Shown: one piece after another, positions 1-41,670 of the stretch
Layout of the letters: every line of letters begins with the position of its first letter
Numbering within the stretch: the stretch's first letter is position 1
Assembly (NCBI GenBank): GCA_902727985.1
Contig: CACVAY010000029.1
Location: forward strand, 1-41,670
Source: an uncultured Thiotrichaceae bacterium
Lineage (GTDB): Bacteria; Pseudomonadota; Gammaproteobacteria; Thiotrichales; Thiotrichaceae
DNA length: 41,670 nt
Direction: 5' to 3'
Position numbers and translations under genes: made by a program
The notes under the pieces: model-generated
What the model was told of the DNA's origin: nothing
Seen by the model: only the letters and a program-made list of their open reading frames with translations
Databases searched by the model: none

Positions 1-1
1 T

Positions 2-1255
2 AAACATTACCGAGATCGCCAAAGTCATGAAATCGCGCAGGGTGTGCGAAATGACATACGTGATCTTGCCAAGAAGTACAATGCCAGTATTAAAGTGGTT
101 GAAGTGCCGCCAGGCCCACCTGTATTGTCACCCGTTGTGGCAGAAGTGTACGGACTGGATTATCAAGGTCAGATCGAAATTGCTAAAGAAGTGAAGTCTA
201 TTTTCGAGACCACGGATGATATTGTCGATATTGATGACAGTATTGAGGCACCGCAACGCCGTATCACGATAAAAGTTGATACACAAAAGGCTGCATTATT
301 GGGCGTATCTCATCAATCCGTTACTTCTGCAATAGGTACGGTTTTAGGTGGCGAAGATGTTATCTATCTACATCGTAAAGAACTGAAGTATGCGGTACCT
401 GTGCGTCTAGAGTTTCCGGTGGAAATGAAGGATCAGATCAGTTCTGTATTGAATCTTAAGGTTCGTAGCCGTAATAATGAATTGATACCCATGTCAGAAG
501 TGGTAACCGCGACGGAAAGCACCTTAGAACATTCGATTCACCATAAAGACCTGTTGCCAGTTGTCTATGTGATGGGAGATATGTCAGGTGAAACAGATAG
601 CCCTCTGTATGGTATTTTCGATATTTATGGAAAGATTAACAGCAAACCTGTTGAGCGCTATGGTGAAACCATTGAACAGAACCTTGTCAGCGCCCCAGAT
701 GATCCTTATTTTTACAGTTTGAAATGGGATGGTGAATGGCAGGTAACCTATGACACATTCAAAGATATGGGTATCGCTTATGCATTTGGTATGATTCTTG
801 TATATCTACTTGTTGTCGCTCAATTCCGCTCTTATATGGTGCCATTGGTCATTATGGCACCGATTCCCTTGACCATTATTGGTGTTATGCCTGGACATGC
901 CCTGATGGATAAGCAGTTCACTGCGACGTCTATGATAGGCATGATTGCCTTGGCGGGGATTATTGTGAGGAATTCGATTTTACTTGTAGATTTTATCAAT
1001 GAGCAATTACGTCATGGAACTGAGTTGAAAGAAGCGATAATTAACGCTAGTACCGTTAGAACTAAACCCATTATATTGACGGCTGTTGCCGCAATGGTAG
1101 GTGCGTTTTTCATCATCGATGATCCAATCTTTGGTGGTTTGGCAATATCTCTGATTTTTGGTATCTTGGTTTCGACGCTCTTGACCTTAGTGGTTATTCC
1201 GGTTCTGTATTATGTTTATGTGCGCAATCGTTTGAGTAGCGTAATGGCTAAATAA
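2..1255 (+). CDS. RND-family efflux transporter permease, C-terminal part (5' truncated by window)
   Basis: The reading frame is open from base 2 with no start, so this is the last 417 residues or so of a protein that is normally about 1,000-1,100 residues long. It begins in the second periplasmic (porter/docking) half and ends with five predicted membrane helices. The segment with FTATSMIGMIALAGIIVRN is the conserved TM10 signature of HAE1-type RND pumps. Such pumps exchange protons for drugs, solvents or other amphiphiles across the inner membrane and work with a periplasmic adaptor and an outer-membrane channel; those partners would lie upstream, outside the window. The GTG at 44 is an internal codon, not the start. 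The substrate cannot be told from this part. A hairpin follows the stop codon. Confidence 0.93.
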   Translation, partial: KHYRDRQSHEIAQGVRNDIRDLAKKYNASIKVVEVPPGPPVLSPVVAEVYGLDYQGQIEIAKEVKSIFETTDDIVDIDDSIEAPQRRITIKVDTQKAALLGVSHQSVTSAIGTVLGGEDVIYLHRKELKYAVPVRLEFPVEMKDQISSVLNLKVRSRNNELIPMSEVVTATESTLEHSIHHKDLLPVVYVMGDMSGETDSPLYGIFDIYGKINSKPVERYGETIEQNLVSAPDDPYFYSLKWDGEWQVTYDTFKDMGIAYAFGMILVYLLVVAQFRSYMVPLVIMAPIPLTIIGVMPGHALMDKQFTATSMIGMIALAGIIVRNSILLVDFINEQLRHGTELKEAIINASTVRTKPIILTAVAAMVGAFFIIDDPIFGGLAISLIFGILVSTLLTLVVIPVLYYVYVRNRLSSVMAK

Positions 1256-1261
1256 TGGTAA

Positions 1262-1304
1262 CACCTTGCTTTATTGCTATTTATGTAGACAATAGAGCAA
1301 GGTG
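1262..1304 (+). terminator. Hairpin after RND gene, probable terminator
   Basis: A perfect 9-bp inverted repeat (CACCTTGCT / AGCAAGGTG) starts seven bases after the stop codon, and a further five pairs extend it inward. It lacks a clean T-tract (GAAGCGGCTATTTT follows), so termination may be weak or Rho-assisted. Confidence 0.5.
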
Positions 1305-1519
1305 AAGCGGCTATTTTGATCGAAATAAGTCGAGTTTTCCATTATAAAAATTAAAAAATACTACACAGAGCTTATGTGGTATTGCTTCAAAAAAGTATGT
1401 CTAGCAAGGGGTTACGCTGGATGATAAAAAAAACTAATTATTTGATAGTTTTTATCTATTTTCCCTTGTCCATCTAACACGTATAGTAACTTAAAATCTG
1501 GGGTTAAATTGGCTTGAAT

Positions 1520-3142
1520 ATGAAAACTTATAATAAAAGCGTCTTACTTTTTTCTATCAGTGTTGCGCTAGCACTACTATCAAATAATAGCTATAGCAAA
1601 GTAGAAACCATTGACGTTGCAGCGAATGCGGTACAGGCGAGTAGTCCTGCTGTCCAACCATCTCCTGATATGGAGAATCACACATCTCCAGCAGATCCTG
1701 AGACCATGGAAATGCAAAACAAGCAAACCTTGATCATGTTGGAAAATACTATTGAAGAGGAAAAGCTACGTCAGCAGTTCAGTGGTCTGCGCTCGGAATT
1801 GCAAAAACTTCGTTGGGAAAAGGAGTTATTAGAAGAAAAACTGAGTCTCGCGCAATTAAAAAGAGATACAGTTGCAGAAGAAGAAAATACCAAGCACGCG
1901 GAAATATTGAAGAAGTTAAAGAATGAAAATGATGTCTTAGCTCAAAAATTATCAATTGCTCACTCAAAGTATGAATTAGCCCGGCATGAGAGCAAAAAAC
2001 AATCTGAAGAAGCGCTAGCAACATTGAGATCTGAGAAAAGCCAGTTACAAGAACAACTAGATATTGAAAAGTTAAAACGCGATAATGCTCAGCAAAAAGA
2101 TAAGCTGGCCTACGATGACAAAATTCAAGCTCTCACTCGTGAGAAGACATTGTTAAATGAAAAGCTGGATCTACAAAATAGTAAGCGTACTGAAGAACTT
2201 CGAGATGCAGTGATTGAATTTGAAGATAAGCTGACAGCATTATCTCGTGATGCAACGTTAAGTAAAGCAAAGGCTGATACGTTGAAAAGTAAACTCATGA
2301 TTCAAAACAATGAAGCCAGACTTAAAATCGTCGGTTTGGAAAGCGAGATCCAACGCTTAGAGATGGAAAAAAAGCGTAAGGCGTACATTGATGCTCAGCC
2401 AGTATATCTGGAAGACCCACTAAAAAAGGATGGTACTTTAGTTATATCTGATAGACGTATTTTACTTAATGGCCCTATACGTCAAGGCACTGCTGACTAT
2501 GTAACTTCTCGTATCAACTATTACAACAATAAGGATAAGAAATACCCTATCTTTATTGTGATTGACGACTCTCCAGGCGGTTCTGTTATGCAAGGCTACC
2601 GTATTGTCAAGGCGATGGAAGGCAGTGAGGCACCTGTATATGTGGTCGTAAAGTCCTTTGCTGCTTCAATGGCGGCTGGTATTACCGCTATGGCTGAGAA
2701 GTCCTATGCCTACCCTAATGCGGTCATTATCCACCACCAGATCAGCCAGTTCTTCTTCTTTCGCAGTATGAACCTGACGCAGCAAAAAGAAATGCATCAG
2801 GAATCTCAAGAGTGGTGGAAACGCTTGGCAACACCTGTGGCAAAGAAAATGGGAATAAGTACAAAAGAGTTTATCGAGCGTATGTATGAGAAAAACTCAG
2901 ATGGAGACTGGAGTGAATTTGGTACAGAAGCAAAAGAGCTTAAGTGGGTTGATCATATTGTAACCAGTATTCAGGAAACTTCACAGCTGAAAGACCCTAA
3001 TGAAGATGAAAGGAAGTTCTTAGGAAAGATTTCCTTTAAAGTTGATGAGGATGGTACATCTAAAGCATATCTGCCGCGTTTATCACCGAAAGATTTCTAT
3101 TATTTATATAACCCTGACGGTTATTACCAGATTCATCAATAA
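1520..3142 (+). CDS. Exported coiled-coil protein with ClpP-like serine protease domain
   Basis: Residues 1 to about 27 look like a signal peptide (MKTYNKSVLLFSISVALALL, then SNNSYS). Roughly residues 65-290 are charged heptad-rich coiled coil with repeated LxxEK/LxxKL patterns. The last 240 residues carry a ClpP/crotonase-type fold. An SPGG oxyanion-type motif lies near residue 352, a serine in an AASMAAG context near 383 matches the ClpP nucleophile, and a histidine in IIHHQ near 406 matches the ClpP His. The acidic third residue is less certain. ClpP is normally cytosolic and fed by an ATPase; here the signal peptide implies the periplasm, so an ATP-driven unfoldase is unlikely. The frame also allows a TTG start at 1514; ATG 1520 gives the cleaner signal peptide. 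It stands alone, with a strong terminator after it. Protease activity is inferred. Confidence 0.8.
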   Translation: MKTYNKSVLLFSISVALALLSNNSYSKVETIDVAANAVQASSPAVQPSPDMENHTSPADPETMEMQNKQTLIMLENTIEEEKLRQQFSGLRSELQKLRWEKELLEEKLSLAQLKRDTVAEEENTKHAEILKKLKNENDVLAQKLSIAHSKYELARHESKKQSEEALATLRSEKSQLQEQLDIEKLKRDNAQQKDKLAYDDKIQALTREKTLLNEKLDLQNSKRTEELRDAVIEFEDKLTALSRDATLSKAKADTLKSKLMIQNNEARLKIVGLESEIQRLEMEKKRKAYIDAQPVYLEDPLKKDGTLVISDRRILLNGPIRQGTADYVTSRINYYNNKDKKYPIFIVIDDSPGGSVMQGYRIVKAMEGSEAPVYVVVKSFAASMAAGITAMAEKSYAYPNAVIIHHQISQFFFFRSMNLTQQKEMHQESQEWWKRLATPVAKKMGISTKEFIERMYEKNSDGDWSEFGTEAKELKWVDHIVTSIQETSQLKDPNEDERKFLGKISFKVDEDGTSKAYLPRLSPKDFYYLYNPDGYYQIHQ

Positions 3143-3178
3143 TAGCTGTTTATGTAGACATTCGTTCTTATGAATTAG

Positions 3179-3200
3179 CCCGCCATGTGCGGGTTTTTTT
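3179..3200 (+). terminator. Rho-independent terminator
   Basis: CCCGC, a five-base loop, GCGGG and seven T's, located 36 bases after the stop of the ClpP-like gene and before lpxB. This is a textbook intrinsic terminator and separates the two genes. Confidence 0.85.
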
Positions 3201-3274
3201 ATGTCTTCCCTCATTTTGTGCAAAAGCCTTGATACACTTGGTATCATTGATCCTACATAATAACAAACGAAATT

Positions 3275-4429
3275 ATGATTGCTAAACGTATTGCCATTGT
3301 TGTTGGTGAAGCTTCAGGGGATATTCTCGGAAGTCGACTCATCAAATCACTTCGTGAATTAAACCCTGATCTAGAATTTGAGGGTATTGGGGGCCCCGAA
3401 ATGCAGGCACAAGGATTTAAGAATCTATACGAGATGGAGCGACTTTCCGTAATGGGAATCGTTGAAGTATTGCGCCGTCTGCCTGAGTTAATGAGAATTC
3501 GCAAAAATTTGTATAAGAGATGGAGAGATACACCACCTGACCTCATGATAGGCATTGATGCACCCGATTTTAACTTAAAGTTAGAATCACGTTTGCATGA
3601 GGTTGGTGTGTCAGTTGCTCACTACGTTAGTCCTTCTGTTTGGGCATGGCGCTCTGGTCGGGTAAAAGCAATGCGTGGAAATCTGGATTTAATGCTGACA
3701 CTTTTCCCGTTTGAAGCTGAGTTCTATGAAAAGGAAAACATACCCGTTGCGTTTGTTGGCCACCCTTTGGCGGATGATGTGCCAATTGAATCAGATAAGG
3801 CCGAGGCGCGAAAACAACTAAATTTACAGAAAGATGTAAAGATATTAGCTATATTACCTGGTAGTCGCTCTTCAGAAATAAAGTATTTGGCCAAAGCGTT
3901 TGTGCAATCAGCACAAGTACTCAAGCAGAATTACCCTGATCTTCAATGTATAGCGCCGATGGCAAATGCCAAAATGCATGCTAAGTTTAGGAATATTGTC
4001 GAAGAACAGGCTCCTGAACTGGGTGTAATATTTATCGATGGACAATCACGCCTTGCCATGACTGCCTCTGATTGGGTATTGATGGCATCGGGTACAGCGG
4101 TTCTTGAAGGAATGCTCGTAGGTAGGCCGATGGTTGCAGCAGGGAAAATGTCTGTATTAACAGCAGCGATTATCCGGATCAGTAGAACCTTGAAGGTCAC
4201 TTATTTCACCTTACCCAATAACCTTGCGAATGAATCACTCGTCTCTGAACTCATTCAGGAAGATGTGACTATAGAGAATATTGTACGTGAAGTTAAATCA
4301 ATGATGAATATGTCAGAAGCTGAAGTCAATAATCTTCTGGGTAAATTCAAAATACAGCATTTACGCTTACGTAAGAATGCGAGTGAAAATGCGGCAAGAA
4401 TATTGGCTGAAAAATTCAGTTTGTCGTAA
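3275..4429 (+). CDS. lpxB: Lipid-A-disaccharide synthase LpxB
   Basis: LpxB joins UDP-2,3-diacylglucosamine to lipid X to make the tetraacyl disaccharide of lipid A, on the cytoplasmic face of the inner membrane. The 384 residues match the family length. Family signatures are visible: VVGEASGDILGSRL at the N-terminus, GIGGPEMQAQG, IGIDAPDFN near residue 92, YVSPSVWAWR near 117, and FVGHPLADD near 161. It belongs to glycosyltransferase family 19. The usual lpxD-fabZ-lpxA-lpxB cluster is not present here; lpxB instead leads a run with a lipoprotein gene and dcd. The Shine-Dalgarno sequence is weak. The assignment is secure. Confidence 0.97.
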   Translation: MIAKRIAIVVGEASGDILGSRLIKSLRELNPDLEFEGIGGPEMQAQGFKNLYEMERLSVMGIVEVLRRLPELMRIRKNLYKRWRDTPPDLMIGIDAPDFNLKLESRLHEVGVSVAHYVSPSVWAWRSGRVKAMRGNLDLMLTLFPFEAEFYEKENIPVAFVGHPLADDVPIESDKAEARKQLNLQKDVKILAILPGSRSSEIKYLAKAFVQSAQVLKQNYPDLQCIAPMANAKMHAKFRNIVEEQAPELGVIFIDGQSRLAMTASDWVLMASGTAVLEGMLVGRPMVAAGKMSVLTAAIIRISRTLKVTYFTLPNNLANESLVSELIQEDVTIENIVREVKSMMNMSEAEVNNLLGKFKIQHLRLRKNASENAARILAEKFSLS

Positions 4430-4462
4430 CATACAAAAACTTTTCCTAATGACGATAATAAA

Positions 4463-4906
4463 ATGTTTAAAAAAATTGGTCTACTCTTATTCTTTATCCT
4501 TTCTTTAAGCGCTTGTTCAACAGGCGTTAAGGGAATCGCTGAAACTCCAGAAATATCTGTTTATGGCGTAAAGATCGCTAACATGAACCTATCTGAGGCA
4601 AATCTTGCCATTGGACTACGCGTTAAAAACCCGAACGCATTTTCTATTCCATTACGTGGTTTTGATTATGGACTGTCACTGAATGGTGTTGAAGTTGCGA
4701 AAGGTTCAGAAAGTAAGAATCTAACCATTTCTGCAAAAGAGGATCGAATTATTGAAATCCCCGTTCGCATTGGCTTGATGCAACTTATTCAGGCAGTACC
4801 AGACATTGTAAAAACCCGTAACTTTACTTACGATTTACAAGGAAAGGCGCATTTACCCTTGGTGAACTTACCTTTTCAACGGATTGGGAAAGTAGGTAAC
4901 TACTAA
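4463..4906 (+). CDS. LEA14/WHy-domain lipoprotein
   Basis: A 147-residue lipoprotein. Residues 1-17 form a signal peptide ending in the lipobox LSAC, with Cys18 the lipidation site. The rest fits the LEA_2/WHy (water stress and hypersensitive response) fold: alternating strands with the typical [20 protein letters not shown] segment near residues 50-69. Bacterial members are small envelope lipoproteins of unproven function, and some plant relatives protect during desiccation. The gene starts 33 bases after lpxB and its stop overlaps the dcd start by one base (TAATG), so the three genes are probably co-transcribed. The role here is unknown. Confidence 0.82.
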
Positions 4907-5472
4907 TGAGCATTAAATCTGATCGCTGGATCCGCGAGGTGGCAGATACTCATGGAATGATAGAGCCTTTTGAACCGGGACAAGTGCGACATACGGATCA
5001 AGGAAAAATCGTTTCATATGGGACATCAAGTTACGGCTATGATGTGCGGTGTGCCGATGAGTTTAAAATTTTTACGAATATCAATTCCGCTATCGTTGAC
5101 CCCAAAGCGTTTGATGAAAATAGCTTTGTAGACATCAAATCAGATGTTTGTATTATCCCCCCAAATTCATTTGCCTTGGCAAGAACCGTTGAATATTTTC
5201 GAATTCCACGCAGCGTATTAACCATTTGTCTAGGGAAATCTACTTATGCTCGTTGCGGTATCATTGTAAACGTGACGCCGCTAGAGCCTGAGTGGGAAGG
5301 GCATGTAACCTTGGAATTCTCAAACACAACCCCCTTACCTGCCAAAATTTATGCGAATGAAGGAGTAGCACAAATGCTATTCTTTGAATCTGATGAGATT
5401 TGTGAAACATCGTATCGAGATCGAGGCGGTAAATATCAAGGTCAACAGGGTGTAACATTACCAAAAACTTGA
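4906..5472 (+). CDS. dcd: dCTP deaminase
   Basis: Dcd deaminates dCTP to dUTP, the main source of dUMP for thymidylate in many Gram-negatives. At 188 residues it has the normal length. Family marks include [13 protein letters not shown] (residues 41-53), the active-site segment [10 protein letters not shown] (110-119), and [13 protein letters not shown] (133-145) with the catalytic glutamate near 137. The C-terminal [14 protein letters not shown] is typical of the trimeric enzyme and closes over the nucleotide. Its start overlaps the stop of the lipoprotein gene (TAATG), which suggests translational coupling. The dut gene, which consumes the product, lies about 31 kb away in this window (36852-37307). 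Confidence 0.96.
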
Positions 5473-5515
5473 TTGTACTGTTCAATGACTATTATCGAAT
5501 AAGCAGGAGCATTCT

Positions 5516-5896
5516 ATGAATTCAGAAAAAGTGGTGTTTGCCTTTTTCATTGTGCTGGCATTAACACTTAACTTTGGTTTTGTCTATGGAGATATCAATA
5601 CCGTTGAACATCACAGTGTGTACGAACTGTTCGCTGCGATTATCGTTAATCTGATTGCAACAGTAATGAAGCTTGGCGATCGAACTCATCTGGGAGCTGT
5701 ATTTCTTGCTACCAGTCTGGTTGCTAATTTGCAGTTAATCGCTGCGGCATCGGTCTGGGGGTTTACTGATATTATTTTCCAAACAGGCGGAGCAACGGCA
5801 TTGCCAACAATAGTTTCTTTATCCGCTGGTGCCTTATTTGCAAATATCATTTCTGTCATATTATTGGTTGCTGAAACAATCAGCGTGCGTCGATAA
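5516..5896 (+). CDS. Small integral membrane protein, DUF6394-type
   Basis: A 126-residue protein with three to four hydrophobic helices (about residues 6-25, 35-53, 60-82 and 98-121). The conserved-looking core HHSVYELFAAIIVNLIATVMKLGDRTHLG sits between helices 1 and 3; it is described here by position, residues 31-59. I recognise it as the DUF6394-type protein that tends to sit beside NAD-binding potassium channels, and a channel gene follows at 46 bases. A good Shine-Dalgarno (AGGAG at about 5505) lies six bases before the ATG. An accessory or regulatory subunit of the channel is an inference from this neighbourhood only; there is no enzymatic motif. Confidence 0.72.
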   Translation: MNSEKVVFAFFIVLALTLNFGFVYGDINTVEHHSVYELFAAIIVNLIATVMKLGDRTHLGAVFLATSLVANLQLIAAASVWGFTDIIFQTGGATALPTIVSLSAGALFANIISVILLVAETISVRR

Positions 5897-5942
5897 ACTT
5901 GGTCATGGAGCGGTGTATTTGCTCTATGCTTAAGCGATAATC

Positions 5943-7715
5943 ATGCCTAATTTAGTTTACATATTGTTCCGACGGTTACGTTCTCCCCTAATCGCATTAA
6001 TTGTTGTCTACGCCATTTTTATTCTCGGGTTTGTATTAATACCTGGTGCCAATGGTAACCCTATGTCTTTCTTTGACGCTTTCTATTTTGTTAGTTTCAT
6101 GGGAACAACGATTGGTTTTGGTGAAATATCGGCGAGTGAATTGCCATTTACCTACCCGCAACGTGCTTGGACCTTGCTCGCTATATATGCGACGGTGATC
6201 ACCTGGTTATATGGCATTGGTTCGCTCTTGTCTATTTTGCAAGACCCTGCTTTTCGACGACTTATGCGTCGTAATAAATTTATTGCGAATGTACTAGAAA
6301 TCCGTGAACCTTTTTATATTATCTGTGGTTATGGGGAAACAGGTAAACAGCTCGTTCATGCACTTGCAGAGGAGGGTATTCGCTCGGTCGTCATTGACCC
6401 TAATGAGGATCGAATCAATGAACTGGAGTTAGCTGACTTAGGGATGCAGCCTCTTGGTATTGTGGATGATGCAGCCCGTTCCGAGGTTCTAAAGAATGCA
6501 GGGGTTACGCATGACTGGTGTAGGGGCGTGGTATCTTTAGCTTCTGATGATAACGTCAATCTCACCGTGGCTATTGCCGTACAATTATTAAATCCTAAAG
6601 CTCGCCTTATTGCTCGGGCTGAAAGCCCTGAGACGGAAAATAATATTCTATCATTTGGTGCTAATGAAGTTATCAACCCTTTTGAGACATTTGCTGAACG
6701 CTTGGCCTTAGCAATTCGCGTTCCAAGTTTGTTTATTCTTTTTGAATGGATGTCTGGAGTACCAGGAGAATCTTTGGTAAAACCATTTTTCATCCCAAAA
6801 GGTTATTGGGTTTGCTGTGGTTTCGGGCGATTTGGTCAAGCTATTTATAGCCATCTTACCGATGCTGACATCAATGTTAACGTAATAGAAGCCGATCCAA
6901 GTATTCGCGATGTGCCTTCCGGTAGTGTATTAGGTAGACCAACGGAAGCATCGAGTCTTAAAAAAGCTGGGATCAAAGATGCAGTCGGTATTATTGCTGG
7001 TACAGATAATGATGCAGACAATCTTTCTACGGTGATGACCGCACTTGAAATGAATAAAGAGATATTTTTGGTAGCGAGACAAAGCCGCAACCAAAATGAT
7101 GCTATTTTTCAAGCAGCTAACATTGATCTCATCATGCAACGGGGCGATGTCATTGCCCATAAAATTTTTGCCTTAATCAGAACCCCTTTATTAGGTGATT
7201 TTTTACGCATTGCCTCTCGTTTTAAAGAAGAAAAAGCCAATGTCTTAGTAAGCAGAGTGATTGGTGTTGTTGATGAGGAGTCTCCGAAAGTGTGGGAGTT
7301 CGTGATCGATGAAGCTCATGCACCAGCTTTAGCTGAGTTAGTTGAGCAGCAGCAGGTTATTGTTGCTGATCTGTTTAAAGATCCTAGAGATCGTTCTCAA
7401 AATCTCATGGCGATGCCCTTATTCCTCAAGCGTGGAAAAGGTAATGTCATGCTTCCAGAAGATAATCGTCTATTGCATAAGGGGGACCGTCTTTTGATGT
7501 GTGGCTCGACTTTATCGCGTTCTTTGATGCAGTGGACTACCCGGAACTCAAAAGTATTGGAATACGTCCTTACTGGCGAAGAAAATCCACAAGGCTATAT
7601 TTGGAACTGGATTAACCGTGTTAGAAAAGAAAAGCGCGCTAGCACTTCGAGAGATGTTATTGATGAGATTGAAGAAGTCTTTGAAAAATTAGATTCTGAC
7701 AAATCCCCCAAATGA
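5943..7715 (+). CDS. Two-RCK potassium channel / TrkA-N domain protein
   Basis: 590 residues. There are two membrane helices (about 14-35 and 76-98) flanking a pore loop with GTTIGFGE (54-61) where canonical potassium channels have TVGYGD. Two Rossmann-type RCK/TrkA-N domains follow: the first starts at GYGETG (129-134), the second at GFGRFG (near 293-298), each with a downstream acidic residue (IDPNED; IEADP) suited to binding NAD or another nucleotide. The last 150 residues contain a TrkA-C-like segment (LLHKGDRLLMCGS). The inferred role is a ligand-gated potassium or other cation channel of the inner membrane. The replaced filter residues make the ion selectivity uncertain. It probably shares a transcript with the small membrane protein upstream. 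Confidence 0.85.
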   Translation: MPNLVYILFRRLRSPLIALIVVYAIFILGFVLIPGANGNPMSFFDAFYFVSFMGTTIGFGEISASELPFTYPQRAWTLLAIYATVITWLYGIGSLLSILQDPAFRRLMRRNKFIANVLEIREPFYIICGYGETGKQLVHALAEEGIRSVVIDPNEDRINELELADLGMQPLGIVDDAARSEVLKNAGVTHDWCRGVVSLASDDNVNLTVAIAVQLLNPKARLIARAESPETENNILSFGANEVINPFETFAERLALAIRVPSLFILFEWMSGVPGESLVKPFFIPKGYWVCCGFGRFGQAIYSHLTDADINVNVIEADPSIRDVPSGSVLGRPTEASSLKKAGIKDAVGIIAGTDNDADNLSTVMTALEMNKEIFLVARQSRNQNDAIFQAANIDLIMQRGDVIAHKIFALIRTPLLGDFLRIASRFKEEKANVLVSRVIGVVDEESPKVWEFVIDEAHAPALAELVEQQQVIVADLFKDPRDRSQNLMAMPLFLKRGKGNVMLPEDNRLLHKGDRLLMCGSTLSRSLMQWTTRNSKVLEYVLTGEENPQGYIWNWINRVRKEKRASTSRDVIDEIEEVFEKLDSDKSPK

Positions 7716-7810
7716 TATGTTTTTAGTCTAGACTCACTTCCATCCTCTGTTGTTTATGTTTGTTTTTAATCCCTGTTATTTAAAATGTTGCTGGGTAGCC
7801 ATCTTTCTTC

Positions 7811-8827
7811 ATGATTAGAACCGTTCTTTTGGCCTTCTTTTTATTATCTTTTGCTTTCAGTGTTAAAAATATGCTGGACTATTGGCAATATGATGAATCA
7901 ATTCCGGAGGTCTCAGACTTATTGGTCGAATCAGTTTCTCCTGACCGTATGAATCACTTAATCGGTGATGCCATCAATCAAGACCGACTAGAAGATGCGC
8001 AGCAGTACCTTGAAATTGCCAAACTCTATGGTTATCAATTGGATTATGCTTACTATGAAAAACACCTTGAAGCGTTGGATACCTCATTAAGAAAAATTAA
8101 GCGAGATACCAAGAGTTTTTTTGATGGCTTTATGAGTGGCAAGGGTGATGATACCGCAGGGATATCAGGAGCAGTCACTTCAGATTTTACCGTCGTCGGA
8201 GATGTGAGAGACTTGCATCGTCAATATCAAGTACATGCTAAGGGAGAAGAAGTTAATCAGTTGATTGTGGCTTTATCAGGAGTAGGCATAGGCTTAACCA
8301 TCATGACCATTGGTAGTGCGGGTTCAACAGCATCTGTAAAAGCTGGGACTTCATTATTTAAAGTTGCTGTAAAAACCGGGCGTTTGACTAAATCATTCAG
8401 TAAAGAATTACTACAAAAAGCGTCGAAAGTATTTGATTGGCCAATGTTTCAAAAAAGCATCAAAAACACCTCAAGCCTGACTGATGTTCGAAGGGCAGTA
8501 CGCCAGTCTTATCATCCTTCAGCTATGTCCTCATTGGCAAAAACAGCTAGCCAGATGTCAAACATTCGCAAGCAAACATCACTGGCTGATACCTTGAATA
8601 TGATGAAGCATGTTGATAATGGAAAAGACTTGGCAAGATTAAATAAATTCACCTTAAAGCATAAAAAGCATTCTGCCCATCTTTTAGCATTATTGGGAAA
8701 GGGCGCTATCCGTACGGTAAAGGTATTACGTAAAACCACCGTTTTTTTGCTTTCGGTATTTGGTAGTCTGATTTCAGGACTGATTAGTCTAGTTTTATTA
8801 TTTTCTTCAGGTCGAAAAAAAGCCTGA
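7811..8827 (+). CDS. Unrecognised membrane protein, 338 aa
   Basis: I do not recognise the family. The first 20 residues are a hydrophobic helix (signal anchor or signal peptide). A hydrophilic, helix-rich domain follows (about 30-155). Then comes a glycine/alanine-rich hydrophobic stretch (about 152-185, GVGIGLTIMTIGSAG), a long basic region (185-310, many Lys/Arg and Ser), and a final strongly hydrophobic helix (about 311-332) ending in RKKA. The very basic region between two membrane segments probably faces the cytoplasm. No clear Shine-Dalgarno precedes the ATG. The stop codon lies inside the stem of the terminator shared with bamD. It stands alone, so context gives no function. Confidence 0.6.
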   Translation: MIRTVLLAFFLLSFAFSVKNMLDYWQYDESIPEVSDLLVESVSPDRMNHLIGDAINQDRLEDAQQYLEIAKLYGYQLDYAYYEKHLEALDTSLRKIKRDTKSFFDGFMSGKGDDTAGISGAVTSDFTVVGDVRDLHRQYQVHAKGEEVNQLIVALSGVGIGLTIMTIGSAGSTASVKAGTSLFKVAVKTGRLTKSFSKELLQKASKVFDWPMFQKSIKNTSSLTDVRRAVRQSYHPSAMSSLAKTASQMSNIRKQTSLADTLNMMKHVDNGKDLARLNKFTLKHKKHSAHLLALLGKGAIRTVKVLRKTTVFLLSVFGSLISGLISLVLLFSSGRKKA

Positions 8828-8850
8828 GTGTCGAGTGAAAATCAGGCTTT
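8819..8850 (-). terminator. Intrinsic terminator for bamD (possibly bidirectional)
   Basis: A 9-bp perfect inverted repeat (AAAGCCTGA / TCAGGCTTT, 14-base loop) lies between two convergent genes. Read on the minus strand, the stem runs into seven T's, so it is a strong terminator for bamD. Read on the plus strand the T-run is short (TTTAT), giving a weaker stop for the membrane protein gene whose TGA is inside the left arm. Confidence 0.8.
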
Positions 8851-8872
8851 ATAGCGTTTTCGCTGTGCAATA

Positions 8873-9658
8873 CTACAGCTTGCTAGCACGCTCAGGATAG
8901 TTAAGCTCAATCACGCGTTTTGTAGCGGCTGCTAATTCAGGTTTGTTGAGCTTTTGGCTTGCCTGTAGTTTAACAACTAAGGCATCAACAATTGCAGGTG
9001 AGCCTTGATAATGTTTGATCGTATATTCCGCACGATTAAAAGCTGCGAGATAAGCACCACGTTTCATATAATAGTAAGCAATATTCACTTCTGATTTTGC
9101 GAGAGAATTACGGAGGTGCTGGATACGTTTTTTTGCATCAGCTGCATACTGACTATTTGGATAACGTGTAATCAGTTTGCTGAAGTCATGAAACGCTTCT
9201 TTTTGACGCACATTATCCAGGTCTGCAAAACTTTTGGGGAAGAACTTATCCGTTAAACTTCTACCACGATTGAAATTCACCAAGCCACGAAGATACAAGC
9301 CATAATCCATGATAGGACTACGTGGATATAAGCGTATGAAACGATCAATGGTATCCAGCGCAGTGTCCTCTTCTTCCGCTTTGTAGTACGCAAACCCTTG
9401 TTCTAGCAGACTCTGTTGCGCATAACGTCCAAGGGGAAAGCGAGCTTGCAAGGTTTCATAATGCTTAATTGCCTCTTCATAGCCACCACCTTTCATGGCT
9501 TTACGTGCTTGAGCAAGTATTTGATCAGCGGATCGTGAATCATCAATTTCAGATTTTGCGTCTTGCTGGGAGGCACTGGGAATTGAAGAGCAACCAACTA
9601 AAGAAAAAAGCAGAATCGCAAAACTTAAAAAGCGAGATAAAGACGTTTGCAATGTCAC
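8873..9658 (-). CDS. bamD: Outer membrane assembly lipoprotein BamD
   Basis: BamD is the essential lipoprotein partner of BamA in the beta-barrel assembly machine on the inner leaflet of the outer membrane. The 261 residues match the family. A signal peptide ends in the lipobox LVGC, Cys23. The remainder is TPR-like helices, including GGYEEAIKHYETLQARFPLG (residues 57-76), the RFIRLYPRSP segment and ITRYPNSQYAADAKKRI, all hallmarks of BamD/ComL. The start is GTG at 9658. The gene follows uppP on the same strand after about 170 bases, with an inverted repeat in that gap, and is followed by a strong terminator. It is therefore probably transcribed alone or by read-through. Confidence 0.95.
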   Translation of the reverse strand: MTLQTSLSRFLSFAILLFSLVGCSSIPSASQQDAKSEIDDSRSADQILAQARKAMKGGGYEEAIKHYETLQARFPLGRYAQQSLLEQGFAYYKAEEEDTALDTIDRFIRLYPRSPIMDYGLYLRGLVNFNRGRSLTDKFFPKSFADLDNVRQKEAFHDFSKLITRYPNSQYAADAKKRIQHLRNSLAKSEVNIAYYYMKRGAYLAAFNRAEYTIKHYQGSPAIVDALVVKLQASQKLNKPELAAATKRVIELNYPERASKL

Positions 9659-9715
9659 AAGAGAATACCTTTAAAATTATGATTGGAGTGGTGACACTCT
9701 ATTAGCATGATGTGC

Positions 9716-9742
9716 TGACTACCCACAATAATGGGGTAGTCA
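9716..9742. repeat. 9-bp perfect inverted repeat between uppP and bamD
   Basis: TGACTACCC, nine bases, GGGTAGTCA. The arms are perfect and GC-balanced, and neither side has a T-run. It sits about 60-85 bases upstream of the bamD start codon and about 85-110 bases downstream of the uppP stop. It could be an operator for bamD, a Rho-dependent terminator hairpin, or an mRNA-stabilising stem. Confidence 0.5.
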
Positions 9743-9827
9743 CTCATGTGCTATACAAGCCATAGCAATGAATATACAAAATACGCATGAATCAGCTATG
9801 AACGCGCAGTGTAACAAGCTGTTGAGA

Positions 9828-10634
9828 TTAGGTAAAATCCCAAAACATGACAAATAAGAATATGGCTAAGATGATACGATAAATCACAAATGGCAACATG
9901 CCGATTTTATCTAATAACTTCAGAAAATAATGGATACAAAGCCATGCGCTAAGAGCCGACAGTACAACGCCAGTCATCAAACCGACCCAATCAACACTAT
10001 CTCCTGATTCAATCAGATCAAGTGTTAAGAATGTTCCAGCCAAACTGATGACAGGGATAGATAAGAGGAATGAGAAACGAGCGGCAGCTTGACGGGTAAA
10101 GCCAAGAAATAGCGCTGCGGTCATTGTCGCTCCAGAACGTGATGTGCCAGGAATCAAGGCCATAGCCTGGGAAATACCAATAAAGCTGACATCCTTCCAA
10201 TTCATATCATCTTCTACACGACGGCGTTTACCCACATAGTCTGCATACCAAAGTAATAAACCAAAAACGAGGGTAGAGGCTGCAATAACCAAGGGTGAGC
10301 GCAAATAAAGTTCTATGGCATCTTTAAGAAATAGTCCAGCAAGACCAACAGGGATTGTGCCAAACAAAACAGCCCAGGCAAGCTTTCCATCTGCGGTTAA
10401 TTCTCGTTTAAAAACTGATAAAAACCATGCATTGATCATACGACGGATTTCGTCACGAAAATAATACACAACAGCAATCAGTGTTCCCAAATGAACGGCA
10501 ACATCAAAAGCCAAGCCCTGGTCCTCCCAGCCAGTCAGTACGGGTACCAGAATGAGATGTGCTGAGCTAGATACGGGTAAGAATTCAGTTAGCCCCTGAA
10601 CAAGAGCTAGTATGACAATCTGAATGAAATCCAT
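9828..10634 (-). CDS. uppP: Undecaprenyl-diphosphatase UppP (BacA)
   Basis: UppP dephosphorylates undecaprenyl diphosphate to the monophosphate lipid carrier for peptidoglycan and other glycan synthesis, acting from the periplasmic side of the inner membrane. It is 268 residues long with about eight membrane helices. Both active-site motifs are intact: QGLTEFLPVSSSAHL (residues 13-27) and PGTSRSGATM (163-172). A good Shine-Dalgarno (AAGGATAAC) precedes the ATG. The methyltransferase gene upstream ends only eight bases before the uppP start, so the two are almost certainly co-transcribed. Confidence 0.96.
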   Translation of the reverse strand: MDFIQIVILALVQGLTEFLPVSSSAHLILVPVLTGWEDQGLAFDVAVHLGTLIAVVYYFRDEIRRMINAWFLSVFKRELTADGKLAWAVLFGTIPVGLAGLFLKDAIELYLRSPLVIAASTLVFGLLLWYADYVGKRRRVEDDMNWKDVSFIGISQAMALIPGTSRSGATMTAALFLGFTRQAAARFSFLLSIPVISLAGTFLTLDLIESGDSVDWVGLMTGVVLSALSAWLCIHYFLKLLDKIGMLPFVIYRIILAIFLFVMFWDFT

Positions 10635-10642
10635 TGTTATCC

Positions 10643-11815
10643 TTATAGTTTATGGAGTTGATTATTGAGCTGAAACCCTTGTAAGGATTTATCCCACTGT
10701 TTAGTTAAGCCAATTATTTTAAAACGCTCTCCCATCTCGCTGGGCAAGGTGAGGGTACGGGTTTGTTGAGATAAAGCATATTGCTCATCTGCCTTATTTT
10801 CAAGCGCCTGCATCAGTAACGTTTCTAGGTGATTCGCTATCAAAAAAGATGCTTGAGGGGTATACCCGTAAACGTTTAAGCCTGCATTATCTGCTGCTTC
10901 GGCAACAGCGGTGAAGTCTACATTCGCGGTAATGTCCTGTAAACCGGGAAACCACAAGTAATCATCATGAACAAGTTGCTGATAATGGCAGATTAATGTA
11001 CCCATTGTTCGATCTGCGTGATAATACTCTGAGCGCGTATATCCGTAATCAATGAGTAAAACAACACCACAGTCCATCATTTGGTAAAGGCTATTCAACC
11101 AAGGACGGATATGTGGATTATGCTCAGAAATATATGAGGAAGAATCAGTGTTGATTTTTAACTGTTCTAACGATGCTCGTAAGTCTTTACTTGCAAGTCT
11201 TTTTTGCGTGGTGAGTTGCTGATTATCATCAAGTGATACGCCCAATGTCCAATAAGCATCCTTCGTTTTTTCGAAAAGTGTCACAGGCATGGCATCGAGA
11301 ATTTCATTCGCTAAAACGATACCATTAAAATGACTAGGTAGTTCTGTGATCCAATGTACCTTTTCCAATAAATGTGGTGCTAGACGTTCGATAGTTTCAC
11401 GTTGTACAGCTTGTAAATGCGGACTTATATCCAATATCAGATATGTGTGGGGTAAACTGGTATTTTGTTCAAGATGAAGCAGGATATTGGCGGCCATATT
11501 GCCGTTACCAGCCCCAAATTCTAAAATTGAACCGTCAAGCAACTCATTCAATACCTCGATACATTGATTAGCCATACATTGTGAAAAAAGTGGAGAAATA
11601 TCCGGAGCTGTTACAAAATCCCCCTGAGAACCAATTTTATTCTTACCAGCCACATAATAACCCAGCTCGGGTTCATATAAAGCCATTTCCATAAAACGTG
11701 AAAAGGGGATATACCCCTCATGATCGGCTATTTCATTGATGATTTTTTCTTGTAGATACTGGCTATGTTGAATGGCTTCATCGTTCGGCATGGGTAGAGG
11801 GGTAGAGATTTTCAT
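10643..11815 (-). CDS. MidA-family class I SAM-dependent methyltransferase
   Basis: This belongs to the DUF185/MidA family (mitochondrial NDUFAF7 relatives). The SAM-binding motif LEFGAGNGNMA is visible, as are the family marks GYIPFSRFMEMALYEPELGY, GDFVTAPDISPLF and ILANEILDAMP-type residues (VLANEILDAMPV). NDUFAF7 methylates an arginine in complex I; the substrate of the bacterial proteins is not settled. The frame extends upstream to a TTG at 11869, but ATG 11815 (protein starting MKISTPLP) gives the usual family length of about 390 residues; ATG 11791 is also possible. No start has a strong Shine-Dalgarno. It is the first gene of a pair with uppP and diverges from the pteridine reductase gene. 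Confidence 0.85.
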   Translation of the reverse strand: MKISTPLPMPNDEAIQHSQYLQEKIINEIADHEGYIPFSRFMEMALYEPELGYYVAGKNKIGSQGDFVTAPDISPLFSQCMANQCIEVLNELLDGSILEFGAGNGNMAANILLHLEQNTSLPHTYLILDISPHLQAVQRETIERLAPHLLEKVHWITELPSHFNGIVLANEILDAMPVTLFEKTKDAYWTLGVSLDDNQQLTTQKRLASKDLRASLEQLKINTDSSSYISEHNPHIRPWLNSLYQMMDCGVVLLIDYGYTRSEYYHADRTMGTLICHYQQLVHDDYLWFPGLQDITANVDFTAVAEAADNAGLNVYGYTPQASFLIANHLETLLMQALENKADEQYALSQQTRTLTLPSEMGERFKIIGLTKQWDKSLQGFQLNNQLHKL

Positions 11816-11921
11816 ACGTATGTGAAATAGGTGTTGATTTGTCCGGAGAATATAACTAACGGTTGGCAACAGGTATCATTTACTTCATCGTAAACCTAGT
11901 CAAACCAACAAAGAGGCAATT

Positions 11922-12665
11922 ATGACAGACTTAAACAACAGAACAGTATTAATTACTGGCGCAGCAAAAAGAATTGGTGCCGCTGTCTGTCGGGTTTTGC
12001 ATGAATCAGGAGCAAATCTGATTATTCATTATCGGAGTTCACAGGATGAAGCTAATACGCTGGCAGCCTCACTCAATGCTATTCGCCCTGGTAGTGTTTT
12101 CACCATACAGGCAGATCTTTGTAAAACAGCTGAGATACCACGCTTGATCGAGCGGTGTCTGACTTTTACTGGTCAAATTGATGTCTTGATTAATAATGCA
12201 TCGAGTTTTTATCCAACCCTAGTTGGAGAAATTACTGAAAAACATTGGGATGATTTACTCTGTTCGAACGTAAAGGCTCCGCTGTTTCTTGCACAAGCAG
12301 CGACTACAGAGCTGAAGAAACGTAAGGGTTGCATCATCAATATAGTGGATATTCATGGTATGCGTCCTTTAAAGAAGTATCCTGTCTATAGTTCAGCCAA
12401 AGCAGCCTTGATTATGTTGACTAAATCTTTGGCCAAAGAACTAGGGCCTGAGATTCGAGTCAATGGAGTAGCGCCCGGAGCGATTTTATGGCCAGAGGAT
12501 GAAATGAATCAAGTTTCACAAGATGAATTGATTGCGAAAACAGCATTAAAACGTGAAGGCAATCCAGATGATATTGCTGCAGCAATAAAGTATCTCATCG
12601 AGGATGCAGAATATACAACAGGGCACATTATTCCCGTTGATGGCGGTCGAACACTTAATCAATAA
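11922..12665 (+). CDS. Pteridine reductase (short-chain dehydrogenase)
   Basis: 247 residues with the SDR fold. The nucleotide motif is TGAAKRIG (residues 13-20), where the Arg is typical of NADPH-using pteridine reductases (TGxxxRxG). NNAS is at 91-94. The catalytic triad has Asp143 in place of the usual Ser, with Tyr156 and Lys160, the pattern of PTR1/FolM. The likely reaction is reduction of dihydrobiopterin, dihydromonapterin or dihydrofolate, supplying tetrahydropterin. C-terminal VDGGRTL is typical of SDR enzymes. A good Shine-Dalgarno (AGAGG) is seven bases before the ATG. It is divergent from the MidA-like gene, a pairing I associate with gammaproteobacteria. It is equivalent in function to folM, but orthology is not certain. 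Confidence 0.86.
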   Translation: MTDLNNRTVLITGAAKRIGAAVCRVLHESGANLIIHYRSSQDEANTLAASLNAIRPGSVFTIQADLCKTAEIPRLIERCLTFTGQIDVLINNASSFYPTLVGEITEKHWDDLLCSNVKAPLFLAQAATTELKKRKGCIINIVDIHGMRPLKKYPVYSSAKAALIMLTKSLAKELGPEIRVNGVAPGAILWPEDEMNQVSQDELIAKTALKREGNPDDIAAAIKYLIEDAEYTTGHIIPVDGGRTLNQ

Positions 12666-12836
12666 ATGGATTTCAGCGTAACTGAAGAGTCTCTGTCAAT
12701 GTTGATTGTCCTTTTAAATTCTTACCTTTTATGTGCTTATTAATTGTGCTATTCAATAAAAATAGTCTATGGTTTATGACGCATAGCCTATCAAAGCCAA
12801 CTATAATGAATGGACACGAAAATAGAGGAAAAGTTA

Positions 12837-13409
12837 ATGAATAACACATGGTCTATAACGCTCATAATCGCGTTAATTGTAAGTTTTTTTTCAACGATAT
12901 CCTCTGCGAAAAATTTCGCAGGAGAAAACATCCCTGAAGATATGCAATATGCGGGTAAGAAGTTACAGTTAAATGGCGTTGGGCAGCGATCGAAGCTGTT
13001 CATGAATTTGTATATTGGTGCACTTTATCTGGAGTCAAAGTCTCAAGATGGTAAAAAAATTATCACTGATGATGCTCCAATGGCGATTCGGCTAGCAATA
13101 ACCTCACCGTTAATTACTACTGACAAAATGAAAGAGGCAACAATTGAAGGGTTCAAAAATTCTACTAAGGGTAATATCAATCCTATAAAGCCACAAATAG
13201 ACGAACTTCTAGCAACTTTTGATAAAGGTGTTTCATCAGGTGATGTTTTCGAGCTTATCAATACACCTGGGAGTGGTGTGCATGTCATTCGCAATGGTGT
13301 AAGAGTAACCGTCATCCGTTCATTAGCTTTTAAACAAGCCTTGTTCGGTATTTGGCTTTCTAAAAAACCTGTTCAGAACAGTCTAAAACGCCGTATGCTC
13401 GGGCTTTAA
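12837..13409 (+). CDS. Exported chalcone-isomerase-fold protein
   Basis: 190 residues from ATG 12837, which has AGAGGA seven bases upstream. An in-frame ATG at 12810 lacks a ribosome site and would add nine residues before the signal peptide. The signal peptide (about residues 1-25, ending ISSA) points to the periplasm. The rest matches bacterial chalcone isomerase-like proteins: LQLNGVGQRSKLFMNLYIGALYL (described by position, about residues 44-66), MAIRLAITSPL near 82-92, and a C-terminal ALFGIWLSKKPV. Plant relatives act on flavonoids or bind fatty acids; bacterial members are of unknown function and probably non-enzymatic binding proteins. It is a single gene followed by a terminator. Confidence 0.8.
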   Translation: MNNTWSITLIIALIVSFFSTISSAKNFAGENIPEDMQYAGKKLQLNGVGQRSKLFMNLYIGALYLESKSQDGKKIITDDAPMAIRLAITSPLITTDKMKEATIEGFKNSTKGNINPIKPQIDELLATFDKGVSSGDVFELINTPGSGVHVIRNGVRVTVIRSLAFKQALFGIWLSKKPVQNSLKRRMLGL

Positions 13410-13432
13410 TTAATATTCTTCTATACATACAT

Positions 13433-13467
13433 TGCCCCGGTTGTTTGGTTCGGGACATTTTTCTTTT
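13433..13467 (+). terminator. Intrinsic terminator after the chalcone-isomerase-like gene
   Basis: TGCCCCG and CGGGACA pair with one mismatch around an 11-base loop and run into TTTTTCTTTT. It lies about 24 bases after the stop codon, between convergent genes. Confidence 0.65.
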
Positions 13468-13513
13468 AAACAGCGGCCATAAACGAGTCTACCGCTCCTC
13501 TGTAAATGACTGA

Positions 13514-14458
13514 TTAGCCAAACCAAAACACATCTTGTTTGTCGAGAAACTCTTCAACAGACATGTAGTGACTACCATCACAGGAAAAGGTTAAGCCGAC
13601 CATGCCATTGATCACATTGATTGACGCCGCACGCAAGTAAATAATGTCATCAATGTCTCTGAGCATTGTGAATTTTTTGAGTACCGCGGCAACTTTATCT
13701 TCATCGACCTTGGCAATCTCCGGATAATCTTGTGAGGGGTATGCCAAACAGACATTAGGGTCAATAATTTCATCCAAAACGTGTAACTGATATTCATAAG
13801 GGTGTGCGTACGCCCACAGCGTTGCTCGTGAACTGCTGTAATGCATTTTTGCATGAAAAATACCACACTGGGTGATCAAGTTATGAATAATGTCATGCAC
13901 TTGTTCTATCTTTTCATCCATGGCAGAAACAATCCGCTTTTGCTGAAACAGATTTTGTCGAATAGCTGGATCACCTTTAATTTGTTTCCAAGAATAGGTT
14001 TTCATCAATTCAACATCATTATCAGGTAAATCATCAATGACGAAATCCGCAGCTATACACCCTAGTTTGACACCTTCTGCTGAGAACACTTGGTGAAGTG
14101 CCGTGATACAGGGCTTATGATTGGTTCGACTAATATAAACGGGAGAGAGCGTGAAAGGTATATCAGGTTGACTATTTAGAAAGTACGGTCGGTCAGAAAG
14201 GTTTTGCCCCCTTGATGCATGATTAATCACACCGTTGTATTTGATATTAGAACTGACTTGTATGCCATGACACTCAACGGCATAGAGCATTCGGCATTTT
14301 GGAATAGAGTTGAGAGACAAAACCAATTGCTGATCAAGTCGATTGACTTGATTCCATATGTCAGAACAGGAATCAGCCAGTTTTTTTAAGGTTCCTTGTA
14401 GTATCTCTGTAATGCTGATTTTACGCTTTTCGATGCGTTGCTCAAGTAAAGTTTCCAT
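13514..14458 (-). CDS. Soluble PDC/Cache sensor-domain protein
   Basis: 314 residues with no signal peptide and no membrane helix. After a helical N-terminus (1-45), residues about 50-140 follow the PDC/dCache pattern: a CRMLYAVECHGIQVSSNI strand pair, GQNLSDRPYF near 85-94, then FTLSPVYISRTNHKPCITAL near 101-120 and GCIAADF. These are the ligand-pocket marks of Cache domains that sense small molecules outside the cell. The C-terminal half (about 170-314) is a second domain I cannot name. A freestanding, apparently cytoplasmic Cache protein without an output domain is unusual; similar 'PDC sensor domain-containing' proteins occur in gammaproteobacteria. The start has AGGA seven to ten bases upstream. 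A structured leader lies before it. Confidence 0.72.
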   Translation of the reverse strand: METLLEQRIEKRKISITEILQGTLKKLADSCSDIWNQVNRLDQQLVLSLNSIPKCRMLYAVECHGIQVSSNIKYNGVINHASRGQNLSDRPYFLNSQPDIPFTLSPVYISRTNHKPCITALHQVFSAEGVKLGCIAADFVIDDLPDNDVELMKTYSWKQIKGDPAIRQNLFQQKRIVSAMDEKIEQVHDIIHNLITQCGIFHAKMHYSSSRATLWAYAHPYEYQLHVLDEIIDPNVCLAYPSQDYPEIAKVDEDKVAAVLKKFTMLRDIDDIIYLRAASINVINGMVGLTFSCDGSHYMSVEEFLDKQDVFWFG

Positions 14459-14509
14459 ACGTTTTCCTTATTTAAATTTTGTTATGGTTATGCTGGCGAC
14501 ATCGGTGAA

Positions 14510-14600
14510 TGAAGAAACCGGATGCAATGAATTATCCGGCCTTTGCAGTCTTTATGGGGTACTTCCCGCCCCCATTACCATCTTTTGTGGTAATTAGTAG
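14510..14600 (-). promoter_or_regulatory. Structured leader candidate upstream of the PDC sensor gene
   Basis: Three perfect inverted repeats are packed into 77 bases, 60-136 bases before the start codon: CCGGAT/ATCCGG (14518-14539, loop 10), ATGGGG/CCCCAT (14554-14575, loop 10) and ATTACCA/TGGTAAT (14574-14594, loop 7). Read on the minus strand, AGTC before and GACT after the last two stems can pair and enclose them, giving a three-way arrangement. The sequence TGCAAAGG stands between that junction and the CCGG stem. This looks like a cis-regulatory RNA. It does not fit any class I can identify. Confidence 0.45.
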
Positions 14601-14701
14601 ACTTTTACGTTATGCCTTCACTTAAGCAAATTATGTGCCTAAATAAATATAGTCGAATATAAACAATATTTTAATGTAATCCTTATCAGTGAAAGTACGC
14701 A

Positions 14702-14782
14702 TTAATACTGATGAATGAGGACGTTGATAACCCAAAGTAGTGCAAGGAAAATAGGAAGCAGAGTATTCATCGCTAACGGCAT
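14702..14782 (-). CDS. Possible 26-aa single-helix membrane peptide
   Basis: A short frame starts MPLAMNTLLPIFLALL and ends in a hydrophobic helix followed by HQY. The whole product would be one membrane-spanning segment. It is on the same strand as the PDC sensor gene, upstream of the structured leader, in the gap before the divergent rnt gene. The ribosome site is poor and a stop codon lies just upstream in frame. It may be chance; it is given because such small hydrophobic proteins are often missed. Confidence 0.25.
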   Translation of the reverse strand: MPLAMNTLLPIFLALLWVINVLIHQY

Positions 14783-14869
14783 ATTTCTTTATTTAGAATG
14801 ATAGCGCTTTCTCTTTAGTCGCTTTGAAATAGATACCTTTTGTAGGGCTCATAAGGTAAGCTCTTATGC

Positions 14870-15529
14870 ATGAATGATGACATAGAGATTATCCCGATTA
14901 AAGATCGGTTCCGTAGTTTTTTGCCCGTAGTTATTGATGTTGAAACAGGTGGTTTTGATAAAGAGAACGATGCACTTCTCGAAATCGCCGCGGTTTTTCT
15001 GCGCATGGACGAAAAGGGTGAGTTTACACGTGATCGAACCTACTCATGGCACTTAGAGCCATTTGAGGGCGCTAATCTCGACCCGAAATCATTGGAAGTC
15101 AACGGTATTGTTCTGGATAGCCCATTTCGTCAAGAAGTGGCTGTGAATGAACACAAAGCCTATGCTGATTTTTTTAAAGTCGTACGCAAAGAAGTTAAAA
15201 TGAACATGTGTACCCGTGCCGTCTTAGTCGGGCATAACGCACATTTCGACTTAGGCTTTTTAAATGCTGGGGCAGATCGTGTCGGACATAAAAGCAATCC
15301 TTTTCACCAATTCAGTGTCTTTGACACCGTATCATTGGGGGCATTGGCTTATGGCCAAACAGTCTTAGCGCGTATTGCGCATGCTGCCAAAATCCCTTGG
15401 GATAGTTCGCAAGCACACTCGGCAGCCTATGACGCAGAGCGTACTGCAGATATTTTCTGCAAAATCCTCAATATGTGGCAATCCTATGATAACAGCGTAG
15501 GCTTTATGTTTGGTAGCGATAAAGAATAA
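14870..15529 (+). CDS. rnt: Ribonuclease T
   Basis: RNase T trims 3' ends of tRNA, 5S and 23S rRNA and works as a homodimer. This is a DEDDh exonuclease of 219 residues: Asp23 and Glu25 in VIDVETGGF, Asp127 in [10 protein letters not shown], and His183 with Asp188 in [14 protein letters not shown]. The [24 protein letters not shown] region is specific to RNase T rather than to the DNA polymerase III epsilon subunit, and lies at residues 144-167. ATG 14870 follows an AAGG about 12 bases upstream; an out-of-frame ATG lies four bases earlier. It stands alone ahead of hemB. Confidence 0.95.
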
Positions 15530-15614
15530 CCAACGGTTCCAAACAAGCTCATAATTTTTGCTCGATATGCCCACAACAGATATTCTTTTGTCTCGATTGA
15601 TATGTGATAATTAA

Positions 15615-16646
<1,032 letters not shown>

Positions 16647-17459
16647 ATGAATGATCAGTACGCCGTTATTGGTAACCCCATCGGCCACAGTAAATCACCG
16701 CAAATACACAGGATGTTTGCCGAAGAAACCTCGCAGGCGCTCGACTATACAGCTCGGCTAGCTGAACTTGATGGGTTTGTAGAATCAGTTGAAAGCTTCT
16801 TTCAGCATGAAAATGGCAAAGGCCTAAACGTTACAGTCCCCTTCAAGGAACAAGCCTTCGCACTTTGTGACGAACTATCCGAATATGCAGCTTTGGCTGG
16901 AGCAGTGAACACACTTAGCTATCGCGATGGTAAAATCTATGGCGCCAATACCGATGGCATTGGTATTGTTCGTGACATCACACAAAATCATCACTTTGCT
17001 TTAGCTGATAAAAAAGTATTGATTCTAGGTGCAGGCGGCGCGGTGAAAGGCGTATTAAAACCAATCTTGGATGAGAACCCAGCCTTAATCTTTATCGCCA
17101 ATCGTACCGCAGCAAAGGCAACTACTTTAGCTGATGAATATGGTGATCAAATACAAGGTGGTGGCTTTGCGGATATCCCTGAGCAGGGCTTTGATATGAT
17201 CATTAATGGTACTGCCGCCAGCTTGCAAGGTGATTTACCTCCAATTCCCAATGTATGTGCAACAGGCTTGGCTTGCTGTTATGACATGATGTACTCAAAA
17301 AAAGGAACCCCTTTTACAGAATGGGCAAAGCAACATAATGTAACACTAATATTAGATGGACTAGGCATGTTGGTTGAACAAGCTGCTGAATCGTTCTTTA
17401 TTTGGCGAGGTGTCAAACCGAGAACGGGGCATGTTTTAGCGTTAATGCCTGATTTATAA
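16647..17459 (+). CDS. aroE: Shikimate dehydrogenase
   Basis: AroE reduces 3-dehydroshikimate to shikimate with NADPH in aromatic amino acid synthesis. 270 residues. Substrate site: SKSP (15-18); catalytic Lys67 in NVTVPFK; Asp103 in GANTDGIG. Nucleotide loop: GAGGAVKG (128-135), with NRT about 20 residues later, the NADPH-selecting motif. C-terminal GLGMLVEQAAESFFIW is typical. The ATG comes directly after the hemB stop codon with no gap. A six-pair hairpin (ATGGAC/GTCCAT, 17474-17490) follows 14 bases after the stop but lacks a T-run. Confidence 0.96.
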   Translation: MNDQYAVIGNPIGHSKSPQIHRMFAEETSQALDYTARLAELDGFVESVESFFQHENGKGLNVTVPFKEQAFALCDELSEYAALAGAVNTLSYRDGKIYGANTDGIGIVRDITQNHHFALADKKVLILGAGGAVKGVLKPILDENPALIFIANRTAAKATTLADEYGDQIQGGGFADIPEQGFDMIINGTAASLQGDLPPIPNVCATGLACCYDMMYSKKGTPFTEWAKQHNVTLILDGLGMLVEQAAESFFIWRGVKPRTGHVLALMPDL

Positions 17460-17473
17460 ATATCGCTAGAAAT

Positions 17474-17490
17474 ATGGACTCTCGGTCCAT
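17474..17490 (+). terminator. Weak hairpin after aroE
   Basis: ATGGAC, TCTCG loop, GTCCAT: a perfect six-pair stem in the gap between aroE and the convergent MBL gene. No T-run follows, so termination is uncertain. Confidence 0.3.
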
Positions 17491-17569
17491 GTTTGAGAAT
17501 CATTTTGATACTACTCGCACTTTCTAAAGGTGGTGGTTTTAACCTTAGAGGATACTAATAAATATATCT

Positions 17570-18505
17570 TTAGAGATAACGCTGAAGCCACACTTCAATC
17601 CCCTGCGCATTAAGCTTTGCATCCATTGCAAGAACACGTTTTTTTTCTTCAATGGATAATCCACAGTCATTCTCAGCAAGCCCAGCCAGCAACCAGTCAA
17701 GTATCCCGTCTTCGATTCTATCCACTCGGTCTTCTGTTGCAGGCAGTTCTTTAGCAAGCGTAACAAACGCATTAAGCGAAGCCTTAAGCCTCGTTATAAC
17801 ACTTTCAGTAGGTTCAATTGCACAGAAATGCGTTAGGTACATTTTCTTAGGGTTCAAAGTCATTAAGCGATCAATACTGCTAAGCATTGCGTCTGGATCA
17901 AAGTGTACGGGAGTGGTTGTAGCAAATATAAATGTCTCTCCGTTACTTGAGCTTAGTTGAGGGTAAGCAACACCAAAGGTATCACCCGTAAAGATACCTT
18001 CACTTTTTGCATCGTAAATACAGAAGTGATGCATAGCATGTCCTGGGGTATCGAGGAACAATAGTTCTCTGCCATGGAAGTCTAAGCGATACTCATCATC
18101 TGCACTGATGACTCTTTCTTCTTCAATAGGAATCAGCTCCCCATAAAGTTTTGCAAACTTTTCTTCACCGTAAACGGCTTTTGTTCCAGCTTGTAGTTTT
18201 TCAGGATTAATCATGTGCCATGCGCCACGTGGATGCACAATGAACTTTGCATTCGGGCATAGTTGCATTAATGTACCCGCACCGCCGGCATGATCCAGGT
18301 GAATATGCGTCGCGATAACGTATTCAACATCATCAAAGCCTAAGCCAATGGCTTCCAGACCTTGTTTAATGGATGGCACACTGTGGCTTGACCCTGTTTC
18401 GATAACACAGGCTTTCTGGTTTTCTACCAGCAAATAGATACTCGCGACACTTTCTGCAACATAGTTTGCATCCAGGCAATAAATACCATTTCCAAGATCA
18501 CGCAT
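17570..18505 (-). CDS. MBL-fold metallo-hydrolase
   Basis: 311 residues from ATG 18505, chosen because AAGGAAAAG lies just upstream on the minus strand; a longer frame to 18529 has no such site. Metallo-beta-lactamase motifs are all visible: THIHLDHAGG (metal site, near residue 74), DTPGHAMHHF with a histidine ligand, FTGDTF with the bridging aspartate, and LTHF for the last histidine. This arrangement resembles glyoxalase II-like and flavodiiron-like hydrolases. The C-terminal 100 residues are helical and not catalytic. The substrate is not recognisable; a thioester or small-molecule hydrolase is the broad guess. It is the last gene in the oxyR cluster, 88 bases after the zinc-ribbon gene. 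Confidence 0.85.
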   Translation of the reverse strand: MRDLGNGIYCLDANYVAESVASIYLLVENQKACVIETGSSHSVPSIKQGLEAIGLGFDDVEYVIATHIHLDHAGGAGTLMQLCPNAKFIVHPRGAWHMINPEKLQAGTKAVYGEEKFAKLYGELIPIEEERVISADDEYRLDFHGRELLFLDTPGHAMHHFCIYDAKSEGIFTGDTFGVAYPQLSSSNGETFIFATTTPVHFDPDAMLSSIDRLMTLNPKKMYLTHFCAIEPTESVITRLKASLNAFVTLAKELPATEDRVDRIEDGILDWLLAGLAENDCGLSIEEKKRVLAMDAKLNAQGIEVWLQRYL

Positions 18506-18593
18506 ATTTCTTTTCCTTATTGATAACATCCGACGGAACAGCTTAGAGGGTTTCTGGTATCTGTCAAACCAAGTCTAGCTTTGCACATACACC

Positions 18594-19142
18594 CTATCGT
18601 CTGATGTAGCTATATTTCCATGTGTCGTTTGTGAGCTTTGCTAAATAGCTTAATAAGTTCTCATTCGGTACGGCTTCCGCATCATAGATATTGCCAATGA
18701 TGACTTGGCACTTGCCAAAAAAAGCAGACTTACGCCAATTGAAGCCCAATGGGTTGAATGTTTCCTTACAGGCCAAACATGAGAGTGAGTTGATTACATT
18801 TGCTTCCGCTATATCTGCTGCAATGTTTTTTAAGGTTTCTTTACAATGTGGGCAGCGTGGGAATTTTAGATTTTTTCCACTATGAAAGCTTATCTCAGAG
18901 GTTGTTTGCGGAATTTCGACATAGACATACGCCTGATCACCATTTGGGGATAATTCGATATTCGGTGAGCAACCAAGAAAGGTCACCTGTTGCAGAAATT
19001 TATCACCAATTTGAAAGCGCGACAGTATTTCTTCAGCATCAATGAATTGAATCTCTTTGAGTAAAGTAATCAGCTCTTTTTGTGTGCATGCTGTTTCAGG
19101 GTTTGCAGGATGTAGAATCAGAAGATGCTCAGCTTGATACAT
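18594..19142 (-). CDS. Zinc-ribbon protein of unknown function, overlapping oxyR
   Basis: I do not recognise the family. The middle holds two CxxC knuckles, CPHCKETL and CLACKETF, about 27 residues apart, a zinc-ribbon pattern. The N-terminal half (starting MYQAEHLLILHP) and the C-terminal tail (WKYSYIRR) have no known motif. No signal peptide or membrane helix is seen. The start overlaps the 3' end of oxyR: ATG 19142 overlaps by 14 bases, and a GTG at 19175 with an AGGA upstream would overlap by 47. Either way the two genes are probably translationally coupled, hinting at a link with oxidative stress regulation, which is inference only. Confidence 0.65.
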   Translation of the reverse strand: MYQAEHLLILHPANPETACTQKELITLLKEIQFIDAEEILSRFQIGDKFLQQVTFLGCSPNIELSPNGDQAYVYVEIPQTTSEISFHSGKNLKFPRCPHCKETLKNIAADIAEANVINSLSCLACKETFNPLGFNWRKSAFFGKCQVIIGNIYDAEAVPNENLLSYLAKLTNDTWKYSYIRR

Positions 19143-20043
19143 GCTGGATGCCTGAAATATTTTTGATGAACTCACCTAGAATCCTGAATTCTTCTGCCTG
19201 AGCGCTGTTTTTTCGCCATACCATGCCAATTTCACGGTAGGGGTTATTCGGCAAGGGCCAAGTCTTGATTTTCGTATGCTGTAACATCGGCGCGCTCTTA
19301 GTCATTTTAGTGAGATAGGTTACACCTAGATCAGAGTTTACCATTTCGATTAATGTCGCCAAGCTGCTTGCAGAAAAACGGTTCACGGTATCTTGATTGC
19401 GAATACGACAGGCTGAAAGTGCGTGATCACGCAAACAATGTCCATCTTCTAATAACAGAATACTCTCTGCAGGTAGGTCTTCTTCTACATAGTCTTTTTT
19501 AGGATCAAGAAATTGTGTGTCTTCACGACAAGCTAGTTCAAAGTGATCTTTAAAAAGCGGTAGAATCTCTACGCCTGCTAATTTATAAGGCAGTGCAATG
19601 AGTAATAGATCCAACTCACCTTCAATAAGCTTTTCATAAATACTCAACGTCGTTCCTTCATGTAAATAAAGCTGTAAATCAGGAAATTCATCACGTAATG
19701 CAGGAAGGAGTTTAGGTAATACGAATGGCGCAATAGTCGGAATTGCACCCAAGGTAAGTCTGCTGGATAGCGGTTCTTCGCTATGTGAGGCAATTGCCGT
19801 TAGGTACTCGATATCACGCAAGCAACGATTAGCCTGCGCAGCGACTTCTTTACCAACGCGCGTGATAGTAACGGTTTTATTGGTTCGATCAACGAGCTGT
19901 GAACCCAGTAGTGATTCCAGCTCACGAATGGCGACACTAAATGCCGATTGAGAAACAAAGCAGGCTTGGGCTGCTTTGCCAAAATGTTCTGTTTTTTCTA
20001 GCGCTACGAAATAACGGAGTTGTTTGACGGTAGGTAGGTTCAT
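19129..20043 (-). CDS. oxyR: LysR-family hydrogen peroxide sensor OxyR
   Basis: 304 residues. The winged helix-turn-helix (about 1-60) has LysR features: LRYFVALEKTEHFGKAAQAC and SQSAFSVAIRELE. The redox pair is present: Cys203 and Cys212 in GHCLRDHALSAC, spaced exactly as Cys199 and Cys208 in E. coli OxyR, which form the peroxide-induced disulfide. It therefore probably activates peroxide defence genes. No katG, ahpC or dps lies nearby; instead it sits between an unknown gene (four bases upstream) and a zinc-ribbon gene (overlapping). An autoregulated operon is possible; no promoter was identified. Confidence 0.93.
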   Translation of the reverse strand: MNLPTVKQLRYFVALEKTEHFGKAAQACFVSQSAFSVAIRELESLLGSQLVDRTNKTVTITRVGKEVAAQANRCLRDIEYLTAIASHSEEPLSSRLTLGAIPTIAPFVLPKLLPALRDEFPDLQLYLHEGTTLSIYEKLIEGELDLLLIALPYKLAGVEILPLFKDHFELACREDTQFLDPKKDYVEEDLPAESILLLEDGHCLRDHALSACRIRNQDTVNRFSASSLATLIEMVNSDLGVTYLTKMTKSAPMLQHTKIKTWPLPNNPYREIGMVWRKNSAQAEEFRILGEFIKNISGIQHVSS

Positions 20044-20047
20044 ATAC

Positions 20048-20959
20048 CTAGTCTAAGACGAACTCCTGTTCAATATCAATACCTTTACAGTAGACAAAGG
20101 TTTCGCTTTGCGTATCGAAGATGGAAATGGCTTTTTTTGCACCAAAATCATCTAGTTCAGAATTAACACTCAAGATGTAGCGATCATCAAAAACATGAAA
20201 ACCAATGACAAACATATTCACAGCAGGCTCAGGAAAAAAGAATTTCTTCCCTGCCAGGGTTTCGATGTAATTTGGGCGTCCACTAAAGTCTGTCCCACCA
20301 TAGTATTTGCCATTAACCCTTTGTATCGCAGTATAACCTGCCAGGAAGCGCTTTAAACGTTTCACAAAACGTATTTCTTTGTTGTTATCCATTTCCCACA
20401 GATCAAGGACTTTTAAGCGATCACCTGTTGCAACAAGGAATTGCTTAACGTCATCTGTTGAACCTTCAGGGTAGGGTTCTAATGCATGAATATGCCGAAT
20501 ACCGGATTCATGCATGTAATGATCATTGGCTGTGCAATTGTCCTTAGTGACGACAGCAATATGTGACGAGTTATCATCGAAACCATATTCGCCGACTAAT
20601 AAGGCACCATCCATTTCAATCAAACTTTCGATGCGCGTACCAAAATAGTAATCGGGAATTTTTTCTACGGCGTATTTTCCACCATAGATTTCTGGAAGTT
20701 GTTCTGTCTTTCTGAATTCTCGTTTATAGGTTTTGCGATTGAGAGCGAAGTCTTCGAGAATATATGTGACATCTTGTGGTATCACTGCAGAGGGTTTGTA
20801 GGCTAGCTTACAATACATCCCCCAAAGTAACTCATGAGTTCGACCACGTTTTAATACCATCCAAACGGCTTTGAACAGATAAAATGGATTCTTGGTTGCT
20901 TTGAATTTGACGATGTTTTCTGAAATGGTTGGTAAAACCGTCGTGTTAGCTTCTGACAT
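20048..20959 (-). CDS. Unrecognised 303-aa protein, upstream partner of oxyR
   Basis: No family recognised. It has no signal peptide, though a helix near 26-40 (PFYLFKAVWMVLK) is mildly hydrophobic. From about residue 110 on, the sequence alternates short strands with aromatic and glycine turns (GALLVGEYGFDD, FLVATGDRLKVLDLW, YYGGTDFSGRPNY, DDRYILSVNSE), which suggests repeated beta sheets such as a propeller or a sensor-like fold. Its stop is only four bases before the oxyR start on the same strand, so it is co-transcribed with oxyR. It is the first gene of the cluster; its upstream region is the long AT-rich gap at 20960-21640. Confidence 0.6.
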   Translation of the reverse strand: MSEANTTVLPTISENIVKFKATKNPFYLFKAVWMVLKRGRTHELLWGMYCKLAYKPSAVIPQDVTYILEDFALNRKTYKREFRKTEQLPEIYGGKYAVEKIPDYYFGTRIESLIEMDGALLVGEYGFDDNSSHIAVVTKDNCTANDHYMHESGIRHIHALEPYPEGSTDDVKQFLVATGDRLKVLDLWEMDNNKEIRFVKRLKRFLAGYTAIQRVNGKYYGGTDFSGRPNYIETLAGKKFFFPEPAVNMFVIGFHVFDDRYILSVNSELDDFGAKKAISIFDTQSETFVYCKGIDIEQEFVLD

Positions 20960-21640
20960 GCTGTCTCAGTCCTGGGAGGTAATCGCATTGTATTCTAACA
21001 ATACAAGTAAATAACAGATAGTCCACCTATCCGTTTTCATCTATAAATGGTCAATCAAATGTATTTGAGGGTATTTTCGACATCCTTGTTAACGTCTAGT
21101 ATTTAACAAGGTAGATCTTTTTTTAAGTAGCAAGCAATTTTTTGTAACGAAATGTAATAAATTATGTCTATCCACAATGCTCATGGTTTTTGTTTAAAAT
21201 ACCCTTGAGGCTGAACAATAAGCAGTACTTCATTTGATAGCGCTAATAACCTGCGCACAAAGCTGAAATCCTGTGGATAACTTTGTGGATAAAAAAAGAT
21301 ATTTTTTTAGTCAATAGCCTGGCAAACAATTATTTATTTTTTGAACATTTCACTACCGAATTATATTCTATATTTATTAACAGCTTACAATGGTTATTCT
21401 GTAAGTTATTGATTTTTTCATTCAAAAAATATTAATTTCAATAAATTTATAAAAATGTTTATAACTACTAGGGGCTGGATGGTTTAGCCTAGTACTATAT
21501 CTTGTAGATAAACAGGAAATGAATAAATTATGAACACATTTATAGTTATCTATACTCATAAGTTTTTTTAATGAGTGGCTTGTTAAATAATAAAAGCTCC
21601 GCAGGGTATAGTTATTAGCAATGATTTACTGCGAGCAGGC
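20960..21640. other. 681-base AT-rich non-coding region with DnaA boxes (candidate oriC or DnaA-binding locus)
   Basis: No convincing gene in either strand. Two perfect consensus DnaA boxes, TGTGGATAA, lie in tandem 12 bases apart (21272-21280, 21284-21292). Two boxes with one mismatch are at 21168-21176 (CTATCCACA) and 21503-21511 (TGTAGATAA). A GATC followed by seven T's at 21114 matches 11 of 13 positions of the E. coli unwinding 13-mer. Long A/T-rich runs occupy 21295-21460. These are features of a bacterial replication origin, although dnaA, dnaN, gyrB and mnmG are not adjacent in this window. The promoter for the oxyR cluster must also lie here. Confidence 0.5.
21596..21636 (-). terminator. 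Probable terminator after ubiB
   Basis: On the minus strand, five bases past the ubiB stop, GCTCGCAG pairs with CTGCGGAGC (one bulge) across a 24-base loop and runs into TTTTATT. The loop is long, so strength is moderate. Confidence 0.45.
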
Positions 21641-23302
21641 TTACTTCTCCTTCCGTAAAGATGCTGCAATAAATGCCAGCCCGGCGATAATTAAGCCACT
21701 TTGAAGTAACGGATTTTGTAACAACCCTGAGCTGTGCTCAGTATTGCCAATCGATAATAATCCACCCGTGATTAACATTGCACTACCTGCAATCACGAAT
21801 TTTAGTGAATGGGGTTTCGGCTTTTTCGATTCCTTCTCAGACGCACGATGCAGGTTTTGTCGTTGTTGCTGATGCGTTTGGAGAATTACATCATTTATCA
21901 AGGTTGGCATATGTGGAAGTTGTTCGATAAACTTCGGTAAATTATTTTTGGCACCGTTAAGCAATGAGCGTGCACCGACCTGTTCATCCATCCAGCGCTG
22001 TAGAAAGGGTTTTGCCGTCGCCCACAAATCCAAGTCTGGATAGAGTTGACGACCTAGTCCTTCGATATTGAGGAGCGTTTTTTGTAGTAATACTAGCTGA
22101 GGCTGTACCTCCATATCAAAGCGACGTGCCGTTTGAAAGAGACGCAACAAAAAGAAGCCAAAGGAGATGTCTTTAATTGGGCGATTGAAGATGGGTTCGC
22201 AGACAGTACGTATGGCGGATTCAAAGTCATTAACGCGTGTATTGCTAGGAACCCAGCCCGATTCAAGATGCAGTTCTGCGACACGCTTATAATCTCGGTT
22301 GAAGAATGCATGAAGGTTTTCCGCAAGATAACGCTGGTCATCAGGAGTGAGTGTTCCAACGATGCCAAAGTCTACCGCTTTGTAATAAGGGTTAACGGGA
22401 TCAGATATTTCAACAAAAATATTGCCAGGATGCATATCGGCATGAAAAAAGTTGTGTCTGAAGACTTGTGTGAAGAAGATCTCAACGCCAAGCTCTCCCA
22501 AACGCTGCATATTAACGTTTTTGGCTTGAAGCTCTTCGATATTACCTACTGGCGTACCATAGATGCGCTCCATCACCATGACCTGCTCGTGTGTATAATC
22601 CCAGTACACTTCTGGAATATAGAGTTCGGTAGAGTTTTCGAAATTACGTCGAAGCTGACTGGCGTTCGCGGCTTCACGAATAAGATCTAACTCATCGATG
22701 ATAGTCATTTCATATTCTTCAACGACCTCAATAGGACGTAGACGTTTGGCCTCAGTCCAGTAGCGGTTTGCCATTCCCGCAATAAAAAACAGAAGCTCAA
22801 TATCCTTTTCAATGGTTTCTCGAATATTCGGCCTTACTACTTTAACAATGACTTCTTTGCCATCCCACATCTTTGCGGTATGGACTTGGGCAATTGAGGC
22901 GGATGCTAAGGGTTGGGTATCGAAGCTTTGGAAAACCTCGGTAACAGCTTTCCCAAAGGCATCCTCGATAATTTTTTGTGATTGTTCTGCGGGGAATGGC
23001 GGGACATTGTCTTGTAATTTTTTTAGCTCATCATTGATTGCAGGCGGTAATAGGTCATTTCGTGTTGAAAGCATTTGCCCGAATTTGATATAAATCGGCC
23101 CCAAATCTTCTAAGGCAAGACGAATGCGCTTGCCGATTGCTTCGCGATCATCAGGTTTCTTTTTCCAATTCCAAGGCGCTGCAAAATAGATAAAACTCAG
23201 AGGTTTGAAAATAGGAATATGCAATAGAATCTCGTCCAAACCATGTTTGATAAGAATTTGATTGATTCTAAAGAGTCGAACTAATTGGCGAGGTGTGATC
23301 AT
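21641..23302 (-). CDS. ubiB: Ubiquinone biosynthesis regulatory kinase-like protein UbiB
   Basis: UbiB is an atypical ABC1/ADCK kinase-like ATPase needed for ubiquinone synthesis, at the inner membrane. 553 residues match the family. The KxGQ motif (YIKFGQMLSTR, Lys73-Gln76), ASIAQVHTA loop, HADMHPGNIF and VDFGIVG (metal-binding Asp-Phe-Gly) are present. Two hydrophobic helices at the C-terminus (about 498-518 and 527-547) anchor it in the membrane. Its ATG overlaps the ubiJ stop by four bases (ATGA), so it is coupled to ubiJ in an ubiE-ubiJ-ubiB operon. Confidence 0.96.
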   Translation of the reverse strand: MITPRQLVRLFRINQILIKHGLDEILLHIPIFKPLSFIYFAAPWNWKKKPDDREAIGKRIRLALEDLGPIYIKFGQMLSTRNDLLPPAINDELKKLQDNVPPFPAEQSQKIIEDAFGKAVTEVFQSFDTQPLASASIAQVHTAKMWDGKEVIVKVVRPNIRETIEKDIELLFFIAGMANRYWTEAKRLRPIEVVEEYEMTIIDELDLIREAANASQLRRNFENSTELYIPEVYWDYTHEQVMVMERIYGTPVGNIEELQAKNVNMQRLGELGVEIFFTQVFRHNFFHADMHPGNIFVEISDPVNPYYKAVDFGIVGTLTPDDQRYLAENLHAFFNRDYKRVAELHLESGWVPSNTRVNDFESAIRTVCEPIFNRPIKDISFGFFLLRLFQTARRFDMEVQPQLVLLQKTLLNIEGLGRQLYPDLDLWATAKPFLQRWMDEQVGARSLLNGAKNNLPKFIEQLPHMPTLINDVILQTHQQQRQNLHRASEKESKKPKPHSLKFVIAGSAMLITGGLLSIGNTEHSSGLLQNPLLQSGLIIAGLAFIAASLRKEK

Positions 23303-23922
23303 GCGTCTTGTTTTTTCAACTGCTGCTGTAGGCGGTTCACACGAGCGTTTAAACGGTCGGCATCGTTACGCAAGATATCAACTTGATTGAGATAATGATT
23401 CACTTCAGACTCACTGACTGACAATTTACTTTCTTCAGTGAAATATTCCGAAATATTGAGATTCATAGCTTGCGCACTTTCCTTAATCCAGCCAACAGTT
23501 GTTTGAGTGATATTCGCTGATTGATGAGCGATGATATCGCCAACATACTTGGAAAGCACTTCCTCCCAGTCGATATTGGCATTCTTGAGGATTGCACTAA
23601 ATTGAGTGGCAAGCCCGATATTGCCTTCTATGCGGGTATCCGTTTCCAGAATGACTGCTCCAGAATCTGCACTCAAACCCAGGCGGATGAGGTTCATTGC
23701 CGAAACGTGGATCGTTGCATCTGCGACTTCAGCATAATCGCCCATGACCATCATGCCGTCATGCGTTGGTAGAAAGTACAGAAAAAGATCAAGCCCGGTG
23801 ATATGCAGACAGATAACATGATCACCTAACGCAGCCAGGCTCTTGCCTGATGCAGGATCAAGTTTTATCCACTGCTGGATCGCAAGCTCAATGCTAGAGA
23901 GTAGAATAGGGGAGAGTTTCAT
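23299..23922 (-). CDS. ubiJ: Ubiquinone biosynthesis accessory factor UbiJ
   Basis: 207 residues, with an N-terminal SCP2 (sterol carrier protein 2) lipid-binding domain: LFLYFLPTHDGMMVMGDYAEVADATI is at about residues 46-71 and INLIRLG-like positions follow (AMNLIRLGL). The C-terminal end is a coiled coil (residues 168-205, NHYLNQVDILRNDADRL). UbiJ with UbiK holds the ring-modifying enzymes in the soluble Ubi complex and binds the lipid intermediates. Position between ubiE and ubiB is the conserved gammaproteobacterial order and supports the call. Confidence 0.93.
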   Translation of the reverse strand: MKLSPILLSSIELAIQQWIKLDPASGKSLAALGDHVICLHITGLDLFLYFLPTHDGMMVMGDYAEVADATIHVSAMNLIRLGLSADSGAVILETDTRIEGNIGLATQFSAILKNANIDWEEVLSKYVGDIIAHQSANITQTTVGWIKESAQAMNLNISEYFTEESKLSVSESEVNHYLNQVDILRNDADRLNARVNRLQQQLKKQDA

Positions 23923-23931
23923 TCTAAATGA

Positions 23932-24684
23932 TTAAAACTTGTATCCGATATGTAAGGCCACAATACCGCCAGTCATATTGTCATAGCTGGTATTTTCGAA
24001 GCCCGCTTCATCAAACATGCCTTGTAAGGTTGCTTGATCCGGGTGCATGCGGATAGATTCTGCAAGATATCGGTAACTGTCCGCATCATTGGCAATCAAC
24101 TTACCCATCATAGGTAATAGCTTGAAAGAATACTGATCATAAACCGTGTTTAAACCCGGTAATACAGGTTTAGAAAATTCCAGAACCATTAATTTACCGC
24201 CTGGTTTAAGGCTGCGATAAATTGAGCGTAATGCGGCGTCTTTATCGGTGACATTACGCAGACCAAACGCCATTGTTACCAGATTGAATGAATTATCTGG
24301 GAAGGGTAGGTCTTGAGCGTCAGCTAATACATAGTCGATATTTCCGACGATGCCTTTGTCTGTAAGACGTTTACGGCCATTTTCCAACATTGAAGCGTTG
24401 ATGTCAGATAGGATGACTTTACCTGAGGGGCCGACGATACGGGCAAACTTGGCCGCAAGGTCACCTGTACCTCCCGCGAGATCAAGAATATGGTCGCCGC
24501 GCTTTGCGCCAGAACGTTCAATAGTGATCTTTTTCCATAGACGATGAATTCCACCTGACATTAGGTCGTTCATTACGTCGTATTTATCGGCCACTGAATG
24601 AAAAACCTCTGCAACTTTCGTACTCTTCTCTTCTACAGGAACCTGTTGAAAACCGAAGTGCGTAGATTGTTTGTTGTTCTCCAT
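23932..24684 (-). CDS. ubiE: Ubiquinone/menaquinone C-methyltransferase UbiE
   Basis: UbiE is a SAM-dependent methyltransferase adding the C-methyl group in ubiquinone (and menaquinone) synthesis. 250 residues match the family. SAM motif [15 protein letters not shown] near residue 65; [10 protein letters not shown] near 137 is the UbiE signature; the [16 protein letters not shown] segment is post-motif I. N-terminal [12 protein letters not shown] is typical. It heads the ubiE-ubiJ-ubiB operon, with 9 bases between it and ubiJ. The 136-base gap to the divergent gene at 24821 must hold its promoter. Confidence 0.97.
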
Positions 24685-24820
24685 AATATGGCCTAGTTAC
24701 TGACAAAAAAGGGTAAGTATTATATCAGAGCTTCTACTACTAAGCTTATTTTTAGTGGCTAGATTTCAACACTGTTTCCTGATGAGAAAAATGATTAGTC
24801 AATCTAAAACGGAGGTCATT

Positions 24821-25180
24821 ATGAAATTACGGGTATCGACATTGGCGCTAAGTCTATTTTTTACGTCATATGCAGTTGCCGAAGATCAAACGGATGCACT
24901 AAACCTGACAGGCGATGCAGTTACAGTGATCAAGAAATATAATGGCAGATGGAAAGGTTGGATAGATGGTTGTGTAAACTGTGATAAACCACTTTCTGCA
25001 ACGATTTATAGAAAGCCCTCACTTTCCAAGAAAAAAAGTCAGGAAAAAGCGTCGAAAATAACGGAGTTTAGAGCCCCAATAAAACAGGGTTACTGCGAAT
25101 GCAATTGCAAGCCTTTAAAGCTTACTAAAGACAATAACGCTGATGGGGTTACAAAAGAAACATCAGATGTATCTAACTAA
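24821..25180 (+). CDS. Small exported cysteine-bearing protein, unknown function
   Basis: 119 residues from ATG 24821, which has a strong Shine-Dalgarno (GGAGGT) four bases upstream; a longer frame from 24755 has none. A signal peptide covers about residues 1-20 (ending SYAVAE). The mature part is hydrophilic and lysine-rich, with five cysteines as CVNC and CECNC, suited to disulfides or metal binding. No known domain is recognised. It is divergent from ubiE and convergent with the DUF4360-like gene; an inverted repeat lies between the two stops. Confidence 0.6.
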   Translation: MKLRVSTLALSLFFTSYAVAEDQTDALNLTGDAVTVIKKYNGRWKGWIDGCVNCDKPLSATIYRKPSLSKKKSQEKASKITEFRAPIKQGYCECNCKPLKLTKDNNADGVTKETSDVSN

Positions 25181-25204
25181 TATCGAAAAAAAGTAAGTTG
25201 TCCC

Positions 25205-25239
25205 TACTACTCATCTGGCAATGATGTTAGTGAGTAGTA
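25205..25239. terminator. Inverted repeat between convergent exported-protein genes
   Basis: TACTACTCA and TGAGTAGTA form a perfect nine-pair stem with a 17-base loop, 25 bases after the upstream stop and 11 before the downstream gene's stop. No T-run follows on either side, so a terminator role is likely only by position. Confidence 0.4.
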
Positions 25240-25249
25240 TATCTTAATG

Positions 25250-25861
25250 CTATTTGTAACAGCGTCTAAAGCGTAATTTTGTCTCAAAGTTCTGCGAAGA
25301 TTCCGCGGCTGATTCATTTCCCGAATCTGCTGATTTTACACGCATTGAGCTATTGATACGAAGTACGGTTTTCTTCCCGCAATGAGACCAGACACTGGCA
25401 AAAGAGCTTAAAGAGTCGCGCAGTTGGAAATTTTGTATTCTCGGCCCATTGAAATTAACTTTATAACTATTACCGCGTTTACCAGAAAAAGAATAGGTAT
25501 TAACTAATTTCCCTTGAGCACCCGCTGGTATCGCAAGACTACCGCTATAACGTGCATTAACCAAGGAGAGACTCCAACCTTTTGGTACATGCAATGCAAT
25601 GGCTATTGAGCATGATTTACGCGTGCCTCTCACATTTCGACCTTTAGCCAGAATGGAATAATCACGAAATGATACCGATAAATTTGATTTCGAATCCTTT
25701 AAAGAAACCTTTACGCTACCTTTTGGGCATGCTGAACCTTCATAGTTGACTTTACCTACATAGGTACTATTTTGCTCAGCCGCATTTGCATTGACTACGT
25801 TCATTGCAAAAGCAGTAAACATAAGCGTGAAAAAGCCTGATTTGAAATTTACATCCAACAT
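25250..25861 (-). CDS. Exported DUF4360-like protein
   Basis: 203 residues with a signal peptide (about 1-27, ending NANA). The mature part carries the pattern of DUF4360: GSACPKGSVKVSL near residue 42, a SVSFRDYSILAKG strand, RKSCSIAIALHVPKGWSLSLVNARYSG at about 81-107, then PAGAQGKL. Four cysteines (SAC, KSC, SHC and RRC near the end) probably form disulfides. DUF4360 proteins are secreted and of unknown function, known from fungi and predatory or marine bacteria. The C-terminus ends in a Ser/Glu-rich linker and a short basic tail. It stands alone, convergent with another small exported protein. Confidence 0.72.
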   Translation of the reverse strand: MLDVNFKSGFFTLMFTAFAMNVVNANAAEQNSTYVGKVNYEGSACPKGSVKVSLKDSKSNLSVSFRDYSILAKGRNVRGTRKSCSIAIALHVPKGWSLSLVNARYSGSLAIPAGAQGKLVNTYSFSGKRGNSYKVNFNGPRIQNFQLRDSLSSFASVWSHCGKKTVLRINSSMRVKSADSGNESAAESSQNFETKLRFRRCYK

Positions 25862-26214
25862 ATATTACCCAAATATATTGCGGTTATTTTTTGTGACGTT
25901 TATACAACTGATTGCAATAAAAGATCTAAACATCACCCCTGTTTATACGTTTCTATGACCTTCATACCTGATAAATTTTACTTGCTAGGGATACTTTTAG
26001 GTCATTTAACGAGTTATATATCTGTTGTTATAGCACAACATGAAACGCCGCAAGCTGAAGTGAGTAGTTTTTAGACTAATCAGTTGCTTTGTTCCGATGG
26101 ATAAAAAGGAGAGGTTGTTCTGTGGAGTAAAATCTACCGTGAATGATTTTGTACTTTCTAAGTGAGATACCAGATGATAGTCTTTTGCCCCCTGATTTAT
26201 ACAGCCCATATATC
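25862..26214. other. Non-coding gap before gltX, no clear feature
   Basis: 353 bases between divergent genes. The gltX frame is open leftward to a possible start at 26143, but conservation begins at ATG 26215. The gap presumably holds promoters for both flanking genes. I see no convincing -35/-10 pair, hairpin or RNA gene. Confidence 0.4.
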
Positions 26215-27624
26215 ATGACAACCAGAACACGCTTTGCTCCAAGCCCAACCGGATACTTACACATCGGTGGTGCTCGAACTGCACTTTTCTCTTGGCTCTA
26301 TGCCCAGAAAACAAAGGGTAAATTTGTTTTACGTATTGAAGATACTGATAGAGAGCGCTTTACACAGGCATCTGTGGATGCCATTTTAGAGGGTATGAAT
26401 TGGCTAGGGCTTGATCATGATGAAGGGCCTATTTATCAAACTGACCGTTTTGACCGTTACGATCAAATTATCAAACAGTTACTAGAGCAGGGCGATGCTT
26501 ACTATTGCTATTGCTCTAAAGAAGAATTGGAAACACTTCGGGAAGCACAACGTGCGGCAAAAGAAAAACCTCGCTATAACGGTAAGTGTTCGAACCTTAC
26601 TGAACCTGTATTGGGAGTTGAGCCTGTTGTACGTTTCCGCAACCCTAAAGAAGGTTCTGTTATTTTTAACGACTTGGTTCGAGGGTCAGTTGAAGTCAAT
26701 AATAGTGAGTTAGATGATTTAATCATTGCTCGTGCTGACGGTACACCAACTTACAATTTAACTGTTGTTGTCGATGATATGGATATGGAAATCAGCCATG
26801 TTATTCGCGGTGATGATCATATCAATAACACGCCTCGCCAAATCAATATCCTACGCACCCTTGGTGCTGAAGCTCCGATTTATGCACATGTACCAATGAT
26901 TTTGGGGGATGATGGTAAACGCTTATCAAAACGTCATGGCGCGGTCAGTGTGATGCAATATCGTGATGATGGTTATTTACCAAAGGCAGTGCTGAACTAT
27001 CTTGTACGCTTGGGTTGGTCACATGGTGATCAGGAAATCTTCTCTATTGAAGAAATGACTGAATTATTTAGCCTTGAGGGCGTTAACAAAGCAGCTTCTA
27101 CGTTCAATACTGAAAAGCTTGTCTGGATTAATCAGCATTACATTAAAGAGTCACCTGTAGAAGAGGTTGCGGGACATCTGCAGTGGCATCTTGATCAACA
27201 AGGCATTGATACCCGCAATGGTCCGCAAATTACTGATGTCATTGATGCCTTAAAAGAGCGCGCAAAGACTCTGATTGAGCTTGCTGCATCTTCTCGTTAT
27301 TTTTACGAAGATTTTGATGACTATGATGAGAAGGCTGATAAAAAACAATTCAAAGCAGCTGTTCCCGATATTTTGCAAAAGCTTAATGAAGGTTTTGAGG
27401 CGATTGAAGATTGGAACCCTGAAAATATTCACATGGTTATTACAGATACTTGTGAGGCCTTGGAACTTAAACTTGGCAAAGTAGGGCCACCACTGCGCGT
27501 TGCGGCTACGGGTACGGCAATGTCTCCATCATTAGACATTACGTTAAACTTGATCGGTAAAGAAAGAACTGTAGAGCGTTTGAACAAAGCAATTGCTTAT
27601 ATTCAGACGAAGTTTGCCGAGTAA
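26215..27624 (+). CDS. gltX: Glutamyl-tRNA synthetase
   Basis: GltX charges tRNA-Glu; glutamyl-tRNA also feeds haem synthesis, so it links with hemB. 469 residues from ATG 26215, the usual N-terminus ([13 protein letters not shown]). The frame extends to 26143 but adds no conserved sequence. Class I marks: HIGG (16-19), and KRLSKRHG as the KMSKS loop. The zinc segment reads CYC then, 24 residues on, CSN where E. coli GltX has CxH, so the last ligand may be missing. The anticodon-binding helical domain ends the protein. No clear Shine-Dalgarno precedes the ATG. A strong bidirectional terminator follows. Confidence 0.96.
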
Positions 27625-27644
27625 ACGGCTCAATGCGGGTTAAT

Positions 27645-27682
27645 AAAAAAGGGCTGTGAATGAGATTTCACAGCCCTTTTTT
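27645..27682. terminator. Bidirectional intrinsic terminator
   Basis: Six A's, GGGCTGTGAA, a six-base loop, TTCACAGCCC and six T's: a perfect ten-pair stem with T-runs in both readings. It ends both gltX and the convergent dapE. Confidence 0.92.
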
Positions 27683-27703
27683 ATGGGTGTTATTTTTTGA
27701 TGT

Positions 27704-28831
27704 CTATAGTAGTAATTCTTTAAGCATTTTGTAGTAGATTTCCTCAAGCTTCTCAAGATCAGCAACATTCACACATTCGTTAATTTGGTGAATGGTTGCA
27801 TTGATCGGTCCAAGTTCTAATACCTGCGCACCCGTCGGGGCGATAAAGCGTCCATCAGATGTGCCGCCTGCAGTTGATAGTTTAGTATCAACATCTACTA
27901 CTTCTTTAATAGCGCTTACAGCGGCAGAGACGAGATCACCTTCAGCAGTAAGAAACGGGTGACCCGATAACTTCCATTCAACGTCATAGTCTAATTGGTG
28001 TTTCTTAAGCAATGCTTCTACACCTTGTTGCAACTCTTCAGCGGTAACCTCGGTAGAAAAACGGAAGTTACAAATCAGGTCACAAACACCTGGAATAACA
28101 TTGGTTGCTCCCGTTCCTGAATTCATATTCGAAATTTGGAACGTGGTTGGTGGGAAGAAATCGTTGCCCTGATCCCATTCCATTGCTGTAAGCTCGGCGA
28201 GAAATGGGGTGGCAAGATGAATTGGGTTTTTTGCCAGGTGCGGGTAGGCCACATGACCTTGTTTGCCTTTAATACTGAGATTAAAGCCTAAGGAGCCACG
28301 TCTACCATTTTTGATAACATCACCCAGCGTGTTGGTACTTGAAGGTTCACCAACTAAACACCAATCAATTTTTTCATTACGTGCTTCTAATGTTTCAACA
28401 ACCTTCACTGTACCGTTTACAGACGGACCTTCTTCATCACTGGTAATCAAGAAGGCGATAGAGCCTTTATGATCAGGATGTGCTTTAACAAAGCGTTCAA
28501 CAGCAATCGTCATTGCAGCGACACTGCCTTTCATATCCGCTGTGCCACGCCCATACATAACACCATCACGAATTTCTGGTTCAAACGGTGCTGAATCCCA
28601 ATCTTCCAAAGGGCCAGTTGGCACAACATCTGTGTGTCCTGCAAAACAGAAGACTGGGGCTTCTGTGCCCTTACGAATCCAAACGTTTTCTACTTCTTCG
28701 AAAGGCATTTTTTCAGTTGTGAAACCAATGGGTTCTAAAATATCAGACAGTCGTTGTTGGCATCCCTTATCATCAGGTGTGACTGAGTCGCGTGAGATGA
28801 GGTCTTTAGTGAATTCTATAGTGGTAGGCAT
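27704..28831 (-). CDS. dapE: Succinyl-diaminopimelate desuccinylase
   Basis: DapE is a dinuclear zinc M20 peptidase-family hydrolase making LL-diaminopimelate for lysine and peptidoglycan. 375 residues from ATG 28831; a TTG six bases earlier is less likely. Metal and catalytic residues: His66 and Asp68 in GHTDVVP, Asp99 in GRGTADMKG, Glu133-Glu134 in SDEEG, and the C-terminal IHQINE segment with a histidine ligand. The yffB gene ends 12 bases upstream on the same strand, the same pairing as in E. coli. Confidence 0.96.
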
Positions 28832-28843
28832 TATCAATGTGTC

Positions 28844-29188
28844 TTATAAAAGGGCTTCAGAATAGTTTTTCTCAGAAAATCCAACGAGGCGTTTATTGGA
28901 TGTCTCAAGCACTGGGCGTTTAATGATGGTGGGTTGTTCTTCAATCACAACGATTGCCAATACGTCATTCATGTTTTCTTTGGTCTCGCCTGGCAGTTGA
29001 CGCCATGTGGTACTGCGCTTGTTTAACAACGTTTCCCATCCCAGTTCATCCAACCATGCACGTACCTGTATGGGATTAACACCATCTTTACGGAAATCAT
29101 GGAATTCGTACTCTATGTTGTTCTCATCTAGCCACTTGCGTGCTTTTTTGATCGTGTCACAGTTAGGAATGCCGTACATTATATTCAT
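28844..29188 (-). CDS. yffB: ArsC-family protein YffB
   Basis: 114 residues of the ArsC/Spx thioredoxin-like fold. The single redox cysteine is in YGIPNCDTIKKARKWL near residue 9. The KRPVLETSNKRLVGFSE segment is typical of YffB rather than true arsenate reductase. YffB has a glutaredoxin-like fold and no proven arsenate reductase activity; its role is unsettled. It lies upstream of dapE with a 12-base gap, the same order as in E. coli, which supports the assignment and co-transcription. Confidence 0.85.
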   Translation of the reverse strand: MNIMYGIPNCDTIKKARKWLDENNIEYEFHDFRKDGVNPIQVRAWLDELGWETLLNKRSTTWRQLPGETKENMNDVLAIVVIEEQPTIIKRPVLETSNKRLVGFSEKNYSEALL

Positions 29189-29708
29189 CGTTATTGAGTT
29201 TTTGCTAGCAAGGCGAGAGTATAGCTACTCTTACTTTCTTTACCAAGCTCAAGAATACTTCAAACAATCCACAGCCACAGCATAAAAATTATAAGTTTTT
29301 CTATTCTTGGGTATATAATGCATGTACCTCAGGGGGTAGCTTTGAAAACGCCAAAGCTAAAATCGTTTGGGGAAAGTAAAACTGGCGAAAAGTTTATCAA
29401 GATTATTATAATGTTATGCGTTACACCTGATCGCCACGATTGCTAATAATAGAAATTACTCACCTCACTTGAGTATGACAAAAATCAGAACCTGAAATTT
29501 ACGTTACTGTAGATAGCTAATAAAATGTGGTGGCTAAACATTTTGTAGTTGGTAGTCTAAAAATCATTGAATACATTACCGAGTATTTAGCAATGAATGG
29601 TTCCAGTCTGTAATCTGGTGTTGGGGCGATAAGAAACTGGCTTAATGGACGTATAAAAGTCCCACAAATTGGTTAATGATAAACATTGAATAAAATGGGG
29701 AAGCAATA
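29189..29708. other. 520-base non-coding gap before mrdA
   Basis: The gap between divergent yffB and mrdA has no convincing gene. It holds a consensus -10 (TATAAT, 29314-29319) followed by a hairpin (29337-29359), listed separately, a five-pair hairpin ACTCA/TGAGT near 29458, and a CCAG/CTGG stem near 29602. The mrdA leader, if it starts at about 29326, would be nearly 380 bases long. Confidence 0.45.
29314..29359 (+). promoter_or_regulatory. Possible promoter and leader hairpin (or small RNA start) upstream of mrdA
   Basis: TATAAT is a perfect sigma-70 -10 hexamer; the -35 is weak (ATAAGT, 17 bases upstream). About a dozen bases after the expected start comes TAGCTTTG, a seven-base loop and CAAAGCTA, a perfect eight-pair stem. 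This may be the start of the mrdA transcript with a structured leader or of a separate small RNA. I cannot assign it to a known RNA family. Confidence 0.35.
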
Positions 29709-31598
29709 GTGGCAATCGGCCGCTCTATAAAAGATCAGCGTGCGGAAAAAGAAGTTTTCCGTTCACGGATTGTTATTTCTGGAATAATCATTGCACTTGC
29801 TCTTGTTGGTATCAGTTCTCGCCTTCTATTCTTACAAATCGTTAATCATGATTATTATCTACAACTTTCAAAAGAGAATTATCAACGTCGTATTCCGACG
29901 CCACCTGTGAGGGGTCAAATCTTTGATAGAAATGGTGTGCTATTGGCGGGTAATCATATTGAGTATGTGCTTGAAGTGATAAAGGATGAGGCTCCAGATC
30001 TCAATCCCCAGCTTGATAAACTCGGCCTGATGCTCGACATTGAGCCACATATTATTGATAAAATTCGTAAAAAGATTCGCATTACTAATCGTTATCAACC
30101 TGTGGCGATTAAAAAAGACCTAACCGATATAGAGATCGCCATCTTTTCGGCAAACCGTCCTCGTTTTCCTGGTTTTAAAATTGCACTTAAGATTGAACGT
30201 TATTATCCTCTGGGTTCAGTAGCGGGGCATTTGATTGGCTATGTTGGACGTATAGATAAAAAAGATTTAAAGAATATTGATAAAGAGGAATATAAGGGCA
30301 CTTCGCATATTGGTAAGTCTGGTATAGAGAAAACGTATGAATCTTTATTGCACGGAAAATCAGGCTATCAACTTCATGAAGTCGATTCAGGAGGTAAACA
30401 TATCAAGCTATTAGAGGAGAAAGTGCCTACTGCAGGTCAGGATTTATTTCTTACGCTAGATATCAATTTACAGACCAAAGCTGAAGACTTGTTGAGGGAT
30501 TATAACGGTGCAGCAGTTGCGATAGACCCTAATAATGGTGAGGTGCTTGCTATGGCCAGTATGCCCGTTTTTGACCCTAACTTATTTGTAAATGGTATTT
30601 CACATAAAGCTTATAGTGAGCTGCGGGATAATCCTTCACGTCCTTTATATAGTCGTGCTTATCAAGGCGTTTATCCACCTGGCTCGACGATAAAACCCAT
30701 GGTGGCTATTGCGGGATTAAATGCGGGTATCGTGGATGAGAAGTCCTCAGTCTATGGTGGAGGTTATTTCCAAATCCCAGGCAACCGACATCGTTACCGC
30801 TGTTGGAAAAAAAGTGGTCATGGTTTTGTCCGTATGAATCGTGCAATTTACCAGTCCTGTGATGTGTACTTTTATGACTTGTCCTATCGAATGGGCATAG
30901 ACCGCTTTAATACAGAACTATCAAAATTTGGTTTTAGTGAGCCGACGGGATTAGATGTGCCTCATGAAAAATCTGGTTTACTACCCTCACGTGGATGGAA
31001 AGAGGCTCGACATAATACCCAATGGTATCCAGGCGATAGCGTCAATATTGGTATAGGCCAAGGTTATTGGAATGTTACCCCTGTGCAATTAGCTCATGCG
31101 GTGGGCATTGTTGCGATGCGTGGCAGGCGTGCAAAACCACATCTATTGCGTGGAGTGCGTTCTAATCGAGATAATCCCATTGATCTATTGCCTATTCATC
31201 TTCTTCCTGATCTAGTATTAAATGATGATTCTTATTGGGAAGAGCCGATTCGGGGTATGGTGAATGTTGTACATGGGGAAGGCGGGACTGCACGTCGCTC
31301 AGCACAAGGCGCAGAATATCGTTATGCTGGTAAAACAGGAACAGCTCAGGTTTTTGGCATAGCACAAAACAAAACTTACAATGCCAAGAATTTGAAAAAA
31401 GAGCTACATGATCACTCACTGTTTGTCGCCTTTGCCCCACTAAAAGACCCTAAAATCGCGGTATCGATTATTGCTGAAAATGCAGGTGGTGGTAGTAAAG
31501 TTGCTGCACCACTTGCCCGTGAATTTATGGATGCCTATTTGGTTGAGCCATTGCCTCCCTCTGAAGAAGAAACACAAGACAAAAAGAAAAAACGCTAA
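29709..31598 (+). CDS. mrdA: Penicillin-binding protein 2 (elongation transpeptidase)
   Basis: MrdA/PBP2 is the class B transpeptidase that crosslinks peptidoglycan in side-wall growth with RodA. 629 residues. A membrane anchor lies at about 24-45. The transpeptidase domain shows the SxxK at Ser326-Lys329 (PPGSTIKPM), SCD at 383-385 (the SxN-type motif) and KTG at 542-544. The N-terminal dimerisation domain contains TPPVRGQIFDRNGV, typical of this class. The start is GTG with GGGGAAG five bases upstream. The next gene, mrdB, starts three bases later, so the two are coupled. Confidence 0.97.
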   Translation: MAIGRSIKDQRAEKEVFRSRIVISGIIIALALVGISSRLLFLQIVNHDYYLQLSKENYQRRIPTPPVRGQIFDRNGVLLAGNHIEYVLEVIKDEAPDLNPQLDKLGLMLDIEPHIIDKIRKKIRITNRYQPVAIKKDLTDIEIAIFSANRPRFPGFKIALKIERYYPLGSVAGHLIGYVGRIDKKDLKNIDKEEYKGTSHIGKSGIEKTYESLLHGKSGYQLHEVDSGGKHIKLLEEKVPTAGQDLFLTLDINLQTKAEDLLRDYNGAAVAIDPNNGEVLAMASMPVFDPNLFVNGISHKAYSELRDNPSRPLYSRAYQGVYPPGSTIKPMVAIAGLNAGIVDEKSSVYGGGYFQIPGNRHRYRCWKKSGHGFVRMNRAIYQSCDVYFYDLSYRMGIDRFNTELSKFGFSEPTGLDVPHEKSGLLPSRGWKEARHNTQWYPGDSVNIGIGQGYWNVTPVQLAHAVGIVAMRGRRAKPHLLRGVRSNRDNPIDLLPIHLLPDLVLNDDSYWEEPIRGMVNVVHGEGGTARRSAQGAEYRYAGKTGTAQVFGIAQNKTYNAKNLKKELHDHSLFVAFAPLKDPKIAVSIIAENAGGGSKVAAPLAREFMDAYLVEPLPPSEEETQDKKKKR

Positions 31599-31601
31599 GC
31601 T

Positions 31602-32711
31602 ATGTATAACCAAAACCCATTTATATTCCTTTTTATTCGAGTCTTCTCAAAGTTAGACTGGGTATTAATGGGCGCGCTGATGGTATTAATGGGGCTTGGT
31701 GCGATGACTCTGTACAGTGCCAGCACAGAAAATGCAGGCATGATAGAGCGACAAATGATTCATTTCATCGCAGCCTTTTTGGTGATGCTTCTCTTCGCAC
31801 AATTACCCAGTGGTTTCCTGCAACATACGGCGATATGGGTTTATGGGGCAGGATTGCTGGTGCTGGTGCTGGTGCTCGTCATTGGTACAACAGGAAAAGG
31901 AGCACAGCGATGGCTGGATTTAGGTGTTATTCGTTTTCAGCCCTCAGAAATCATGAAATTAGCCGTGCCATTAATGGTTGCTCGTTATTTTTCAGATAGA
32001 GTGCTTCCTCCGCGTTTTATTGATATTTTTATTGCCAGTTTTTTGGTAGTTATTCCGGTCTTACTGATTGCCAAACAGCCGGATCTTGGAACCTCCTTAC
32101 TTGTTGCATCGGCTGGTTTCTTTGTCATCTTTTTTGCGGGGATTTCCTGGAAGTGGATATTCAGCATTATTGTTAGTGCCATGATTGCCGCCCCTCTCTT
32201 ATTTTTTTATGGGATGCATGATTACCAGCGGCAACGAGTATTGACCTTATTTGATCCAGCTTCCGATAGATTAGGTTCTGGTTATCACATTTTGCAGTCT
32301 ATGATAGCAATTGGCTCAGGTGGGAGAGATGGTAAAGGATGGCTCGATGGAGATCAGTCCAGGTTAAATTTCTTGCCGGAAAGACATACCGATTTTATTT
32401 TTGCCGTATTTGGTGAGGAATTCGGCTTCACTGGTAACTTACTATTGCTGGCCTTATATCTGTTTATTATTTACCGGGCGATGTATTTAGCGAGTAAAGC
32501 CAAGGATACTTTTTCACGATTACTCGGCGGCTCTTTAGCGCTGACTTTCTTTATTTACCTTTTTGTAAACACTGGCATGGTTAGTGGCATACTGCCCGTT
32601 GTCGGTGTTCCGTTACCGTTAGTAAGCTATGGCGGTACTTCAATGGTGACATTAATGGCGGCTTTTGGTCTGCTAATGGGCTTACGCGACAAAGGTAGAC
32701 AATACGACTAA
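31602..32711 (+). CDS. mrdB: Rod shape-determining glycosyltransferase RodA
   Basis: RodA is the SEDS-family peptidoglycan polymerase of the elongasome and PBP2's partner. 369 residues with about ten membrane helices. SEDS marks: GAQRWLDLGVIRFQPSE near residue 102 and QPDLGTSLL near 159. The extracytoplasmic loop region with RLNFLPERHTDFIFAVFGEE (255-274) and the C-terminal PLPLVSYGGTSM are characteristic. The start is three bases after the mrdA stop. In E. coli, mltB or rlpA follows; here rlpA follows after 161 bases. Confidence 0.96.
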   Translation: MYNQNPFIFLFIRVFSKLDWVLMGALMVLMGLGAMTLYSASTENAGMIERQMIHFIAAFLVMLLFAQLPSGFLQHTAIWVYGAGLLVLVLVLVIGTTGKGAQRWLDLGVIRFQPSEIMKLAVPLMVARYFSDRVLPPRFIDIFIASFLVVIPVLLIAKQPDLGTSLLVASAGFFVIFFAGISWKWIFSIIVSAMIAAPLLFFYGMHDYQRQRVLTLFDPASDRLGSGYHILQSMIAIGSGGRDGKGWLDGDQSRLNFLPERHTDFIFAVFGEEFGFTGNLLLLALYLFIIYRAMYLASKAKDTFSRLLGGSLALTFFIYLFVNTGMVSGILPVVGVPLPLVSYGGTSMVTLMAAFGLLMGLRDKGRQYD

Positions 32712-32756
32712 GCTGCTTATAGCTAAACATAGTAATACTTCATTCAGCTTGGTCTG

Positions 32757-32770
32757 TTAAGCTAGCTTAA
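32757..32770. repeat. 14-base perfect palindrome between mrdB and rlpA
   Basis: TTAAGCTAGCTTAA is a perfect palindrome about 100 bases before the rlpA start. It could be a dimeric regulator site; one such match may also occur by chance. Confidence 0.3.
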
Positions 32771-32872
32771 AGCATGCACGCATTGTCTTGGTTTCCAATG
32801 ATTTACAATAACAACTAAGAAACTATCACAGATAATGAATATTAAAACTGGTAAATAAAACGATTATAAATC

Positions 32873-33670
32873 ATGAATATAAGAAATACCTTCTTAGTAT
32901 TGTTATCACTTATCTGGCTGACAGCCTGCTCCGGCCTTCCTGGTTTAACTGAAAACAAGCCAGAAATAACGTCTTCTGATAACACAAGCTGTACAGCCCC
33001 TGCTATTTATCAAGCGCAAGGTAAGAGCTATAGCGCTTTAAAGAACGCTACTGGATATCGAGCTAACGGCTATGCCGTTTTATATGATGATAAGCAATTA
33101 GGCAAATCTTCACCAATCTGTGAAACGATTGACTTGGAGGGTTTTACAGCCGCTCACCGAACTTTGCCACTGCCGACTTTTGTTAAAATTACTAATACAA
33201 GCAACAAAAAGTCAGTTGTTATTAAAATCAATGATCGTGGTCCTGCCAACCCATCTGCATTAGTTCAAGTCACACCAGCTGTCGCAAACCTGCTTGGTGT
33301 GAACGGTGGACGAATTCCTGTAAGTATCGAGGTCTTATCTGAGCGTAATACTCGGAATCCGGCAGAGCCAATCAATACCAAAAAAACCACGGTAAAACCA
33401 TTACCCATCCCTTCGAAGTCCACTGCAAACATCGGTGATCGTTACTATATTATTTTAGGTACTTTTGCCGATCAATCACAGGCTTTCGATAAATTTGTAC
33501 GGGTATCATCAATAGGCTTACCTAAAGCAACCATTGAATCCCGTAAGAAAGGTGCTGCCTTATTGCATATGGTTAGATTAGGGCCTTTCTATCAACAGGA
33601 TGAAATTGATCACATCAAAGATCGTTTGAAAAATGATGGCTTGGTTGATTTCAAAGTAGTTAAAAACTAA
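32873..33670 (+). CDS. rlpA: RlpA-like lipoprotein with SPOR domain, divergent
   Basis: 265 residues. The lipobox LTAC gives Cys19 as the lipidated residue. The double-psi beta-barrel (about 48-155) keeps His95 (TAAHRTLPLP) and Asp121 (INDRGPA), the pair that in Pseudomonas RlpA is needed for lytic transglycosylase activity. But the segment just before it, normally SWYG, FHG and TANGE in family members, reads YAVLYDDKQLGKSSPICETI here, so the barrel's first part is strongly altered. The SPOR domain (about 189-265) should bind denuded glycans. Enzyme activity is doubtful; a structural or binding role is as likely. Confidence 0.85.
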   Translation: MNIRNTFLVLLSLIWLTACSGLPGLTENKPEITSSDNTSCTAPAIYQAQGKSYSALKNATGYRANGYAVLYDDKQLGKSSPICETIDLEGFTAAHRTLPLPTFVKITNTSNKKSVVIKINDRGPANPSALVQVTPAVANLLGVNGGRIPVSIEVLSERNTRNPAEPINTKKTTVKPLPIPSKSTANIGDRYYIILGTFADQSQAFDKFVRVSSIGLPKATIESRKKGAALLHMVRLGPFYQQDEIDHIKDRLKNDGLVDFKVVKN

Positions 33671-33684
33671 GCTTTTGCAGATAT

Positions 33685-33726
33685 CAGACTTAGCGTAAAA
33701 TATGCGTTAAATTGATGTCTGTTTTT
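33685..33726 (+). terminator. Probable terminator after rlpA
   Basis: CAGAC and GTCTG, with an inner TTAGCG/CGTTAA stem (one G-U pair) and an asymmetric bulge, run into TTTTT. It lies 15 bases after the stop codon. Confidence 0.5.
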
Positions 33727-33850
33727 ACTGATAAGACCTTTTAGTGATTGTTATTAATCATGTAATTGCTTAAACAGATACAAATCACGGGTAATAAACC
33801 TTCCTACGTTATAAAATAATCAGATCTTTAATCAGAGAATACACATCACT

Positions 33851-34993
33851 ATGCATGGAAAACTAATAGGTAAATGGTTTACCGTTATACTTTTATCATA
33901 TGCCATCACAAGCCTGTCGCTATTCGCTGCAGAACCTCCTGAGATTGCTGCAAAAAGTTATCTTCTCATAGATTACAATTCTCAAGTTGTACTGGCATCA
34001 AAAAATGCTGACAAACGTATTGAACTTGCGAGCATTACAAAACTGATGACCGCCTATGTGCTGTACAAAGAACTTGAAAAAGGCAATGTTTCAAAAAATG
34101 ATGTTGTTCTCATCAGTGAAAAAGCATGGCGTATGAAAGGTTCACGTATGTTTGTTGAGGCAAACAAAAAAGTGCCTTTCGAACGCTTGATGAATGGTTT
34201 GATTATTCAATCGGGTAACGATGCCGCCGTAGCACTTGCAGAGCATGCTTATGGAACCGAAGCTAGCTTTGTCTCACGGATGAATAGTGAGGCCAAACGT
34301 TTAGGGATGACGAATACGCATTTCACAAATGCAACGGGTTGGCCAGATAAGAATCATTATTCTACGGCGAATGATATTGCGCGGTTAACGCGTACAGTGA
34401 TTTCTGAATACCCTAAGCATTATAAAGAATACAAAATCAAAGAATATAGCTATAACGGCATCAAGCAATACAATCGTAATAAGCTGCTCTGGCTTGATCC
34501 AACAGTAGACGGTGTAAAAACAGGGCACACTGAGAGTGCAGGTTACTGTCTAGTCTCTTCAGCAAAACGAAATGGTATGCGTTTGATCTCCGTGGTTATT
34601 GGAACAGATACGGTTAAGGAGCGATCATTTGCTAGCCAGCAACTGCTTGAATATGGCTATCAGTTCTTTGAAACGAATAAGGTCTATGCAGCTAATCATG
34701 CGCTTGAAGAAATTCGTATCTGGAAGGGAGAAAAAGAAAAGGTTGCTGTGGGTTTCATTGATGATTTTTATGTAACCGTTGCTAAAGGCAGTTATTCTTC
34801 CTTAAAAGGAAATATCAGTTACGAAAGTGGTATTGATGCGCCCATTTATCGTGGAGATAAGCTTGGCAAGGTTGTTTTAAAGAACGCTCAGGACAAAGTT
34901 GTATTAGAAGCACCTCTTGAGGCTTTAGAAACCGTGACGGGCGGTGGTTTATGGCGTAAAGTGACTGACGGTGTCCAAAAAGTATTTCATTAA
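33851..34993 (+). CDS. dacA: D-alanyl-D-alanine carboxypeptidase (PBP5/6 family)
   Basis: DacA removes the terminal D-Ala from peptidoglycan stem peptides. 380 residues. A signal peptide is cleaved at about residue 27. SxxK at Ser61-Lys64 (ASITK), SGN at 121-123 and KTG at 223-225 are in the expected order. The C-terminal domain (about 265-360) and an amphipathic tail (LWRKVTDGVQKVFH) should tether it to the outer face of the inner membrane. It is the fourth gene of the mrdA-mrdB-rlpA-dacA block and is followed 36 bases later by ybeD. Confidence 0.96.
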   Translation: MHGKLIGKWFTVILLSYAITSLSLFAAEPPEIAAKSYLLIDYNSQVVLASKNADKRIELASITKLMTAYVLYKELEKGNVSKNDVVLISEKAWRMKGSRMFVEANKKVPFERLMNGLIIQSGNDAAVALAEHAYGTEASFVSRMNSEAKRLGMTNTHFTNATGWPDKNHYSTANDIARLTRTVISEYPKHYKEYKIKEYSYNGIKQYNRNKLLWLDPTVDGVKTGHTESAGYCLVSSAKRNGMRLISVVIGTDTVKERSFASQQLLEYGYQFFETNKVYAANHALEEIRIWKGEKEKVAVGFIDDFYVTVAKGSYSSLKGNISYESGIDAPIYRGDKLGKVVLKNAQDKVVLEAPLEALETVTGGGLWRKVTDGVQKVFH

Positions 34994-35029
34994 GAGGCCT
35001 TTGAGCGAAAGGTCTCGGCAAATAAAACT

Positions 35030-35295
35030 ATGAATCAAGAAATCCCCAAAGAAGAGTCACTTATTGAATATCCTTGTCAATTTACAATCAAGGTTATGGG
35101 TGCAGCAATTCCTGAATTTCGTCATGCGGTCAATGAGATTGCCAAACACCATGACCCTCAATTTAGCGAATCCTATACCAAAGAAAAATTTAGCAAGGGC
35201 AATAAATACCTGAGTATGAGTATATCCATTTATGCTATCAGCCGTGACCAGTTAGATGCCATCTACCAAGATCTGACATCAAATGAACTCGTATC

Positions 35296-35308
<13 letters not shown>
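35030..35308 (+). CDS. ybeD: YbeD/DUF493 family protein
   Basis: 92 residues of the DUF493 fold, a small alpha/beta sandwich similar to regulatory ACT-like domains. Marks: YPCQFTIKVMG near residue 14, then SKGNKYLSMSISIYA near 55 and DQLDAIYQDL near 73. Its molecular role is not established. It sits between dacA and lipB as in E. coli, and its 3' end overlaps the lipB start by 13 bases, so lipB translation is probably coupled to it. Confidence 0.9.
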
Positions 35309-36806
<1,498 letters not shown>

Positions 36807-36851
36807 TCACGTTCTAGAAGTATATTTAGGGGATGTTGGATGATTTTAGAG

Positions 36852-37307
36852 TTAGCTTTTACCAGAATGGCCAAAACCACCTTCACCACGAACCGTATCA
36901 TTGAAATTATCAACCTGATTTAAGGCAACCTGAATCACAGGTACAAAAACAAGCTGGGCAATTCGATCACCTTGTTCAATATCAAATGCCGTATCACCAC
37001 GATTCCAACATGAAATAAAAAGCTGACCTTGATAATCTGAATCAATTAACCCCACAAGGTTGCCTAATACAATGCCATGTTTATGTCCCAGACCAGAGCG
37101 CGGTAAAATGGTTGCAGCAACTGAAGGATCACCAATGTGAATGGCTAATCCTGTTGGAATTAAATGTGTTTTACCGGGGTTTATCGTTAGTGTTTCATCA
37201 ATACAAGCACGCAAATCCATACCTGCTGATCCATCAGTCGCATAGTGAGGAAGAGGGATGGTATCGCCAATTCGAGGATCAAGTATCTTGTAATCAATCG
37301 TGTGCAT
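36852..37307 (-). CDS. dut: dUTP diphosphatase
   Basis: Dut hydrolyses dUTP to dUMP, keeping uracil out of DNA. 151 residues, a trimeric all-beta enzyme. The five family motifs are seen in order: AGMDLRA (28-34), [30 protein letters not shown] and the C-terminal [10 protein letters not shown] that closes over the substrate. AAGGAC precedes the ATG. It starts ten bases after the coaBC stop and is thus co-transcribed with it, the E. coli dfp-dut order. With dcd at 4906 it completes the dCTP to dUMP route. Confidence 0.97.
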
Positions 37308-37317
37308 GTGTGTCCTT

Positions 37318-38511
37318 TTATCGTGCTTGATAGTGAGTAGTAATTAATTGCATTAATTGTTTAGCGAGTTCTTTTTTGGAAGTGAGCGGCAAAGCATGTT
37401 CGCCACCCTTCCATAAAACCTGTAATGCATTGTCGTCAACATCAAAGCCTTGTCCATTACCTACCTTATTGGCTGCAATCATATCCAACTTTTTGCGGTG
37501 TAATTTATCCATGGCGTGTTGCTTGAGGTCTTCGGTTTCTGCGGCAAAGCCAACAGTAAATAAGTCATTATGTTGAGTGCTTATTTCAGCCAAGATATCG
37601 GACGTTTTGCTTAGAGCTAATGATATAGATTCATCCTTCTTTTTGATCTTCTGGGTAGCCACTTTGGCGACTTGATAATCTGCAACCGCGGCGCTAGCAA
37701 TGAATATATGCTGACCTACCACATTGTTTTTGACCGCATCAAACATATTTTCTGCAGATTTAACATCTATGCGATTAACATTTCTAGGTGTTTCTAAATT
37801 CACAGGTCCAGCAACGAGAGTCACATTTGCCCCAAGCTGTTCGGCAGCTTCGGCGATAGCAAAACCCATTTTCCCAGAACTACGATTAGTGATATATCGG
37901 ACTGGATCAATGGCTTCTTGTGTTGGGCCTGCTGTTATCATGATATTCACACCTGATAATACGGCATCATTTTCTTGCCCAAGGGTGTCCACAATAATCT
38001 GTGGTTCTTGCATTCTTCCAGGACCAATATCTCCACAAGCTTGTTCACCAGCTGCCGGCATCAATACCCGAATAGCAGATTGCTCTAATAAGGAAACATT
38101 TTTTTGCGTGATTCTATTGCGCCACATCTGTTGATTCATTGCAGGTACGATGACAACTGGAGTTTTAGTCGCCAGACATAGTGTTGTTAGGAGGCTATCC
38201 GAGAAGCCATGCGCTATTTTCGCCATGGTATTAGCACTTGCTGGCGCTATTAAAATCCTGTCAGCCCAGCGCGCTAATTCTATATGACCCATCGCTGCTT
38301 CTGCTTCAAGGTCAAAGAGCTCTGTGTGAACAGGGTTGCCTGTCAGTGCCTGAAAGGTTAAAGGAGTTATAAATTCACAGGCACTTTGCGTCATACAAAC
38401 GCGTACTTTAGCACCGCTTTTGATAAGCAGGCGCGCAAGTTCGGCGGACTTATAGGCGGCGATGCCCCCGCTTATCCCTAGAATAATTTGCTGATTCTGT
38501 AAATTTGCCAT
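37318..38511 (-). CDS. coaBC: Bifunctional coenzyme A synthesis protein CoaBC (Dfp)
   Basis: CoaBC makes 4'-phosphopantetheine in two steps: CoaB joins cysteine to 4'-phosphopantothenate with CTP, and the FMN-containing CoaC decarboxylates it. 397 residues. N-terminal flavin domain: [14 protein letters not shown] near residue 13, PAMNQQMW near 124 and [13 protein letters not shown] near 158 (active-site cysteine). C-terminal CoaB domain: [16 protein letters not shown] (192-207), NRSSGKMG and the KIKKKD segment. It diverges from radC with only 38 bases between the starts, so their promoters must overlap. Confidence 0.96.
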
Positions 38512-38549
38512 AATGCGCGAGTCTACAGGAAAAAAAACAAATATAAACT

Positions 38550-39221
38550 ATGGCAATAACTGATTGGCCTGCCGAAGAGCGTCCACGAGAAAAACTCCTA
38601 CAGAAAGGGCCTAGCCATCTTACAGATGCAGAGTTATTGGCAATCTTTCTCCGTACTGGCATTAAGGGAACCAATGCCGTCGAAATGGCAAAACTGTTAT
38701 TGCGAGAATACGGAAGTTTACGATCGCTACTTGCTGCAGACTTAGAGAGGTTTTGTCGTAGTAAAGGGCTCGGTACTGCTAAATATGTGCAATTACAAGC
38801 CACTGTTGAAATGGCGCGCCGTTATTTAAGTGAGGCAGTAAAACGTGGAGAGGAAATTACCAGTGTATCAGCAGTCAGGGATTATCTGAAGATACGTTTG
38901 CGTGACTATCAGCATGAAGTATTTGCCTGTTTATTCCTCGATAATCGGCACAGAATCATTCAGTACAAAGAGATGTTCACAGGAACGATAGATGGGGCGA
39001 GTGTGTATCCAAGAGAAGTCGTCAAGCAAGCGTTAAAGGATAATGCCGCAGCAGTTATCTTTGCACACAATCATCCATCAGGCATCGCTGAACCCAGCGA
39101 TGCCGATAAGCGTATTACCCAGCGGTTAAGTGATGCACTGGGGCTTGTCGATATTCGAGTATTAGACCATTTCGTCATTGGTGATGAGGTCATATCATTC
39201 GCCGAAAGAGGTCTGCTCTAA
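38550..39221 (+). CDS. radC: RadC family JAMM metalloprotein
   Basis: 223 residues, with an N-terminal helix-hairpin-helix-like region (about 20-85) and a C-terminal JAB1/MPN domain with the zinc motif H173-x-H175, Ser183 and Asp186 in [15 protein letters not shown]. RadC was once thought to act in DNA repair; its biochemical role is unproven, and roles in natural competence or recombination have been proposed. It is divergent from coaBC, as commonly seen in gammaproteobacteria. A small six-pair hairpin (CAATAG/CTATTG, 39224-39242) follows the stop and overlaps the end of the convergent protease gene. Confidence 0.93.
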
Positions 39222-39236
39222 ATCAATAGCTATAGT

Positions 39237-39911
39237 CTATTGGATATGATTAACAGTCAAGAATCGTTTTAATGCGTCATAATTGACGGCAAAAGTTCGA
39301 GATTGTGAACGATTATTAACAACACCAAAAATGACTGATACTAAGCCGTGCTCAGAAATTACGCCACCACCAGAAGCTCCTTTGCGTGGCTCCTTATCAT
39401 CAATCACCATCGATAGCATGTGACGGTCTTCTTCGGTGATAATATTTTTGTATCCTTCAAAAAGTCCTGTCGATTGTGTAATTCGGCTCCCCGTAATAAA
39501 CCCCCGCTCCTGATAAACTGAGACAAGTTTGTCGCCCTTATGTGGCTCTACATTGGATAACGAAGCAAATTTGCGAATTGGGCAATCTGGTAAGAAAATC
39601 AATGATAAGTCATTAGCGTGATCTGTAGCGACGACCGTGCTGTTTGAATACTTACGTCCTGCAATAAACACAATGGCTTGCTTCGTATCGCGAACAACAT
39701 GTTCATTCGATAATACATGGCAATTTGAGACAGGAACTCCGCTTGAAGTACGCGTAAATTTATGATGAGTGGACTGAATAATGACTCCATTCCACTGACG
39801 GCTAATATGTGAACTACCTGCATATAATGCGGTAAAAGGCGCAACTAACAAAGATGATATAATCGCTGAAAATATCACTTTTTTAAGGCGCAACGTTGCT
39901 AATAAAACCAT
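39237..39911 (-). CDS. Exported trypsin-like serine protease
   Basis: 224 residues. A signal peptide occupies about 1-31 (ending ALYAG). The chymotrypsin-like triad is His71 (SNEHVV), Asp101 (HANDLSLI) and Ser180 (GASGGGVI), in the order and spacing of the fold. The residue before the active His is Glu rather than the common Ala. Cys64 and Cys110 may form a disulfide. There is no PDZ domain, so it is not DegP-like; such short periplasmic proteases are often called peptidase S1/S6 family. The target is unknown. It ends against radC and has a long non-coding stretch upstream. Confidence 0.82.
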   Translation of the reverse strand: MVLLATLRLKKVIFSAIISSLLVAPFTALYAGSSHISRQWNGVIIQSTHHKFTRTSSGVPVSNCHVLSNEHVVRDTKQAIVFIAGRKYSNSTVVATDHANDLSLIFLPDCPIRKFASLSNVEPHKGDKLVSVYQERGFITGSRITQSTGLFEGYKNIITEEDRHMLSMVIDDKEPRKGASGGGVISEHGLVSVIFGVVNNRSQSRTFAVNYDALKRFLTVNHIQ

Positions 39912-40413
39912 GCTTTCTCCCTACTAATCATTTCATTAAGGGTAGACAATAGTTGCTTAGCCGACTGAAATAGTCGTTCCGGTTTATTCCGATTAGTACT
40001 TATTATTTTGTTTATTTTTAGAGGTATTTGTATCGCAGGCAACCATTGAATACATTATTCTAATCTGCATGGCTTAAAGCGCATCAAGCTAAGCAGATAC
40101 ATATATCTTATAACAATCATGGTTTTTTGTTGTTGTATTTATCACGAATAGGTATAGAAAATTGGTTAATTTATGTACGATTTTCCCGACTTTTTTAATA
40201 AGTATCGTTTGTTTTTTAAGCAAGCCTTAAATGTTCCTCAGATAGCATCAGGTGTGAAGTTTTATATACAGCCCCTTATTGCGCTGTGAATTAGTCCTGA
40301 GAATAAAGGATTACCCTATTTTTACATCCTGAACGTATGGATGTACCCCTAAGTAGGTCTACTACTCTGTGATTAACTACGTCATAATCCAGATCTAGCA
40401 AAGAGGAGACAAC
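39912..40413. other. 502-base non-coding gap
   Basis: Between the divergent protease and CPXCG genes. It holds one perfect seven-pair hairpin, TACATCC/GGATGTA with a nine-base loop (40323-40345), without a T-run. A 38-codon frame at 40173-40289 has no ribosome site. I see nothing else I can name. Promoters for both flanking genes must be here; a CATAAT about 30 bases before the CPXCG start could be a -10. Confidence 0.4.
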
Positions 40414-40608
40414 ATGTTAGGAACAGAAGCGGTCACCATCAATTGTCCTTATTGCGCAGAAGCGATCGAAATCGTAGTTGATTGCAGTGTAGATTATCAA
40501 GACTATATTGAAGACTGTTTTGTTTGTTGTCGTCCTATACAACTTAAAATCTCAGTCGATGCACAGGGCTATCCCTCAGTTATCGCACAAGACGAAAATC
40601 AGGGTTAG
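40414..40608 (+). CDS. CPXCG cysteine-rich zinc-binding protein
   Basis: 64 residues. Four cysteines are placed as CPYC (11-14) and CFVCC (35-39), giving the zinc knuckle of the CPXCG family. The rest is acidic. Its function is unknown; the fold suggests nucleic acid or protein binding. A strong Shine-Dalgarno (GAGGAG) is eight bases before the ATG. The tpm gene begins three bases after its stop, so the two are co-transcribed. Confidence 0.85.
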   Translation: MLGTEAVTINCPYCAEAIEIVVDCSVDYQDYIEDCFVCCRPIQLKISVDAQGYPSVIAQDENQG

Positions 40609-40611
40609 TTT

Positions 40612-41262
40612 ATGGATTCAGCATTTTGGCACTCACGATGGGAAAACAAGCAGATCGGTTTTCACAGCGATTCATTTAATGTCCACTTAGAAAAATTCTG
40701 GAAGAGCTTAAGCGTTGCAAAAGGGGCTACCGTCTTCGTCCCACTGTGTGGCAAAACGCTGGATATGTTATGGCTGTTAAAAGAAGGCTATAAGGTTATT
40801 GGGGTTGAACTCAGTGAGATTGCGATTCAAGATTTTTTTTCGGAAAACAACCTTGACTATAAAACGTATGATGAAGGTGCTTTTCGTTATTATTCATCCG
40901 GCGACCTCACTATCTTACACGGTAACTTTTTCGATATTTCTGAACAAGAAATAGGGCAGTGTACAGCTTGTTACGACCGCGCCTCCTTAATCGCATTACC
41001 TCGTGAAATGCGTCAACGCTACGTAGACAAACTCAAGAAGTTCCACAAGATGGCTTCTCAACAGTTACTTGTGACACTGGAATACGATCAGAGTATCAAA
41101 AATGGACCACCATTTTCCGTGTCGATTGATGATGTTCATGCGCTTTATACTGATACCCATACAATAAAACTTAGTTACGAAACAGAAATTATTGACGAAA
41201 TGATTGGTTTTCAGAAAGCTGGAGTAACATCGATTACAGAAAGAGTCTTTACAATCACATAG
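40612..41262 (+). CDS. tpm: Thiopurine S-methyltransferase
   Basis: 216 residues of the TPMT family, a SAM-dependent methyltransferase that in bacteria also methylates selenium and tellurium oxyanions. N-terminal FWHSRWENKQIGFHSD is the family signature. VFVPLCGKTLDMLWL near residue 42 is the SAM-binding part with its typical PLCGK, followed by VIGVELSEIAIQDFF. YDRASLIALP near 120 and VTLEYDQ near 150 are also conserved. It starts three bases after the CPXCG gene and is followed by a 191-base gap containing a hairpin. Confidence 0.93.
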   Translation: MDSAFWHSRWENKQIGFHSDSFNVHLEKFWKSLSVAKGATVFVPLCGKTLDMLWLLKEGYKVIGVELSEIAIQDFFSENNLDYKTYDEGAFRYYSSGDLTILHGNFFDISEQEIGQCTACYDRASLIALPREMRQRYVDKLKKFHKMASQQLLVTLEYDQSIKNGPPFSVSIDDVHALYTDTHTIKLSYETEIIDEMIGFQKAGVTSITERVFTIT

Positions 41263-41383
41263 AACAAAAAGTGGGACTCACTATCACAAATTTCTTTTAT
41301 GCCAAGATCTGCACCGTTTGCTAAATCAAATGTATGCGCCCTTTTGATTTTGCTATGATCTACATCGACTAGCATTAAAAAAT

Positions 41384-41411
41384 AAGAATGATGTCTTTTC
41401 TTCTCATTCTT
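41384..41411 (+). terminator. Hairpin between tpm and the CDGSH gene
   Basis: AAGAATGA, a 12-base loop and TCATTCTT form a perfect eight-pair, low-GC stem, followed by TGATGTTATTTT. It may be a weak terminator for tpm or part of the leader of the next gene, which starts 43 bases later. Confidence 0.35.
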
Positions 41412-41453
41412 TGATGTTATTTTCACTATAAATCACAATAAGAGGAATAATCT

Positions 41454-41670
41454 GTGGCAAACGCTAAAATCGCAAAACTTGGCCCCTATGTTGAAGAATT
41501 AGATGAAGGTACATACTACTGGTGTACTTGTGGAGAGTCTGCCATGCAGCCATTTTGCGATGGTTCACATGCTGGAACTGAATTCACACCCATGGAATTT
41601 AAAATTACTGAGAAGAAAAAATATGGCTTATGTGGCTGTAAGCAGTCTAAAAATCAGCCATTCTGCGATG
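41454..41670 (+). CDS. CDGSH iron-sulfur domain protein (3' truncated by window)
   Basis: The frame starts with GTG at 41454, preceded by AGAGGA, and runs off the window after 72 codons. Two CDGSH motifs are visible: CTCGESAMQPFCDGSH near residues 24-39 and CGCKQSKNQPFCDG at about 59-72, whose final Ser-His lies outside. Each would bind a [2Fe-2S] cluster with three Cys and one His. Small double-CDGSH bacterial proteins are thought to act in electron transfer or iron-sulfur handling; the exact role is unknown. It is separated from tpm by a hairpin, so probably has its own promoter. Confidence 0.88.
   Translation, partial: MANAKIAKLGPYVEELDEGTYYWCTCGESAMQPFCDGSHAGTEFTPMEFKITEKKKYGLCGCKQSKNQPFCD

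Follow-up and report, generated by a model that had tools for sequence, protein, structure and literature searches.

A conserved candidate DnaA-control element of the datA/DARS kind, separate from the replication origin, in an uncultured Thiotrichaceae bacterium

A pair of perfect DnaA boxes in an AT-rich gap of an uncultured Thiotrichaceae genome (G000; draft assembly of 3.54 Mb in 152 contigs) is most likely not an origin but part of a self-contained switch in the DNA for tuning DnaA, the protein that starts replication. The window analysed here, the whole 41,670 nucleotides of contig CACVAY010000029.1 (C29), contains the pair within a stretch, positions 21272-21464, that on the evidence of its sequence and that of its relatives is very likely a conserved, non-origin candidate element for DnaA binding. 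This stretch probably belongs with datA and DARS of Escherichia coli in how it works, and we consider it reasonably likely to be a DnaA-control site of datA/DARS type outside the origin; we give slightly less than even weight to the narrower proposal that the C29 copy would specifically be an inactivating, datA-like form that has dispensed with box I. The composition of its sites, their spacing, their recurrence in other genomes and, from GC skew, their position away from the origin are direct observations.

The original prediction of two perfect boxes in tandem holds: both read TTATCCACA on the minus strand, at 21284-21292 (box B, the first of the double box) and 21272-21280 (box C, at +12 from B), head to tail, 12 bp from start to start and separated by a 3-bp gap, and a box scan confirmed that these are the sole perfect boxes of the window. 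When the window was shuffled 500 times with dinucleotides preserved, a perfect pair no more than 30 bp apart never arose, indicating that the tandem arrangement is unusual; boxes with at most one mismatch are not enriched, numbering 18 against 12.9 expected, a count reached in 12 of 100 shuffles. The gap itself (20960-21640; 681 bases) is AT-rich as described, with 30% G+C, although it may not be the longest non-coding stretch of the window, because 39912-40611 comprises 700 bases without an ORF of at least 80 aa (stop-to-stop frames there reach 69 aa). Similarly, a GATC with a T-run does occur at 21114, with two mismatches to the 13-mer of the E. coli unwinding element, but the window holds 37 such matches compared with 30.1 on average over 20 shuffles, and the 13-mer was accordingly given no weight. 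Two single-mismatch boxes reported close to the pair are present at 21168-21176 (plus strand) and 21503-21511 (minus strand); both were rejected as parts of the element since they lie outside the positions at which boxes recur in related loci. Searching the window against Rfam at gathering scores gave no matches, whilst between 20700 and 21900 one terminator-like hairpin was found (0.8 expected), on the minus strand at 21035-21013, between the element and the gene g303 downstream of it.

A conserved third box, A (TTATAAACA, two mismatches; 21456-21464, minus strand), was absent from the boxes originally reported and was identified by architecture searches. It lies 172 bp upstream of B, within the interval of 161-191 bp upstream of B-C and on the same strand that defines box A in related elements, and all three boxes are on the minus strand, the one-direction arrangement of datA, with A carrying two mismatches. 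Between A and B, an IHF-like site (TAAGCTGTTAATA, one mismatch; 21375-21387, minus strand) is positioned at -95 of B and +77 from A, in the place and orientation in which such sites recur, and a perfect IHF consensus (TAAGTTATTGATT on the plus strand; 21402-21414) is found at -122 of B in the orientation opposite to that of the recurrent site; both ihfA and ihfB are encoded in the genome. A Fis-like 15-mer (GGTAGTGAAATGTTC, one mismatch; 21343-21357, minus strand), of uncertain meaning, occupies its recurrent place at -65. The slot at +26 for an inverted box D, corresponding to box I of DARS (21258-21266, minus strand), is empty, the best inverted 9-mer within +21 to +59 of B in this copy having four mismatches; the same slot is filled in 40 of the 61 elements compared below. 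Upstream of A, a possible promoter block directed toward g303 (21494-21534, minus strand) comprises TTCAT at 21530-21534 and at 21519-21523, 11 bp apart, together with TATAGT at 21494-21499. We take the TTCAT repeats to be response-regulator-like, and a scan for the sigma-70 consensus did not call the block.

The element is bordered upstream by a ubiB-like gene with an ABC1 domain (21641-23302, minus strand), which is adjoined by SCP2-domain and UbiE-family genes, and downstream by g303 (20048-20959, minus strand; 303 aa), which has no match in Pfam or NCBIfam. A LysR gene and a small uncharacterized gene come after g303 in the window. We found g303 in five of 63 family genomes, including this one, all within the genus. 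The pair is kept upstream of g303 in three further genomes of the genus, G003 (twice), G004 and G005, and in G003 this is so although the gene upstream is not ubiB; the motif TTATnnACAAAGTTATCCACAG precedes g303 in G000, G004, G005 and, twice, in G003. In an alignment of five g303-upstream sequences box B lies in the best conserved block, box C is identical in all five, TTCAT at 21530-21534 is invariant and the putative promoter block is partly so, while the IHF site in its usual position, scored in four g303-type copies, has one, two, three and three mismatches, with the C29 copy alone at one or fewer. Elsewhere, TTATnnACAAAGTTATCCACAG or close forms of it are found by pntB-, glnS-, priA- and rimO/prkB-like genes in other genomes, and copies outside the g303 type align poorly except at the boxes. 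The G003 element (contig C133; L102, 4552-5260) lies upstream of g303 as a tandem duplication, its two copies 512 bp apart, and close pairs of matches, judged by coordinates, also occur in G362, G294, G198, G406 and G216 among the class-search matches listed. A double-box locus, TTATCAACAAAGTTATCCACA, lies beside one shared uncharacterized gene family in G004 and G001 (L110, L128).

The layout A-IHF-B-C, with or without D, recurs across the Gammaproteobacteria. A strict pattern, in which A and B are separated by 152-182 bases and B and C by 3 bases, matched 20 of the 63 genomes searched in the family and, in a sample of 369 Gammaproteobacteria genomes that includes three from the family, 56; the reversed pattern, used as a control, gave no matches in either set; the strict pattern was absent from 43 of the family and 313 of the class genomes, the near-complete G001 among them. 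As this pattern was built after A and its spacing were known from earlier loci, with D, IHF and Fis sites left outside it, strict-pattern searches are not blind to A, for which a search free of A provides the test. Of 39 loci found without A in the pattern, 19 carry a same-strand TTATNNACA at 160-190 bp upstream, and 20 of the 30 same-strand box matches found 20-330 bp upstream fall at 160-190 bp, which accounts for 31 of the 311 positions. Offsets from A to B among the 72 class matches listed are 175-178 bp in 41, 168-174 bp in eight and 165-167 bp in nine, the last being about one helical turn under 175-178.

DNA was read for all 28 family-search matches, 30 of the 72 class-search matches and a few further loci, giving 63 elements, or 61 after removal of two that repeat one core with a second A. 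An inverted box (two or fewer mismatches) is placed exactly at +26 from B in those 40 of the 61, with any other offset between +21 and +59 used at most once. The IHF consensus (one or no mismatch, in one orientation) occurs at -101 to -95 in 44 of 61; across the 63 elements perfect IHF sites are present in 27, compared with 2.0 expected from mononucleotide shuffles, and sites with at most one mismatch in 54, compared with 25.7. A perfect Fis consensus at -66/-65 is found in 23 of 61 elements and at any other position in two at most. Fis-like sites (one or no mismatch) are associated with the inverted box, being present in 31 of 40 elements that have it versus five of 21 that do not (Fisher p 8e-5); the IHF site does not discriminate between the two groups (29 of 40 and 15 of 21, respectively). 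With relatedness controlled for by the split between this family and all others alone, the association of D with Fis is strong outside the family (23/28 vs 0/6, p 0.0003) and not significant inside it (8/12 vs 5/15, p 0.13). A second box (two or fewer mismatches) at A+12, as in datA, occurs in none of the 61 elements. Conservation in the genus and this class-wide layout of boxes and IHF sites support the alternative that the original prediction had left open, a DnaA-regulated or titration locus.

The 56 strict-pattern loci listed are flanked by matches to the rimO query in 15 cases, priA in 12, pntB in six, g303 in four and aroE in two, some loci matching two queries; the names rimO, prkB, pntB, glnS, priA, aroE, htpG, dnaN, recF and gyrB are those that we presume for flanking genes from their sequences. 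A priA-like gene (primosome restart) stands repeatedly downstream of the element in several families (L147, L161, L173-L177, L187, L190, L192, L199, L200), and another strict-pattern locus (L194) adjoins a frame that we take to be ParB-like.

By the strict pattern this genome has three copies, on contigs C29, C84 and C102, of which one has the inverted box and two do not. The C84 copy, by rimO/prkB-like genes, has an inverted box at +26 (one mismatch) and a perfect IHF consensus, with no Fis-like site found in it although D is present; the C102 copy, by a pntB-like gene, also has a perfect IHF consensus, and its best inverted box has three mismatches. The C29 copy likewise runs against the D/Fis trend, with a Fis-like site (one mismatch) and no box D. 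In each of G003, G004 and G005, one copy carries an inverted box at +26 and one or more others do not, and the g303 copy of G004 has an inverted box at +28.

E. coli sites were read on MG1655 DNA after the class-wide layout had been found. DARS1 and DARS2 both have boxes at 0, +12 and, inverted, +26; DARS2 also carries two IHF sites of one mismatch each (-87 and -71) and, at -185, an inverted box that is perfect, and in DARS1 no IHF site was found even with one mismatch allowed. In datA, counting from TTGTAAACA at 0, TTATCCACA stands at +12 and TTATTCACA at +174, with a perfect IHF consensus between them at +77; an inverted box follows at +186. On this comparison the recurrent element joins datA-like spacing (box, IHF at +77, box at +174) to a DARS core. 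The C29 copy resembles datA in its three one-direction boxes with an IHF or IHF-like site between them, at +77 and in the same orientation in both, and in the 172 bp from TTATAAACA to B, compared with 174 bp from TTGTAAACA to TTATTCACA. However, the C29 site at +77 has one mismatch where that of datA is perfect, the perfect IHF consensus of C29 being displaced, and the datA order 7-2-IBS-3, with the pair on the A side, is replaced by A-IBS-B-C, with the pair on the B side; in datA, moreover, an inverted box follows box 3 by 12 bp. The resemblance to DARS lies in B-C, which correspond to boxes III-II at 12-bp spacing, and many related elements, as well as the C84 copy, also have the inverted box I at +26; in the C29 copy III and II of the core at 0/+12/+26 are present and slot I is empty. 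The distal box of DARS2 is inverted, whereas box A points in the same direction as B-C. Likewise, the recurrent elements have their Fis-like site between the IHF site and the core (in C29 the one-mismatch Fis site stands at -65, between the one-mismatch IHF site at -95 and the core, with the perfect IHF consensus at -122), unlike FBS2-3 of DARS2 as placed in excerpts of the DARS literature. We came across no account of the A-IHF-B-C(-D) layout in a literature search, which is weakened because the name datA also retrieves 'data'.

In E. coli, one-direction complexes such as that formed at datA promote hydrolysis of DnaA-bound ATP, and release of ADP by DARS complexes depends on boxes I and II standing head to head. 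With its boxes in one direction and no box I, the C29 copy is therefore most likely datA-like, and we propose that it would lower ATP-DnaA; the C84 copy would work like DARS. In such a mechanism DnaA would bind the double box B-C tightly, IHF would bend the AT-rich spacer and bring A-bound DnaA to B-C, and a head-to-tail DnaA oligomer would form on the one-direction boxes. Excerpts of PMC5742627 give minimal datA as boxes 7, 2 and 3 with one IHF site, its essential boxes all in one direction, and the DARS core as boxes I-III with box I opposite, and part of PMC4245941 describes the three DARS core boxes as necessary and IHF and Fis as required for DARS2. Read-through transcription lowers IHF binding at datA (PMC10950094, in excerpt), and transcripts sent from the putative promoter block through the element toward g303 could by analogy dislodge IHF and set its timing; this is speculation, given that the consensus scan did not call the block. 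Three features call for caution on the datA-like form: IHF sites are weak in g303-type copies, the boxes stand in a different order, and a Fis-like site is present.

Plain titration, in which the double box would bind DnaA strongly and lower the free protein with its nucleotide state unchanged, appears unlikely. It would account for a perfect double box with a 3-bp gap, E. coli DnaA being described in excerpts of PMC11317965 as preferring double boxes 2-3 bp apart, and for the weak IHF site of the other g303-type copies, but neither IHF nor a distal box at a constant 172-178 bp is required for it, and both recur at fixed places elsewhere. Non-origin DnaA-box clusters whose deletion affects initiation are known from B. 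subtilis; unlike the mechanism proposed for C29 these are not IHF-based, B. subtilis being an organism without IHF, datA or DARS according to part of PMC13220808. It is quite unlikely that the C29 copy is instead a DARS-type site that reactivates DnaA by ADP release even though box I is absent, possibly by way of a box that is weak or out of place. The match of B-C to DARS boxes III-II in geometry, the Fis-like site at -65 and the inverted box at +28 in the G004 g303 copy are each compatible with such activity, yet the +26 slot of C29 is empty, with four mismatches in its best inverted 9-mer, and all three core boxes are necessary in E. coli (PMC4245941, in excerpt).

Control of g303 transcription by DnaA bound at B-C, with the gap serving as promoter or leader, is decidedly improbable. 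The pair is upstream of g303 in four of the five genomes that have this gene, the putative promoter block, which lies upstream of A, is in part invariant, and double DnaA boxes at E. coli polA, purH and nrdA are named gene-regulatory sites, with two boxes 3 bp apart as in the C29 pair (polA, TTATGCACAaagTTATCCACA; PMC11317965, in excerpt). Nevertheless, the same architecture stands by unrelated genes, box C is ~310 bp from the g303 start, G001 has g303 with no such pair upstream, and sigma-70-like promoter sites between 20700 and 21900 are not above chance (three compared with 4.6 expected), the block itself not being called.

The reading of the pair as oriC was not borne out, since the change of skew and a denser box cluster are found elsewhere, near dnaA. 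In the skew check named beforehand, GC skew on contig C110 was -0.094 to the left and +0.072 to the right of ~54.8 kb, compared with 0.055 and 0.028 to the left and right of the pair within the window, where the sign does not change; the skew refutes the pair as the main origin. The sole strong dnaA match of the genome is on C110, adjoined by frames that we take to be dnaN, recF and gyrB, and a cluster of DnaA boxes, three perfect and four with a single mismatch, lies at C110:54750-54993, ~2 kb upstream of dnaA. The likely oriC of this genome is C110:54708-54993, ~2 kb from dnaA; it adjoins an htpG-like gene, and other frames stand between the cluster and dnaA. No dense box cluster near dnaA was found at 21272-21292, and no unwinding element above chance in the window. 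An oriC or a second origin at the pair, to which an AT-rich gap with DnaA boxes would be suited, consequently has negligible probability, with no skew sign change here, a 13-mer at chance level and dnaA, dnaN, recF and gyrB flanking none of the 56 strict-pattern loci listed. A second Bac_DnaA match, on C149, is in a frame that presumably resembles a ZapE-type ATPase and not Hda.

In the relatives, skew also turns from minus to plus in the near-dnaA stretches of G001, G004, G005 and G014, that of G003 being uninformative because its contig (13.8 kb) is too short and noisy, and no cluster of the required density was found in the near-dnaA stretch of G005. Pairs on other contigs of G003, G004, G005 and G014 lie where the sign of the skew is constant; the G001 pair in this comparison is close to a contig end. 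Some related pairs do lie close to dnaA, as the glnS/pntB pair of G003 is ~2.7 kb from dnaA of that genome, and the double box is not specific to non-origin loci, G130 having one inside an oriC-like 12-box cluster by a dnaN-like frame and L194 lying, as noted, by the ParB-like frame. Back-to-back arrays of many boxes at 11-12 bp spacing were also seen in G002 (C202; L126, ~1300-1430), adjoining an fmt-like gene, and in G017 (C4; L116, ~1500-1690), and are possible oriCs of those genomes.

A broader and tentative proposal, which we regard as possible rather than probable, is that a single ancient element of the Gammaproteobacteria (distal box-IHF-Fis-III-II-I) gave rise to both datA and DARS, in which joint loss of box I and Fis would turn a reactivating into an inactivating site, and that many lineages, this one included, may keep both forms as copies that balance the nucleotide state of DnaA. 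Work on datA and DARS in the cited papers, as far as their excerpts extend, centres on E. coli, with conservation of DARS noted in gammaproteobacteria related to it (PMC4245941, PMC8682772, PMC6090056, PMC4451416). A fixed-spacing scaffold common to many genomes of the class would allow DnaA-control loci to be annotated in uncultured lineages, and the presence or absence of box I and Fis would predict which loci raise and which lower ATP-DnaA. With such a shared scaffold, ideas on how the DnaA cycle evolved could be put to the test.
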